From assembly GCA_030916945.1 (NCBI GenBank), contig JAUPVS010000008.1, positions 1 through 43,774 on the forward strand: a stretch of DNA of 43,774 nucleotides. Reading direction: 5' to 3'. The notes below the pieces were generated by a model, which was given only the letters and a program-made list of their open reading frames with translations, had not been told where the DNA came from and ran no database searches. The translations under genes and the position numbers were made by a program. The DNA comes from Patescibacteria group bacterium (lineage in GTDB: Bacteria; Patescibacteriota; Saccharimonadia; Saccharimonadales; JAUPVS01). Below, piece after piece: positions 1 through 43,774 of this stretch (position 1 is its first letter; the number at the start of each line of letters is the position of its first letter).

Positions 1-140
1 TATTTGACACGATTATTAAGTAACATAATTAACTTAGTTAATAACTTTATTCAATAAGTTAATTCAATCTTTTAATAATTAGCACTTTTTTGCGGAGCAC
101 CATTTAGTTATATGTAAAAACCCGTACGGGTTTTGTTCGG
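1..140 (+). repeat. Repeat element copy 1, truncated by the window edge
   Basis: This is the right-hand three quarters of a roughly 190-bp element found twice more at 27003-27191 (inverted) and 37113-37302. The AT-rich core and the block GGAGCACC (94-101) match the other copies, and it ends in the palindrome AAAACCCGTACGGGTTTT (117-134) followed by GTTCGG. The left part with the GGTGCTCC block lies before base 1. It is more diverged from copies 2 and 3 than they are from each other. The terminal palindrome sits directly behind the 3' end of the leftward gene ending at 180 and could serve as its terminator. Confidence 0.85.
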
Positions 141-179
141 ATACAGTGAATCAGAGTAAACTCGAGAACTAAACGGTGT

Positions 180-824
180 TTAGTCAGCCAGAACGGCTTG
201 GTTGGCGCTGGCCGCAATGTCGTAGTAATAGTTGGCAACTCGGTGTTCCTGATCGTCAGCCACACCGTCGGCACCACCCTGTTGCCAATAGTTACCAACT
301 GTTATGGCGTTACTGGCAATCGCCTCGTAGGCCGAATCGGCATGATCACCATACTCGGCCGAAACATCGGCTAGATATTCGGCTACCTTAAAGTCGTTGA
401 CGGTAATTGAACCATTGCCACTGCCGCTGGCGGCATAGGCAGCCGCCAAAGAAGCTTCATAGCTCAAAACATCGCTAACCAAAGTCGCCTCGCCAGGGTC
501 TTCGACCATGTCGGCATAGGTTTTAGCAATATTAATGTCGCTAACTGTAACTTTTTCGTCGCTTCCACCCCTTGCCCAATACTGAGCACTTTCGGTTGGG
601 TCATCGTAGCTGACAACAACCTGTTCGGGGGATGGGTTTGCCACGACGGCACTTGGCTGGCTGCTAGTTTCGGTTGATTCACAAGAAACGACGTAACCAG
701 TAAGTAGGCCAACGCCAACTACAGCAGCAGTCGCAAAAGCACCTTCGCGGAGGTTCGCCCTGCGGCGAATCTTGCGCCATTCTTTAAATTCTGGACCAAA
801 GTCTTCGGTATTGAATCGTTGCAT
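180..824 (-). CDS. Membrane-anchored exported protein, unknown function
   Basis: No recognised domain family. The protein has 214 residues when started at the ATG at 824; a TTG 13 codons upstream also keeps the frame open but adds no convincing start signal. Residues 1-27 are basic (WRKIRRRANLR), then a hydrophobic segment at about 28-48 ends in a cysteine (YVVSCES), so it is a membrane anchor or possibly a lipoprotein-like signal. The rest is acidic, Ala-rich and probably outside the cell. It contains imperfect internal repeats built on ITV-D/N-(x)3-A-x-Y-x-AD (for example around TVSDINIAKTYAD and TVNDFKVAEYLAD). It points away from the next gene and ends against repeat copy 1. Confidence 0.6.
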   Translation of the reverse strand: MQRFNTEDFGPEFKEWRKIRRRANLREGAFATAAVVGVGLLTGYVVSCESTETSSQPSAVVANPSPEQVVVSYDDPTESAQYWARGGSDEKVTVSDINIAKTYADMVEDPGEATLVSDVLSYEASLAAAYAASGSGNGSITVNDFKVAEYLADVSAEYGDHADSAYEAIASNAITVGNYWQQGGADGVADDQEHRVANYYYDIAASANQAVLAD

Positions 825-944
825 AATGTTCAATATTCTAGCATGGTTATGCTTTTTTGTCAATGCACTAGACTAACGTTGTTTATGGAATATTGCTGAC
901 CGACGGAGTATTATAAGGTTAACAACTACTATAAGGAGTAAACC

Positions 945-1571
945 ATGCCCGAAACACCAACTGACACACCAAAACCAGCTGCCAAAGAAGCTAAAGTCGA
1001 GGCAACCGACCAAGCTAAACCCGCCACCCCAGCAACTCCAGCTAAGCCAGCCGGCAAGAATAACACCAATAAAACCGTCATAATTATTGTTGTCGTGGTT
1101 GTGGTCCTGTTTGTAATACTACCAGTCCTATTCTTTACGGTCGGGGCTGTTATGTTTGGCAACGAACTGTCTAAACAAACTGGAGTTAATGTCGACTCAA
1201 ACAGCAAGAGCGTAACGGTTAAGGACAAAGATGGTAACGAGTTCAGCGCTGGCGAGGACAAAACCCTGCCTAAGGACTTCCCGACCGGTATCCCAATTTA
1301 CGATGGCGACATCGAAGGCAGCGGCAAAATCACCACCGAGGGTAAAACTGCTTGGACGGTCACTATGACCACCAGCGACAGCGTTAGCAAGGTTAGCGAA
1401 AGCCAGACCGCCAGCTTCTCTACCGACGGCTGGACCACTAGCATGAACAGCGACACCAGCGACGGCGGCTTAATCATCGCCAAAAAAGGCACTCTTAACG
1501 TCAACACCTACTACAACAGCAAAGACGGCAAAACTGCCATCGTCTACACTGTCAGCGAATCAGCCGAATAG
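945..1571 (+). CDS. Single-pass membrane protein with extracellular domain, unknown
   Basis: A 208-residue protein of unrecognised family. The N-terminal 40 residues are Pro/Ala/Lys-rich and unordered, followed by a very hydrophobic Val/Ile/Phe stretch at about 44-70 with no cleavage site, so an N-in C-out anchor is likely. The outer part (about 75-208) is rich in Ser, Thr, Lys and Asp. It includes the pattern LPKDFPTGIPIYDGDI followed by a segment of alternating Thr/Ser strands, which reads like a small beta domain. The start is supported by a Shine-Dalgarno AAGGAG 8 nt upstream, in contrast to the many leaderless genes around it. It stands alone between divergent and convergent neighbours. 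Confidence 0.65.
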   Translation: MPETPTDTPKPAAKEAKVEATDQAKPATPATPAKPAGKNNTNKTVIIIVVVVVVLFVILPVLFFTVGAVMFGNELSKQTGVNVDSNSKSVTVKDKDGNEFSAGEDKTLPKDFPTGIPIYDGDIEGSGKITTEGKTAWTVTMTTSDSVSKVSESQTASFSTDGWTTSMNSDTSDGGLIIAKKGTLNVNTYYNSKDGKTAIVYTVSESAE

Positions 1572-1574
1572 TTA

Positions 1575-2318
1575 CTACTGGCTGTGAATAGTTTGGTGGA
1601 CGATATCAATATCGTGCAATGCAAACTCTTGAGAAATTCCAGTTAGGGCACCAGCCAAGCAAACGGTAGCCTCTTCAAAAGTTAAGGTTCTGGGGTATTG
1701 TTCTTGGGCAACGCGGTCATACGGTGGTTCTAGGGTGTAGCTTACCCATTTAGCGGCCTCGCGCAGCGCATCTACAAAGTCGAAAGTAGGGTTGTTCTGA
1801 TAGAACCGGTTTAACCACGGACGGCTATAACCAATATCATCAATGCCAAGACGCTCGAACTCGGAGCGCAGCGCGTCTGCATCAGCAAATTGGCCACGCA
1901 TAATCTGAGCCCAGGCAGCTGGCTCGTCACTTGGCACAAATAAACGGCTGCCATCTTGGCCGTCAGTGACAGTACCCGACTCGGCGCCGAAGCCAACCGG
2001 AAGCGTTTTGTATAGTGCGCGTAAGCCGAAATGCATCGAACGATAGTTGGTGGTCGCTTCTTCGTTAGAAACCAACCCAGCTTCACCTAAAGGTCGCCCC
2101 ACAAAAAGCTCGGCCGCTCGATCTTCTTGGCCGTCAGCCCGCGTAAAATACAGTACGGCTGCCGCATAGCCGATACAGGTGTCAGTTTCAAGATAGTGGG
2201 CTTGTTGCAAAGCCTCAAGCAAGCGGTTGTCGTCTGGTAGCGGTTGCTGCACCAGCACATCGTCGGTCACTGCGCGCATTAGCTCGGCTTCGGGCTGGTG
2301 TGATCCAAAATCAATCAT
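1575..2318 (-). CDS. Hypothetical soluble protein
   Basis: A 247-residue acidic protein with no transmembrane segment, signal or motif that I recognise. It begins MIDFGSHQPEAEL and is Ala/Glu/Asp-rich, with alternating predicted helices. Aromatic clusters (YSRPWLNRFYQNNP, AAKWVSYTLEPPYD) suggest a folded enzyme or binding domain. A possible -10 TAGAGT lies 8 nt before the ATG. It is divergent from the gene at 2424, and the gap between them carries both promoters. Codon use looks like that of the neighbours, so there is no sign of recent transfer. Confidence 0.55.
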   Translation of the reverse strand: MIDFGSHQPEAELMRAVTDDVLVQQPLPDDNRLLEALQQAHYLETDTCIGYAAAVLYFTRADGQEDRAAELFVGRPLGEAGLVSNEEATTNYRSMHFGLRALYKTLPVGFGAESGTVTDGQDGSRLFVPSDEPAAWAQIMRGQFADADALRSEFERLGIDDIGYSRPWLNRFYQNNPTFDFVDALREAAKWVSYTLEPPYDRVAQEQYPRTLTFEEATVCLAGALTGISQEFALHDIDIVHQTIHSQ

Positions 2319-2411
2319 TATCGTTCACTCTAGAGTTTTCCGTAAAATTTGCAAGCATGAGCAAATTAAGAACCTTGCTATAAACGCTGTTTTGTTGTAT
2401 TGTACCGAGAA

Positions 2412-2417
2412 TAAGAT
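2412..2417 (+). promoter_or_regulatory. Leaderless -10 hexamer TAAGAT
   Basis: TAAGAT is followed by exactly 6 nt and then the ATG at 2424, with no Shine-Dalgarno sequence. This fits transcription starting on the A of the start codon, as at many other genes here. Confidence 0.5.
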
Positions 2418-2423
2418 TGTTCT

Positions 2424-3569
2424 ATGATTGATACCCAAAAACTACAAACCCTTGCCCAGCATATTGATTTTGAATTTAATCCGGGTGACTGCGCCGTGTC
2501 GCGGACAAACCCCTTTTCCAGACATGACTTTACGGCCATAAGCGAAGTTGACGAAACACGTTATGCCGAATTCCGACAAGAACACTATAAAAGACCAGCC
2601 TACAAACAAAACCCGGTTAGCGGAATTCTAGAAGAAGACCTCCGCGATTACGAAGACCCCGATTGGTACGAACGAATTGACGACCCGGACAAAGATCATG
2701 ATCAGACGCTCCACGGTCTGATCGAAGACCAGGAAGGCTATGTAGCCTTCTATCATGACAGATGGTTCGACAGCCTTTATCGTTTTAGGTTAGTAAATGG
2801 ACCGACCGGTGCCAATTATATGCACCGGAAGTTGGGCCGATTAGTGGGCACCGACATTCCAACGATTGTACCAGGTGAACCACGCGATAATGGCAGCCAG
2901 ATATTTACCGCCGGGCAGATAACCGAAGCGATGGCCGACATGAAGCTACTAGCCCCAAACATTGATAACTTTGGCTTAGCCCGGCACGACTTGGGTGCCG
3001 ATGAAGGTAGTCACGGTCCGTCATGGCCCCACACCCATCCGGCCATATATCGTAACCTGTCACGCGTTGCTCAAGATGTTATTGAGGAGCATGGTGACCG
3101 CATTCATGATCTTGTTGATAAACAGGATAACCGACCGCCCGAAGTTGTCGAGATAGCCACCGCCCTCGACCAGCTCATCGGCCGCCTCACGCCCCACATT
3201 GCTAGTCTGGCTGTAATGGAACTGCGCGTCCGGGACGGGCGCTATAACGAAACAGCAGACGCAGATATTGCTAGTGGCTTGTTTGAAGAGGCCTTTAAAG
3301 TAGCGACTTATCGCCAACTTTACGCCGCCACCAGGCTACTGGCCGTTCCGGCCGATGCTTCGGTGAGTCAACGTCGCCAGCGTGGTCATTGGGTTGGCGT
3401 ACAACAGGCTGCCGGCGTGGTCGATACCCGACTAGCCCTGCACCAAGTACAACCTCACCCCGAAGCAACCGACTCCCAAACCCAAAGGACACTTAATATA
3501 TTGAACTTACTCAAAGTTAAATTAGACCGCAAGCTGGCCCGTAATAAAGACCATATTTTAGATTACTAG
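2424..3569 (+). CDS. Hypothetical soluble protein, 381 aa
   Basis: Not recognised. The protein is hydrophilic, rich in Asp, His and Arg, and has no signal peptide or transmembrane segment. Several His/Asp-containing stretches (HDLGADEGSHGPSWPHTHP near residue 190) could bind metal, but they match no family I can name. The C-terminal third (from about 240) looks helical, with repeated Leu spacing. The start is set by the -10 TAAGAT exactly 6 nt upstream. It is convergent with the kinase gene ending at 3582, with only 12 nt between them. Confidence 0.55.
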   Translation: MIDTQKLQTLAQHIDFEFNPGDCAVSRTNPFSRHDFTAISEVDETRYAEFRQEHYKRPAYKQNPVSGILEEDLRDYEDPDWYERIDDPDKDHDQTLHGLIEDQEGYVAFYHDRWFDSLYRFRLVNGPTGANYMHRKLGRLVGTDIPTIVPGEPRDNGSQIFTAGQITEAMADMKLLAPNIDNFGLARHDLGADEGSHGPSWPHTHPAIYRNLSRVAQDVIEEHGDRIHDLVDKQDNRPPEVVEIATALDQLIGRLTPHIASLAVMELRVRDGRYNETADADIASGLFEEAFKVATYRQLYAATRLLAVPADASVSQRRQRGHWVGVQQAAGVVDTRLALHQVQPHPEATDSQTQRTLNILNLLKVKLDRKLARNKDHILDY

Positions 3570-3581
3570 AACTTCTCGATT

Positions 3582-4535
3582 TTACAGTTCTCGCCGCAAG
3601 CCTTCACGTCCGACATTCAACCAATAATCGGTTTCTTCAGTATCATTACCATTAATATACTTTTCTTGATGAGCGCCCAAAAATTCCATGGCGACCGCTG
3701 CTAGTGCGTACGCTGGCAAATGTTGTCGCTCTAGGTCTGTCAGATCACTAAACTGCCTGTACTCGTCGGCAACGACTTGACACTTTTCTGCCAGAGACTG
3801 ATCGCTACCGTCGTGCAGCAGGTTGGCCACAATCACGGCAAGCTCCTGGATGCGCGGATAGTAATTGGCTACAGAAAAATCCAGAATATAGATTTGGCCA
3901 TCGTCCGAGAGTAACACGTTGGTTTTTGTAAAGTCACCATGCACAAAGCTGTGCGGCAAATCATTAACCGGAATATCTGCATAGGCAGCCATAGCCTTTT
4001 TAGCCAATTCCAGATCGTCAGACTCTACATACTGCTGAACCCGTTCAAACATGGCCTGAATATTAGGAACAGCCCAACTATCAAAAAGATAGGTCGGCTT
4101 GTAATCAATGGCATTTACCTTAGCGGCTTGTTCTAGAACGGCTCGACGTTCAGCTGGGTTTGGTGCTCGATCGAGCTCAAAAAATGTCTTTCCGTTAATG
4201 AACGGCATCACAACTAATGAGACACCGCTCGCCGACAGCACAGTGTCGCCTGTTTTGGTCTTAAGTAATTCTGGATGGCTAACGCCTGCAGCAACGACTT
4301 GCTCCATAATTTCTACATAGCGACCGACTTCTTCGGGCTTACGGGTTTTGGCGAACATCTTGGCTAAGTAGCGATTGTCTTTGGCATCGATGACGACATT
4401 GCAATCTTCGTAGCCAACTTCTATAACCGTATGGCCAGTCGGTTCGACAATTTGAAAGGCCTCAGCAACCTGGGCCACAAACGGCTCAAAGTCACCTTCT
4501 AAGTTGATACGGTCAATGGGGGTTTGGCCTGACAT
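3582..4535 (-). CDS. APH/ThrB2-fold small-molecule kinase
   Basis: A 317-residue phosphotransferase of the aminoglycoside phosphotransferase / choline kinase / homoserine kinase II superfamily. It transfers the ATP gamma-phosphate to a small hydroxylated substrate in the cytoplasm. The catalytic loop HGDFTKTN is at about 199-206 (Asp201 as base, Asn206), and the Mg-binding aspartate lies in YILDFSVANY (Asp219, normally D in IDxxxxG/A). A nucleotide-binding N-lobe around residues 35-60 contains YLAKMF, with the usual lysine. The substrate cannot be told from sequence; homoserine, choline, a sugar or a macrolide are all seen in this fold, and resistance should not be assumed. It is followed downstream by the unrelated convergent gene at 2424, and a leaderless promoter precedes the start. 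Confidence 0.8.
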   Translation of the reverse strand: MSGQTPIDRINLEGDFEPFVAQVAEAFQIVEPTGHTVIEVGYEDCNVVIDAKDNRYLAKMFAKTRKPEEVGRYVEIMEQVVAAGVSHPELLKTKTGDTVLSASGVSLVVMPFINGKTFFELDRAPNPAERRAVLEQAAKVNAIDYKPTYLFDSWAVPNIQAMFERVQQYVESDDLELAKKAMAAYADIPVNDLPHSFVHGDFTKTNVLLSDDGQIYILDFSVANYYPRIQELAVIVANLLHDGSDQSLAEKCQVVADEYRQFSDLTDLERQHLPAYALAAVAMEFLGAHQEKYINGNDTEETDYWLNVGREGLRREL

Positions 4536-4541
4536 GTGTTA

Positions 4542-4547
4542 ACTATA
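4542..4547 (-). promoter_or_regulatory. Leaderless promoter -10 TATAGT (kinase gene)
   Basis: On the minus strand TATAGT is followed by TAACAC and the ATG at 4535. The extended motif TTTGCTATAGTTAA recurs almost unchanged before the genes at 5796 and 11518 and, as TTTGTTATAGTTAA, before 6319. Confidence 0.7.
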
Positions 4548-4575
4548 GCAAACAATTGCCCGTGACTAACGGGCT

Positions 4576-5796
4576 TTAGGCCGGTAGATTATTCTTTAGG
4601 CGGTTGTGCGTTAGAATCGCCAAAAGTGTGGCGCTACAAATAACTACCAGTACTATCTGGATTACAAGAGTTAGCTGACCTTGGTCAGCGGCCAGGCCAA
4701 TCAACGGGGCGGCGATGATGTATGGTAAATGTTCTATGAGGTTTGCCGTCGATAGAGCTGTCGCCCGGTGGGTCGACGACACCGAAGCATTAATAAGGGC
4801 GCTGGTGGCCGGTACTAGCAAGTAGTCTCCAACATGAATCAAAAACACGCCGACCACACCACCAGCCAGCCAGCCGGCTGGTAAGTTCAATACAAACCCT
4901 AAAATAATGATCCCTGTATACAGAATTGCCTGCCGAAACACCGAGGAGACCTTTTTATTTTTGGGTCGTGGCCGCAGTAATATAGCGACAGTAATGAGCG
5001 ACGCTAAAGCTATCAGCGTGGCATGATCTGGAACTGGCAAACCGGTGCGCTCCAACATCAATGGGCGCAAAAGGCCACCAATGAATATTGAAACCGTTAC
5101 ACCCTGAACGCCCATCACTAGTAAAACAACTGGTAGCATCTTGCGATTGAGCAAGTCCCGCACGCCAGTCCAAAGGTGCTGAAAGTAAGTGACCGTGCTG
5201 TCGCGGGTGGTTTTTGGCTGCGCACTGTCCATAAAGGCCATGCTTAATATCGGGATGATTGCCAGTAAGAAAAAGCCTCCTCGCACCAAACTTGGCATCC
5301 GCATATTAACAACATACATATAGCCACCGATGAATGTTGCCAACACGCTGACCACCCGCATAACCAGTTGCTTACGCCGAGCAATGGTTTCCCACTGGCC
5401 AGCCTCGTTGTTGGTCTTTAGGTAGTCATACATAAGGGCATCGTCAGCACCTGAATAGAAGGACGAACCTATCGAGTAAATCATGTAGCCGATCAGAATC
5501 ATATTGCCATTTATAGCCAAACCCATAACCGTGTAGCCAATTCCTAAGAGGATTACGCCCAAGAGCATAATTCGCCGCCGTCCAATCCGGTCAGCGATGG
5601 CGCCGGTTGGCACTTCGGCCAAAGTACCAACCAAATAACAGATTGCATCGACAACCCCAATACCACCATTGGTTAGATACAGTCGCCAAAAGAACAGCCA
5701 GTTTCCGGTAGCAAAGTAGGCAGATGTTAGGGCTGTGGTGGTATAAAAGCGCCTTTTAGCCTTGGTGACATAATCAATCGCACTACTTGGTGACAT
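4576..5796 (-). CDS. MFS transporter
   Basis: A 406-residue integral membrane protein of the major facilitator superfamily, with about 12 hydrophobic helices split into two halves by a charged central loop near residue 200 (SAQPKTTRDS). The loop between helices 2 and 3 carries the diagnostic MFS motif A as GAIADRIGRRRIM (about residues 62-74). The length is normal for the family. The substrate is unknown; simple MFS carriers of this type are often drug, sugar or metabolite exporters. It has its own leaderless promoter and sits between two other independently transcribed leftward genes, so context gives no substrate clue. Its ATG at 5796 is chosen because the -10 lies 6 nt upstream. Confidence 0.85.
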   Translation of the reverse strand: MSPSSAIDYVTKAKRRFYTTTALTSAYFATGNWLFFWRLYLTNGGIGVVDAICYLVGTLAEVPTGAIADRIGRRRIMLLGVILLGIGYTVMGLAINGNMILIGYMIYSIGSSFYSGADDALMYDYLKTNNEAGQWETIARRKQLVMRVVSVLATFIGGYMYVVNMRMPSLVRGGFFLLAIIPILSMAFMDSAQPKTTRDSTVTYFQHLWTGVRDLLNRKMLPVVLLVMGVQGVTVSIFIGGLLRPLMLERTGLPVPDHATLIALASLITVAILLRPRPKNKKVSSVFRQAILYTGIIILGFVLNLPAGWLAGGVVGVFLIHVGDYLLVPATSALINASVSSTHRATALSTANLIEHLPYIIAAPLIGLAADQGQLTLVIQIVLVVICSATLLAILTHNRLKNNLPA

Positions 5797-5802
5797 GGCT
5801 TA

Positions 5803-5808
5803 ACTATA
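5803..5808 (-). promoter_or_regulatory. Leaderless promoter -10 TATAGT (MFS gene)
   Basis: Minus-strand TATAGT, then TAAGCC and the ATG at 5796: the same 14-base motif and the same 6-nt spacing as at 4542-4547. No ribosome binding site is visible. Confidence 0.7.
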
Positions 5809-5827
5809 GCAAACCGGAGCGTATTAA

Positions 5828-6319
5828 CTACTCGGGCCGCGTGGCCAGCCCCTCGATTACCTGAACGTTTGGTAACTTTAAAAGTTCTTGCGGGTTGAGC
5901 CAGAGCTTGCTGGTGCGATTGCCGCCACCCATGATAACCATGGGTTGTTGCATTACAAAACTGTCGATTAGGATTGGCAGGTTGTTGATGCCAACACAAA
6001 CAACGCCGCCAATCTCCATGCCGGTTAGTTGTTGGGTTTGTTCGGCGTTGGCAAACGAAGCTCGCTTAATACCCATGGCTTTACAGACGGCTTTGTTAAC
6101 GTCCAGACGGGTGCTTGGTGATACCACACAGACCGCAAACTGCGGTGGCTCAATTTTACGGCTAGCCACCAAAATGGTGTTAGCGCCTTGCTCCGGCGTA
6201 AAACCGTAGGCCTCATTAAAGGCAGCCGTGTCGGCTAAGTTTGGGTCGCAGTCGCGCACCTCGTACTTCAGCTGGTACTGGTCAAGCGCTTGTTGGACAA
6301 CAGGAAGAAGGGTGCTCAT
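5828..6319 (-). CDS. YbaK/ProX-family aminoacyl-tRNA deacylase-like protein
   Basis: A 163-residue protein of the YbaK / Cys-tRNA(Pro) deacylase / ProXp editing family, which hydrolyses mischarged tRNAs such as Cys- or Ala-tRNA(Pro). Diagnostic features are the mid-domain TILVASRKI strand carrying a substrate-site residue, the VDVNKA-like turn (RLDVNKAVCKAMG), the glycine-rich EIGGVVCVGI segment, and the terminal loop MVIMGGGNRTSKLWLNP, which matches the family GxG..S...... signature. The length is typical of free-standing family members. It is a single gene with a leaderless promoter. The exact tRNA and amino acid specificity is not deducible. Confidence 0.8.
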   Translation of the reverse strand: MSTLLPVVQQALDQYQLKYEVRDCDPNLADTAAFNEAYGFTPEQGANTILVASRKIEPPQFAVCVVSPSTRLDVNKAVCKAMGIKRASFANAEQTQQLTGMEIGGVVCVGINNLPILIDSFVMQQPMVIMGGGNRTSKLWLNPQELLKLPNVQVIEGLATRPE

Positions 6320-6325
6320 AAGTTA

Positions 6326-6331
6326 ACTATA
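6326..6331 (-). promoter_or_regulatory. Leaderless promoter -10 TATAGT (YbaK-like gene)
   Basis: Minus-strand TATAGT, 6 nt (TAACTT), then the ATG at 6319. Third occurrence of the TNTATAGTTAA start motif within 2 kb. Confidence 0.7.
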
Positions 6332-6344
6332 ACAAAACTAGAAG

Positions 6345-6920
6345 CTATTGAGCTATCGGATGGACGGGGATGCCGGCAACTTTGGCGTCGGTAATTTGTG
6401 CAGTAAAGCTTTCGGCAGCGCTATAGGTACCGTCGCCCATAAAGTTCTCTTCCCAGCCGGTTACTTCGTCAACTAAACCAGGCACCAAAAGTTCGGGACG
6501 AACTTTGATTGTTTTTAAGGCATCTTCGCAAAGACGATCACCAGTCTGGGTCTGAACCTCAATAACGCGGCCTTTAGGGTCGAGCTTATCATTTGGAACA
6601 TCAACTACTGTGCGGATACGGGCCGTAATAACAGCCTCGTCGGAACCAAAGCCTCCGCAGCCTAAAAATACGCCACCGCTAACTTCGAGTGGCTGTCCGT
6701 CATCTTCGATTGTACCTTCGAGGATAAAGCTTGGCTGCTCGTTCTGAGTAAGATTATAAGACCAGACACCCAACCCTGCCGTAGCGGCAACAACCGCAGC
6801 GCCACCTACAACTGCGCCAACAATAGTGCGACGATGACGTCTTTCCTCTTTTGTTCTACGATCATGGTGCTCTTGGCCGACACCCGGCATTACAATAACG
6901 TTATCAAGGTTTCTTTTCAT
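6345..6920 (-). CDS. Membrane-anchored exported protein, unknown
   Basis: A 191-residue protein without a recognised domain. A basic cytoplasmic head (DRRTKEERRHRR) precedes one Ala/Val/Gly-rich transmembrane helix at about 33-54, so the remaining 135 residues are predicted outside. That part has two cysteines (in FLGCGGFG and GDRLCEDA) that could form a disulphide, and looks beta-rich. The ATG at 6920 is preceded by an AT-rich TATTAT; an internal Met at position 11 is also possible. The layout of positive head, single helix and small outer domain is shared with the genes at 824, 945 and 41331. Confidence 0.6.
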   Translation of the reverse strand: MKRNLDNVIVMPGVGQEHHDRRTKEERRHRRTIVGAVVGGAAVVAATAGLGVWSYNLTQNEQPSFILEGTIEDDGQPLEVSGGVFLGCGGFGSDEAVITARIRTVVDVPNDKLDPKGRVIEVQTQTGDRLCEDALKTIKVRPELLVPGLVDEVTGWEENFMGDGTYSAAESFTAQITDAKVAGIPVHPIAQ

Positions 6921-6979
6921 ATATAATATTGAAACACAGTAGCGCTTTTGTCACAAGTGTTTTATAGATGTGTTAGTGG

Positions 6980-7969
6980 CTAGGCTTCTTTATTATCGGA
7001 AGCAGGGGTGTATTTGTTTATGATTTCGTCACGTGCAGCTTGAGCCGCGGCTCGCTCTTGTTCAATGCGAGCAGTATATTTATCGGCAAGAGCCTTGACT
7101 TCATTCATTACTTCGCGTCCTGTCTTGTCAAATGTATCTTCATAAATAGCCTTGAGTTCTTCTGACATGTCATCTTCTGATCCTAGTTTTTCGGCATTAG
7201 ATATAAGTGTGTCGTGTACATTATCAAAATCATTGAGTAATCCTATAAATGGCAGCTGTTTCTTGTCTTCAATTGCCTTTGCTATATAATCGGCCAGCGT
7301 GTCTCGTAGCTCAGCGTCCCATACACGTAGTTTAGACTCTGCAGCAGAAAGCTTACGGCCTATCTCCATAAACTCCGATGTAGGCATAGTAGCGAAGACA
7401 CCTGGGTTAAGATCATATAGTTCTTCAAATGAATTTAGCGTCCTATCACTTAACGCGGTGACTTGCTCTCGGCTGTCGGTGAGTTTTTCTTGGCCCTCTG
7501 CTCTTACTTCTTTTTTTCGCCCCTGGATCTCCCGTTCATGAAAAGTAATGCTACCTCGCCGATTCTCTGCGGCTCTTTCTGCCTGTTCTTTATCTTGGCT
7601 TGACGCATCCGGATCATTAATTACCCCTTCGAGTGCTTCGATTTCGTCCTTTAGCGCATCAGTAGTATCTTGCGATTTGCTAACAAACTTGTCGGCGTTC
7701 TCATATTCACCGGTGTCTAATGCGCTTTTAAACTGAACGTGCTTATCTAACTCTCTACCAAAATGCTCATCTTCCTTAAGTACGGCTGCCAGCGTTGCGG
7801 CTTTATCGGGATCCCAGCGACCCTCATCTTCTGGACGTGGCTCAGAATCATCGGTCTGAATATTAATAGATGTTGGTTCGGGCGCTCGATCCTCTAATGC
7901 AGCCGCTTGAGCTACTTCATCGGGGTTAACAATTGGTTGTTCTTCTTGTGGAGATGCTTGCTCAGCCAT
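6980..7969 (-). CDS. Coiled-coil acidic protein, unknown
   Basis: A 329-residue soluble protein, strongly acidic and rich in Glu, Lys, Asp and Ala, with heptad-like spacing across about residues 95-190 and 285-320. An extended helical, coiled-coil protein is therefore expected. The first 60 residues are Pro/Glu-rich and disordered. There is no catalytic motif, signal peptide or membrane segment. Codon use is slightly more AT-rich than in the surrounding housekeeping-type genes. A TATAAC -10-like hexamer lies 12 nt before the ATG, so a very short leader is possible. A structural or scaffolding role is a guess. Confidence 0.55.
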   Translation of the reverse strand: MAEQASPQEEQPIVNPDEVAQAAALEDRAPEPTSINIQTDDSEPRPEDEGRWDPDKAATLAAVLKEDEHFGRELDKHVQFKSALDTGEYENADKFVSKSQDTTDALKDEIEALEGVINDPDASSQDKEQAERAAENRRGSITFHEREIQGRKKEVRAEGQEKLTDSREQVTALSDRTLNSFEELYDLNPGVFATMPTSEFMEIGRKLSAAESKLRVWDAELRDTLADYIAKAIEDKKQLPFIGLLNDFDNVHDTLISNAEKLGSEDDMSEELKAIYEDTFDKTGREVMNEVKALADKYTARIEQERAAAQAARDEIINKYTPASDNKEA

Positions 7970-8064
7970 ATTTGTTTCTCGGTTATATTTGTATTTAGCT
8001 TATGCATATATTTTACTACTGGGCAAGTGAAAATGCAATCTGGGGTGGCTTGTGAACTTAACCC

Positions 8065-8100
8065 TTGACAAACTCGCTTTACTTTGGTAAAGTAGTTGTC
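8065..8100 (+). promoter_or_regulatory. Consensus promoter with palindromic operator of the TrpR-like gene
   Basis: TTGACA (8065-8070), a 17-bp spacer and TAAAGT (8088-8093) are followed by 7 nt and the ATG at 8101. The -10 is overlapped by the palindrome ACTTT-GGT-AAAGT (8081-8093), which also reads as CTTTAC-TTTG-GTAAAG (8077-8092). A repressor bound there would block RNA polymerase, so autoregulation by the gene product is likely. The same promoter and operator layout recurs at 9613-9648. Confidence 0.75.
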
Positions 8101-8433
8101 ATGTCAAAAGACGTATCAAAAATTTGGGAATCTGATCAGGCGCAGCAACTAGCTGAGGCCTTGGTTTCTATTGATGATGTCCAGGTTATGCAGAACTTCC
8201 TCCGTGATGCGCTTACCGAAAAAGAAATTATCGAAGTTGGTGCCCGATTGCAGGCCGCTCTCATGCTCGCAAATGGCGAAACCTACACCGCCATTACCAG
8301 ACAAACTAAACTCAGTAGCCGAACTGTGGCCCGCATTAGCGACTGGCTCAAAGATGGTTGCAACGGCTACCAGGCCGTCATCACGTCAGTTAACGCTCAC
8401 CATGTACATATGCCGCCAGTTCGTGCTGACTAA
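8101..8433 (+). CDS. TrpR-like transcriptional regulator (YerC/YecD family)
   Basis: A 110-residue all-helical DNA-binding protein of the TrpR superfamily. The segment FLRDALTEKEIIEVGARLQAA-type (about residues 33-53) is the family core, followed by a helix-turn-helix at about 60-83 (ETYTAITRQTKLSSRTVARI), characteristic of the YerC/YecD branch. An upstream in-frame start would add 12 residues encoded by the promoter itself, so the ATG at 8101 is preferred. The branch has no well-established ligand; an amino acid such as tryptophan is possible but unproven. A palindrome covers its own -10, and a strong terminator follows at 8457-8481. A near-identical palindrome lies in front of the racemase gene. 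Confidence 0.85.
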   Translation: MSKDVSKIWESDQAQQLAEALVSIDDVQVMQNFLRDALTEKEIIEVGARLQAALMLANGETYTAITRQTKLSSRTVARISDWLKDGCNGYQAVITSVNAHHVHMPPVRAD

Positions 8434-8456
8434 TTAAACTTTAGAAAGAGTTTTAG

Positions 8457-8481
8457 ACGCCAGCCACGAGCTGGCGTTTTT
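8457..8481 (+). terminator. Rho-independent terminator after the TrpR-like gene
   Basis: An 8-bp perfect stem ACGCCAGC / GCTGGCGT (8457-8464 and 8470-8477) with a five-base loop is followed by a T run. It could also act as an attenuator for the gene starting at 8511. Confidence 0.85.
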
Positions 8482-8510
8482 AGTTATTGGATAATTTTAA
8501 AGGAGAAAAT

Positions 8511-9626
8511 ATGTTAGAAACGTTAAATAAAGAACCCGAGCTAGAAAGTGCAATTGATTATTCTATTGCACAAGATGTTCTATGGGGTTTGAAAGAAATT
8601 AATGGTATCCGTGCGGCAAATTTTAACTGCCAAACGGGCATCATACAAAATAAGCTTTATGACTGGCAACGAACTGGCGAGAACCCGCCACGACTTATCA
8701 CAAGTGTTGGCGGCTCCACAGAAACGCCCAGTATAGTAGCCCCCGGCAATATCATAACGGGCCTAGAAGCTTTGCGCGTGTTTGAGGCAAACCAAGTACC
8801 CACTTCTTACACCATACGATTTGCCTCGGAATACGCAATCGATGCCAATGCGTTCGATGAAACCGAAACCAGAGCCAGCATGTGGCAAACAGCATTTATG
8901 TACGATTCGTTCATTAAGCGGTTCTACCCCGATGCTGTCGATAAAGTCACGATCGAAGTTGAACCAACCAAGACCGTCGACGACCTACCCGACACATTAC
9001 TAGATCTTGTCGGCTATTCAGACGGCAGATTTCGCGGATCAGATGAACTAAAAGAAAAAGTCGAAAGACTTACTCGCTATGGTAAAGACAGAAATCCCGA
9101 TATCACCTTTCAAAAAGGAATTCGGTACCTTTTATCACACACCACTATTTTTGAAGATGTGTTATACCCCAACGCCGAGAGTGACTTTATTATTAAGATA
9201 GGAGCGCCAAGTGAAATGCAGTTCTCGGAATTTCAGCAAGAAGTCATGGATGAAGCGATCGCACTGGGCGGAATAGAAGCACGCCTGGCTAACCCAAATC
9301 AGTACGGACCATATAGACAAATATCCCTGTTTGGTTCGCGGCTCGGTTCGCGCCCACCCTACTACAAGCAAGCACCCGAAGAACGTGATGTACTAAGTGA
9401 TCCTATTAGCGTAGAAGGTGTGGCTAATACTTTGCCCGCCGTACTAAGCGACGAACAACGCCGCAACGCGTTACTCCCCAAAGCCTATTCCTTGGCGGCA
9501 GGTGACAATCCCGATCTAGCCCAACGGTATCGAGGATTCTTTGGGTTGCTTAACGGTGTGAGGATCAGGGCCAGTGAGTACCAAGACTGGCTCGAAAACG
9601 TTGGTATGCAAATTGAAAAAGCATAA
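8511..9626 (+). CDS. Hypothetical protein in the TrpR-like regulator locus
   Basis: A 371-residue soluble protein that I do not recognise. The ATG at 8511 is preferred over one 24 nt upstream because it has a Shine-Dalgarno AAAGGAG at ideal spacing. There is no signal peptide. The middle contains SEYAIDANAFDETETRASMW and an all-polar segment rich in Asp and Arg; the C-terminal third is helical. The mixed alpha/beta look suggests an enzyme, but no nucleotide- or metal-binding motif is clear. It lies between the regulator terminator and the second operator-bearing promoter, which overlaps its last codons. An inverted repeat AAACT...AGTTT at about 8436-8454 lies upstream and may be a weaker regulator site. 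Confidence 0.6.
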   Translation: MLETLNKEPELESAIDYSIAQDVLWGLKEINGIRAANFNCQTGIIQNKLYDWQRTGENPPRLITSVGGSTETPSIVAPGNIITGLEALRVFEANQVPTSYTIRFASEYAIDANAFDETETRASMWQTAFMYDSFIKRFYPDAVDKVTIEVEPTKTVDDLPDTLLDLVGYSDGRFRGSDELKEKVERLTRYGKDRNPDITFQKGIRYLLSHTTIFEDVLYPNAESDFIIKIGAPSEMQFSEFQQEVMDEAIALGGIEARLANPNQYGPYRQISLFGSRLGSRPPYYKQAPEERDVLSDPISVEGVANTLPAVLSDEQRRNALLPKAYSLAAGDNPDLAQRYRGFFGLLNGVRIRASEYQDWLENVGMQIEKA

Positions 9627-9648
9627 AAACTATGCTAAAGTATATTTT
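9613..9648 (+). promoter_or_regulatory. Second promoter/operator matching the TrpR-like promoter
   Basis: TTGAAA (9613-9618), a 17-bp spacer and TAAAGT (9636-9641) lie 7 nt before an ATG at 9649. The sequence ACTATGCTAAAGTA (9629-9642) differs from the regulator's own ACTTTGGTAAAGTA at only two positions and lies at the same place relative to the -10. It is a strong candidate second operator of the same regulator. Confidence 0.65.
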
Positions 9649-9717
9649 ATGAATTTGAGCAACAAATTCCTACCAACTCAACCCCTGTTTGCTCAGCACC
9701 TTTTGCACTGGGCTTAA
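9649..9717 (+). CDS. Possible leaderless 22-codon leader peptide
   Basis: An open frame of 22 codons (MNLSNKFLPTQPLFAQHLLHWA) starts exactly where transcription from the 9613-9641 promoter should begin, spaced like the true regulator start. It ends with a Trp codon two codons before the stop. The stop overlaps a small palindrome GGGCTTAAGCCC (9710-9721). It lies upstream of the racemase, whose own Shine-Dalgarno follows 50 nt later. It could be an attenuation or coupling peptide, or simply untranslated leader. Confidence 0.3.
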   Translation: MNLSNKFLPTQPLFAQHLLHWA

Positions 9718-9776
9718 GCCCTATTGCCTAAAAATACTATTCGAATTTTCTATTTCTAAAATTTAAGGAGACTACC

Positions 9777-10484
9777 ATGTCCGCTATCGGAATACTTGGT
9801 GGTATGGGTCCTCAGGCGAGTGCCAAACTTTATGAACTTCTTATAGAAGGAACAAAAGCCTACACGCCTGCGGCAGTTGATGACGACTATCCCGAAATAG
9901 TCCTACTAAACGTACCTGTACCCAATTTCATATCAAACAAAAACGATCTTCAAAAAGCCAAACAGATGCTGATCGACAGCACAAAGCTGCTCGAGAAAGC
10001 AGGCTGCACAATCAACGGTATTGCCTGCAATACGGTGCACATTTTGCTGCCCGAGCTACAAGCCGCCACCAAAGTACCATTTCTATCAATTCCCAACCTA
10101 GTTGCCCAAAAAATAAAAGCAGCCGGCTTTGAAAGAGTTGGCTTATTAGCCACGCCCACGACCCTGCAGTCAACCCTGTATGATGACGCCTTGGAAGGCA
10201 TTGCTACAGTGGTGCGCCCAAACAAAGAATTAGCTTTGTATATTGAAAAGACAATATATAAGCAGTTGGATGATAGCCTTACCACTAAAGACAAAGGCCT
10301 ATTCATTAAAGAGGTTGACGATTTTATGGCCAGCCAGCAACTTGACGCCGTAATTCTGGGTTGCACCGAACTACCGTTGGTTTACGGTGACTTTAAGAAC
10401 TCTAGAGTGATTGATACGCTGCAGGTGCTTTGCGATGCGTTGCTGAAGAGGTATTTTGAAACAGACAGGCAGTTAGGGGTTTAG
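9777..10484 (+). CDS. Aspartate/glutamate racemase family protein
   Basis: A 235-residue PLP-independent amino acid racemase of the Asp/Glu/hydantoin racemase superfamily, cytoplasmic. The N-terminal GILGGMGP loop (about 5-12) and the two catalytic cysteines in ACNTVH (Cys84) and GCTELP (Cys196) are all present, so it should be active. The length and the NTVH signature fit aspartate racemase better than MurI, but substrate choice remains open; D-Asp or D-Glu for peptidoglycan cross-bridges is the obvious use. The start has a Shine-Dalgarno AAGGAG. Its promoter carries the TrpR-like operator, and the next gene begins 1 nt after its stop. Confidence 0.85.
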   Translation: MSAIGILGGMGPQASAKLYELLIEGTKAYTPAAVDDDYPEIVLLNVPVPNFISNKNDLQKAKQMLIDSTKLLEKAGCTINGIACNTVHILLPELQAATKVPFLSIPNLVAQKIKAAGFERVGLLATPTTLQSTLYDDALEGIATVVRPNKELALYIEKTIYKQLDDSLTTKDKGLFIKEVDDFMASQQLDAVILGCTELPLVYGDFKNSRVIDTLQVLCDALLKRYFETDRQLGV

Positions 10485-10485
10485 A

Positions 10486-10800
10486 ATGAAGTATCAACTT
10501 TTTGACTTACTAATTGAAACTATTGGTGATCCGAAGACTTTTAATTGTTCACATAAGACAGGAGATGGATTAATCGTAAAGGGCGAGAACATTACGTTCA
10601 AGCCTGGGACATCTTATTTTTCGCACTATGCACTGGGGAGCTTAATGCCATATATTGCGGCCAAGCAAAGAGCCAATCAAGAAGGTGACTTTATGTTTTT
10701 CGAGTCAGAAATAGCATGCCCAGATCCTCTGTGCGGCGCCCGCTTTGTATTTAAACGAACTACGCAGCGAACATACGATTACGAACCAATAAAGAAGTGA
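10486..10800 (+). CDS. Hypothetical 104-aa protein, racemase operon
   Basis: A small protein starting one base after the racemase stop, so it is cotranscribed and probably coupled. It contains a uronate- or repressor-like segment ETIGDPKTFNCSHKTGDG and two cysteines in CPDPLCGARF near the C-terminus. A single structural zinc site with the upstream Cys/His is conceivable. No family is recognised and there is no membrane segment. The real 3' end is well defined by the TGA at 10798-10800. Confidence 0.55.
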   Translation: MKYQLFDLLIETIGDPKTFNCSHKTGDGLIVKGENITFKPGTSYFSHYALGSLMPYIAAKQRANQEGDFMFFESEIACPDPLCGARFVFKRTTQRTYDYEPIKK

Positions 10801-10873
10801 GCGAAATTAATAAAGGGAGTGGCGGGTATGCAACATTGCTAAGTTAGCTGAGCTGGATGACTTTAATAGTCTT

Positions 10874-11518
10874 CTAGGCTCCCGAAGGTTCAATCGTTAA
10901 ATACTTGCCTTCACCAACCAGTTCAACTTGGTCACCATCGACTTTTACGGCCATTTGGTCGTCAAGGGCATAGACTTTGTATGGGCAGCCTTTAGTGCGC
11001 TCGCGCATGGCTGCTTCGCTTTTAGCTTCACCATACTTTGCAGTTTCTAGATGAACCTGCAGACCAAAATCAGTCAGATTAAGGGCTTTTGTGGATGCAT
11101 CACCACCGCTACATAGTCGCAAATCTGGTGTGGCAATATAGCTACCGGCACTGACGCCAACATAGACTCTGTCTTTTAAGAGTTCGGGGATTTCTTGGGT
11201 CAGACCAAACTTATTGCAGCAGTCCATTAAGTACAACGTATCGCCACCATTCACAAAGATAACATCGCTCTCTTGCAGCCGATGCAGCCACATCTCTTTA
11301 GGAATAGCCGAGATGTCGACTATGTCGGTTTGTTTAACATTTAGGTCTTTGAGGCTTGTAAGCTGATCGAACACCCATTTTTTATCACCAGACTTTACAT
11401 TTTGAGCCGTTGGTATAAAGGCAACTTTAAGTTCGTCAACCGGTTTTGGAGCTAGATCAAGAAAAGCCTTTATGATGGTTGGGTTGCGGAGGCCGTCAGA
11501 AGTGAGTAGAAGTTTCAT
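10874..11518 (-). CDS. Peptidase S51 family protein (PepE/cyanophycinase-like)
   Basis: A 214-residue serine peptidase-like protein of the S51 family, class I glutamine-amidotransferase fold. The family marks are the GGDTLYLM loop (about 91-98) and the nucleophile elbow GVSAGS with the catalytic Ser at about 123. The family cleaves Asp-X dipeptides (PepE) or acts on related acidic peptides. The length is close to PepE (about 230). An acidic dipeptidase two genes from an aspartate-type racemase fits amino acid recycling, but that link is inference. Its -10 TATAGT overlaps the stop codon of the upstream gene. Confidence 0.85.
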   Translation of the reverse strand: MKLLLTSDGLRNPTIIKAFLDLAPKPVDELKVAFIPTAQNVKSGDKKWVFDQLTSLKDLNVKQTDIVDISAIPKEMWLHRLQESDVIFVNGGDTLYLMDCCNKFGLTQEIPELLKDRVYVGVSAGSYIATPDLRLCSGGDASTKALNLTDFGLQVHLETAKYGEAKSEAAMRERTKGCPYKVYALDDQMAVKVDGDQVELVGEGKYLTIEPSGA

Positions 11519-11524
11519 AGCTTA

Positions 11525-11530
11525 ACTATA
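11525..11530 (-). promoter_or_regulatory. Leaderless promoter -10 TATAGT inside the previous gene's end
   Basis: Minus-strand TATAGT is followed by TAAGCT and the ATG at 11518. The stop codon TAG of the upstream gene (11526-11528) lies inside the hexamer. Confidence 0.65.
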
Positions 11531-12200
11531 GCAAATATTGTGGGTTCTCTTCGACCATTGGTCGATTGCCAGAGATGGTGTAATACGGATCTTGGCCTAG
11601 TGTGAAGGCTACGGCAAATGCACCAGTAAAGTCAAAGCCATGCAATGTTCGCGGGCGTTCACTAAACGTATCGCAGCCAAAAAGTGTTAAGTCGCCTTGT
11701 AAGACAGGAGCTTCTTCCCACCGGCCATTTACCTCGGCGCGCATTGTTTTTTCGCCCTCGACAACAAACTGAACCGATGCAACTAAACCTTCGTAGTCAT
11801 CACTGTGCGACAAGAATATGGCATCTCGGAACATCGAGACGATGCGCACACCCATAAGATTCTCGGTTGGTCGCCAGTTTGGCAGATCATCGCCAGCTGC
11901 TTCAGTTATTCTTCCCTCAACGCCTTTTAGCATGCGCACCAACGGGTCGACGGTTTTTCTTGCATCAAGACCCTGCACCTGAACGCCACCCATACTGGCT
12001 ACATTTTGCCGTATTACACCCGGCACTTCATCGCTCATACCCATGCCAATCATCGAGCCTAAAGAGTACAAGTTCCAGATAACATCCGGGGATACTGCGC
12101 CACGAGCATTGGCAATACCTTGAGACTTAGCTAAAGCAACCGCTTCTTCGACATCGGCAAAACCTGCACTATTAAACTCACCTGCTGGAACGGTTATCAT
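11526..12200 (-). CDS. Hypothetical protein, possible double-stranded beta-helix (dioxygenase-like)
   Basis: A 224-residue soluble protein, unrecognised. The C-terminal half has a pattern that resembles a cupin or 2-oxoglutarate dioxygenase jelly roll: LSHSDDYEG, then strands, GDLTLFGCDTFSERPRTLHGF and a closing strand. It resembles the arrangement HLDQ...GDLVTFTNTPPTLHGG in the protein at 25844, so the two may be distant relatives. A possible H-x-D triad is visible but not certain. A TAGTAT hexamer 6 nt before the ATG supports the start. Confidence 0.5.
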   Translation of the reverse strand: MITVPAGEFNSAGFADVEEAVALAKSQGIANARGAVSPDVIWNLYSLGSMIGMGMSDEVPGVIRQNVASMGGVQVQGLDARKTVDPLVRMLKGVEGRITEAAGDDLPNWRPTENLMGVRIVSMFRDAIFLSHSDDYEGLVASVQFVVEGEKTMRAEVNGRWEEAPVLQGDLTLFGCDTFSERPRTLHGFDFTGAFAVAFTLGQDPYYTISGNRPMVEENPQYLL

Positions 12201-12355
12201 TGGCTGATACTATACAACTTAGTTATATTTTTTGCAACACCTGGGTGGCCGTACTGCTGTGGCGGTTGGCTGCTCGGCTGCACTCTACTTAGGGCTGCCG
12301 TTGACTCACCAACTCGATATACTCCACACGCTGATCAGGTTTGGCGGTAAAATAT
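12201..12355 (-). other. Intergenic stretch with a possible gene remnant
   Basis: This 155-bp gap contains a GC-rich run (12240-12300) unlike the surrounding intergenic DNA. On the minus strand a short frame ending at 12289 reads FTAKPDQRVEYIELVSQRQP, which looks protein-like but has no start and is out of frame with the gene upstream. I read it as a possible remnant of a lost C-terminus; the call is weak. Confidence 0.2.
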
Positions 12356-12715
12356 CTATACTTCTACTTCTTGCCAAACTAGATCAATTGCCGAGAAAAA
12401 GTTGCGCGTAAATTCCGCGGCATCTTGTGCAGAAAACGGTTTGCAAGTATAGCAGTCGACCGTAAATAGGGCGGGTTCGGTTGGATAAGAGTAGAAGGCT
12501 GCTCCTGAAGTCTTCCAGTGTATCCAGCCACCATAACCCATATCGTGCGCGGAATAGGCGTATGGTCCAGAAAGTTTTTCCATGCCTGTTACTTCGGCAA
12601 GTTTGTCGAGGTATTCCTTAAGTCTCTCTGGTTTTACAATTTTGTCTGTAGTCCCTTCTATAATAACTCGTTGTCTCACTAATCCAGGTGCTAGGTTTTT
12701 CCAGTCTTTTTTCAT
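12356..12715 (-). CDS. Diverged S-adenosylmethionine decarboxylase-like (SpeD/SpeH) protein
   Basis: A 119-residue protein with the size and fold signature of the class 1b pyruvoyl enzyme SpeD/SpeH. The C-terminal motif TVDCYTCKPF matches the conserved AVDVFTCG strand with its catalytic Cys (here Cys91), and KTSGAAFYSYP occupies the place of ESHLSIHTWP. The self-cleaving serine appears kept as Ser70, but the preceding Glu and the following catalytic His are replaced (Thr and probably Tyr). Either processing is altered or the substrate is not AdoMet; some SpeD homologues are known to have become amino acid decarboxylases. The ATG overlaps the stop of the oxidoreductase gene (ATGA), so it is the last gene of a three-gene operon. 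Confidence 0.65.
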   Translation of the reverse strand: MKKDWKNLAPGLVRQRVIIEGTTDKIVKPERLKEYLDKLAEVTGMEKLSGPYAYSAHDMGYGGWIHWKTSGAAFYSYPTEPALFTVDCYTCKPFSAQDAAEFTRNFFSAIDLVWQEVEV

Positions 12716-14115
12716 TTCTTCTCCCTTATCATATTATTTACTTCTCTTGATGAACTAACAGATTCGTAAACGCTCGACATGATTAAACTGGAGAGTCTGT
12801 GTGACTCAAGAGATGAAGTTCCTTTTGTTTGTCCGTTATTTATAAGAGCAAGGAATTCCTTTATCCCGTCGCGTCGTGCATCTTCTTGGTGTCCACGTGA
12901 GTAATCTCCGAGAACTGGCTTGTATATATCTTTAAGGTTGTACGTCTCAACTCTTTCGCCACCGATAATTTCACTGTTTCGGAAAATTGTTATATCAAGA
13001 TTAAACTCGTGTCCTGATTTGTAAATGTTTTTCTTGTCTACCGATTCTTGTTTAAAGGGTACGGCTTGCCAAGACGTTAGTAAGATTGAGGCAAATGGAC
13101 CGAAATTCATATAATGCTGCTCATGCCTAACACGGCCATTACCTTTATAAAGATCTCTGTCTCCAATTGTCGGCCATGAGCGCGCTGAAAGCCCTGAGTG
13201 CTGTAAATCAATCTGAGCATGTGTTACAACATTACTGCCTGATTTTAGTTGAATTGTGCTCATCACATCAATCTCACCAAAGCCATCAGAATATAAGGAA
13301 GCATTAATGGAGGTGTCTTTCTTGCTATCTGGAAAAACCTTTTCTAGAACATCATGACTAACCTGGGTAATGTAGTTACTTGGGAAATTAGGCCACGCTT
13401 TGACTCTAATGCTATCCATTTTTTTATCAGAACTGAAATCTTCACTAAACCAAGCAAGCAAGTCATAGAAGTGATACCCAGAGTGAGACGCCTTACCATA
13501 ACCATGATTAAAACCGTGGTAGTCAATTGAACTTATCTCTAATGGCGTTCTCCATTGCCCGTCATTGTGAAAAGCGTAGTAATAGGTTATTGGGCAGCCT
13601 GTTTTCGCATAAATTTCTGCAACGGTTTTTTTAACTAGTTGAAAAGCCGGGTGAAAACGGCGTTGTGTCAGCACCTCGCAAACAAGATTTGGATGCTCTG
13701 CCCTAGCTCGATTAAGCTCGTTCTGCAGGTCAACGTAGGCTTTGTGTATCTTTATGGCTCGTTTACGATCATGCGCTGCTCCTGGTTCTGCATGTATGGG
13801 CTTATCCATCAGTACGTGATAACCACGTCCGAATGCCCACTTAGCATACACAGTGTGACTCTCGGGGTCGGTGCTGATTACAACAGCGTCAACTCTCAGC
13901 TCACTAGCAAAATCCGTAAGAGCCTGAAGTTGATCTGTCTCTTGATCAATAGAGAGTATGGGCAATCTGTTTTTGCCCAAGTAATCAACAATTTCCTCTT
14001 CGTGTCTTTGGTGATCAACCACACCCACTACTTCAATACCGGAAAGCTCACTAATCGCGGGATAGTGAATTCTTTGTGCGTGCCGGCCAAAACCAACTAT
14101 AAGTACCCTTACCAT
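12712..14115 (-). CDS. Gfo/Idh/MocA family oxidoreductase
   Basis: A 467-residue NAD(P)-dependent oxidoreductase. The N-terminal Rossmann fold has GFGRHAQRIHYPA (about 8-20) and VVDHQ at the end of beta 2, followed by VVISTDPESH and the family's DKP variant of the EKP motif (MDKPIH, about 103-108). Members oxidise or reduce hydroxyls of sugars, inositols, amino acids or biliverdin. At 467 residues it is longer than the usual 330-390; the extra length is in the C-terminal half, which contains SIDYHGFNHGYGKASHSGYHFYD-type His/Tyr-rich sequence. It overlaps the kinase-like gene by one base (TAATG) and the SpeD-like gene by four, so it is the middle gene of a tightly coupled operon. Confidence 0.8.
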   Translation of the reverse strand: MVRVLIVGFGRHAQRIHYPAISELSGIEVVGVVDHQRHEEEIVDYLGKNRLPILSIDQETDQLQALTDFASELRVDAVVISTDPESHTVYAKWAFGRGYHVLMDKPIHAEPGAAHDRKRAIKIHKAYVDLQNELNRARAEHPNLVCEVLTQRRFHPAFQLVKKTVAEIYAKTGCPITYYYAFHNDGQWRTPLEISSIDYHGFNHGYGKASHSGYHFYDLLAWFSEDFSSDKKMDSIRVKAWPNFPSNYITQVSHDVLEKVFPDSKKDTSINASLYSDGFGEIDVMSTIQLKSGSNVVTHAQIDLQHSGLSARSWPTIGDRDLYKGNGRVRHEQHYMNFGPFASILLTSWQAVPFKQESVDKKNIYKSGHEFNLDITIFRNSEIIGGERVETYNLKDIYKPVLGDYSRGHQEDARRDGIKEFLALINNGQTKGTSSLESHRLSSLIMSSVYESVSSSREVNNMIREKK

Positions 14116-14927
14116 TACTGTGTGTATTGTTCATACATAGGGCTGACGCTACGAATTTGATCAACTTCAGGATACATGGCAGCCAAGTGATCTAAAATAA
14201 CCCCCGTGGTTTCGGATACCGGAGCTTCTCCGTCAAGGTCAATAATCGTCGTTGTAGTGCTTTCTGGTAGTGCATCCTTAGCTCTCAAAAAGTCATCATA
14301 GTATTCGTAGACCGCGCGCATTCGGAACGCTCTATCGTAGTCATCCTGAGAGATTCGCGACTCCAGAACAGTCTGTGGTGCTGTTAAATTAAAAAGAATA
14401 TCGGGCATGGTCTCTTCATACGTAATTTCCTCGCCCGGTATCTGTAGGTATGGCGGCCACATCTGTTCCTCAGTAAGCTTACCCTCGACGCTACCTTCTC
14501 GCTGAAGAGCTAGTGTGGCTCGCGAAATAATTGACCGATCCAAAATTGCTGCAGCAAAACGGCTGCGCGAGATACGAGCGATATCACCGAGTGCTCCAAG
14601 CCATACACGATTCTCTCGTGCAAGTGTGTAGGCATCGACATCCCATTCGGTGCGAGGGGTGTGCAGACCAGCATGATAGTCGTGGCGGTGAGTCCAATAG
14701 CGCGAGCCAAGATCATGCCAGGCCTCTCCAGCGCCCAAGCGGGTCCCATCACCCTTTAGAACCATTGTCGGCACACCTCTTGATGTGAAGTAAGAGTTTA
14801 ATGCTTTAAGTTGTTCTCCTTTGCCAACCCTGCAACAGCCGTCAAGAGCGATTTTGCCAACTCTGAACTCTTCTGTGACTGGGTCTGTAGTGTTTCTTGT
14901 TTCTGGGCTTTTTACAACTTCTGGCAT
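14115..14927 (-). CDS. Thymidylate-kinase-like P-loop protein
   Basis: A 270-residue P-loop kinase of the dTMP kinase-like group. The Walker A is DGCCRVGKGEQ (about 29-39), then a DR motif (ILDRSIISRATLALQ) and the beta strand PDILFNLTAP, followed by SRISQDDYDRAFRMR in the LID/arginine region, in the correct order. The loop reads GKGE where dTMP kinase has GKST and adenylate kinase GKGT, so the Mg-coordinating hydroxyl is absent and activity is in doubt. It is clearly longer than dTMP kinase (about 205-215), with an N-terminal extension and an insert around residues 60-90 rich in His, Trp and Tyr. It is first in the operon with the oxidoreductase and SpeD-like genes. The start has a GGAG ribosome site. 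Confidence 0.7.
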   Translation of the reverse strand: MPEVVKSPETRNTTDPVTEEFRVGKIALDGCCRVGKGEQLKALNSYFTSRGVPTMVLKGDGTRLGAGEAWHDLGSRYWTHRHDYHAGLHTPRTEWDVDAYTLARENRVWLGALGDIARISRSRFAAAILDRSIISRATLALQREGSVEGKLTEEQMWPPYLQIPGEEITYEETMPDILFNLTAPQTVLESRISQDDYDRAFRMRAVYEYYDDFLRAKDALPESTTTTIIDLDGEAPVSETTGVILDHLAAMYPEVDQIRSVSPMYEQYTQ

Positions 14928-15006
14928 ATATATTTCTCCGTGGTATACATATTATATGTGTATGATATACTCATCTTATGAGTAGGTCAACTTAAGCAGG
15001 GCTGTA
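14928..15006 (+). promoter_or_regulatory. Divergent control region with two palindromes
   Basis: This gap separates two divergent operons. The imperfect palindrome at 14945-14963 (ATACATATTATATGTGTAT) covers the minus-strand -10 TATAAT (14951-14956). The perfect palindrome TACTCAT-CTT-ATGAGTA (14968-14984) covers the plus-strand -10 TATACT (14966-14971) and the predicted start site at 14978. The plus transcript would begin on a five-codon ORF (14978-14995) before the real gene. The ribbon-helix-helix protein encoded at 15007 is the natural candidate to bind here. Confidence 0.6.
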
Positions 15007-15582
15007 ATGAAAGCACACTTTATTGCTTCGGGTACTAATCTTAAAGCAGATATTCACAATTATAGGAACATAGTCCGCTACATAGAAAGTCTTAATGTAT
15101 CCTTGACTAGAAACTGGTTAGAGCCAGCTTATAAACGCTCAAAATCCAACATAAAAAATCCGGTGTCTTGGCAAGATGTTTACCGTTCAAACTTAGAGGC
15201 TGTATCCAAGGCGGATATTATAGTTGCCGAAATTAGTCGTAAATCATTTTTGGTTGGCTTTCAGGTCGCAAATGCTCTTCAGCAGAAGAAGCCAATTCTT
15301 TTGCTGTCTGACAACGATCAGGTTGAAACAGCAATTGGAGCAAGTATTGATGAAGATATTATTCAATATGCAAAGTACACCCCAAAAAACCTTGAAGAAG
15401 TAATCGGAAAGTTTATCGATCAAAACAAAGTTAAGAAGAAAGACCTAAAATTCAACTTTTTTATAGATCGCAAAATTTTGAATTACCTTAATTGGGCATC
15501 GTTCCATAGCGGTGATACAAAGTCAGAAATAATCCGCAAAGCATTACTTAAAGAAATTGATAGATCGGAATTCAACAAATGA
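15007..15582 (+). CDS. Deoxyribosyltransferase-like domain fused to a ribbon-helix-helix
   Basis: A 191-residue two-domain protein. Residues 1-145 follow the nucleoside 2-deoxyribosyltransferase fold: an N-terminal strand HFIAS, and ADIIVAEISRKSFLVGFQVANALQ-like sequence (about 69-92) aligning with the family S-x-G-T-A-F-E-I-G-Y-A segment. The catalytic Glu aligns with Gln86, so enzyme activity is doubtful. Residues about 149-187 look like a ribbon-helix-helix DNA-binding domain (NFFIDRKILNYLNWAS ... KSEIIRKALLKEI). Together this suggests a nucleotide- or nucleoside-sensing repressor rather than an enzyme. It overlaps the dioxygenase gene by four bases and lies beside two palindromes. Confidence 0.6.
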   Translation: MKAHFIASGTNLKADIHNYRNIVRYIESLNVSLTRNWLEPAYKRSKSNIKNPVSWQDVYRSNLEAVSKADIIVAEISRKSFLVGFQVANALQQKKPILLLSDNDQVETAIGASIDEDIIQYAKYTPKNLEEVIGKFIDQNKVKKKDLKFNFFIDRKILNYLNWASFHSGDTKSEIIRKALLKEIDRSEFNK

Positions 15583-16217
15583 ACACACCCTATTTACCCA
15601 ATGGCGAACATTTTCAAGTCTTTCAAGGAATACCAATAAATGAAATGTCTCCAACAATGCACGAGATCGGCAAGAGTATTGGTACGACAACGTTTGAACT
15701 AGGGCTTATTGGCTATGGCGACCCAGAACCGGTTCGCATACATAGCGAATCTGTTTACCACCCGGAAATGTGCCCATACTTCATGCTTGCCTGCGTCAAA
15801 CCTGCTGAAGACGGCGGAGACACTATAGTATACGACGGCGTTAAGGCAGCCAGAATCATTACCGAAGAGCAGCCAGATCTGCTAAATGTAAGAATGGTTT
15901 ACCATGCCGAGCATTACGACGATACAAAGGCGGTTGTCCCCTTGGTAAGAAATCTAGGAGGAGAGGACTCGCTGACTTTTCGGCAGAAATTCTACCTAAA
16001 TGAAGTACACCACCTGCCCGAAGGTATGAGTGAGGACGGCTTTTACGAATATATGGACAGCGTTCTAGATAGATCTGTAGAGTTTCACGCAACTCTTCAA
16101 CCTGGGGAGATAATTTTAATAAATAATTATAAGACACTTCACGTCAGAACGGCATACACGGGTTTACGTAAGATCATTAGGGTTCGAGTGGATGACCCCG
16201 CCTATGTAGCGATTTAA
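15579..16217 (+). CDS. TauD/TfdA-like Fe(II)/2-oxoglutarate dioxygenase
   Basis: A 212-residue non-haem iron oxygenase-like protein with the double-stranded beta-helix pattern of the TauD/TfdA family. The metal-binding pair reads HSE (His55, Glu57) in place of H-x-D. This is followed by the PAEDGGDTIVYDG strand (about 75-87), matching the family GGDT signature, and late by NNYKTLHVRTAYTGLRKIIR with the distal His188 and the 2-oxoglutarate-binding Arg197. It is shorter than TauD (about 280). The substrate is unknown. The start codon lies inside the stop of the upstream regulator-like gene, so it is translationally coupled to it. Confidence 0.75.
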   Translation: MNTPYLPNGEHFQVFQGIPINEMSPTMHEIGKSIGTTTFELGLIGYGDPEPVRIHSESVYHPEMCPYFMLACVKPAEDGGDTIVYDGVKAARIITEEQPDLLNVRMVYHAEHYDDTKAVVPLVRNLGGEDSLTFRQKFYLNEVHHLPEGMSEDGFYEYMDSVLDRSVEFHATLQPGEIILINNYKTLHVRTAYTGLRKIIRVRVDDPAYVAI

Positions 16218-16276
16218 GTTTACAGCTGCATCAAGCACCTGTACTCTTTAAGGATGATTAACACCAAGGGATTACT

Positions 16277-16678
16277 ATGAAAATCAACGTTAGCGTCATT
16301 ACAACTCATCAAAACAAAATACTCCTCATGCAAAGAAGCCTTACTGATGATTATTGCCCAGGCGCTTGGGGGGTTCCTGGTGGTTACATGGAAAAAGAAG
16401 ACAACACGCTAGAAGATACCGCGATTCGTGAAGTTTACGAAGAACTTGGTGTCAAGATTACACCTAGGACTATATTATTCAATAATAAGAATGAAGATAC
16501 CGACAGCCTCTATATTGTTTACGTCGCTGAGCTTGCAAATGCCGCAGACTACCCCAAAGGGATCACACTTTCTGATGAAGCTAACGATTTCAAATGGGCA
16601 GAAGCAGAAGATCTAGATAAACTAGAGTTCACTCCCTACACCAAAGATAGACTTGTCAAAATTTTTGAATCCTTCTAA
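16277..16678 (+). CDS. NUDIX hydrolase
   Basis: A 133-residue hydrolase of nucleoside diphosphates linked to another moiety. The Nudix box is visible as GGYMEKED...TAIREVYEELGV (about 33-58), with the metal-binding REVYEE intact; the spacing before REVYEE is about two residues longer than the canonical x7. The N-terminal strand and the GAWGVPGG loop are typical of dNTP or dinucleotide-sugar hydrolases. It follows the dioxygenase by 59 nt and has a weak AAGGG ribosome site, so it is probably the last gene of the rightward operon. In this context a sanitising or activated-nucleotide role is plausible but not shown. Confidence 0.85.
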   Translation: MKINVSVITTHQNKILLMQRSLTDDYCPGAWGVPGGYMEKEDNTLEDTAIREVYEELGVKITPRTILFNNKNEDTDSLYIVYVAELANAADYPKGITLSDEANDFKWAEAEDLDKLEFTPYTKDRLVKIFESF

Positions 16679-16837
16679 CAGTCAAAACTATCGGCCGGGG
16701 CCGATGAGCTGTCTGATGTCTTCTGCCTGATGGCCCACGACCTCGACATCGATCTGGGAAAAGCCTTACAGGCTAAAATGAAGAAAAACGCCAAGAAATA
16801 TCCAGTAGAGAAAGCCCACGGCAATCACAAGAAGTAA
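16679..16837 (+). pseudogene. 3' fragment of a MazG-like nucleotide pyrophosphohydrolase (copy A)
   Basis: The frame from 16679 to the stop at 16835-16837 has no start (it begins right after the NUDIX stop) and reads like the C-terminal half of a MazG-type pyrophosphohydrolase: ADELSDVF ... LMAHDLDIDL ... KKNAKKYPVEKA. The metal-binding E/D pair (ELSD) is present. Compared with copy B it lacks an internal stretch that would restore the YWVLL helix. It is therefore a decayed gene end. Confidence 0.65.
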
Positions 16838-16843
16838 GCAGCT

Positions 16844-17362
16844 TTAGCGATACATACTTCTGTCGAGCATAGAACTATCGAATGCAGGGTATGAAGCATT
16901 GAAACTAGGAACGTTGGGCGCATCTTCGACAGCCACAATCTGCTCGGGCGAGATATAGCCGATTACTAAGGCTTCATAGGTAAACATAGCGTCGGTGACC
17001 AGTTGATCGGCCCGTACCACCATGGTGGCGACTTGCTCGCCTTCACCGTGAGCATACCTTTTAGCAATTTCTAGTTCTGGTGTGGCTGAAATAAAGGGTG
17101 TTAGCCCACGATCGCGCCAGCCACCGGGCTGGGTGTGTGGAACAATGTAGTTAAAGAGCCTAATGGTATCACCAGCAGCAACTTCTGCAATGACATCATC
17201 AATTACATTCTGGGCGCCATTGGCGTAAGCAGCCGACAAAAAGCCGACAGCTGAATCTTCCTTGGTTGGGTCAAAGCCACGATAAACAATGAGCTCTTCT
17301 TCAGGTGAAGAACCCAACATCATATACTGAGGTAGATTGTGCCAATTGAATGACAGTTTCAT
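16844..17362 (-). CDS. Hypothetical protein with ADP-ribosyltransferase-like pattern
   Basis: A 172-residue protein when started at the ATG at 17362, which has TAAAAT 7 nt upstream; an ATG at 17398 would lie inside remnant B and is rejected. The pattern LIVYRGFD (Arg28), then TPFISATPELEIAKRYA (Ser92, Thr94) and a late Glu (130, 140 or 146) resembles the R-S-E order of arginine-type ADP-ribosyltransferase folds. It is the only gene between two broken copies of the same MazG-like gene end and next to a restriction-modification pair. Toxin or effector function would be inference; it could also be an unrelated small alpha/beta enzyme. Confidence 0.45.
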   Translation of the reverse strand: MKLSFNWHNLPQYMMLGSSPEEELIVYRGFDPTKEDSAVGFLSAAYANGAQNVIDDVIAEVAAGDTIRLFNYIVPHTQPGGWRDRGLTPFISATPELEIAKRYAHGEGEQVATMVVRADQLVTDAMFTYEALVIGYISPEQIVAVEDAPNVPSFNASYPAFDSSMLDRSMYR

Positions 17363-17397
17363 ATCTGTTATTTTAACATAAGAGGGTTGAAATGTCA

Positions 17398-17466
17398 ATG
17401 TCTGATGTCTTCTATTGGGTTCTGCTGATGGCCCACGGCAATCACAAGAAGTATACTGAGCTATAG
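17398..17466 (+). pseudogene. 3' fragment of the same MazG-like gene (copy B)
   Basis: The frame 17398-17466 reads SDVFYWVLLMAHGNHKK before a stop. It keeps the YWVLL helix missing from copy A but lacks everything between the MAH and the GNHKK tail of copy A (about 75 bp). The junction falls exactly on the heptamer GCCCACG, which occurs at both breakpoints in copy A (16732-16738 and 16814-16820), a typical short-homology deletion. It overlaps the end of the methyltransferase gene. Confidence 0.6.
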
Positions 17467-18780
17467 AGTATTACCAAATTTGTTTAGTCTATTAAGTTGT
17501 CCCATAAAATATCTGTCATTTTTTATTTCTTCGCTTGCATATATTTTTACAGTACTTAGTAGCTGCTCAGCTTCCAAGTCTTCGAACATTTCTGATTGTT
17601 CAGCTTTGGGATCGGGGGAGAAGCTACCCATGGGCTGCAAGCCATGTATGAATCGTGTTAATGTTGCATTTAGTGCTTCCAGACTATTATCGATACCTAC
17701 CCAACGTCGCTTTAGCTTCGACGCAACCCCTAAAGTAGTTCCCGAACCCGCAAAGCAATCTAAAACTAAATCACCAGGCTTTGATGAAGCTTCAATAATT
17801 CTTTCTAATAATTTCGGATTCTTTTCAGTCGGGTAGCCTGTTATCTTTATATTTTGATTGTGAGGGTCTTTGACGTCTAGCCAAATATCTTGGACTGGTA
17901 TCCCTAGATTAGTGTCTAAATATATCTTTCTACGAGGGTTTCCAGTAGAAGACCAATATATTTCACCCTTTTCGTCTAATTCATCTAAGGTACTTCTCTT
18001 ATACTGCCAATGCTTACCTGCAGGGGGCTTCATTCCTTTCCATTCTTTTCCTGTATCCCCATTCCGAACGCCGGGAGCATGGATAGGCACACGCTTATAT
18101 CTCCTTCCGGATTCTTTTTCTATATAAGGATACTCTCGATCTGCCTCTTCAGGTAGCCAGCTATTATATGGCCGATTCCAGGTATACTTATCAGATTTAC
18201 TGTAAAACATTATATAGTCTGCGACGTTCCCAAATTGTTTACGCGTATAGTTCTTGGGGTTACTTTTCTTTCTCACAATTATGTTTCTAAAATTCTTTCT
18301 TCCGAACACTTCATCCATTATGAGCTTAATCTCAAAGGCCATATTATCGTCTAAGTGAAGATATATTGACCCATCTTCAGAAAGAAGCTGTTTTAAGAAA
18401 ATAAGTCTTTCTCTAATAAATTCGATATAGTGCGAACCGACTAGAAGATCGCTGTAAGCATCCTTTCTATCTCGAGAAACAAAAAATTTATTAGTAGCGA
18501 ATGGGGGGTCAATATAAATAAGCTTTACCTTACCTCTGTACCTGTCTTGTTTTACTAGGGAAGCTAGAGTACTTAAATTTTCACCTAAGTACAACGCTCC
18601 TAGTTCCTCTATCTCACTATGTTTACCGCTCCACACATTACTAATCAAACTTTTTTCCGTCTTTAGTAAAATATCTTTTTCTTCTGCTTTGCCTGCATAA
18701 TTAATCGAGTACTCCAGGTCTTTAGAAGAATACTTTTTAGCATTATCGCGATAGTTTTTTTTGGTTTCTCCAGTTGCCAT
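17461..18780 (-). CDS. DNA methyltransferase, beta class (adenine-N6 or cytosine-N4)
   Basis: A 439-residue amino-methyltransferase. The catalytic motif IV is IYIDPPFATN (DPPF about 91-94) and the SAM-binding motif I is LDCFAGSGTTLG (about 341-351). Having IV before I makes it beta class, with a target-recognition region between (about 170-300). Motif X-like sequence precedes motif IV. DPPF is most often N6-adenine but does not exclude N4-cytosine. It follows the presumed restriction gene by 12 nt with an AGGTAG ribosome site, forming a two-gene cassette. Codon use is clearly AT-richer (many AAA, ATA, TTA codons) than the phe operon to its right, which suggests acquisition. Confidence 0.85.
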   Translation of the reverse strand: MATGETKKNYRDNAKKYSSKDLEYSINYAGKAEEKDILLKTEKSLISNVWSGKHSEIEELGALYLGENLSTLASLVKQDRYRGKVKLIYIDPPFATNKFFVSRDRKDAYSDLLVGSHYIEFIRERLIFLKQLLSEDGSIYLHLDDNMAFEIKLIMDEVFGRKNFRNIIVRKKSNPKNYTRKQFGNVADYIMFYSKSDKYTWNRPYNSWLPEEADREYPYIEKESGRRYKRVPIHAPGVRNGDTGKEWKGMKPPAGKHWQYKRSTLDELDEKGEIYWSSTGNPRRKIYLDTNLGIPVQDIWLDVKDPHNQNIKITGYPTEKNPKLLERIIEASSKPGDLVLDCFAGSGTTLGVASKLKRRWVGIDNSLEALNATLTRFIHGLQPMGSFSPDPKAEQSEMFEDLEAEQLLSTVKIYASEEIKNDRYFMGQLNRLNKFGNTL

Positions 18781-18792
18781 AACACTACCTAT

Positions 18793-19668
18793 TTAAGAAG
18801 TAAGCCATTCGTAGGTAAGCCTATCGGGGATCATTCGCAGAGTAGTTACCATAATTTTCTCCGGAACCGACTCTTCTAAAGTAGAGTAGTCTCTCCACAT
18901 TGAACCCAGCAACAATCCAGGACCATCATTTACAAATATTACTTTCAAATTCTTCTCTGTTTCACTTGCGTAATTAAGTATTTCTCTGGCAGCATTGTGA
19001 TATCCGCCCGTTCTGTCGTCTTCCTGAGCACCACCCCTGTCTCCATCGTAACGTGCAAGTCCGATTGCTAAAGGAGTCACTTCGTCCGTATCATAAATTA
19101 TAAAGTCAACAGGTCGCTGAGGGTTTGGATAATCTTTAAATACATTAGAGAGTTTTATATCTTGCCCTGCTCTTTGAGGGCCGGTGATTCGTAGCTCAGG
19201 GAAGTATGACATAATCATTTCAAAAAATCGTTCGGTCAAATCGTAGCCCTTTGATCCTCTACTCTTGTACTCCCAAAGAAGCGCACATAACGCTTCGTCA
19301 GGCATTGGTCTAGAAATAAATGACGATTGCACCTCATTGATAGGTCTATACCCTTTTCCGAAACGCTCATTTATCTGCTTAGCAGCAGATTTCTTTTTTA
19401 ACATTTCGACTGGGGTTTCGGGGGAAACATATTTACGAAACGCACGGCATAACTGTATCCTCATCCATGGCTCGGAGACTTCACTAATCTGTAAGAATAG
19501 CCTTGTAGAAGATTCTGAAACTTTAAGAAGCTGACCGAATAACTGCAAAACAGGCTCATAGAGTAAACATGCGTCGGTTAGAATGTCGGGATAATACTCT
19601 CCAGTAGATAATGTAATCCAGTTGTGACCTTCTTCTTTGTAATCTGCAAATTTTTTAACTGAATTCAT
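18793..19668 (-). CDS. Presumed type II restriction endonuclease
   Basis: A 291-residue protein called a restriction enzyme mainly by its position as the first gene of a cassette with a solitary methyltransferase. The C-terminal half contains PVDFIIYDTDEVTPLAIGLARYDGDRGGAQEDDR, with an Asp followed at the right distance by a conserved, charged strand. That could be a PD-(D/E)xK core with an unusual last motif, but the lysine is not clear. The N-terminal half (VSPETPVEML, INERFGKGYRP) is helical and may bind DNA. Possible -10 TATGAT 8 nt before the ATG. I cannot name its recognition site. Confidence 0.55.
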   Translation of the reverse strand: MNSVKKFADYKEEGHNWITLSTGEYYPDILTDACLLYEPVLQLFGQLLKVSESSTRLFLQISEVSEPWMRIQLCRAFRKYVSPETPVEMLKKKSAAKQINERFGKGYRPINEVQSSFISRPMPDEALCALLWEYKSRGSKGYDLTERFFEMIMSYFPELRITGPQRAGQDIKLSNVFKDYPNPQRPVDFIIYDTDEVTPLAIGLARYDGDRGGAQEDDRTGGYHNAAREILNYASETEKNLKVIFVNDGPGLLLGSMWRDYSTLEESVPEKIMVTTLRMIPDRLTYEWLTS

Positions 19669-19701
19669 ATACGATCATCATAGCAAAATATATGAGATTA
19701 A

Positions 19702-20490
19702 CTAAGGCGAATCGGTGTTATTCTGTGAAACAGATATCAAGCTGCACTTCAAACCACTTTCATTAACAAGCTTATCTAGCTCTTTAAAAAGCTTTAAGAA
19801 GTTTTGTGTCGCATCATCAAAGCTACTTTTTGTAACTTCAATTGTGCTACCTACTTGCTCAGATTTCTCATGAAGTTTTACCTTTTTAGTATTACTCACG
19901 TACCTTTCGTCTATGATGCCATTATTATGGATAAGTGCATGTCTCATTTGCCAGTATTTGTGAATGGCATTCAAATAAACGCTGTCTGCCAGTTTTATAC
20001 CAAAATGTCTATTTAAAATCTCCTTTGTAGTATTAACATTCTGGAAATTTATTTTTTCAACGGGGTTTTTACTGGAATATAGCTTCTTTACCGTAAGATC
20101 GCCTAATGCCGATGACAGCTCTTCTAAAGTTTGTTTTTTGTTTCTTTTGGTAGCAAGTATCTCTTGGAGTTCCTTCGCAGAGAAGTTAACTCCTGCTGAA
20201 GTCGATATCTGAGTAAAATTTTCTTTTAGAAGACAAATAAAAATGTCTTTTAACAATGCTTCTGCAGCACCGGTCAATAGAATAAAACCTTGCGAATAAA
20301 GCTGACTGGATATTTTTTGCTGTTCATAATCAACCGAATTTTTCGCGTTTTCAAGTGCTTTAATCGTGTTTGGGTTTATTTTAAGCGTTTTTAGCGCACC
20401 CATATAGATTCCGTATAGAGTTCTATACGAATCAAATATTGAATTAATACTTTCAGTCCTTTTAGTAAAAGTCTGATCTAGACTTCTCAT
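19702..20490 (-). CDS. HEPN-domain protein, possible RNase effector
   Basis: A 262-residue helical protein. The motif MRHALIHNNGIID (about 182-194) gives R-x4-H (Arg183, His188), the catalytic signature of HEPN ribonucleases, on a helix following a paired helical region (LLTGAAEALLKDIFICLL). HEPN proteins are toxins or effectors in abortive-infection and other defence systems, but also occur as non-catalytic partners. It sits immediately upstream of the restriction cassette in the same orientation and shares its AT-rich codon use, 33 nt away. No antitoxin-like partner is obvious beside it. It starts 7 nt after the end of pheT. Confidence 0.6.
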   Translation of the reverse strand: MRSLDQTFTKRTESINSIFDSYRTLYGIYMGALKTLKINPNTIKALENAKNSVDYEQQKISSQLYSQGFILLTGAAEALLKDIFICLLKENFTQISTSAGVNFSAKELQEILATKRNKKQTLEELSSALGDLTVKKLYSSKNPVEKINFQNVNTTKEILNRHFGIKLADSVYLNAIHKYWQMRHALIHNNGIIDERYVSNTKKVKLHEKSEQVGSTIEVTKSSFDDATQNFLKLFKELDKLVNESGLKCSLISVSQNNTDSP

Positions 20491-20497
20491 AACAAAT

Positions 20498-23008
20498 TTA
20501 AATCCGCTCAGCCTTCAACTTACTCTTAGCTTCCCCAGCCAGAACATCCAACAACGAAGAAACTTCCGCTGTCGTCAACGTTCGGTCATTGTGCCATAAC
20601 GTTAGTCGCAGTGATCCGTGCTTCGCACCCGTATCTGATAAGTAAATATCCAGTGGCTCTAAACTCCATTGGTAACCGTGTTCCTTAGCAGCTGAAGTCA
20701 AAACATTAGAAGCCAAATCAAGTACTGCCCCATACGCTAAATCTGGTGCCACTTTAAAGCTAATGTCCTGATTGGTTCGGGGGTACTTTGCCAGTGGTCG
20801 GTATTCTTGGGCCGAAGCTTCCAGCGCTTCCATCAGTTCTTTTGGTCCAATCTCAAAGCCAGCTGTAAAGGCTGGTAGCTTGAGGTCTTTGCGTACCGAG
20901 GCTTTAAATTCGCCAACTACACCCAGTGTAATCTTGGTGCCGGCTACGCCGACCAACGCACTACGTGAATATTCGTAGGGTTGCATCACCGGGTAATCCA
21001 GCTCTTTGCTAATTGGCGTGTAGGTAAATGTTAAACCGAGTTGCTCGGCCAGGTAGTCCAGGTATTTACGGGCGTGGTAGAATGGTGCGCCGGCGTACTG
21101 CTTGGCGGCTTTGTCGTTGGCCGCAAAGACCAGCGCCAACATCCCAATTTCCGTTGGCAAGCCATGGTCGTCGTCCTTGTGCAGTTTGTTGTGAGTCTTA
21201 TTGATCTCAAACATGGCAAATTGGTCGTAGCCAGCCTTGATGTTGCCGTGAACCTTGTCTAACAAGCTTGGCATCAGTGACATGCGGTAATACTGCAGAT
21301 CGGGGCTGAGGGCGTTACTGAGTTGGAAGGCCAGCTTGGGGTCCTGCCCGGTTTTGGTTAGCAAGTTCTCGTGCACAAAACTGTAGGTCAGTAATTCGTT
21401 GGCACCGGCTTTGGCCAGAGTGTCACGCAGGCGCTTTTTAAAACTCAGTTCCGGATCGGGTTGAGCTGGTTTTAGGTCGCGCACGGGCAGGGTCATTGGC
21501 AAATGATCGTAGCCAATTAAGCGGCCAATCTCTTCCACCACGTCTTCGGCAATTTCGATGTCCGTCCGCCAGAACGGTGCGGTCACATCCAAGAGGTCAC
21601 CGTGGTGCTCCACCTGAAATTCGACATTCTCCAGCCGTCGCTTAATTTCCGGAACTTTTAATTTCAGGGCTAGTCTGTCATTAATGAACGACGCACTCAC
21701 TTGTACGGTTGGGTTTTTGGCCAGGTGCTTTTTAATGTCGACCGGTTTGCCCACGACATGCGCACTTGGCACCAGCTCTTTGGTCATCTCGGCGGCTTTG
21801 GCCAGCACGGCTTCGGTTTGCCACGGGCTCTGGCCTTTGTTAAAGCGCGTCACGGCATCGGTAAACAAGCCGTGGGCCATACTGGTTTTGCGGATGTTGT
21901 ACATGTCAAAGTTGGCGCTCTCGATAATAATCCGCGTCGTACTGTCGTCGATCTCGCTATTATTGCCACCCATCACGCCACCCAGCGCAATGGCTTTGTC
22001 GTGGTCGGCAATCAAAATGGCATCTTTGCGCGGCTCGATGGTTTTGCCATCTAACAAGGTCAGCTTTTCGCCCTTATTGGGGTTCCTGATGACGAGGTGA
22101 GCTTGACCGTCTTTGGCAACCTTGTCGAAATCAAAAGCGTGCAATGGCTGGCCAGTTAGCGCCATCATAAAGTTGGTCATATCGACAATGTTGTTAATCG
22201 GCTTCATACCGAGTCTTGAGAGGTAGGCTTGCAGCCAGACCGGACTTGGTGCGACTTTAATACCACTAACAACAACCGCTTGGTAGCGCGGCACCAGCAG
22301 TGGAATCTCAACGTCAACCTTGAGGCCTTTGACGCCCGGGTCACCAGTATTTTCCAGATCAAGCGGCTTGAGGTACCAATTTGGCGAACGGAACGGTATG
22401 TCCTGCACACCAGCTAATTCCCTTGCCACGCCAAGTTGGCCAAAGCAATCCGGCCGATGGGTAAACATCTTGTTTTCAATATCAATAATTTGATCGTCCA
22501 TGTTGTAGGCTTCTGCAAAGGTCGTGCCAGGAGCGACGTCTTTGTCGACTTCTAAGATGCCGGCGTGGCTATCGCCGATGGCGAGTTCCTGCGGGCTGGC
22601 CAACATACCGTTACTAACTTCACCACGGAGTTCGCGAGCTTCCAGCTGGAAGCGTTCTTTATCCCAGGTACTTGGAACGGTGGCACCGGGTGGGAGCCAA
22701 ACAACCGTGAGGCCTTCGCGCACGTTGGGTGCGCCACAAACAACTTGAACATGACCATTGTCGTCACGTTTAACATTCTTAGCCTTGCCGCCATCATCAA
22801 TCGTACACAAGCTGAGCTTGTCGGCATTGGGGTGCTTGACGCAGGTGACAACCTTGGCAATCAAAATCTTGTCGTACTTATCACCGGTGCTGATAACTTC
22901 TTCAACTTCACCCAACTGGGCGCCAATAATTTTAACGAGTTCGTCGACTGGTTTGCTGACGGCCTTTTCGTAGCCAAGCTGCCGGAATCCGTTTAGTGAG
23001 ATTTTCAT
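20498..23008 (-). CDS. pheT: Phenylalanyl-tRNA synthetase beta subunit
   Basis: An 836-residue beta chain of the alpha2-beta2 synthetase that charges tRNA(Phe). From the N-terminus it has the tRNA-binding EMAP/OB domain (about 40-160, VVTCVKHPNADKLSLC), the B3/B4 editing domain (about 210-400), the B5 domain, the catalytic-like core pairing with PheS, and the C-terminal anticodon-binding FDX-ACB domain (YPRTNQDISF near residue 745). The length is slightly above the usual 790-800. The start ATG lies in the stop of the dehydrogenase gene (ATGA). It is the last gene of the pheS operon, unusually separated from pheS by three genes. Confidence 0.95.
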   Translation of the reverse strand: MKISLNGFRQLGYEKAVSKPVDELVKIIGAQLGEVEEVISTGDKYDKILIAKVVTCVKHPNADKLSLCTIDDGGKAKNVKRDDNGHVQVVCGAPNVREGLTVVWLPPGATVPSTWDKERFQLEARELRGEVSNGMLASPQELAIGDSHAGILEVDKDVAPGTTFAEAYNMDDQIIDIENKMFTHRPDCFGQLGVARELAGVQDIPFRSPNWYLKPLDLENTGDPGVKGLKVDVEIPLLVPRYQAVVVSGIKVAPSPVWLQAYLSRLGMKPINNIVDMTNFMMALTGQPLHAFDFDKVAKDGQAHLVIRNPNKGEKLTLLDGKTIEPRKDAILIADHDKAIALGGVMGGNNSEIDDSTTRIIIESANFDMYNIRKTSMAHGLFTDAVTRFNKGQSPWQTEAVLAKAAEMTKELVPSAHVVGKPVDIKKHLAKNPTVQVSASFINDRLALKLKVPEIKRRLENVEFQVEHHGDLLDVTAPFWRTDIEIAEDVVEEIGRLIGYDHLPMTLPVRDLKPAQPDPELSFKKRLRDTLAKAGANELLTYSFVHENLLTKTGQDPKLAFQLSNALSPDLQYYRMSLMPSLLDKVHGNIKAGYDQFAMFEINKTHNKLHKDDDHGLPTEIGMLALVFAANDKAAKQYAGAPFYHARKYLDYLAEQLGLTFTYTPISKELDYPVMQPYEYSRSALVGVAGTKITLGVVGEFKASVRKDLKLPAFTAGFEIGPKELMEALEASAQEYRPLAKYPRTNQDISFKVAPDLAYGAVLDLASNVLTSAAKEHGYQWSLEPLDIYLSDTGAKHGSLRLTLWHNDRTLTTAEVSSLLDVLAGEAKSKLKAERI

Positions 23009-23676
23009 CCCTTAAAACCCTTTTTCCGATTCAAGGTAATCTCGCTGACTTCAATTCCCTTAGGTAGGTCGAGTATCTGCTTAACGCACACTGCTACAGC
23101 GGCGGGGTCCATCCAGTAGGTGCCGTTGTCGGTGATGTCTTTGCCTAAGTCTTTGGCGAATAGCTTGGTCTTCATGCCGCCCGGGTAAAAGCCGATAACG
23201 CGCGATGGCGTGTCGTGCAACTCTTCTCGTACCGAGTCGGTAAAGCCACGTTCGGCCCACTTAGAGGCCACGTAGGCAGCATGGTTCTTGTTGCCCTTGA
23301 GTCCGGCCGTTGAAACGACATTTAATATGTCTGTGCCGTCCTGGCGAATGCGCTCCATTAGGCCGGCGATGACCATCATCGGTGCCTTGGCATTAACGTC
23401 CAAGACTTGTTGGGTGACCTGTTCGGTCATCTGGCCGATTGGTTCTTCGCTCCAAATCCCAACGCAGTTAATGAGTACCTCGAGCGGTTCGTCCAACGCC
23501 AACACGGCTTGCACCGCCGCCGCTATTTGATCTCCCTTCGAAAGGTCGTACACCAAATTATGGTCGGCCACGCTACATTCACCACGCGAAATATTCACCA
23601 CAGTCTTGCCGCTGGCCTTATAAAGTTTTGCAATCTCGTGACCTAAGCCGTCACTGGCACCGGTTATAACAATCAT
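23005..23676 (-). CDS. Short-chain dehydrogenase/reductase
   Basis: A 223-residue classical SDR. The cofactor motif TGASDGLGHE (TGxxxGxG) opens the protein, and the catalytic set is Ser in NVVSTAGLKG (about 119), followed by Tyr and Lys in YVASK (about 133-137). The end of beta 2 (NISRGE) suggests NADP use. It reduces or oxidises an unknown carbonyl or alcohol. It overlaps its neighbours on both sides by four bases inside the phe operon, so its level is tied to tRNA synthetase expression; there is no clear functional link. Confidence 0.85.
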   Translation of the reverse strand: MIVITGASDGLGHEIAKLYKASGKTVVNISRGECSVADHNLVYDLSKGDQIAAAVQAVLALDEPLEVLINCVGIWSEEPIGQMTEQVTQQVLDVNAKAPMMVIAGLMERIRQDGTDILNVVSTAGLKGNKNHAAYVASKWAERGFTDSVREELHDTPSRVIGFYPGGMKTKLFAKDLGKDITDNGTYWMDPAAVAVCVKQILDLPKGIEVSEITLNRKKGFKG

Positions 23677-24143
23677 TTTGCGCCTCCATTCCAGACTAAC
23701 TGGCGCTTGGAGTTTTCGGCGTCACCGAACTTGCCAAAGGCGTACCAGTTGTTAACAGTAATTTTGTAGAACTGGGTGTTGTTGGGGTCTTGAGCTTCTT
23801 CCAAAATACCGTCACTCTTGCCCAGGTATTTGGTAAAAAACGGTAGGGCTGCTTGGCGTTGTTCGTGAGTAGTCAGCATTTCGGCCGTGCCTTCGTAATA
23901 AATGCCATGCGGGTCTTCACCCAACGCGTGTTGGCGCACAATGTTACCGGCTACCTTAGGATTAACGGCAATCTCTTGGCTGTGTCGACGCTTGGGGCTA
24001 GAACGGAAGTACAAATTTAAATCATCATCGTAGGCACAATGCACCTCGCACACCCATGGCTGGTCGCCACTAACCGTCGCCAGCGACATATGCACCGACT
24101 TGCCAATATATTCACGAATGATTTGTTCGGTATCCATGCTCAT
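23673..24143 (-). CDS. Pyridoxamine 5'-phosphate oxidase-like flavin-binding protein
   Basis: A 156-residue split-barrel protein of the PNPOx-like / FMN-binding family. The N-terminal HMSLATVSGDQPWVCEVHC and the following FRSSPKRRHSQEI with a KRRH loop match the FMN-phosphate-binding pattern of this fold, and the end TVNNWYAFG is typical. True PdxH motifs are not evident, so a general flavin or haem-related reductase role is safer than pyridoxal biosynthesis. Both ends overlap neighbouring genes by four bases. Start taken at the first ATG, with a second in-frame ATG two codons later. Confidence 0.75.
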   Translation of the reverse strand: MSMDTEQIIREYIGKSVHMSLATVSGDQPWVCEVHCAYDDDLNLYFRSSPKRRHSQEIAVNPKVAGNIVRQHALGEDPHGIYYEGTAEMLTTHEQRQAALPFFTKYLGKSDGILEEAQDPNNTQFYKITVNNWYAFGKFGDAENSKRQLVWNGGAK

Positions 24144-24754
24144 TTTGTTAGCTCCTCAAGCCCTTTGCCAACTACCTCGGCGATAATCTGGTGCCCCAAA
24201 TCATTGGGGTGTAACCCGTCGTAGCTAAAAATGTTGTCCTCGGCTGCTTCTAGTGCCTCGCGTACATCGACAAATTTAATGCCGGCGGCTTCAACTATTT
24301 CCTGCAGGGCGTCTTGGTATTCAACGATTCGTTCGTCGGAGTATTCTACACCTTTAAACATCACTTCGGGCTGGCTTAGGGGCGGTGCGGCCACGAACAT
24401 AATTGCCTTGGTATGTTTTTGGGCGATATCAATTATGGCCTGGGCATTTTGCTTAAACTCTTCTAGGCTAGTTTCTGGCTTGCCTTCACTGGTTCGTTCG
24501 TCGTTAGCGCCAAAACTGAATACAAACGCAAATGGCCAGCTGGGCGAAAACCGAGCGGTTATTTCGGCATCGAGTCGTTTAAGAATCTTGGTGCTGGTGT
24601 CGCCGCCAATACCCAAATTGAGTACCTGGGTTTTTTGCTCGCCTTGGCTTTGCAGGGTTTTGGCATGAGCGACTTTTTTAAGCCGTTCAACCCACCCACC
24701 TTCGCTGTCCCAGGCGCCATAAACAATACTGTCGCCAAATACTAAAACTCTCAT
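24140..24754 (-). CDS. SGNH/GDSL-family hydrolase
   Basis: A 204-residue esterase-like protein without a signal peptide, so probably cytoplasmic. The four blocks of the SGNH fold are present: GDSIVYGAW (nucleophile Ser9), a glycine in GIGGDTS, Asn in FGANDERTS, and the terminal DGLHPNDLG with the catalytic Asp and His. The family hydrolyses ester or acetyl groups on lipids, sugars or thioesters. Its ATG lies inside the TGA stop of pheS (AAATGA), and its end overlaps the flavoprotein start, showing tight coupling within the operon. Confidence 0.85.
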   Translation of the reverse strand: MRVLVFGDSIVYGAWDSEGGWVERLKKVAHAKTLQSQGEQKTQVLNLGIGGDTSTKILKRLDAEITARFSPSWPFAFVFSFGANDERTSEGKPETSLEEFKQNAQAIIDIAQKHTKAIMFVAAPPLSQPEVMFKGVEYSDERIVEYQDALQEIVEAAGIKFVDVREALEAAEDNIFSYDGLHPNDLGHQIIAEVVGKGLEELTK

Positions 24755-25785
24755 TTAAACTGCCTCAAAAATTCGAGTTTGCCGCTTTCACTGTGGCGGA
24801 CATCTTCGATGTTTTGCTTCATCATCACCAAGCGATCAATGCCGACGCCCCAGGCAAAGCCGGTATACTCGTTGGCGTCGATGCCGGCCATCTTCAGAAC
24901 GTTCGGGTGAATCATGCCGCAACCCAATAGCTCAATCCAGCCGGATCGCGAGCAAACCGAGCAACCCTTCTTTTGGCAAAACGGACAACTAATAGCGAAC
25001 TCAAAGCTTGGCTCGGTAAACGGGAAGTAATACGGCTGGGTGCGGACTTCGAGGTCTTGCTGGTAATAGGTTTCCAAGAATGTTTTGAGCGTCGCAATCA
25101 AGTTGCCGGCGTTAACACCTTTGTCGACGTAGATGCCTTCCAGTTGGTAAAACGTGTGCTCATGGCGCGCATCTAAGTCTTCGTTGCGGAAAACGCGGCC
25201 GGGAATAACTACGGCAATTGGTTCACCCTTCTTCAGGTTGGGTTTGTACTTTTTAAGCAAGCGGTTCTGCATGGTGCTAGTGTGCGCCGGCGCGATTAGG
25301 CCATCGGTGGTCATAAAGGTGTCGTAGTCGTCGCGGGCTGGGTGGCCTTCTGGGAAGTTTAGAGTTTCGAACATGTGGTAATCGTCGTCAATCTGACGCG
25401 ATTCTTGGGCGTTAAAACCCATCCGGTAAAAGATGTCCAAAATACTGTCCAGCTCGGTCATTAAGGGGTGGCGGCTGCCGTGTTCGGCTGTTAAGACTCT
25501 TGGTTTGTTGGCGCCGACGTTAACGTCAAACGGTGCCGTCACGTCAATTGGTGGCAGTTTTTCGGCAACCTGCCCGTGCGCTTCGACCTGTTTTTGCAGG
25601 TCGGCCTTGAGCTGGTTAATCTCTTTACCAAAAGCGGCTTTTTGGTCGTTAGGTAACAAGGGTAGTTCGGCATAGAGCGCCTTAAGCTCGGTGGCCCGCA
25701 TAATACTGGCTTTGTCTTTAAGGGTGTCGAGGCGCTTGGTCAGTAGCACCGCTGTATCAGCAATCTTTTTATTGGTGTAGCTCAT
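24751..25785 (-). CDS. pheS: Phenylalanyl-tRNA synthetase alpha subunit
   Basis: A 344-residue catalytic alpha subunit. The class II motifs are in place: motif 1 around GSRHPLMTELDSIL (about 104-117), motif 2 with FRNEDLDARHEHTFYQLEG (about 203-221), and motif 3 GFAWGVGIDRLVMMK (about 312-326). A four-cysteine element CPFC...GCSVC (about 264-275) lies before GWIELLGCGMIHP, as in some bacterial PheS proteins. The N-terminal coiled coil is shortened. The promoter is TATAAT 9 nt before the ATG. It is the first gene of the five-gene operon that ends with pheT. Confidence 0.95.
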   Translation of the reverse strand: MSYTNKKIADTAVLLTKRLDTLKDKASIMRATELKALYAELPLLPNDQKAAFGKEINQLKADLQKQVEAHGQVAEKLPPIDVTAPFDVNVGANKPRVLTAEHGSRHPLMTELDSILDIFYRMGFNAQESRQIDDDYHMFETLNFPEGHPARDDYDTFMTTDGLIAPAHTSTMQNRLLKKYKPNLKKGEPIAVVIPGRVFRNEDLDARHEHTFYQLEGIYVDKGVNAGNLIATLKTFLETYYQQDLEVRTQPYYFPFTEPSFEFAISCPFCQKKGCSVCSRSGWIELLGCGMIHPNVLKMAGIDANEYTGFAWGVGIDRLVMMKQNIEDVRHSESGKLEFLRQFK

Positions 25786-25831
25786 CTTGGCATTATTATA
25801 CCAACCTCTGGAAGAATGGTCGAACCTTTGC

Positions 25832-25837
25832 TAAACT
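25832..25837 (+). promoter_or_regulatory. Leaderless promoter -10 TAAACT
   Basis: TAAACT, 6 nt (TATTAC), then the ATG at 25844. It is divergent from the pheS promoter, whose -10 TATAAT lies about 35 bp to the left on the other strand. Confidence 0.6.
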
Positions 25838-25843
25838 TATTAC

Positions 25844-26467
25844 ATGGCATTTTTGCAAAGACCACCAATAGATGTGAATGCAATGGTAAACGGCGAGCCT
25901 TCGCCGGAACTTATGTACGAGGCCACCCTTGAACTTTTGAGCATGTCCCAAACGCCCTGCCCGTACGCCGGCCTAATTATGCGCGGGGCCGTGACCATGG
26001 AAACTATTGCCACCGACATCGATGACGAACAGTTCTTACAACCACTTAACCGGGCCATGACTGACTGGTGGGAAGATGCGCCTTTAGCGGCCGATATTGT
26101 ACCAGAAGGCTTGCATTTTGCACGCTCTACTACCGAAGTTAGTGTCGATCCCCACTTAGACCAATGCATGCCTATAAGAGGTGTCCAGCCAAGGTTTGGC
26201 CCGCTAACTGCCACCCTCACAACTCGCGGCAGCATGGACTACGGGCTGGCGACGACACGTATTAACGCTTTTGGTGATGGTCGGCAGGTGCGCATGGAGC
26301 TACTAAAGCATGGCCGTGAGCTTCCACCCGATGCCGCCCGGGTGCGCGCCAACGCTGGTGACCTTGTGACCTTTACCAACACGCCACCAACCCTGCACGG
26401 TGGTACCGGTAGTCCGGATCGACATACCTTGGTTTATACCAGTCACTTTAGGCGAAGAATAGGTTAA
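25844..26467 (+). CDS. Hypothetical protein, possible 2-oxoglutarate dioxygenase-like fold
   Basis: A 207-residue protein, not securely assigned. The C-terminal half shows a jelly-roll oxygenase pattern: VDPHLDQCMP (H-x-D, about residues 103-109), several strands, then GDLVTFTNTPPTLHGG (distal His about 184) and RHTLVYTSHFRR with an Arg that could bind 2-oxoglutarate. The N-terminal half (ELMYEATLELLSMSQTPCPYAG) is helical. Its stop codon is part of the -10 hexamer of the next gene. The substrate is unknown. Confidence 0.5.
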   Translation: MAFLQRPPIDVNAMVNGEPSPELMYEATLELLSMSQTPCPYAGLIMRGAVTMETIATDIDDEQFLQPLNRAMTDWWEDAPLAADIVPEGLHFARSTTEVSVDPHLDQCMPIRGVQPRFGPLTATLTTRGSMDYGLATTRINAFGDGRQVRMELLKHGRELPPDAARVRANAGDLVTFTNTPPTLHGGTGSPDRHTLVYTSHFRRRIG

Positions 26468-26470
26468 ACT
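26465..26470 (+). promoter_or_regulatory. Leaderless promoter -10 TAAACT (yajQ)
   Basis: TAAACT, 6 nt (ATAGCC), then the ATG at 26477. The first three bases are the stop codon of the upstream gene. Confidence 0.6.
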
Positions 26471-26476
26471 ATAGCC

Positions 26477-26974
26477 ATGGCACAATTTTCTTTTGATATC
26501 GCCAGTGAGTACGACAAAGCCGAGCTTAATAATGTCTTTGACCAAGCCCAGCGCGAAATCGGCAGCCGCTATGACTTTAAAGGCACTCCGGCCGAGCTGG
26601 ACTGGCTGAACGCCGAAAAGACCGGCTTGCGCGTCGTGGGCAACAGCGACTACCAGATCGAGGCCATCCTAGACATTGTGCGCAAAAAACTGGCCACCCG
26701 CGGCCAATCACAAAAAGTTTTAGATGTTTCTGGCACTCCGGTGGTAGCCAACCTAAAAACCACGCTAGACGTTCCTTTTCAGCAAGGCCTGGATGCCGAA
26801 AAAACCAAGAAGGTTACCAAGCTGATCCGTGACGAGTTGCCAAAGGTTAAAACCCAAATTCAGGGCGACGTGGTGCGCGTTACCAGCGGCAGCAAAGACG
26901 ACCTACAGGCCGTTATGCAACTTATTACCGCCGCCGACTTTGACTTCCCCGTGAACTTTACAAACTACCGCTAG
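26477..26974 (+). CDS. yajQ: YajQ family (UPF0234) nucleotide-binding protein
   Basis: A 165-residue protein matching YajQ along its entire length (about 160 residues). It has the start AQFSFDIASEYDKAELNNV, the strongly conserved EIGSRYDFKGT (about 28-38), a central KVLDVSG..PV strand, and the end DLQAVMQLITAADFDFPVNFTNYR-like with FP-x-FTNYR. The family has two alpha/beta domains, binds nucleotides and RNA, and in some species binds cyclic di-GMP. Its role here is unknown. The palindromic end of repeat copy 2 begins 28 nt after the stop and probably serves as terminator. Confidence 0.93.
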   Translation: MAQFSFDIASEYDKAELNNVFDQAQREIGSRYDFKGTPAELDWLNAEKTGLRVVGNSDYQIEAILDIVRKKLATRGQSQKVLDVSGTPVVANLKTTLDVPFQQGLDAEKTKKVTKLIRDELPKVKTQIQGDVVRVTSGSKDDLQAVMQLITAADFDFPVNFTNYR

Positions 26975-27002
26975 ACTTGGTTTTCTTCTGACTCTCTGGA
27001 TG

Positions 27003-27191
27003 TGAACAAAACCCGTACGGGTTTTTACATGCACCTAAAAGGTGCTCCGCATTTATAGGGCAATTATTAAAAGATTGAATTAACTTATTTAATAAAGTTA
27101 TTAACTAAGTTAATTATCTTTTTTAACATTCGTGTCAAATATGTGGAGCACCCTAAGTGCGTATGTGGAAACCCATTCGTATTTTGTTCAG
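27003..27191 (-). repeat. Repeat element copy 2 (inverted), 189 bp
   Basis: A complete copy in the opposite orientation to copies 1 and 3. Layout, read on the minus strand: terminal inverted repeat starting CTGAACAAAA, an 11-bp linker, GGTGCTCC, an AT-rich core, GGAGCACC, a second linker and the other terminal repeat with a perfect palindrome (AAAACCCGTACGGGTTTT). The 112-bp block between and including the two octamers (27041-27152) differs from copy 3 at only one base, while the linkers differ clearly. No open frame spans it and no target-site duplication is obvious. Confidence 0.9.
27007..27026 (+). terminator. Palindromic hairpin at the repeat end, probable yajQ terminator
   Basis: AAAACCCGTACGGGTTTT followed by further T forms a strong stem 33 nt after the yajQ stop. 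It reads as a bidirectional terminator and is an integral part of the repeat. Confidence 0.55.
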
Positions 27192-27224
27192 CCCGTGGGC
27201 GCAACTAAAACGTAACCATTTTAC

Positions 27225-27241
27225 AGTGGTATAATGCCACT
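27225..27241 (+). promoter_or_regulatory. Promoter with 17-bp palindromic operator (glycoside hydrolase genes)
   Basis: The palindrome AGTGGTATAATGCCACT pairs at seven of eight positions and contains the -10 TATAAT (27230-27235), 9 nt before the ATG at 27245. A repressor here would control the first hydrolase gene. The size resembles LacI-type operators, but no such regulator is in the window. Confidence 0.55.
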
Positions 27242-27244
27242 ATT

Positions 27245-28711
27245 ATGGCAATGGAGCAAACCGACCAGCACGCCCAACTTTATGCTGACATAGAAGAGCG
27301 CAGCATGGCGGTCCTGCGCGCCAACATCTTGCCTGGCACCGATCTTATGGTGCCCCATCTTGAGCTGTTTGGCGGCTCGATGTTTTTGTGGGACCTGGCC
27401 GTCCAGGCCAGGGCCATGGCCTACGAAGACCCCCAATTAGCGGCCGGCAACATCGTTCACTTTACTAGCGGTCAGCGCAAAAGCGGTCAGATTGGTAATG
27501 AGCTTTCGACCGGTCGCGTCAAACCAATTGCTCAGCAAATGGTTTTTGGGCCAGCCGAGGACAGCCGGGAACCCGGTGACCACCGACCCCCCACCAGCCA
27601 TATCACTCAGCCACCCACCATCGTCAATGCCGCCTACGAAGTTGGTCAGCACCTGCCCGAAGATGAGCGTCAGCAATTTTATCGCCACGTCTTTCCAAAG
27701 TTCAAGCGTTATCTGTCGTTTTTACTAAACGAGCGTACCGACCCCAATGACAACTTAGTCATCTTGCTCCACCCCTATGAATCCGGCATGGACGACACCC
27801 CACCGTGGCGCGAAAAAATGCACCAAGCCTGGCACCATGACATGCCCGTGTCACGCCAAGTTGCTCAAAACCTGGCCAGCGCTGTGGTGGGCGAAGGCCG
27901 GCGCCGCTTTACCGACGGCCGTTATGTACCACTCGAACAGCGCGCCAGCAACCTGGACATCCTGACTAGCTACCTGCAAACCCGCGCACTCAGTAAGTGT
28001 AAGTACGACCTGGAGTGCGCCCAGCGCGATCCCCGTATTGTCTTGATTAAAGACATCGGCTTTAATGCCGTGTTGGCCAGTGCCAGCACCGCCCTAGAGT
28101 CGATGGCCACCCAAATTGATGATCCCGACTACGTTATTGATGGCGATATGCAAATGCGTATGTACCTGCAGCAACAAGCCGTCATCGAAGAGCTATGGGA
28201 CAAAAGTACCATGACCTACTACAGCAAGGACGCCCGCACCAACGAACTCATCCCCATCCAAACCGTGGCCAGCCTGTTCCCGCTACTTAACAAGATCCCT
28301 GAGAATCACGTCGCTGCCATACTAACCGACCTACGCGCTCCCGGTAAATTCAACGGTGGTTATACCAGCGTCCCCTTTAACTCTAAGTACTTTAGGCCAG
28401 GCGTCTATTGGGGTGGTTCTAAGTGGGCATTTGCGGCTGACCTGCTTGAACAAGGCCAGGTTGTACAAGGGCGCCACAAACTGGCCGCCGCTTTTAGACA
28501 TCAAGACTTAACCCGGCCAGCCGAACCCTTTAAAGCCGAATACGAGCACCCTATAACCGGAGAACCGCTGGGTGGTCTTGGTTTTGCACCGATGGCGGCT
28601 AAGGATCGGATTTTTGTGGAGCATCAAAAACCTACCCACAATCCGAACGTAAGCGGTATACTACCTGCATGGAGCCCGCAGAGATTTTACAAGCCGCCAA
28701 AACGGTCATAG
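27245..28711 (+). CDS. GH63/MGH1-like glycoside hydrolase paralogue, diverged
   Basis: A 488-residue cytoplasmic protein of the (alpha/alpha)6-barrel hydrolase group that includes GH63-type glucosidases, mannosylglycerate hydrolase and trehalase-like enzymes. It aligns in order with the next gene: FLWDLAVQA versus WLWDSCF, TQPPTIVNAAYEVG versus TQPPMLAEAI, HPYESGMDDTPPW versus SWETGLDNTPPW, SVPFNSKYFRPGVYWGGSKW versus a matching end. The Asp of the ESGMDD segment, the likely acid, is kept. An insert around residues 70-105 replaces the substrate-facing loop, so substrate choice probably differs. The last 43 bp overlap the next gene. Confidence 0.7.
   Translation: MAMEQTDQHAQLYADIEERSMAVLRANILPGTDLMVPHLELFGGSMFLWDLAVQARAMAYEDPQLAAGNIVHFTSGQRKSGQIGNELSTGRVKPIAQQMVFGPAEDSREPGDHRPPTSHITQPPTIVNAAYEVGQHLPEDERQQFYRHVFPKFKRYLSFLLNERTDPNDNLVILLHPYESGMDDTPPWREKMHQAWHHDMPVSRQVAQNLASAVVGEGRRRFTDGRYVPLEQRASNLDILTSYLQTRALSKCKYDLECAQRDPRIVLIKDIGFNAVLASASTALESMATQIDDPDYVIDGDMQMRMYLQQQAVIEELWDKSTMTYYSKDARTNELIPIQTVASLFPLLNKIPENHVAAILTDLRAPGKFNGGYTSVPFNSKYFRPGVYWGGSKWAFAADLLEQGQVVQGRHKLAAAFRHQDLTRPAEPFKAEYEHPITGEPLGGLGFAPMAAKDRIFVEHQKPTHNPNVSGILPAWSPQRFYKPPKRS
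28657..28662 (+). promoter_or_regulatory. Leaderless promoter -10 TATACT inside the upstream gene
   Basis: TATACT, 6 nt (ACCTGC), then the ATG at 28669, all within the coding end of the first hydrolase gene. The second hydrolase can thus be transcribed without the palindromic operator at 27225. Confidence 0.6.
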
Positions 28712-29988
28712 CTAACAACGACCACGACGGCCAGTACACTATTCCGGCGCATGGCTTATACCCCCACCAGTGGCTGTGGGACAGTTGTTTTGTGGCCATT
28801 GGTATGGCCAACTACGACGTTAAGCGCGCCCAGCAAGAGATTCTTAGCTTGTTACGTGGCCAGTGGGCCAACGGCATGCTGCCCAGCATGATCCTCAACA
28901 AAGATTTTACGCACCGGGCCGATCGCGAGTTCTGGCGCAGCTACATATCACCGTTTGCCCCCGACAAAGTCGCTACCAGTGGCATCACCCAGCCACCAAT
29001 GTTGGCCGAAGCGATTGTTAAGATTGGCAAGCAACTACCCAAGCCGGCCCGCCGGACCTGGTTCGCTAAAACCTACCCAGCCCTGCTCAAATATCATCAG
29101 TGGCTCTACAACGACCGTGACCCGCATCACACCGGCCTTACCTTGCAGGTTCATTCGTGGGAAACCGGGCTCGACAACACACCACCGTGGATCGACGAAC
29201 TCCACCAGCACCGCCTGCCCTTTTGGATTAATACTATTCATACCCTTAAGCTCGACAAGATCTTTACCGTCTTTCGGCGTGATGTCCACTTTTTAGCATC
29301 GTCGGTCGAACAACGCATGAGCACCATCGACGTCTTTACGCTGTACAGCATCCAACGCCGCTTGCGCCGCAAAGCCTACGACATTAACCGCATTTTGACC
29401 CACAACATGTTGACTATCGAGGACTTAACTTTTAACTGCATTTTTGTGCGTGCCAACCAGCACCTGCGTTACATTGCCCGCACCATTGGTCACGACATCC
29501 CCGACGAGCTCGACAAACGAATGCGCCAGTCCGACCAAGCCATCGACGAGCTGTGGGACGAACAGACCGGCAACTATTATTCGCGTAACTACGCCACCCA
29601 AAAACTAATTAAGCTTCCCACCCTAGCCGGTTTAATGCCACTTTATGCTGGCTGTGTTAGTAAAGAAAAAGCTGCCCAACTGGTGGAAATTCTAAATTCT
29701 AAACCCTACAAGACTAAATATCCGGTGCCGACAGTGCCGACTAACTCGGATTGGTTCCACCCTATGATGTACTGGCAGGGCCCAACCTGGCTCAACACCA
29801 ACTGGTTACTGGCCGATGGCCTAGAACGTTACGGCTATAAAGAAGAAGCCGCCCACATCCGCGAGCGTTCCATCGACATGGTCACTAAGAGTGGCTTTTA
29901 CGAATACTTTTCGCCACTCGATGCCACACCAGCTGGCACCGACAACTTTAGTTGGACGGCCGCTATGATCATCGACTTTTTGAGCTAG
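28669..29988 (+). CDS. GH63/MGH1-like glycoside hydrolase
   Basis: A 439-residue enzyme of the GH63-related MGH1-like group ((alpha/alpha)6 barrel), which hydrolyses alpha-linked glucose or mannose from small compatible solutes such as glucosyl- or mannosylglycerate, or from oligosaccharides. Signatures: HQWLWDSCF (about 33-41), GITQPPMLAEA (about 105-115), SWETGLDNTPPW (163-174, likely acid Asp169), and near the end YWQGPTWLNTNW and YEYFSPLDATPAGTDNFSWTAA with a candidate base Glu. There is no signal peptide, so it acts inside the cell. It is a tandem paralogue of the preceding gene and better conserved. Confidence 0.8.
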   Translation: MEPAEILQAAKTVIANNDHDGQYTIPAHGLYPHQWLWDSCFVAIGMANYDVKRAQQEILSLLRGQWANGMLPSMILNKDFTHRADREFWRSYISPFAPDKVATSGITQPPMLAEAIVKIGKQLPKPARRTWFAKTYPALLKYHQWLYNDRDPHHTGLTLQVHSWETGLDNTPPWIDELHQHRLPFWINTIHTLKLDKIFTVFRRDVHFLASSVEQRMSTIDVFTLYSIQRRLRRKAYDINRILTHNMLTIEDLTFNCIFVRANQHLRYIARTIGHDIPDELDKRMRQSDQAIDELWDEQTGNYYSRNYATQKLIKLPTLAGLMPLYAGCVSKEKAAQLVEILNSKPYKTKYPVPTVPTNSDWFHPMMYWQGPTWLNTNWLLADGLERYGYKEEAAHIRERSIDMVTKSGFYEYFSPLDATPAGTDNFSWTAAMIIDFLS

Positions 29989-31052
29989 TCGTCGTCCGAA
30001 CTAGGACGTTCCAGCAATAATGGCTCGACCACCGACTCACCAACGCCACTAATTTTAACGATGTCTTTGTCGATCCGACCGAGTTCTTTGCTGGCACTAT
30101 TGTAGTGACCAACCGTCGCCCCTAGCGAGTTACCAACCCGCTTAAAATGCCCATCGTAAGCCAGCAGATGCTTCTGCAACTGCTCGATATTTTTGCGAAT
30201 CACCTCGGTATCCTTCTGAATCTCCATACTCTTCAAGCCCTGGACGATTACCTGCAACATAGCCGACAGCGTACTGGGGCCAACAATCGAAACATGCTTG
30301 TCTACCGCCGCGTACTGCATCAGGTCACGACCACTCACACCAGCCGCACCGACTTTATTAGCCAGCAGGTCATAATAAATAGCTTCGCTCGGAATAAACA
30401 TCAACGCCTGATCCAAAGTACCCTTCTTGGGCAAAATATACTTACTGGTTTCGTCGATCCGCTTCTTAAGGTCTTCTTTAAAAGCCTTTTCTAGAGCCGG
30501 TCGCGTTTCGGGCGTGGCATCAATTAAGCGATTGTAGTTTTCTAAGCTAAACTTGCTGTCGATCGGCAAAACCTTGCCATCCAAATGTATGACGGCATCG
30601 ACAATATTGCCCTCGGACAGTTTGTACTGCAGGGTGTACGAACCGGGTGGCAACAGGTTCTGTAGAATTTGTTCTAGGTAGAATTCGCCCAAGACACCAC
30701 GTTGCTTGGGGTTTTGCAGCACATTCTGTAGGCTCTTGAGTTCGGTGGCAATGTCGCCAACTTGTTTGTTGGTGCGATCTAGCTCAGTCAGTTTTTGAGT
30801 AACGTCCCGGATAATGGCAGCACTGGCTTTGAACTGCTGATTCATTTGTTCCTGGTTTTTGTCGAGACGGGTGGTGAGGTGATCTTTAAGACCATCGTTT
30901 AACTTCTGCAAGCCGTCATTAAGCGCCGTCATGTCTTGCTTAAGTAAGCTGGTGGCGTCGGTCGACGGACCGGTTGGCTTGCGCGACAACATCACAATGT
31001 AGGCCACTAGGCCAAGTACGACTACCCCCAAGGCTGCAACTGCAAATTCCAT
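29985..31052 (-). CDS. rmuC: RmuC family DNA recombination protein
   Basis: A 355-residue RmuC-type protein, a predicted nuclease that limits inversions and rearrangement at short inverted repeats. It has an N-terminal membrane helix (about 3-21), a long coiled coil (about 35-105) and the RmuC domain starting at GVLGEFYLEQILQNLLPPG, with VDAVIHLDGKVLPIDSKFSLENY holding the PD-(D/E)xK-like residues. The length is shorter than E. coli RmuC (475) because of a shorter coiled coil. It has a leaderless promoter (TACAAT, 31059-31064). It lies between two inverted copies of the repeat element, which is noteworthy but may be coincidence. Confidence 0.88.
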   Translation of the reverse strand: MEFAVAALGVVVLGLVAYIVMLSRKPTGPSTDATSLLKQDMTALNDGLQKLNDGLKDHLTTRLDKNQEQMNQQFKASAAIIRDVTQKLTELDRTNKQVGDIATELKSLQNVLQNPKQRGVLGEFYLEQILQNLLPPGSYTLQYKLSEGNIVDAVIHLDGKVLPIDSKFSLENYNRLIDATPETRPALEKAFKEDLKKRIDETSKYILPKKGTLDQALMFIPSEAIYYDLLANKVGAAGVSGRDLMQYAAVDKHVSIVGPSTLSAMLQVIVQGLKSMEIQKDTEVIRKNIEQLQKHLLAYDGHFKRVGNSLGATVGHYNSASKELGRIDKDIVKISGVGESVVEPLLLERPSSDDD

Positions 31053-31058
31053 AACCTT

Positions 31059-31064
31059 ATTGTA
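31059..31064 (-). promoter_or_regulatory. Leaderless promoter -10 TACAAT (rmuC)
   Basis: Minus-strand TACAAT, 6 nt (AAGGTT), then the ATG at 31052. Confidence 0.6.
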
Positions 31065-31082
31065 CTCCAGTTTAGCTTAATA

Positions 31083-31133
31083 GACCCCGGCTACTGCCGA
31101 GGTCTGAGTGGAAGTCTCTCACTTCCTGCTTTT
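31083..31133 (+). other. Two consecutive hairpins between rmuC and the DAGK gene
   Basis: The first hairpin (31083-31104) has a 9-bp stem with one mismatch and a TACT loop. The second (31110-31126) has a 6-bp stem GGAAGT/ACTTCC with a CTCTC loop, followed by GCTTTT, so together they resemble a terminator. They lie between two divergent promoters where no gene ends, so a short transcript or structured control element is possible. Confidence 0.4.
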
Positions 31134-31177
31134 AGCATAAGCGTATCGCCAAGGCTTTGCAAGCCCATATAAGCACG

Positions 31178-31183
31178 TATACT
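31178..31183 (+). promoter_or_regulatory. Leaderless promoter -10 TATACT (DAGK gene)
   Basis: TATACT, 7 nt (AGTAAGC), then the ATG at 31191. Confidence 0.6.
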
Positions 31184-31190
31184 AGTAAGC

Positions 31191-32090
31191 ATGTCACGCT
31201 ACTCCGATATTTTGATTATCTATAACCCGGTAAGCACCAGTGGGCAAGCTGAGCAAAAAGCCAGCCGCATGGCCGAGCGTCTGCGCAAGCGTGATTTAGT
31301 AGTTACCGTTCAAGCCACCGACTATGCTGGTCATGCCGAAACTTTAGCCTACCAGGCCACCAAAGACCTTAAGCATCCACTCATTATTTCGGCCAGTGGC
31401 GACGGTGGCTATAACGAAGTTATTAATGGCGTCATGCGCGGCAAGCAGGCTAATCCTGAGGCAAAGCCGGTTTGCGCCATCCTACCTAGTGGTAATGCCA
31501 ACGATCATCGCCGCAGTGTCCGCAAGCGGCCGTTAACTTGGGCTATTTTACATAACGACCCCAGCCCAATGGATTTATTGGAACTCAAGATTAATAAAGA
31601 TGGTGGCACGCGCCGGCGCTATGCCCACTCCTACATGGGTGTCGGCTTAACTGCCCACGCCGCTTCGTTACTTAACAAAGAAGAACTCGGTCCCATTAAA
31701 GAAATTATGATTGTGGCCCGCTCGATCTTTACCTTCCGACCCGTGGCCATAACTAATGCCGATGGTCGAGTCCGAAGTTACGACAGTCTGGTTTTTGCCA
31801 ACGTCCCCCATATGTCTAAGGTACTAAGAGTAGGTAACAAGAGCGATGTTAACAACGGCTCATTTAGGGTTTACGCTCAGCCCCACCGGGCCCAGTTCTG
31901 GTTATTTAGAATCGCTCTTAATCTTTTGCTATTCATCTTTGGCCTAAAGAAGCTACCGCAACAGTCTAGCTACAGCTTTGGTGTTCCCCGAAACGAAAAT
32001 ATTCACCTCGACGGCGAAGTTATGATGCTGCCAGCCGATGCCCAAGCAACGGTCAGCATTATCCCCGACGCCCTACAAACTATTCGTTAG
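31191..32090 (+). CDS. Diacylglycerol kinase catalytic-domain family protein
   Basis: A 299-residue lipid kinase-like protein of the DAGK catalytic family (DgkB/YegS/sphingosine kinase group), which phosphorylates diacylglycerol or a related lipid with ATP at the inner membrane face. It has the N-terminal IIYNPVSTSG, the glycine loop GDGGYNEV (about 70-77; usually GDGTxxEV) and LPSGNANDHRR (usually GTxNDFAR). The C-terminal GEVMMLP matches DGE. The replacement of T in GDGT by G and of F in NDF by H are variants seen in divergent members. It is convergent with, and overlaps by four bases, the membrane protein gene ending at 32087. Confidence 0.85.
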   Translation: MSRYSDILIIYNPVSTSGQAEQKASRMAERLRKRDLVVTVQATDYAGHAETLAYQATKDLKHPLIISASGDGGYNEVINGVMRGKQANPEAKPVCAILPSGNANDHRRSVRKRPLTWAILHNDPSPMDLLELKINKDGGTRRRYAHSYMGVGLTAHAASLLNKEELGPIKEIMIVARSIFTFRPVAITNADGRVRSYDSLVFANVPHMSKVLRVGNKSDVNNGSFRVYAQPHRAQFWLFRIALNLLLFIFGLKKLPQQSSYSFGVPRNENIHLDGEVMMLPADAQATVSIIPDALQTIR

Positions 32091-32599
32091 AAAATACCGG
32101 CAATAAGTAGAATCGTGGCAAAGGCGGCAATCATACCGTCTTCAAACAGTAGCGCCGTTGACATTGGTAAACGCAAAACATGGCCCAGCCAGGTATTTTG
32201 GGCACTTGGACCCTGTCGTTCCAAGTTGGTCACCATGCTAATTAATCCAAAAATACCCATGGCGGCTGTCAGCAGGTTGCGAAAGCCCGGCGCAATGTCG
32301 AGTATAAAAAATCCACCCAGCATAACCTGGGCAATTGGGTAGGCAAAGGCGTACCACGAATATTTAGCGGCTAGCGGATCGTAGCGTGGAAACACTTGCG
32401 AGAACGAATCAAAGCTAATCAGCTTAAAACCACCAAATACCAGCAATGAACTGCCCAAGTACCAGCGAATCCAATCTTCCCATCTAAAAGAAATCAGCGT
32501 GCTCATCAGTGTGGCTGTTACAAATATAAAACCAACCACCGCCAGAAACTTGCGGTACTCTTGTTTGGTACTTTTGGCGTAGATTATTTTTTTAGTCAC
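32087..32599 (-). CDS. DoxX/MauE-like four-helix membrane protein
   Basis: A 170-residue integral membrane protein with four hydrophobic helices (about 17-37, 46-62, 80-105, 112-125 plus a C-terminal one). Their arrangement, length and the segment WIRWYLGSSLLVFGGFKL recall the DoxX / MauE group of small redox-linked membrane proteins. This is a fold-level resemblance only. The start is a GTG at 32599 with TATAAT 8 nt upstream. The 9-nt gap to the SHOCT protein gene upstream suggests cotranscription. Confidence 0.5.
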   Translation of the reverse strand: MTKKIIYAKSTKQEYRKFLAVVGFIFVTATLMSTLISFRWEDWIRWYLGSSLLVFGGFKLISFDSFSQVFPRYDPLAAKYSWYAFAYPIAQVMLGGFFILDIAPGFRNLLTAAMGIFGLISMVTNLERQGPSAQNTWLGHVLRLPMSTALLFEDGMIAAFATILLIAGIF

Positions 32600-32608
32600 T
32601 AATGCTTA

Positions 32609-32878
32609 TTATAGACCCAAAATTTGGGTTTTCTTAGCGGCAAATTCTTCTTCGGTTAAAATGCCCTGGTCACGCAGCTCAGCTAACTTCTTAAGTTGCT
32701 CAATACTGTCATCGGCTGGCGCAGCCTGCGGTGCTGGCGCGGCGGCGGCTGGCTCTTCGGCAGCATCGGGTTGGTGGCGACGGGCGGCGGCTGATCCCAC
32801 AGCTGCTCCGACTACTAATCCACGGCGGCGGCCTCGTCTACGTGCTCCGGCATTTCCCATTGGTCCCATTAACGGCAT
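32609..32878 (-). CDS. SHOCT-domain small protein
   Basis: An 89-residue protein ending in a SHOCT domain (short C-terminal domain) at about residues 57-89: EQLKKLAELRDQGILTEEEF with the final AAKKTQILGL, a very clear match. The front half has a Gly/Arg-rich stretch (GNAGARRRGRRRG) and a short Val/Ala-rich segment. That basic patch may bind nucleic acid or membrane lipid. The start has a Shine-Dalgarno GGGGAGG and a -10 TATAAT upstream at about 32910-32916. SHOCT domains mediate oligomerisation; the role is otherwise unknown. Confidence 0.8.
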   Translation of the reverse strand: MPLMGPMGNAGARRRGRRRGLVVGAAVGSAAARRHQPDAAEEPAAAAPAPQAAPADDSIEQLKKLAELRDQGILTEEEFAAKKTQILGL

Positions 32879-32979
32879 AACGACCTCCCCTTTATTTACA
32901 CTCTTATTATAGTCCTGTTAAGCAAGCTTGGATACTCTTTACAAATCCGAAAAATGATAAGTTTATAGAATTTATGGTG

Positions 32980-32985
32980 TAGTAT
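32980..32985 (+). promoter_or_regulatory. Leaderless promoter -10 TAGTAT (WhiB-domain gene)
   Basis: TAGTAT, 7 nt (ATGAGTT), then the ATG at 32993. Confidence 0.55.
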
Positions 32986-32992
32986 ATGAGTT

Positions 32993-34120
32993 ATGAGTGA
33001 GTTGCCGATTGCAGCCATAACAGGCCACACCGATCAAGCCATGGCGCCACGCCCCGAACTCAGCGTTATGGAACCACCGCAAACCCTGACCATGGCCGAC
33101 ATCAACCTGGCCATGCGCGAATCGTTGCAGCGAACCGCCCAGCTGTCTCCACTCGACAACCACATACCCCTATTTGACCCAAGCGTATTAGAAGAAGGCA
33201 ATCAGCGCGCCCTTGACCGCTACGGCGATGACGCCCGCCGACTCTTAATAATTGGCCCGGATGTGGTCAGTTTTGAAGGTATGCCGCCAACAATACTAGA
33301 GCGCCAATACAGCGGTAGGTTTCTAGGTGCGCTAATTGTGGTACGAGAAATGAGCCTGCTTCACGTCTATCGTGACACAGGGGACTATACCGATGAGGAT
33401 GTATCGCCACTCACAGCTCGTAAAATCCGTGATGAACTAGCCGAAAGCTTAGTTGACTGGAGCGGCCGGTCAGCAATCAGTCGATCAGGTAAGGCAAAAG
33501 GCACTAGGTCAGGCATGCCTGATGTACTCGTCATGGATATTCGCCATTCAGAAATGTATAAAGAGGCGATCAATCATATTGTCTTTGACGATGAAATACA
33601 GCGTTATATTGCCAACGGAGTAAATTTACCACAAATTAACAACGACAAAGAAGCTGGCTGGTTAATGTCAAGCATAGCCAGAGTTAATCAGGGTGACTTG
33701 TCATTAGAGGCACGACAGCGAATCGCATTTCTCAGTCTACTCCTTGTACCAGAATCAGATATGGCGTCTGGTCTAAGGGCAAATGGACTGCTAGAACAAA
33801 CCACAGAAGAACTGCGCGCCCGGAGAAACTTTATATCCAAACATTTTAGCGAGGAAGCCTGGGCCGACCAAGCACTTTGCAGCCCGACCAGCACAACTGA
33901 TATTACGACTAACGATTTCTATCAGCGACCGAACGAGCGATTGAAAGATTATAAAGCAAGAAAAAAGCAGTTAGTGGAAATGTTCTGCGCTAATTGTGTG
34001 GTCAGAGACGAATGTGCCGATTATGCCATCCGCACTCGCCAACCCGAAGGTATCTGGGGTGGCCTGGATACTGTTGAGCTGGGCGTAACAAAACGTCGCA
34101 ACGGCCGTCGGGTTGGTTAG
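32993..34120 (+). CDS. WhiB-like domain protein with long N-terminal extension
   Basis: A 375-residue protein whose last 80 residues form a WhiB-type iron-sulphur domain. Cys296 (QALCSP) and CANCVVRDEC (Cys332, Cys335, Cys341) give C-x35-C-x2-C-x5-C, followed by EGIWGGLD and a basic tail TKRRNGRR that fits the DNA-contacting end of WhiB proteins. WhiB proteins bind a 4Fe-4S cluster and act with the primary sigma factor, and are known mainly from Actinobacteria and their phages. The first 270 residues match nothing I recognise and include EGIW-free alpha/beta sequence with many acidic residues. Free WhiB proteins are only 80-130 residues, so the fusion is unusual. Confidence 0.75.
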   Translation: MSELPIAAITGHTDQAMAPRPELSVMEPPQTLTMADINLAMRESLQRTAQLSPLDNHIPLFDPSVLEEGNQRALDRYGDDARRLLIIGPDVVSFEGMPPTILERQYSGRFLGALIVVREMSLLHVYRDTGDYTDEDVSPLTARKIRDELAESLVDWSGRSAISRSGKAKGTRSGMPDVLVMDIRHSEMYKEAINHIVFDDEIQRYIANGVNLPQINNDKEAGWLMSSIARVNQGDLSLEARQRIAFLSLLLVPESDMASGLRANGLLEQTTEELRARRNFISKHFSEEAWADQALCSPTSTTDITTNDFYQRPNERLKDYKARKKQLVEMFCANCVVRDECADYAIRTRQPEGIWGGLDTVELGVTKRRNGRRVG

Positions 34121-34158
34121 CGCTTACGTTTTTATTTAGTTAGTGGTTTAATATTGCT

Positions 34159-35100
34159 ATGCCTGTTGCGTCAAAGCGCCCAGCCCAAACCAGCCATCGC
34201 GTCCGAACCATCCTGGCCTCGTTATGCGGTACCTTGGCAATTAGCCTGATTCTGTCGAGCTTGGTATTGGTTTGGCTCAACCGCACCCTAACCGACACAC
34301 CAACCTTTGTAAAAACGGTGGCGCCGCTATCGACTAAACCCGAAATCCAAAACTTTATTGCCCAAAAAACTAGCGAGCAACTAGTAAAGAACACTTCGGC
34401 GCAAGAGCTGGCCAATCTATTGTTGCCCAATAACCAAGTAGCCGGTCAGGCCGCCGCCCAATTGCAAGGCGAAATGCAGCCAATCATTTATAAGAACATC
34501 CTGGCAGCCGTGCAGTCGCCCCAATTTAGTACACTTTGGAAAACAACCAACCAAACCGTCCACAGCGCCCTGATTAACCAGCTCAACAGCAACTCCGAGC
34601 AAGTTACAATCGACTTTAATCCGGTGATGGCCGGCGTTGTCGAGCAACTTAAAACCACCCAGCTGGCGCCGGTGGCAGATAACATTGTTATCGAAGAAAA
34701 CGCCGCCAAAGTTAACCTGACCGACACCCGTCTTAAGCAGGCTCACGACACCTACGTCCGCTTCCACCAAGCCACCTGGCTAGTGGTGGTGGTTACCGTC
34801 TTGCTACTAGTGGCTTCGGTCTGGCTGTCGGTGCACCATGTTAAAACCTTCCGCCGCATTGCCATGGGGGCTGGACTTGGTTCGCTATTATTTAGCCTAT
34901 CGATCTATATCGCTACCCACGTCAGCCTAGGTAACACCACCGACGCCCTTACTCAAAAGGCCACCGCTAAGCTCTTAGAAACCCTGCTTCACAACCTGCA
35001 GATTTCCAGCCTGATACTGGGCATAGTTTGCGTTTCCCTAGCCATTTTAAGCAAGATTTACAGTGTAGTAACTGAAAAGAAAGCTACCCCAAAGTCTTGA
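34159..35100 (+). CDS. Integral membrane protein, unknown
   Basis: A 313-residue protein with one membrane helix near the N-terminus (about 21-42), an outer domain of roughly 165 residues, and three further helices (about 206-228, 234-258, 280-305). The outer part starts LTDTPTFVKTVAPLSTKPEIQ and is Gln/Asn/Ser-rich and helical. A similar layout occurs in actinobacterial membrane proteins of unknown function. TTTAAT lies 6 nt before the ATG, so it may be leaderless. The last 17 bases overlap the convergent yaaA gene. Confidence 0.65.
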   Translation: MPVASKRPAQTSHRVRTILASLCGTLAISLILSSLVLVWLNRTLTDTPTFVKTVAPLSTKPEIQNFIAQKTSEQLVKNTSAQELANLLLPNNQVAGQAAAQLQGEMQPIIYKNILAAVQSPQFSTLWKTTNQTVHSALINQLNSNSEQVTIDFNPVMAGVVEQLKTTQLAPVADNIVIEENAAKVNLTDTRLKQAHDTYVRFHQATWLVVVVTVLLLVASVWLSVHHVKTFRRIAMGAGLGSLLFSLSIYIATHVSLGNTTDALTQKATAKLLETLLHNLQISSLILGIVCVSLAILSKIYSVVTEKKATPKS

Positions 35101-35827
35101 TGTAGGTGGGTTGCTGCGGTGTGCTTAGCTCCGCATCGAATGCATAGTCCATGTCGTTAAACTCATTGAGGCGGTTTGGGCTGGTCAGACCTTGCTTAAC
35201 AATCCAGCGCGCAAAAGCACCACGCGCCCACTTAGCGTGAATGGCCACAAAGGTCGGTTCCTTGCCTTTGGCTATGGTTAAAAAGAGCGGGCTGATTACT
35301 CTTAACGGGTCGACAAACGGCGTTACCAGCTTGGCATATTCAACCGAAGCGACGTTCACAATCGCGCCCTGGCTGGGCAACGTCTTAGCAACTTTATCTT
35401 GCCAAAAGTCGTACAGGTTCTTAAAACCCTTTCCTTTCAGGATATACATGGCTTCTAACCGATACGGGCTAACTAGATCGAGCGGGCTAACAATGCCGTA
35501 TTGTCCCGAAAGTATGCGCAGATGATGGTCGGCAAATTTACGTTCCGGCTCAGTAAAATCTTCGGCTTTAAGACCCTTGTAGATGTCACCCACAAAGCCA
35601 TCAAGCGCCGCAATCGTACCGGGGCTTTGCCAGTTTTCGATCAGCTGATGTGTTTTGGCGGCCAGGGTTGGCGAAATATGCATTAGTTTCTGCAATTCTG
35701 CTGGTGTCTTGGTTCTTAGCAGCTGATTAAGCTCCCGGGCTTCGGCTTCTAGTGGCGGTCGCCGCGTCGGCACCGGATGGTCACTATGGCTACGCATTGT
35801 CTTGGAGGAGTTTAATAGAACAATCAT
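35084..35827 (-). CDS. yaaA: YaaA family protein (peroxide stress / DUF328)
   Basis: A 247-residue protein of the YaaA family, which in E. coli lowers free iron during peroxide stress and has a DNA-binding helix-hairpin-helix fold. The family pattern is seen in MIVLLNSSKTM at the N-terminus (E. coli: LILISPAKTL), ILSGQYGIVSPLDLVSPYRLEA in the middle, and NLYDFWQDKV. A start 12 nt further upstream is open but would place the promoter -10 inside the gene, so the ATG at 35827 is preferred. The length is normal (about 250). Confidence 0.85.
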   Translation of the reverse strand: MIVLLNSSKTMRSHSDHPVPTRRPPLEAEARELNQLLRTKTPAELQKLMHISPTLAAKTHQLIENWQSPGTIAALDGFVGDIYKGLKAEDFTEPERKFADHHLRILSGQYGIVSPLDLVSPYRLEAMYILKGKGFKNLYDFWQDKVAKTLPSQGAIVNVASVEYAKLVTPFVDPLRVISPLFLTIAKGKEPTFVAIHAKWARGAFARWIVKQGLTSPNRLNEFNDMDYAFDAELSTPQQPTYIKTLG

Positions 35828-35837
35828 GACTGTGGTC

Positions 35838-35847
35838 ATTATATACT
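35838..35847. promoter_or_regulatory. Overlapping divergent -10 hexamers (yaaA and PIG-L gene)
   Basis: TATAAT on the minus strand (35838-35843) and TATACT on the plus strand (35842-35847) overlap by two bases. The plus hexamer is exactly 6 nt before the ATG at 35854. Two polymerases cannot occupy both, so the two genes probably compete. Confidence 0.55.
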
Positions 35848-35853
35848 AGAGCC

Positions 35854-36585
35854 ATGCAATGCCAGCCGGCCGACATTAAACAGCTTGGGACCATCCTAGG
35901 CATCTGGGCTCACCCCGACGACGAAGCCTGGGCCATGGCCGGATTAATTGCCATCGCCCGGCGCAACCAGCAACGCGTCGTGCTGATTACCGCCACCCGT
36001 GGCGATGCTGGCAAAACCGCCAACGAAACACGTTGGCCCCAGACTCAGCTAGGTGAAATTCGAACTAAGGAATTAGAGGACTGTCTGCGGCTGCTGGATG
36101 TTTCCGAGCACTACTGGTTAGATTACGAGGATGGCGGACTGGCTGCGGCTGGCAGCGCAACTGCCGTAAAGCAGCTAACAGACATAATGAACGATGTCCG
36201 ACCGGACAGCGTGTTTACCTTTGAACCTAACGGCATCACCGGGCATAGCGACCATAAGACAATCTGCTCGTGGGCACACCAGGCGGTGTCTGAAAGCAAC
36301 TTACCAGTTACTGCCTACGGTGCCATCGAGTCGGCCGAGAACTACGAACAGGCGTGTTGCGACTGCCAAACTATTCTTAAAGACATCTACTTTAATACTG
36401 ACAAGCCGGTTACTAAGCCGATGAACAAGATGGACTTATGCATCCCCTTGCCGACTGATATACAAGACTTAAAACTACGGGCTCTAAAGTGTCAGCCCAG
36501 CCAAACGAAACAACTGTTTGATGATCCCGAGGGCTTGATTTTCATTAAAGCCCACGCTCGCTGTGAATGTTTTACCAAACTCTAA
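35854..36585 (+). CDS. PIG-L/LmbE family deacetylase
   Basis: A 243-residue zinc-dependent N-deacetylase of the PIG-L/LmbE family, which removes acetyl groups from GlcNAc-type sugars or related compounds (mycothiol and bacillithiol enzymes belong here). The metal motif is AHPDDEAWAM (about 19-28), and the third ligand lies in NGITGHSDHKTIC (about 127-139). TATRGDAG is also typical. The length is normal. Several cysteines (ACCDCQ, KCQPS, ARCECF) in the C-terminal part are more than usual and may bind a second metal. The start is set by the leaderless promoter. Confidence 0.88.
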   Translation: MQCQPADIKQLGTILGIWAHPDDEAWAMAGLIAIARRNQQRVVLITATRGDAGKTANETRWPQTQLGEIRTKELEDCLRLLDVSEHYWLDYEDGGLAAAGSATAVKQLTDIMNDVRPDSVFTFEPNGITGHSDHKTICSWAHQAVSESNLPVTAYGAIESAENYEQACCDCQTILKDIYFNTDKPVTKPMNKMDLCIPLPTDIQDLKLRALKCQPSQTKQLFDDPEGLIFIKAHARCECFTKL

Positions 36586-36586
36586 A

Positions 36587-37006
36587 CTAGGGCTTAAGGG
36601 CGCCGATGATTAGAGCCATCACCATAAAGGTAACCAACTCATGCGCGACGTTCATGACCGTAAGCTTGGTTGGGCGCTGTTCGAAGGCGTCGTGAGTAAT
36701 GAACCTGGCCGCCGTAAAGCCCAGCCATAGCCAGAAGGCCGTCGTGAAAGCACTCACCATAAACGACTCCTTATAAAAGACACTACTAATGTAGGTCATG
36801 TGAGCCAAAACAAAGGCCGATATAAAACTTACCACGACAGTTACGGCAATCGCCTTACCGGCACCCTTTTCTTGCTTTTCTTTGGTCATCCCAACCATCT
36901 TGGACCAGCTCTTACCAAACACCGCTGGCATGTACCAGACCGAACCCACCACCATGGTCGACAGGGTTGCTAGTAGTACCGCCACCCAGTTAATTTGTAC
37001 GTCCAT
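36587..37006 (-). CDS. DUF1761 family membrane protein
   Basis: A 139-residue integral membrane protein with four hydrophobic segments (about 6-28, 52-70, 82-100, 115-136). The family pattern is visible in NWVAVLLATLSTMVVGSVWY at the front (N-W-x-A-V-x(3)-x-G-x-W-Y) followed by FGKSWSKMVGM. Its function is unknown across bacteria. The start is supported by a strong Shine-Dalgarno AAGGAGG. It is convergent with, and separated by a single base from, the PIG-L gene. Confidence 0.8.
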   Translation of the reverse strand: MDVQINWVAVLLATLSTMVVGSVWYMPAVFGKSWSKMVGMTKEKQEKGAGKAIAVTVVVSFISAFVLAHMTYISSVFYKESFMVSAFTTAFWLWLGFTAARFITHDAFEQRPTKLTVMNVAHELVTFMVMALIIGALKP

Positions 37007-37112
37007 AATTGAGCCTCCTTGCTTATGCTTCGATTATGCTCTTTGCATTACGATTAGACAATATTATTGTGCATATGGACTTCATCAACCGACTTTAGAT
37101 AATTTACGCAAA

Positions 37113-37302
37113 CTGAACAAAATACGAATGGGTTTCCACAAGTGTGTTTGGGGTGCTCCACACATTTGACACGAATGTTAAAAAAGATAATTAACTTAGT
37201 TAATAACTTTATTAAATAAGTTAATTCAATCTTTTAATAATTGCCCTATAAATGCGGAGCACCTTTTGGTTGTATGTAAAAACCCGTTCGGGTTTTGTTC
37301 AG
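37113..37302 (+). repeat. Repeat element copy 3, 190 bp
   Basis: A complete copy in direct orientation to copy 1 and inverted to copy 2. The terminal repeats are CTGAACAAAA at the left (37113) and TTTTGTTCAG at the right (ending 37302), each next to a GGG/CCC palindrome-like block. The octamers GGTGCTCC (37152-37159) and GGAGCACC (37256-37263) frame the 112-bp core, which matches copy 2 except at one base. It lies between the DUF1761 gene and the surface protein gene, in a region with no other gene. Confidence 0.9.
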
Positions 37303-37574
37303 GAAATTGCACAAGCCACAAAGGTCAGCGGCAGACGGTAATAGACTTCACAAACAATAGTCTGTGGACATATGTTGTAAAAAACAGTGCTGTAAAGCTA
37401 CCCACCGAACCTCTGAGCCAACAGTTTAGCGAAAAAACAAGGAGTTTTGCCACTTTTTTGTTGTGCAGTAAAAACAACAATATAAATACAACCTTAAGCG
37501 GGCTATAGTTATAAATAGACACGGACTGTGAGGGTACGGGGTCGCAACTATTTAAATAATTGGGGGATAAAACT
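37303..37574 (+). promoter_or_regulatory. Upstream region of the surface-protein gene
   Basis: This 272-bp stretch behind repeat copy 3 has no convincing gene; an 80-codon frame (37266-37508) begins inside the repeat and looks random. A possible -10 TATAGT at 37504-37509 would give a leader of about 60 nt, longer than for most genes here. A GGGGGAT ribosome site precedes the ATG at 37575. Confidence 0.4.
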
Positions 37575-38264
37575 ATGGCTCAGCTACAAAGCGCTACAGA
37601 CCAAAACAAACAGATCATTACCATGGCTCTAGTAATGTTTGCTTCAATCGTTTCGTCGATTGTTGTTTCAGCAATTTTGGTTTCTAGTATCGTACGTAGC
37701 GACTTAGCCAAGGCCGCCACCACAAATAGCAGTCCGGCAACTACCACTCAAAGCATTAATTCACCAGTTGGTTCCGTCGTTGGTACTGGCAGCTGTTCAG
37801 TTCCAGTCGAAGGCGATGACGCCGTAGCCGCCGGTAGCGGTGCAGGCGTAGTTGGTGGTGGAGTCGTTAAGAAAGCCGCCTGGCTTCCTGCCGCTTCAGC
37901 CATCAGCGGTTCATTTAATAACACCAACACTAGCACCACTACTACCAGCAACTCTTGGACCAAGAACGTTTCTAAGAGCATGAGCCTCAACTTCACTATG
38001 ACAGTTGACAGCAACAATGGTAACGGCAGCAACAATAACAACACCACTGCCTCAAACAACCCAGTTACCACCAATACAACGACCAACACCACTACTAACA
38101 CTGCAACCGATTCATTCAACACTAACGAAATGAATAATAACGACGTTGAAATCTTGTCAGACAACCACTTACTATCTGACAACGAAATCCTTTCGGACAA
38201 CGACGAAAACTTCAACCAAGTGCTTCCAGTATTCCCACTTGTTGAAGACGGCGCAGTACTTTAG
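37575..38264 (+). CDS. Anchored low-complexity Thr/Asn/Ser-rich surface protein
   Basis: A 229-residue protein with one membrane helix at about 14-38, after which nearly all residues are outside. Composition is extreme: Thr, Asn, Ser and Val dominate residues 45-190 (runs such as TNTTTNTTTNTATD). The end carries three tandem LSDN units (EILSDNHLLSDNEILSDND), then an acidic tail. There is no cysteine pair or catalytic motif; it may be a fibrous or adhesive surface protein, but that is a guess from composition. The upstream TTG start is rejected for the ATG at 37575 with a GGGGG ribosome site. A strong terminator follows the stop. Confidence 0.6.
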   Translation: MAQLQSATDQNKQIITMALVMFASIVSSIVVSAILVSSIVRSDLAKAATTNSSPATTTQSINSPVGSVVGTGSCSVPVEGDDAVAAGSGAGVVGGGVVKKAAWLPAASAISGSFNNTNTSTTTTSNSWTKNVSKSMSLNFTMTVDSNNGNGSNNNNTTASNNPVTTNTTTNTTTNTATDSFNTNEMNNNDVEILSDNHLLSDNEILSDNDENFNQVLPVFPLVEDGAVL

Positions 38265-38293
38265 TAAAAGTACTCTCACAAAAATGGCAACCC

Positions 38294-38319
38294 AAGCCAG
38301 ATCGAAAGATCTGGCTTTT
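38294..38319 (+). terminator. Terminator between the surface-protein and enolase genes
   Basis: A 10-bp perfect stem AAGCCAGATC / GATCTGGCTT (38294-38303 and 38308-38317) with a stable GAAA loop is followed by TTTTG. The A-rich left flank means it can work for both convergent genes. Confidence 0.85.
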
Positions 38320-38333
38320 GCCTTTGGCGAAGT

Positions 38334-39572
38334 TTATAGCTGTTCGCTGATGCGTAATAGTTCGTTGTACTTAGCAGTACGCTCGCCGCGTGACAATGAG
38401 CCAGTTTTAATTTGACCGGCACCCAAGCCAACCGCCAAGTGAGCAATACTGACATCTTCGGTTTCGCCAGAACGATGCGACATAATCGTTTTAAAGCCAT
38501 TCTGCTGAGCCATGGCCACGGCGGCGATAGTTTCGGTTAGGGTACCAATCTGATTGGGTTTAATTAGCACGGCGTTGGCCGACTTTAAGGCTATGGCTTT
38601 TTCGATCATATGGGTATTGGTTACTAGTAAGTCGTCACCGACTAGCTGAACCTTGTTACCAAGCTTGGCTGTTAGCGCCGCCCAACCCGGCCAGTCATTC
38701 TGATCAAGGCCATCTTCTATCGATATTATCGGGTACTGGTCAATCAAGTCACTGTACCATTCCACCATTTGAGCGGCATCAAGCCGATGGTGTTCGGTTT
38801 TGAGGTCATATTTACCATCTTTAAACAGCTCCGAAGCGGCCACATCAAGCGCTAAGCCAACATCTTGGCCAGGTTTATAGCCGGAATCACTAATGGCTTT
38901 AGTTATCATATCGAGTGCTTCGCGATTGCCATGATTAACGGCTGGGGCATAGCCCCCCTCGTCACCTACCGTGGTGGCATAATGCGACGCGGCCACAATT
39001 GGCTTAAGGGCGTGGAAGATCTCGGCGCCCATCTGTACCGACTGAGCGATCCCCTTGGACGATAATGGTACGATCATGAACTCCTGAATGTCGGTTGAGC
39101 CACTGGCGTGCTGGCCGCCGTTAACTATATTCATCATCGGGCGTGGCATCGATGGTGTGGTGCCCGCCAGGCTGGCAACATAACGGAATAAAGGTTGCTG
39201 GTGCGCCGCCGCGGCCGCCTGGGCCACCGCCAAAGATACTGCCAAAATACTATTAGCGCCAAGTCGACCTTTGTTACGGGTGCCATCCAGGTCGATCATG
39301 GCTCGATCGATGTCGGACTGCTCGCTAGCGTCTTTGCCTAATAAGGCCTGCTTAATCTCACCATTTACATAAGCCACTGCTTTAGAAACGCCTTTGCCGC
39401 CCCAGGCTTTATCGCCATCGCGTAGCTCGACAGCCTCGTGCTGACCGGTCGAAGCCCCCGACGGCACCGCCGCCCGGCCGATCTGACCACCATCTAGGAC
39501 AACCTCGGCCTCAACCGTTGGATTGCCGCGTGAATCAATAATCTGACGACCAGTAATTGCTGTAATCTTCAT
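38334..39572 (-). CDS. eno: Enolase
   Basis: A 412-residue enolase, converting 2-phosphoglycerate to phosphoenolpyruvate in the cytoplasm. All the metal and catalytic regions are present: [17 protein letters not shown] (about 8-24), PSGASTG (active-site loop), [21 protein letters not shown] (Mg ligand), [23 protein letters not shown] (catalytic Lys) and SHRSGETED. The length is close to the usual 415-430. It lies convergent to the surface-protein gene and divergent from a dehydrogenase and a phosphoglycerate mutase, so two consecutive glycolytic enzymes are neighbours. Confidence 0.96.
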
Positions 39573-39636
39573 AGCTTATGCTTATTGTACGTTGGCTGGG
39601 TTGCCTAGTCGAGTCCCTTTGGTCATAATAACGGTT

Positions 39637-40644
39637 ATGCCGATCATCCATATATATGATGCCCACCCCCAAGACCAAGAATCGCTCCAAAAACTCCTGG
39701 CCCACGCCGGCGAACTACGCTTTACGGCAGAGCCGCTGTCGGCCACCAATGTTGACCCCGACGCCGAGGTTATATCGGGCTTTGTCAGTAGCGCCATGCC
39801 GGCCGAACTAATTGCCCAGTTCCCTAAACTCAAACTAATTGCTTGCCGTTCCACCGGCTTTAACCATGTCGATCTTAAGGCCGCTCTTAAGCAGGGCTTA
39901 CAAGTCGCTAACGTACCGACTTACGGCGAACACACCGTGGCCGAATACACATTTACACTACTATTAGCCCTGACGCGCAAGGTTATTGCCGCTCAGACTG
40001 CTTTTGCCCAGGGCAACGCTACCCACGATAGCCTGCAGGGCGTCGATTTATACGGCAAGACTTTTGGCCTAATTGGTACCGGCCACATTGGCAAAAACGT
40101 CGCCGCCATTGCCCAGGGTTTTGGCATGAAAGTAGTCGCCAATGATGCCTTTCCCGATCACGACTGGTCTAAACAGCACAAAATAGACTACCTACCGCTC
40201 GACAAGCTACTCGACCAAAGCGATGTGGTTAGCCTGCACATTCCCTACACCAAGGAATCTCATCACCTTATTAACGAATCAAAACTCGGTCGACTCAAGC
40301 CGACTGCCCTACTAGTTAACACGGCGCGCGGTGAGCTTGTTGATACCGAGGCGCTCATTACCGACCTAGCCAACAACAGCTTGGCCGGTGCCGCCTTAGA
40401 CGTTTTTGAGGGCGAGAACTTAGTCGACATTCACAACGAACTAATCACGCTGCGCAAGACTGGTAAACGCCAACAACTCGAGCAAGGCGTGGCTTTGGAC
40501 ATTATGCGTAAGCTCCCCAACCTACTGGTTACTAATCATAATGCCTTTAATACGGTCGAGGCCTTAGGACGCATCAACCAAACCACGGCCGACAACATAA
40601 CCAGCTACCTCAATGGTAGTCCCCAGAACCTGGTGAAGCCGTAA
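39637..40644 (+). CDS. D-2-hydroxyacid dehydrogenase (D-lactate dehydrogenase-like)
   Basis: A 335-residue NAD-dependent D-2-hydroxyacid dehydrogenase. The Rossmann motif GLIGTGHIGKNVA is at about 148-160, the catalytic Arg is in NTARGELVD, Glu in the ALDVFEGE region, and the acid-base His is in TNHNAFNTVEA. Length and the AFNT sequence fit D-lactate dehydrogenase, which would regenerate NAD in a fermenting cell. The start at ATG 39637 is preferred because CATAAT lies 7 nt upstream; the longer frame from 39592 runs into the enolase promoter region. The stop overlaps the next start (TAATG). Confidence 0.88.
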   Translation: MPIIHIYDAHPQDQESLQKLLAHAGELRFTAEPLSATNVDPDAEVISGFVSSAMPAELIAQFPKLKLIACRSTGFNHVDLKAALKQGLQVANVPTYGEHTVAEYTFTLLLALTRKVIAAQTAFAQGNATHDSLQGVDLYGKTFGLIGTGHIGKNVAAIAQGFGMKVVANDAFPDHDWSKQHKIDYLPLDKLLDQSDVVSLHIPYTKESHHLINESKLGRLKPTALLVNTARGELVDTEALITDLANNSLAGAALDVFEGENLVDIHNELITLRKTGKRQQLEQGVALDIMRKLPNLLVTNHNAFNTVEALGRINQTTADNITSYLNGSPQNLVKP

Positions 40645-41276
40645 TGGGTAAGTTAGTAATTGTTCGTCACGGTGAGTCAACCTGGAATGCTAAAGGGGTC
40701 TGGACTGGAACAACTGATGTTCACCTCACCGACAAGGGGCGTCACGAGTCCGAACTGATGGGCCAGGCCTTGCATGACATCCGGTTTGACCAAGTCTACG
40801 TGTCGGAGCAAACCCGTACCAGCGAGACCCTTCATGGCATACTCAAATATTCACCGACGCCAGACGTGCCAGTAAAAATTACCGGTGCCATTAATGAACG
40901 TGACTACGGCAAATTTACCGGCAAAAACAAATGGGAAGTTAAAGAAGCTATTGGCGAAGAAGCCTTTCAACAGTTGCGACGCAGCTGGGACTACCCGGTG
41001 GAAGACGGCGAAACTATTAAGGATGTTTACGAACGCAGTGTGCCCTTCTATAAAGAACAGGTCGTCCCATTACTTCAGCAAGATAAAACGGTATTGATTG
41101 TGGCCCATGGTAATTCGATCCGGTCACTAATTAAGTACATAGAAAATATCAGTGACCAAGAAATTAGCAATGTCGAGATGATTTTTGGCACAGCCGTCAT
41201 TTACAAAACAGACGAAAATGGGCACATGGTCAGTAAAACTACTCGTACAATCGATAGCCCTTTACCGCCAGCTTGA
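40644..41276 (+). CDS. gpmA: Phosphoglycerate mutase, cofactor-dependent
   Basis: A 210-residue histidine-phosphatase-fold mutase that interconverts 3- and 2-phosphoglycerate. The phosphohistidine loop VRHGESTWN is at residues 7-15 (His9), then the ..TDVHLTDKGRHES and NERDYGKFTGKNK segments that are typical of dPGM, and the second His in VAHGNSIRSL. It is somewhat shorter than dPGM (about 230-250), so a broad phosphatase of the same fold cannot be fully excluded. It is coupled by a one-base overlap to the dehydrogenase, and its product feeds the enolase next door. Confidence 0.85.
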   Translation: MGKLVIVRHGESTWNAKGVWTGTTDVHLTDKGRHESELMGQALHDIRFDQVYVSEQTRTSETLHGILKYSPTPDVPVKITGAINERDYGKFTGKNKWEVKEAIGEEAFQQLRRSWDYPVEDGETIKDVYERSVPFYKEQVVPLLQQDKTVLIVAHGNSIRSLIKYIENISDQEISNVEMIFGTAVIYKTDENGHMVSKTTRTIDSPLPPA

Positions 41277-41330
41277 TTCCGCAAAGCTTATGGTAAAATA
41301 TAGAAAATACTAAAACAAACAAGGAAAACA

Positions 41331-42134
41331 ATGGAACCACAGCAACCTATTCAGCCCCAGCAACCACAGCAACCCGAAACACCTCAACCCCTGGTTCAGC
41401 CAGCTATACCAACCCAACCGATCACGCCAACTCCACAACCCATGGCCACTCCAACCCCTCCGATGATGTCAGCTAACAGTGGTGGCGGTAAGTCCAAGAA
41501 AGGCCTAGTTATCGTAATGGTGGTTGTGGGCGTGCTTGTTTTGGTTGGCATCGGTGCTGGCGCTTATTTCTTACTAACAGGCAGCAGTAGCCCAGCTTCG
41601 AGCATTACTAATGCCGTTAAGGGTAGTAGCGACGTCCAAGACCGTAGTGATGGCACACTGGACGTGTCCAACTTAATCGAAGACAAACAGACCAGCCTCA
41701 AAAACCAGGACATCAAAGCCAAGCTTAATCAGCAGGTTAACCTCAGCGACGGCACCAGCTTTATGATAACCAAGGTAGAACGCAATTACGTATCAGACTC
41801 AAAGTACGTTAAAGCGGCGGCCGGCAAAGAACTAGTTAAGGTATCGGTTGTGGTTGGTAACCGTCTCAAGTCTGGAACCGTGTACGCCACCAGTGGTATG
41901 TTCAAAGCCACCAACGCCGCCGGTGGTTCAATTACCGCCGAGTTCCTAAGTAAAGATGATGTCGCCGACGCCATCGTTGGAACATCAATTGACCCCGGCA
42001 AACAACTAGCTGGAGTTGTCATTTACGAAGTTGACAGTGGCGAAGCCATCCAAGCAATTAGCGTCACCAACAAATACAAGAACTACACCACCGAAGAAAC
42101 CATCGAAGTTAAGGGTACTGTAAGCCTACAGTAA
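41331..42134 (+). CDS. Anchored extracellular protein, DUF4352-like
   Basis: A 267-residue protein with a Pro/Gln-rich N-terminus (QPQQPETPQP-like repeats, residues 1-55), a membrane helix at about 64-87 and an outer domain of about 165 residues. The outer domain begins VNLSDGTSFMITKVERNY and continues with KELVKVSVVVGNR and a paired-strand pattern, which resembles the DUF4352 immunoglobulin-like fold. Its function is unknown. The start has AAGGAAAA as ribosome site. It is followed after 5 nt by another anchored exported protein, so the two are probably cotranscribed. Confidence 0.7.
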   Translation: MEPQQPIQPQQPQQPETPQPLVQPAIPTQPITPTPQPMATPTPPMMSANSGGGKSKKGLVIVMVVVGVLVLVGIGAGAYFLLTGSSSPASSITNAVKGSSDVQDRSDGTLDVSNLIEDKQTSLKNQDIKAKLNQQVNLSDGTSFMITKVERNYVSDSKYVKAAAGKELVKVSVVVGNRLKSGTVYATSGMFKATNAAGGSITAEFLSKDDVADAIVGTSIDPGKQLAGVVIYEVDSGEAIQAISVTNKYKNYTTEETIEVKGTVSLQ

Positions 42135-42139
42135 CAAAA

Positions 42140-43036
42140 ATGAGGTCGCGTCTTCCCCGTCTTGCAACCGTACTCCTGCTTGTGGCAGTACTACTAGCGA
42201 CAGGCCTTACGCAAACCGTTCAAGCTGAGGGCGAAGAACTAGCACCTACCGTACAGTGTGGGCGCAGTGATCTGACCCAGTTCTCGGCAGCGGTCGATGG
42301 CTTACCGGCTGGCAGTGCCTTATATGCCAAAACCACCACACCGGCTGCCCAGTTTGCAGTTGACGCTTACTTCGAAACTTACGAACCAGCCAGTTGCTCC
42401 AAACTAGGCACCGCTACTATCCAAAATACGACCTGGACCAAGATTGGCACCCTGGGGGCCGGCATGACCGGAGCTGGCTCACTTAGCGTCCAAGGAGAAG
42501 AGGCTGGGGCCGATGCCTTTGCGGCTGTCGCAACTGTTATGGTAGTGCCCCCAGGTTTGTGTGAACCAGTCACTAATTGCGAGATTACCTATAAAGACCT
42601 CAAAGGCACCCTGCAACCCAAAACCGTGTCTGTCCGGGGCGACTTTTTAACAGTTCAGTTAGCCAGCCCAGTCGACAGCGTGGGCTTTAGCAAGGTTGAG
42701 TACTTTAGTGATGACCAGTTCTTGTATCGCAAGACCGAACTAGAACGGATTAACCGCAACTATCTGGCAGGTGGCGAGCAAGTCATCAAACGGGTTGTCT
42801 ATTTAAATGACGGCCAAACCTTTACCACTACCCAAACAATCGATATGGGCCCGGATAGTGACGCCACCTTACTAATTAGGAGCTGGTTTTACCGCCAACG
42901 CGGCGAAGTTAAGGTGCTTTTATTGCTTAGTATTTTCTTGATCCTACCAATTATCCTGATCGGTATTATCCGTTACATCCACAGGCGCCACATCAAACGC
43001 GTCGACCACGGACTAGACCACTACAAACACATTTAG
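42140..43036 (+). CDS. Exported protein with C-terminal membrane helix
   Basis: A 298-residue protein with a cleavable-looking signal peptide (about residues 5-30, LATVLLLVAVLLATGLTQTVQA, with AxA-like QAE end) and one helix near the C-terminus (about 252-278) before a basic cytoplasmic tail (RYIHRRHIKR). The mature part thus faces outward, with four cysteines (VQCGRSD, ASCSK, GLCEPVTNCEI) that may form two disulphides. No family is recognised. It follows the DUF4352-like gene by 5 nt and is convergent, by one base, with the signal peptidase gene. Confidence 0.65.
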   Translation: MRSRLPRLATVLLLVAVLLATGLTQTVQAEGEELAPTVQCGRSDLTQFSAAVDGLPAGSALYAKTTTPAAQFAVDAYFETYEPASCSKLGTATIQNTTWTKIGTLGAGMTGAGSLSVQGEEAGADAFAAVATVMVVPPGLCEPVTNCEITYKDLKGTLQPKTVSVRGDFLTVQLASPVDSVGFSKVEYFSDDQFLYRKTELERINRNYLAGGEQVIKRVVYLNDGQTFTTTQTIDMGPDSDATLLIRSWFYRQRGEVKVLLLLSIFLILPIILIGIIRYIHRRHIKRVDHGLDHYKHI

Positions 43037-43678
43037 CTAAAGTGTTCTAAACGGCTGAAAACGAAGTAGCACCTGACCAACTATTTCTTCTGAAGGAATA
43101 GTACCCAAGCTGGAGCGTGAATCAATTGAACCACCGGCTTCACGATTGTCACCAACCACAAATACCCGGCCCTCGGGGACTATAAGGTCGGTTGTGCCGG
43201 CCGTTGCGGCCAGCTGACGACAGCAATCAGCATTGTCAGGATTAAAACCATTCGGATTGGCTTTGTTATAGATGGTTATTTTGCCATCGGCCACCTTAAC
43301 ACGATCCCCCGGTATACCGACAACGCGCTTCACAAAATGTTCAGCGCCGCCCGAACCTTGGCTAACCACTATGACCACTCGACCCCTTTTCGGTATGTAT
43401 TTGTCGTCGCTCAAGCGCGACCAAGTCTTAGGGGCTTTGGCGACATACAGCCATTGGCCAGTGGTTAATGTGGGTGACATCGATTCGCCGTCTACCTGGA
43501 AGGGCTGGGCGATAAACAAGTTCAACATAATTACCAACCCACCGATCAGCACCAAGCCACCCAACCAGCCTAACCAGCCAAGTACCTTCTTACGACCGGC
43601 ATGTGGATCTTGGGCGATTGCTGGCATTGGCGCATTAATATCTGGCGGTGTAACAATGGTCGGCTCGGTAGGATTCAT
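43037..43678 (-). CDS. lepB: Signal peptidase I
   Basis: A 213-residue membrane peptidase that cleaves signal peptides of exported proteins. It has a transmembrane helix at about 35-57, the nucleophile in DGESMSPTL (Ser66), the general base Lys in HFVKRVVGIPGDRV (Lys117), and the late box VFVVGDNREAGGSIDSRSSLG. The length fits Gram-positive-type SipS-like enzymes with a single anchor. A disordered Pro-rich head of about 28 residues precedes the helix. Minus-strand TAGAGT lies 6 nt before the ATG. Its neighbours with signal peptides are possible substrates. Confidence 0.93.
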   Translation of the reverse strand: MNPTEPTIVTPPDINAPMPAIAQDPHAGRKKVLGWLGWLGGLVLIGGLVIMLNLFIAQPFQVDGESMSPTLTTGQWLYVAKAPKTWSRLSDDKYIPKRGRVVIVVSQGSGGAEHFVKRVVGIPGDRVKVADGKITIYNKANPNGFNPDNADCCRQLAATAGTTDLIVPEGRVFVVGDNREAGGSIDSRSSLGTIPSEEIVGQVLLRFQPFRTL

Positions 43679-43774
43679 ATAGCTACTCTAACGACTACCC
43701 CTAGCGAATGCAATAGTGCTCGTGCTTAAACAGCCGAATCCCAAGCAAACCCGTTTCCAAAATGACCATAGCGG
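43679..43774. other. Window end, upstream of signal peptidase I
   Basis: This contains the -10 TAGAGT of the signal peptidase gene (43685-43690, minus strand). No further gene can be supported in the remaining bases. Confidence 0.4.

Follow-up and report, generated by a model that had tools for sequence, protein, structure and literature searches.

Do the six genes of two divergent operons in the 0.86-Mb genome of a small, parasitic member of the Saccharibacteria belong to one pathway, and on what kind of molecule would its enzymes act? The operons lie in a stretch of DNA of 43,774 nucleotides that was analysed as a whole (the window). The original prediction read them together as a single undescribed, nucleotide-linked pathway. 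A check of the genes and their junctions showed that all six are real, with the coordinates and overlaps first given for them. On the minus strand the gene for a SpeD-like protein overlaps that for a Gfo/Idh/MocA oxidoreductase (Gfo) by 4 bases, and the latter overlaps a kinase gene by 1 base. On the plus strand the NDT-RHH and TauD genes overlap by 4 bases and are followed by a NUDIX gene. The family calls were upheld for AdoMet_dc, GFO_IDH_MocA, TauD and NUDIX, but the match of NDT-RHH to Nuc_deoxyrib_tr (E 3e-4) falls under the cut-off. In the literature collection searched, no paper describing this combination of genes was found.

The distribution of the genes across genomes shows that the six are not equal partners. 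The set of six recurs nowhere, but the kinase, Gfo and NUDIX genes travel together. A kinase-only search found the kinase in 4 of 245 Saccharibacteria genomes, and in all four the Gfo and NUDIX genes are in the cluster; this search is the only one independent of the Gfo, through which most loci were gathered, with a resulting bias in what could appear. The Gfo was found in 8 of 393 Saccharibacteria genomes. The triad is also present at two further loci (L018 and L033) and at two Pacearchaeota loci, where Gfo, kinase, a probable HD protein (recognized by eye, with no Pfam match) and NUDIX form one operon. Two Anaerolineae have the Gfo and kinase as a pair. Elsewhere among bacteria, Gfos of this subfamily adjoin a different NUDIX, are fused with one (as at locus L019) or adjoin unrelated kinases of the AAA type, APH or acetate kinase. 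Counting loci without correction for relatedness, NUDIX genes are enriched around Gfos of this subfamily (29 among 457 nearby genes against 3 among 586 distant ones, odds ratio 13), and kinase genes more weakly (16 near against 7 far, p 0.01).

The kinase, Gfo and NUDIX thus make up a conserved module, shared by distant bacteria and archaea, with genes in both of the divergent operons. Because this triad straddles the two operons in the window, the left and right arms are tied together, and to that extent the idea of one undescribed pathway stands. The SpeD-like, NDT-RHH and TauD genes have no such link to the unit and are accessories, added locally; "six-gene pathway" is therefore too strong a label, and "undescribed kinase-oxidoreductase-Nudix module plus accessories" is the wording that is supported. 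Searches for relatives were negative for the kinase (phage, plasmid and viral collections), for the Gfo (phages and viral contigs) and for TauD (viral contigs), so these collections lend no support to a viral origin.

The kinase gene (14115 to 14927, minus strand) was originally called dTMP-kinase-like. The kinase alone has no Pfam match, but when a profile of ten kinases of its family was compared with the PDB, solved thymidylate kinases matched first (E 5e-11), and the top PDB fold matches of the kinase model are also thymidylate kinases. In a leave-one-out comparison the window kinase scored 147 bits against its family, and a canonical TMPK 51 bits. The P-loop, GCCRVGKGEQ, is without the TMPK Asp; in 9 of 9 family kinases with the P-loop aligned, this column is His, Asn or Cys, and the next Arg is kept. 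The acidic P-loop Asp has been described as unique to TMPKs (PMC3169407). The kinase therefore resembles thymidylate kinase (Tmk) in its fold, DR motif, LID arginines and type I-like P-loop Arg, but differs in the missing Asp and in being encoded by a rare gene that clusters with Gfo and not by a housekeeping one. Canonical Tmk identity was rejected because the gene is rare and the P-loop Asp is lost. A family that resembles dTMP kinase without its marker residue would be mis-annotated as Tmk.

The oxidoreductase (12712 to 14115, minus strand) belongs to a distinct subfamily of ~470 aa. It has an N-terminal, NAD(P)-binding Rossmann domain (PF01408, E 1e-11), and in an alignment of 42 members K105-P106, which holds the catalytic Lys of the (E/D)KP motif, is kept in all 42, D104 in 40, and the motif HSGYH is invariant. 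The model (pLDDT 89.6) has the family fold and matches sugar dehydrogenases; the best Foldseek match has E 1.7e-17 and TM 0.57/0.68, with others up to about 0.62/0.79. In addition, a set of basic residues, R152, K208, R312, K324 and R328, is kept in 42 of 42 members, and R330 in 41, a pattern that would suit an anionic substrate. The window Gfo stands on a long branch (2.04) and shares only ~26-37% identity with the other members; it may therefore act on a different substrate.

The third member of the triad, the NUDIX hydrolase (16277 to 16678, plus strand; PF00293, E 4e-17), has a Nudix box, REVYEELG, that fits RExxEExG. Against a profile of the triad subfamily built without it, it scored 94 bits, whereas the best-scoring paralogue from related genomes reached 44; by this profile comparison it is a member of the module's own NUDIX subfamily. 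Directly 3' of it is a feature overlooked earlier, the C-terminal remnant of a MazG-like nucleotide pyrophosphohydrolase (16679 to 16837, plus strand), which has no start codon and matches PF12643 (E 2e-7) in a 52-aa frame. By eye, its MazG type differs from that of an intact MazG near the NUDIX gene in another genome, G065.

The accessory genes have features of their own. The SpeD-like protein (12356 to 12715, minus strand; 119 aa) belongs to the AdoMet decarboxylase family (PF02675, E 5e-9), and S70, Y75 and C91 are invariant in nine orthologues. The key residues of T. maritima SpeD are S63, H68 and C83 (PMC10407285). Aligned by motif, the Ser and Cys are kept and the position of the catalytic His68 is occupied by Tyr75; no PDB profile match was obtained for this protein to confirm the residue columns. 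The SpeD-derived arginine/ornithine decarboxylases SpeDA/SpeDC are of the same superfamily, and the pyruvoyl-forming Ser and catalytic Cys are retained, but the His68 position is Tyr throughout the Saccharibacteria clade of SpeD-like proteins. Elsewhere the SpeD-like gene pairs with LuxI-like or nicotianamine-synthase genes. The TauD/clavaminate-synthase-like Fe(II)/2-oxoglutarate dioxygenase (15579 to 16217, plus strand; 212 aa; PF02668, E 1e-18) was aligned to TmpA and clavaminate synthase; its iron triad, H55-x-E57 and H188, and the 2-oxoglutarate Arg, R201, are present in the alignment to 6npb and 1drt. It occurs in two other genomes only, once (in G065) as a remnant beside a NUDIX that is 66% identical to that of the window.

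NDT-RHH (15007 to 15582, plus strand) consists of an NDT/DNPH1-like domain and a C-terminal ribbon-helix-helix; for the latter, an RHH_1 match was found in one orthologue (L137). Profile comparison with the PDB matched the NDT domain to DNPH1/Rcl, a 2'-deoxynucleoside 5'-phosphate N-hydrolase (E 3.5e-10), and aligned the GYE motif of the enzyme to GYQ (Q86). The N-terminal domain is thus like DNPH1/Rcl but has lost the catalytic Glu, for which 10 of 11 NDT-RHH orthologues have Gln and one has Leu, and the RHH domain is extra. An active deoxyribosyltransferase was rejected on account of the change to Gln. Judged from the lost Glu and the fused ribbon-helix-helix, NDT-RHH is probably a nucleotide-sensing regulator and not an enzyme; it appears to be a nucleotide hydrolase that has lost its activity and become a sensor. 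In other genomes its gene stands by itself, in many cases close to ruvB or uvrA.

The divergent intergenic region of 79 bases (14928 to 15006) contains two imperfect palindromes, at 14944-14962 and 14963-14989, and each of its strands has promoter-like sites. The predicted palindrome-bearing control region does contain its palindromes, but the best of them was equalled in 74 of 1000 shuffles, so it is not beyond chance as a palindrome. Regulation by a strong palindrome was set aside. The gap also has a TATACATAT/ATATGTGTA-like element. Of 10 other NDT-RHH orthologues, 3 have it in their upstream region; with the copy in the gap this makes 4 of 11, where 0.12 would be expected, for a pattern chosen post hoc, and is suggestive of a candidate operator motif.

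What would the module do? The triad probably makes or alters a so far undescribed compound, a sugar or nucleotide that bears phosphate. The preferred explanation, held tentatively and at somewhat less than an even chance, is that the three enzymes, with the accessories of the window, tailor a phosphorylated small molecule. We infer that they would act in series. The kinase would phosphorylate a nucleotide-like monophosphate or a sugar phosphate other than ordinary dTMP. Second, the Gfo would use NAD(P) to oxidize or reduce a sugar hydroxyl of the phosphorylated compound. Third, the NUDIX would cut a diphosphate, and the product would be released or recycled. Such a scheme would have its known counterpart in Pur10 and Pur7, which serve the synthesis of puromycin, A201A and aminodeoxyguanosine. 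TauD may add a hydroxylation and the SpeD-like protein a decarboxylation or SAM-derived chemistry, while NDT-RHH probably regulates the divergent promoter region in response to a nucleotide. Counting against this explanation, a gene of the Pur3/Pur4 type and an HD phosphohydrolase are both absent from the window.

A nucleotide is a plausible substrate. The main rival to it, rather unlikely but the most serious, is an aminosugar- or cyclitol-type product, for which the Gfo would oxidize a phosphorylated sugar or cyclitol, the TMPK-fold enzyme would be a sugar- or cyclitol-phosphate kinase and the NUDIX would cut a nucleotide sugar. The window Gfo groups with Gfos from plasmid clusters of Streptomyces, Embleya and Kitasatospora (support 96/89), whose genes overlap an APH kinase gene and precede NAGPA-like and PIG-L de-N-acetylase genes; the Streptomyces plasmid clusters in this clade look like aminosugar-type chemistry. 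Proteins similar to the Gfo in fold, namely glucuronide-3-dehydrogenase, NAD-dependent glycoside hydrolases, inositol dehydrogenases and glucose-fructose oxidoreductase, point the same way, as do related Gfos of Clostridia, which have genes for radical SAM proteins, histidine phosphatase and methyltransferase around them. However, the kinase is thymidylate-kinase-like at every triad locus, NUDIX stands in place of PIG-L and NAGPA, and the six genes of the window include no aminotransferase, glycosyltransferase or deacetylase.

It is improbable that the cluster is an accidental neighbourhood, a variable island of unrelated accessory genes in which only Gfo and kinase are functionally linked. 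A methyltransferase and other accessory genes do lie between the cluster and pheT, the genes 3' of pheT vary among relatives, and three of the six genes have no conserved link to the triad. In an empty-site comparison anchored on pheT, the contig of the nearest relative stops about 2 kb past that gene. Against an accident, the NUDIX of the opposite arm is of the triad subfamily, genes overlap by 1-4 bases inside each operon, and TauD again adjoins NUDIX in G065.

House-cleaning is a classic task of the NUDIX and MazG-like families. A house-cleaning or salvage role, with kinase, NUDIX and a former MazG handling damaged or foreign nucleotides, Gfo repairing an oxidized or reduced sugar and NDT-RHH sensing nucleotide monophosphates, would fit the adjacent MazG-like remnant and an NDT domain whose closest match is DNPH1, which hydrolyses modified dNMPs, but is improbable given that the remnant is broken, that the module is rare and patchy, unlike housekeeping repair, and that the Gfo of other phyla has adenylating enzymes, carrier proteins and carbamoyltransferase beside it in clusters that resemble biosynthetic ones.

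Returning to the tailoring module, a bolder form of it is doubtful as a whole: an undescribed modified-nucleotide pathway with a core common to Saccharibacteria, Pacearchaeota and Chloroflexi, combining a non-dTMP, TMPK-derived kinase, a nucleotide-oxidizing Gfo and a dedicated Nudix with added hydroxylation and decarboxylation under the control of a dead-DNPH1/RHH sensor. If it were true, the product of the epibiont could signal to, or attack, its host or competitors. A dedicated small-molecule module is unexpected in a genome this small because most biosynthesis is missing from Saccharibacteria and other epibionts with small genomes, and it may bear on the epibiont-host interaction. The module is a testable set of three proteins that recurs in bacteria and archaea.

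Two known systems invite comparison. The Pur10 dehydrogenase is of the Gfo/Idh/MocA type. Pur10 is an NAD-dependent ATP dehydrogenase, and Pur7, a Nudix enzyme, cuts NTP to NMP and PPi (PMC11641026, PMC9239236). Pur10-Pur7 systems are found for puromycin, A201A (ataP10/ataP7), cystocin (CstG/CstH) and aminodeoxyguanosine (AdgB/AdgD). By gene content and described function, the six-gene set is like them in having a dehydrogenase and a Nudix hydrolase in one cluster; unlike them, it has no methyltransferase and, among the six genes and their immediate neighbours, no Pur4-type aminotransferase or Pur3-type phosphatase, and a TMPK-like kinase is present instead. In the cordycepin/pentostatin cluster Cns1-Cns2-Cns3, an oxidoreductase is accompanied by an HD phosphohydrolase and by a kinase domain of nucleoside/nucleotide type (PMC8869658). 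That cluster is fungal, whereas the window is bacterial, has no HD or HisG gene and has NUDIX as its hydrolase. The likeness to Cns, by gene content, is with the Pacearchaeota operons, in which Gfo, kinase, the probable HD protein and NUDIX stand together.

The six genes and junctions of the original prediction stand as claimed in the window's gene calls and sequence. The minus-strand arm carries the SpeD-like (12356-12715), Gfo/Idh/MocA oxidoreductase (Gfo, 12712-14115) and thymidylate-kinase(TMPK)-like (14115-14927) genes, and the plus-strand arm the NDT-RHH (15007-15582), TauD (15579-16217) and NUDIX (16277-16678) genes. The genome is of Saccharibacteria type (859,970 bases in 27 contigs, 94.6% complete). 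A MazG-like remnant of 52 codons without a start codon, directly after NUDIX, had been missed, as had the accessory genes that separate the cluster from pheT, one of them DNA methyltransferase-like; this region varies in gene content among relatives. In the window it (16844-20490) holds an ADP-ribosyltransferase-like gene, recognised by eye, the methyltransferase-like gene and its partner, and one unknown gene. The contig of the nearest relative stops close to pheT. Further along, at 27245-29988, are two adjacent paralogous glycosidase-like genes, both matched by a single relative protein with 53% and 31% identity.

The six families had been proposed to form one pathway. As a set they are not conserved; the kinase, Gfo and NUDIX are. 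When the kinase alone was searched against 245 genomes of the class, it turned up in four (the window's own genome, G101, G216 and G142), and in 4/4 Gfo and NUDIX lie in the same cluster. A Gfo profile search of 393 genomes found eight carriers, among them G652 with the triad and G131 with a Gfo-NUDIX fusion. The Gfo alignment, scanned against the genomes of 84,980 species, recovered 77 loci. Most loci were gathered via Gfo. The triad is also present in a Saccharibacteria locus, L033, and in two Pacearchaeota loci (L023:8941-11417 and L024:3589-6027), where an operon encodes Gfo, kinase, an unknown protein of ~434 aa, a probable HD protein and NUDIX. A NodU/CmcH-type carbamoyltransferase faces this operon. 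Two Anaerolineae loci have Gfo and kinase. Because the window triad is split over both arms, the membership of its NUDIX needed testing. With a profile built from seven NUDIX proteins of triad loci, the window's left out, the window NUDIX scored 94 bits and that of a related genome, G065, 91 bits; the best other NUDIX from related genomes scored 44. The window kinase scored 147 bits against 51 for a canonical thymidylate kinase, using a profile built without it.

Every functional statement made here is based on homology. Across loci, with their relatedness ignored, NUDIX genes are far commoner within 2.5 kb of Gfo (29/457) than at 2.5-8 kb (3/586), many cases coming from a single Bacilli/Clostridia group whose NUDIX is of another subfamily than the triad's. 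Small P-loop kinases are mildly commoner near Gfo (16 against 7 over the same distances, p 0.01, relatedness again ignored). The same Gfo subfamily is accompanied by two NUDIX subfamilies, one also fused to Gfo, and by kinases whose folds are unrelated (TMPK, AAA_17/33, APH, acetate kinase), which speaks for a connection with a phosphorylated substrate. K105-P106 and an HSGYH motif are kept in 42/42 Gfo sequences, as are the basic residues R152, K208, R312, K324 and R328; R330 is conserved in 41, and R153 and R379 in 38. The structure model is confident (pLDDT 89.6) and has sugar dehydrogenases as its closest folds. Gfo and an AAA-type kinase are followed, in several other bacteria of candidate phyla, by a protein of 740-770 aa that has no Pfam match and whose start looks methyltransferase-like by eye (L038:9420-11735, L087:9434-11662).

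A tree of 67 members places the window Gfo beside the two Pacearchaeota proteins (98/89), then with a Clostridia group (100/99), apart from other Saccharibacteria Gfos. When plasmid sequences are added, Gfos of Streptomyces, Embleya and Kitasatospora enter its clade (96/89); the placement is not firm because the window branch is long. In a tree of the kinases, the window's also falls with Pacearchaeota, with weak support (57/74). The plasmid cluster (L189-L193) is conserved, encodes CoA ester lyase, MaoC, GNAT, APH, Ldh, LLM oxidoreductase, Gfo, APH kinase, NAGPA-like and PIG-L proteins, and resembles an uncharacterised natural-product locus.

The kinase has a TMPK fold by comparison of its structure model. 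In TMPKs the P-loop Asp touches the 3'-hydroxyl of dTMP. Alignment to TMPK P-loops showed His, Asn or Cys at this position in the kinase family, and the Arg that follows is retained, as in type I enzymes; loss of the Asp suggests a substrate that differs from dTMP at the 3' position. The Asp is reported to be unique to TMPKs (PMC3169407).

The remaining genes appear as accessories. In TauD the residues for iron and 2-oxoglutarate are intact. Elsewhere it is seen in G089 (59% identical) and, reduced to a remnant of 29 aa, in G065, immediately upstream of a NUDIX that shares 66% identity with that of the window. The G089 gene, the nearest TauD relative, is about 9 kb away from pheT within that genome, on the opposite side, among DUF4202/HD, P-loop kinase, nucleotidyltransferase, sulfotransferase and NUDIX genes (L126:3901-9726). 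Of 215 genomes, about a dozen have a full-length NDT-RHH orthologue, which usually stands alone and is often close to ruvB or uvrA. The N-terminal domain hits DNPH1 (E 3.5e-10); where DNPH1 has its catalytic Glu, 10/11 orthologues have Gln, and the ribbon-helix-helix is above the Pfam cut-off in one. Together these make the protein probably a regulator that senses nucleotides. The SpeD-like protein, in which Tyr replaces the catalytic His across the whole aligned set, is found in 11/215 genomes, its own included. Its usual neighbour elsewhere is a gene with a weak match to the LuxI/GNAT families, accompanied by genes for a histidine kinase and its response regulator (Saccharibacteria loci L138-L145, e.g. 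L140:3793-4970), an arrangement that could be a SAM-derived signal system. In G172 it adjoins nicotianamine synthase and SAM synthetase (L146:4457-5659). CPR LuxI homologues beside sensor kinases are reported in PMC7567580, in passages that do not mention a SpeD partner.

Pur10 is an NAD-dependent ATP dehydrogenase and Pur7 a Nudix that cleaves NTP; homologues are present in the pathways to A201A, cystocin and aminodeoxyguanosine (PMC9239236, PMC11641026). Cordycepin synthesis brings together an oxidoreductase, an HD phosphohydrolase and a nucleotide kinase (PMC8869658). These parallels favor a series in which the kinase would act on a phosphorylated sugar or nucleotide, the compound would be oxidised, and a diphosphate would then be cleaved. 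That the product is an aminosugar or cyclitol stays a serious rival because the nearest Gfo relatives sit in plasmid clusters beside APH, NAGPA-like and PIG-L genes. Membership in the puromycin family was rejected, since the window's cluster, compared with that family, is without Pur3 and Pur4 counterparts. For the favored series of phosphorylation, oxidation and diphosphate cleavage, the closest working parallel found for the triad is Pur10 with Pur7, a dehydrogenase paired with a Nudix.

Follow-up and report, generated by a model that had tools for sequence, protein, structure and literature searches.

A WhiB domain joined to a rare N-terminal domain in a Saccharibacteria genome

How does a long protein ending in a WhiB domain come to be encoded outside the Actinobacteria, and what might it do there? 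Wbl proteins, among them WhiB1, WhiB3, WhiB7 and S. venezuelae WhiB, are called exclusive to Actinobacteria, or a feature of actinomycetes only, in passages of a review (PMC6282962) and of two further papers (PMC8612146, PMC7363131). The window analysed here, a stretch of 43,774 nucleotides from a Patescibacteria group bacterium, encodes a 375-residue protein that an earlier note, made from the sequence alone, read as ending in a WhiB domain. Transfer from host to parasite or an ancient family were offered as explanations should the bacterium prove to belong to the Saccharibacteria, and a WhiB phylogeny, a profile search of the N-terminal part and a look at marker genes were proposed as checks. 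Known Saccharibacteria live on Actinobacteria (PMC12369343, a paper on whiB of the host Schaalia). No report of WhiB in Saccharibacteria was found in the full-text literature excluding preprints and most subscription papers, which is not proof of absence.

The Pfam Whib profile (PF02467) matched the C-terminal residues at E 6.9e-11 with 43 bits, where the curated cut-off is 23.6 (46.6 bits, also above the cut-off, in a whole-genome search), the PHROG WhiB family at E 1.4e-11 and WhiB1 in the PDB at E 8.8e-6. Judged by sequence comparison these matches lie far beyond chance, and they bear out the reading of the open reading frame as ending in a WhiB domain. The sequence features that mark Wbl proteins are all present: a PF02467 score above the cut-off, four cysteines and the G[V/I]WGG motif, here as GIWGG. 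The spacing had been described as standard, which is right for the last three cysteines (C-x2-C-x5-C) but not for the variable stretch behind the first one, where the gap is 35 residues compared with 27 between C9 and C37 of M. tuberculosis WhiB1 (numbering from passages of PMC6282962). An AlphaFold model built on 26 aligned rows reached a pLDDT of about 85-92 over residues 321-370 of the WhiB part, and its 14 best PDB hits in Foldseek were all WhiB proteins, from WhiB3 down to WhiB7, most of them solved with sigma-A region 4. The best hit, 8cwt_A (WhiB3 with sigma-A region 4), had a TM-score on target of 0.84, a probability of 1.00 and E 1.2e-3; no hit fell below E 0.001 and the other 24 were noise. 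By this predicted model the C-terminal domain has the WhiB fold. Compared with the Wbl family as a whole, the cysteines, GIWGG, docking aromatics and predicted fold are alike, whereas the window protein exceeds the usual small size, carries an N-terminal domain without known relatives (Table 1), has the longer first cysteine gap, lies outside the Actinobacteria and has relatives whose sigma factor lacks the H516 equivalent.

Table 1. Features of the window protein and of a sigma-WhiB fusion in a relative (positions 1-based; window coordinates unless a locus is named; stop codon included in the full gene).
Feature	Position	Strand	Basis or remark
375-aa protein: N-terminal domain without known relatives, C-terminal WhiB domain	32993..34120	+	ATG start, stop included
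N-terminal domain, residues 1-287	32993..33853	+	Homologue at E 5.7e-25; alignment
WhiB domain (PF02467), residues 290-361	33860..34075	+	Pfam, PHROG, PDB; predicted fold like WhiB3/WhiB1 structures
Trp290, equivalent of WhiB1 Trp3	33860..33862	+	Alignment; residue role from part of PMC10245118
Cys296, first of four putative [4Fe-4S] ligands	33878..33880	+	Alignment
Phe309-Tyr310, equivalents of sigma-docking WhiB1 F17-F18	33917..33922	+	Alignment; part of PMC10245118
Cys332, Cys335, Cys341 (C-x2-C-x5-C), remaining putative [4Fe-4S] ligands	33986..34015	+	Alignment
GIWGG turn, residues 353-357 (Trp355 = WhiB1 W60)	34049..34063	+	Sequence, alignment
Basic C-terminal tail TKRRNGRRVG, possible DNA contact	34088..34117	+	Sequence; phmmer aligns the tail to the WhiB1 basic tail
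Sigma70_r2-WhiB fusion, G157	L096:2769-4301; same gene L327:7769-9301	-	Weak r1.2 match too

The bacterium is a member of the Saccharibacteria, as had been supposed. The window is one contig (C22) of an 860-kb, 27-contig genome that is 94.6% complete, from a tiny bacterium that is probably parasitic. Its PheS was matched in 21/21 genomes searched, its own included, and shares 77% identity with the PheS of G102, the sole other sampled genome of the same family (kinship labels are those given by the search tool); the marker thus groups the contig with its own family and not within Actinobacteria. The same order also includes G540; one of its contigs, reverse-complemented, is identical to JAICHO010000030.1, a record titled 'Candidatus Saccharibacteria bacterium isolate GZL_FP_2_bin.7'.

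WhiB is no oddity in this class. PF02467 was found in 66 of the 195 sampled class genomes, about a third, every one above the cut-off, and four single-contig class assemblies carry it (G012, G077, G097, G111). Together with the window genome these cases depart from the restriction of Wbl proteins to Actinobacteria, which is a claim about distribution and not a molecular criterion. A sample of the phylum gave 18 genomes with a match out of 379, all of this class; in the part of the sample that is listed, which runs down by kinship, 19 more class genomes without a match precede the other classes. Among 14 control genomes the only match was in Corynebacterium glutamicum. Two WhiBs are present in the window genome, the 375-aa protein and one of 89 aa on another contig (C24). 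A pattern-based scan of about 85 thousand species genomes returned 27 loci, namely a homologue in G540 and 26 actinobacterial WhiBs. Other C-terminal WhiB fusions occur in the class (L006, L007, L008, L010, L043, L071, L093, L172, L173, L175, L177); there too WhiB lies at or near the end of a protein of 210-440 aa, and their N-terminal parts do not match that of the window protein. By eye, the N-terminal parts at L006, L093, L173, L174, L175 and L177 seem to have a short W/F...GF-D motif in common, perhaps another common domain. One genome (G078) has four WhiB genes in a row (L030, C3:61383-62854), and pairs were seen at L023, L032, L053, L055, L067 and L087.

For the N-terminal domain, residues 1-275 had no match in Pfam, PHROGs or NCBIfam, a PADLOC search with the whole protein gave none, a PDB profile search with the domain returned nothing credible (one antibody chain, E 1.8) and no paralogue of it was found in the window genome. 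A search of 392 class genomes with residues 1-287 gave two matches at E <= 0.001, in the window genome and in G540 (the latter at E 5.7e-25); a further eight, at E 0.01-0.1, were chance-like. G540 belongs to another family of the order, and its homologue (L105:1054-2127, minus strand, on the contig equal to JAICHO010000030.1) is full length, with 357 aa and 31% identity over 371 aligned positions, WhiB included. This protein likewise ends in a WhiB domain (61.3 bits), and the motifs GDDARRLLI.GPD and G..D.L..DIRH are common to the two N-terminal domains; the whole architecture is the same, but the genome context differs and the basic tail of the window protein is absent. A profile of the two N-terminal domains, run on 389 genomes from the order, found no third convincing match; G097 reached E 0.068, over 22 columns. 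In 16 genomes around G540 it found no further member. Since a homologue of the same architecture exists in G540, the joining of this domain to WhiB is real, though known from two genomes, and by sequence the N-terminal domain is a real, conserved but rare domain. The part that the earlier note had called unknown is therefore conserved, by virtue of the G540 homologue; the proposed profile search produced this one relative and nothing from Pfam, PHROGs, NCBIfam or the PDB. In the AlphaFold models the N-terminal part has a pLDDT of about 45 in the window protein and a mean of 39 in the homologue, and Foldseek with the N-terminal part of the window model returned only noise; the models hint, at low confidence, at a mixed alpha/beta domain. 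A reading of residues 237-285 as a helix-turn-helix was a guess backed by no tool and is not claimed. Beside the homologue, L112:3630-6026 (minus strand) encodes a 798-aa membrane protein in which, by eye, PAP2 phosphatase-, kinase- and flippase-like parts seem to be joined in one chain.

In relatives, WhiB has a conserved chromosomal setting. Of 86 class genomes with WhiB loci, 21 carry a polA-cluster ORF near WhiB, 16 an ORF resembling a P-loop kinase and 10 rpoD, over flanks of mostly 1.5-4 kb. Wider loci from 19 genomes chosen among these (L308-L311, L313-L327) all place WhiB between rpoD and polA, with one or two kinase-like genes on the rpoD side (19/19). This is no frequency, because these genomes were chosen for polA, kinase or rpoD already matched near WhiB; in 14 of them WhiB and polA lie on one strand with a gap of less than 120 bases. 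Kinase-like is a judgement from the P-loop; the names polA and rpoD come from the sequence, with PDB matches in addition for rpoD. The 19 genomes belong to three families (f1, f2, f7). Neither rpoD nor polA lay beside WhiB in 18 genomes not chosen for context (0/18; 20 loci) or in the second WhiB locus of G105, and the window gene, its homologue and the second WhiB of the window genome all lie outside the rpoD-polA locus as far as the contigs show. In G157 the gene between polA and rpoD encodes a 511-aa protein with Sigma70_r2 (E 1.8e-9) followed by a WhiB domain (9e-7). Adjacency to rpoD and polA and this fusion tie WhiB to the housekeeping sigma factor by genome context, and the conserved locus in 19 genomes shows that WhiB has long been resident in part of the order. 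A sigma-Wbl fusion is already known in WblP (PMC6282962), a precedent for a long Wbl fusion; the window protein shares the long fusion, but its N-terminal domain has no sigma-factor match.

The trees rest on 66-71 columns and contain many open forks. In a 198-row tree the class rows need 32 label changes, of which well-supported branches force 2; identity thresholds had reduced class rows from 110 to 109, actinobacterial rows from 51 to 37 and viral rows from 83 to 49, three PDB rows were added, domains shorter than 52 residues were left out, and the profile for extracting the domains was built from class sequences found by pattern. Actinobacterial and viral-contig rows were intermixed with class rows. 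In a 43-row tree, class rows sat with S. venezuelae WhiB (L004, L005, L188; L004 is identical to it at 52/66 positions), with WhiB1 (L017, L184, L189) and with WhiB4 (L025, L067; 98/92). An AU test rejected a single clade of 18 class rows against 25 actinobacterial rows (p-AU 8e-45), a value that refers to that choice of rows because they were hand-picked to represent types. The window domain and its homologue grouped with actinobacterial L135 at 96/70, the window domain on a long branch, and the actinobacterial rows concerned (L116-L141) were fetched by a scan with patterns including [QE][PL]EGIWGG and are biased towards the query. Because of the long branch, no known Wbl class (WhiB1, WhiB2, WhiB3, WhiB4 or WhiB7) is assigned to the window protein. 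The short second WhiB of the window genome grouped with the WhiB at the rpoD-polA locus of G102 (87/72). With class WhiBs nested in several places among actinobacterial types and one origin rejected, repeated transfer fits better than one ancient family: several entries of WhiB into the class, apparently from actinobacteria or their phages, fit the trees best, with donor and direction inferred. Of the two origins first proposed, transfer is thus favoured, in the plural, and the rpoD-WhiB-polA locus adds long residence in part of the order.

Other origins have to be set against this. Contamination or misbinning, with actinobacterial DNA in a Saccharibacteria MAG, could be suspected of a 27-contig draft carrying a gene regarded as actinobacterial, but is so improbable as to be ruled out for the window genome by the PheS kinship of the contig, the GC of the gene (0.50, close to 0.48 for the window), the recurrence of the N-terminal domain and architecture in another Saccharibacteria MAG, the single-contig genomes with WhiB and the position of WhiB beside Saccharibacteria rpoD and polA in relatives; contamination is quite plausible in some single cases elsewhere, for example for L003, which lies on a contig of 6.5 kb in a genome of 190 contigs. 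That a prophage or some other mobile element carries the window gene as cargo is also very unlikely. WhiB does occur on many viral contigs (at least 576 tblastn-confirmed stretches), but the neighbours of the window gene are chromosomal by sequence (a DAGK-like kinase, YaaA, enolase, PheS/PheT), and the full protein had no match among phages, plasmids and viral contigs, where one viral locus matched the WhiB part alone. Descent from one ancient WhiB family in the class ancestor, by vertical inheritance and fast divergence and with no transfer from host to parasite, is unlikely without being far-fetched: the neighbourhood conserved across three families, the third of class genomes with WhiB and the grouping of the short WhiB of the window genome with that of G102 all agree with it, whereas the absence of matches in the phylum sample outside the class, the nesting of class rows with three actinobacterial types, the rejection of a single clade and the presence of different WhiB types in one and the same position between rpoD and polA (L009 of G051 close to WhiB, L017 of G056 close to WhiB1) argue against it.

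A further alternative concerns function rather than origin. Passages of PMC10245118 report that WhiB1 F17, F18 and W60 (WhiB3 F31, F32 and W76) together with sigma-A H516 are needed for docking, that WhiB1 W3 matters for cluster stability and binding, and that mutation of H516 to Ala abolishes WhiB3 binding. The corresponding residues of the window protein are W290, F309, Y310 and W355, and its homologue carries the same four. All four cysteines were found in 106/110 class rows and all four aromatics in 62/110, the latter count being lowered by truncation of some class rows at the Trp; the actinobacterial rows gave 51/51 and 44/51. In RpoD of relatives (19/19 from class genomes other than the window's own) H516 aligns with Lys in 18 cases and with Arg in one, His follows as the next residue, and the proteins end in KLR-K/R-H-KD compared with KLRHPSRS in mycobacterial SigA; the assignment of H516 rests on the R515-H516 numbering in parts of PMC10245118 and PMC6282962 and on a reading of the alignment to mycobacterial SigA. 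Given the effect of the H516 mutation, docking must differ or be lost. The WhiB-like part might have left sigma altogether and serve the N-terminal domain as a redox- or disulphide-active Fe-S or zinc module, for example as the sensor of some other pathway. This, too, is considered rather unlikely: the changed RpoD residue, the divergence of the window WhiB (end branch 1.7-2.3) and the distance of its gene from rpoD speak for it, but the docking surface and GIWGG are kept in both window protein and homologue, and since the aromatics vary more in class rows this retention looks selected.

The window protein is judged, with moderate confidence, to be a WhiB-type regulator that would combine a cluster, sigma docking and an N-terminal domain for input or DNA contact, and whose WhiB part probably goes back to repeated entry of actinobacterial WhiB into the class. 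The C-terminal domain would hold a [4Fe-4S] cluster on Cys296, Cys332, Cys335 and Cys341, and W290, F309, Y310 and W355 would dock against region 4 of the housekeeping sigma factor. The basic tail, the N-terminal domain or both may touch DNA upstream of -35, or a signal may be sensed, and loss or nitrosylation of the cluster would switch the regulator. For the N-terminal domain a role in input or DNA contact is suggested; for the KRRNGRR stretch of the tail, which the homologue lacks, a DNA contact is conceivable. The WhiB domain itself would descend from WhiB genes of actinobacterial hosts or actinophages that entered the class several times and were kept. The domain, the ligand residues, the predicted fold, the taxonomy, the class-wide distribution and the homologue of the same architecture are observations.

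A bolder version of the WhiB-type regulator reading is put forward tentatively and is more doubtful than probable. According to it, Saccharibacteria repeatedly captured WhiB from host actinobacteria or actinophages and rebuilt it, by settling it beside rpoD and polA, by fusing it to sigma-70 or new domains and by changing the docking; the window protein would then be the first member of a new Wbl class that carries its own sensory domain. If true, this would give an epibiont access to the redox or NO signals that its host also reads. With Wbl proteins in roughly one in three of the Saccharibacteria sampled, frequently placed between the rpoD and polA genes, the statement that the family is confined to Actinobacteria would need revision. 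Furthermore, the class WhiBs would offer natural variants of the WhiB-sigma interface, with a partner lacking H516, and a regulator to work on in epibionts, about whose gene control little is known. They would also allow the exchange of a regulator between epibionts and the hosts presumed for them to be traced.

Several further features were noted in passing. The second gene downstream of the WhiB gene, at 35084-35839 on the opposite strand, encodes the YaaA peroxide stress protein (Pfam E 5.1e-61), and a Trp-repressor family protein is encoded at 8065-8433 on the plus strand (Pfam E 2.9e-13). A stretch of low GC, about 0.39, at 17461-20490 (minus strand) encodes an N6/N4 DNA methyltransferase (E 3.5e-137 to a PADLOC type II methyltransferase) and two further proteins, one of 291 aa without a match and one of 262 aa whose HEPN-like match is weak; the stretch is perhaps a restriction-modification island adjoining pheT. 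Among viral contigs that carry WhiB, L262, L264, L270, L271, L281-L283, L285, L286, L296, L298, L299, L301 and L303 have a G+C of 0.36-0.41, which is low for phages of most actinobacteria.
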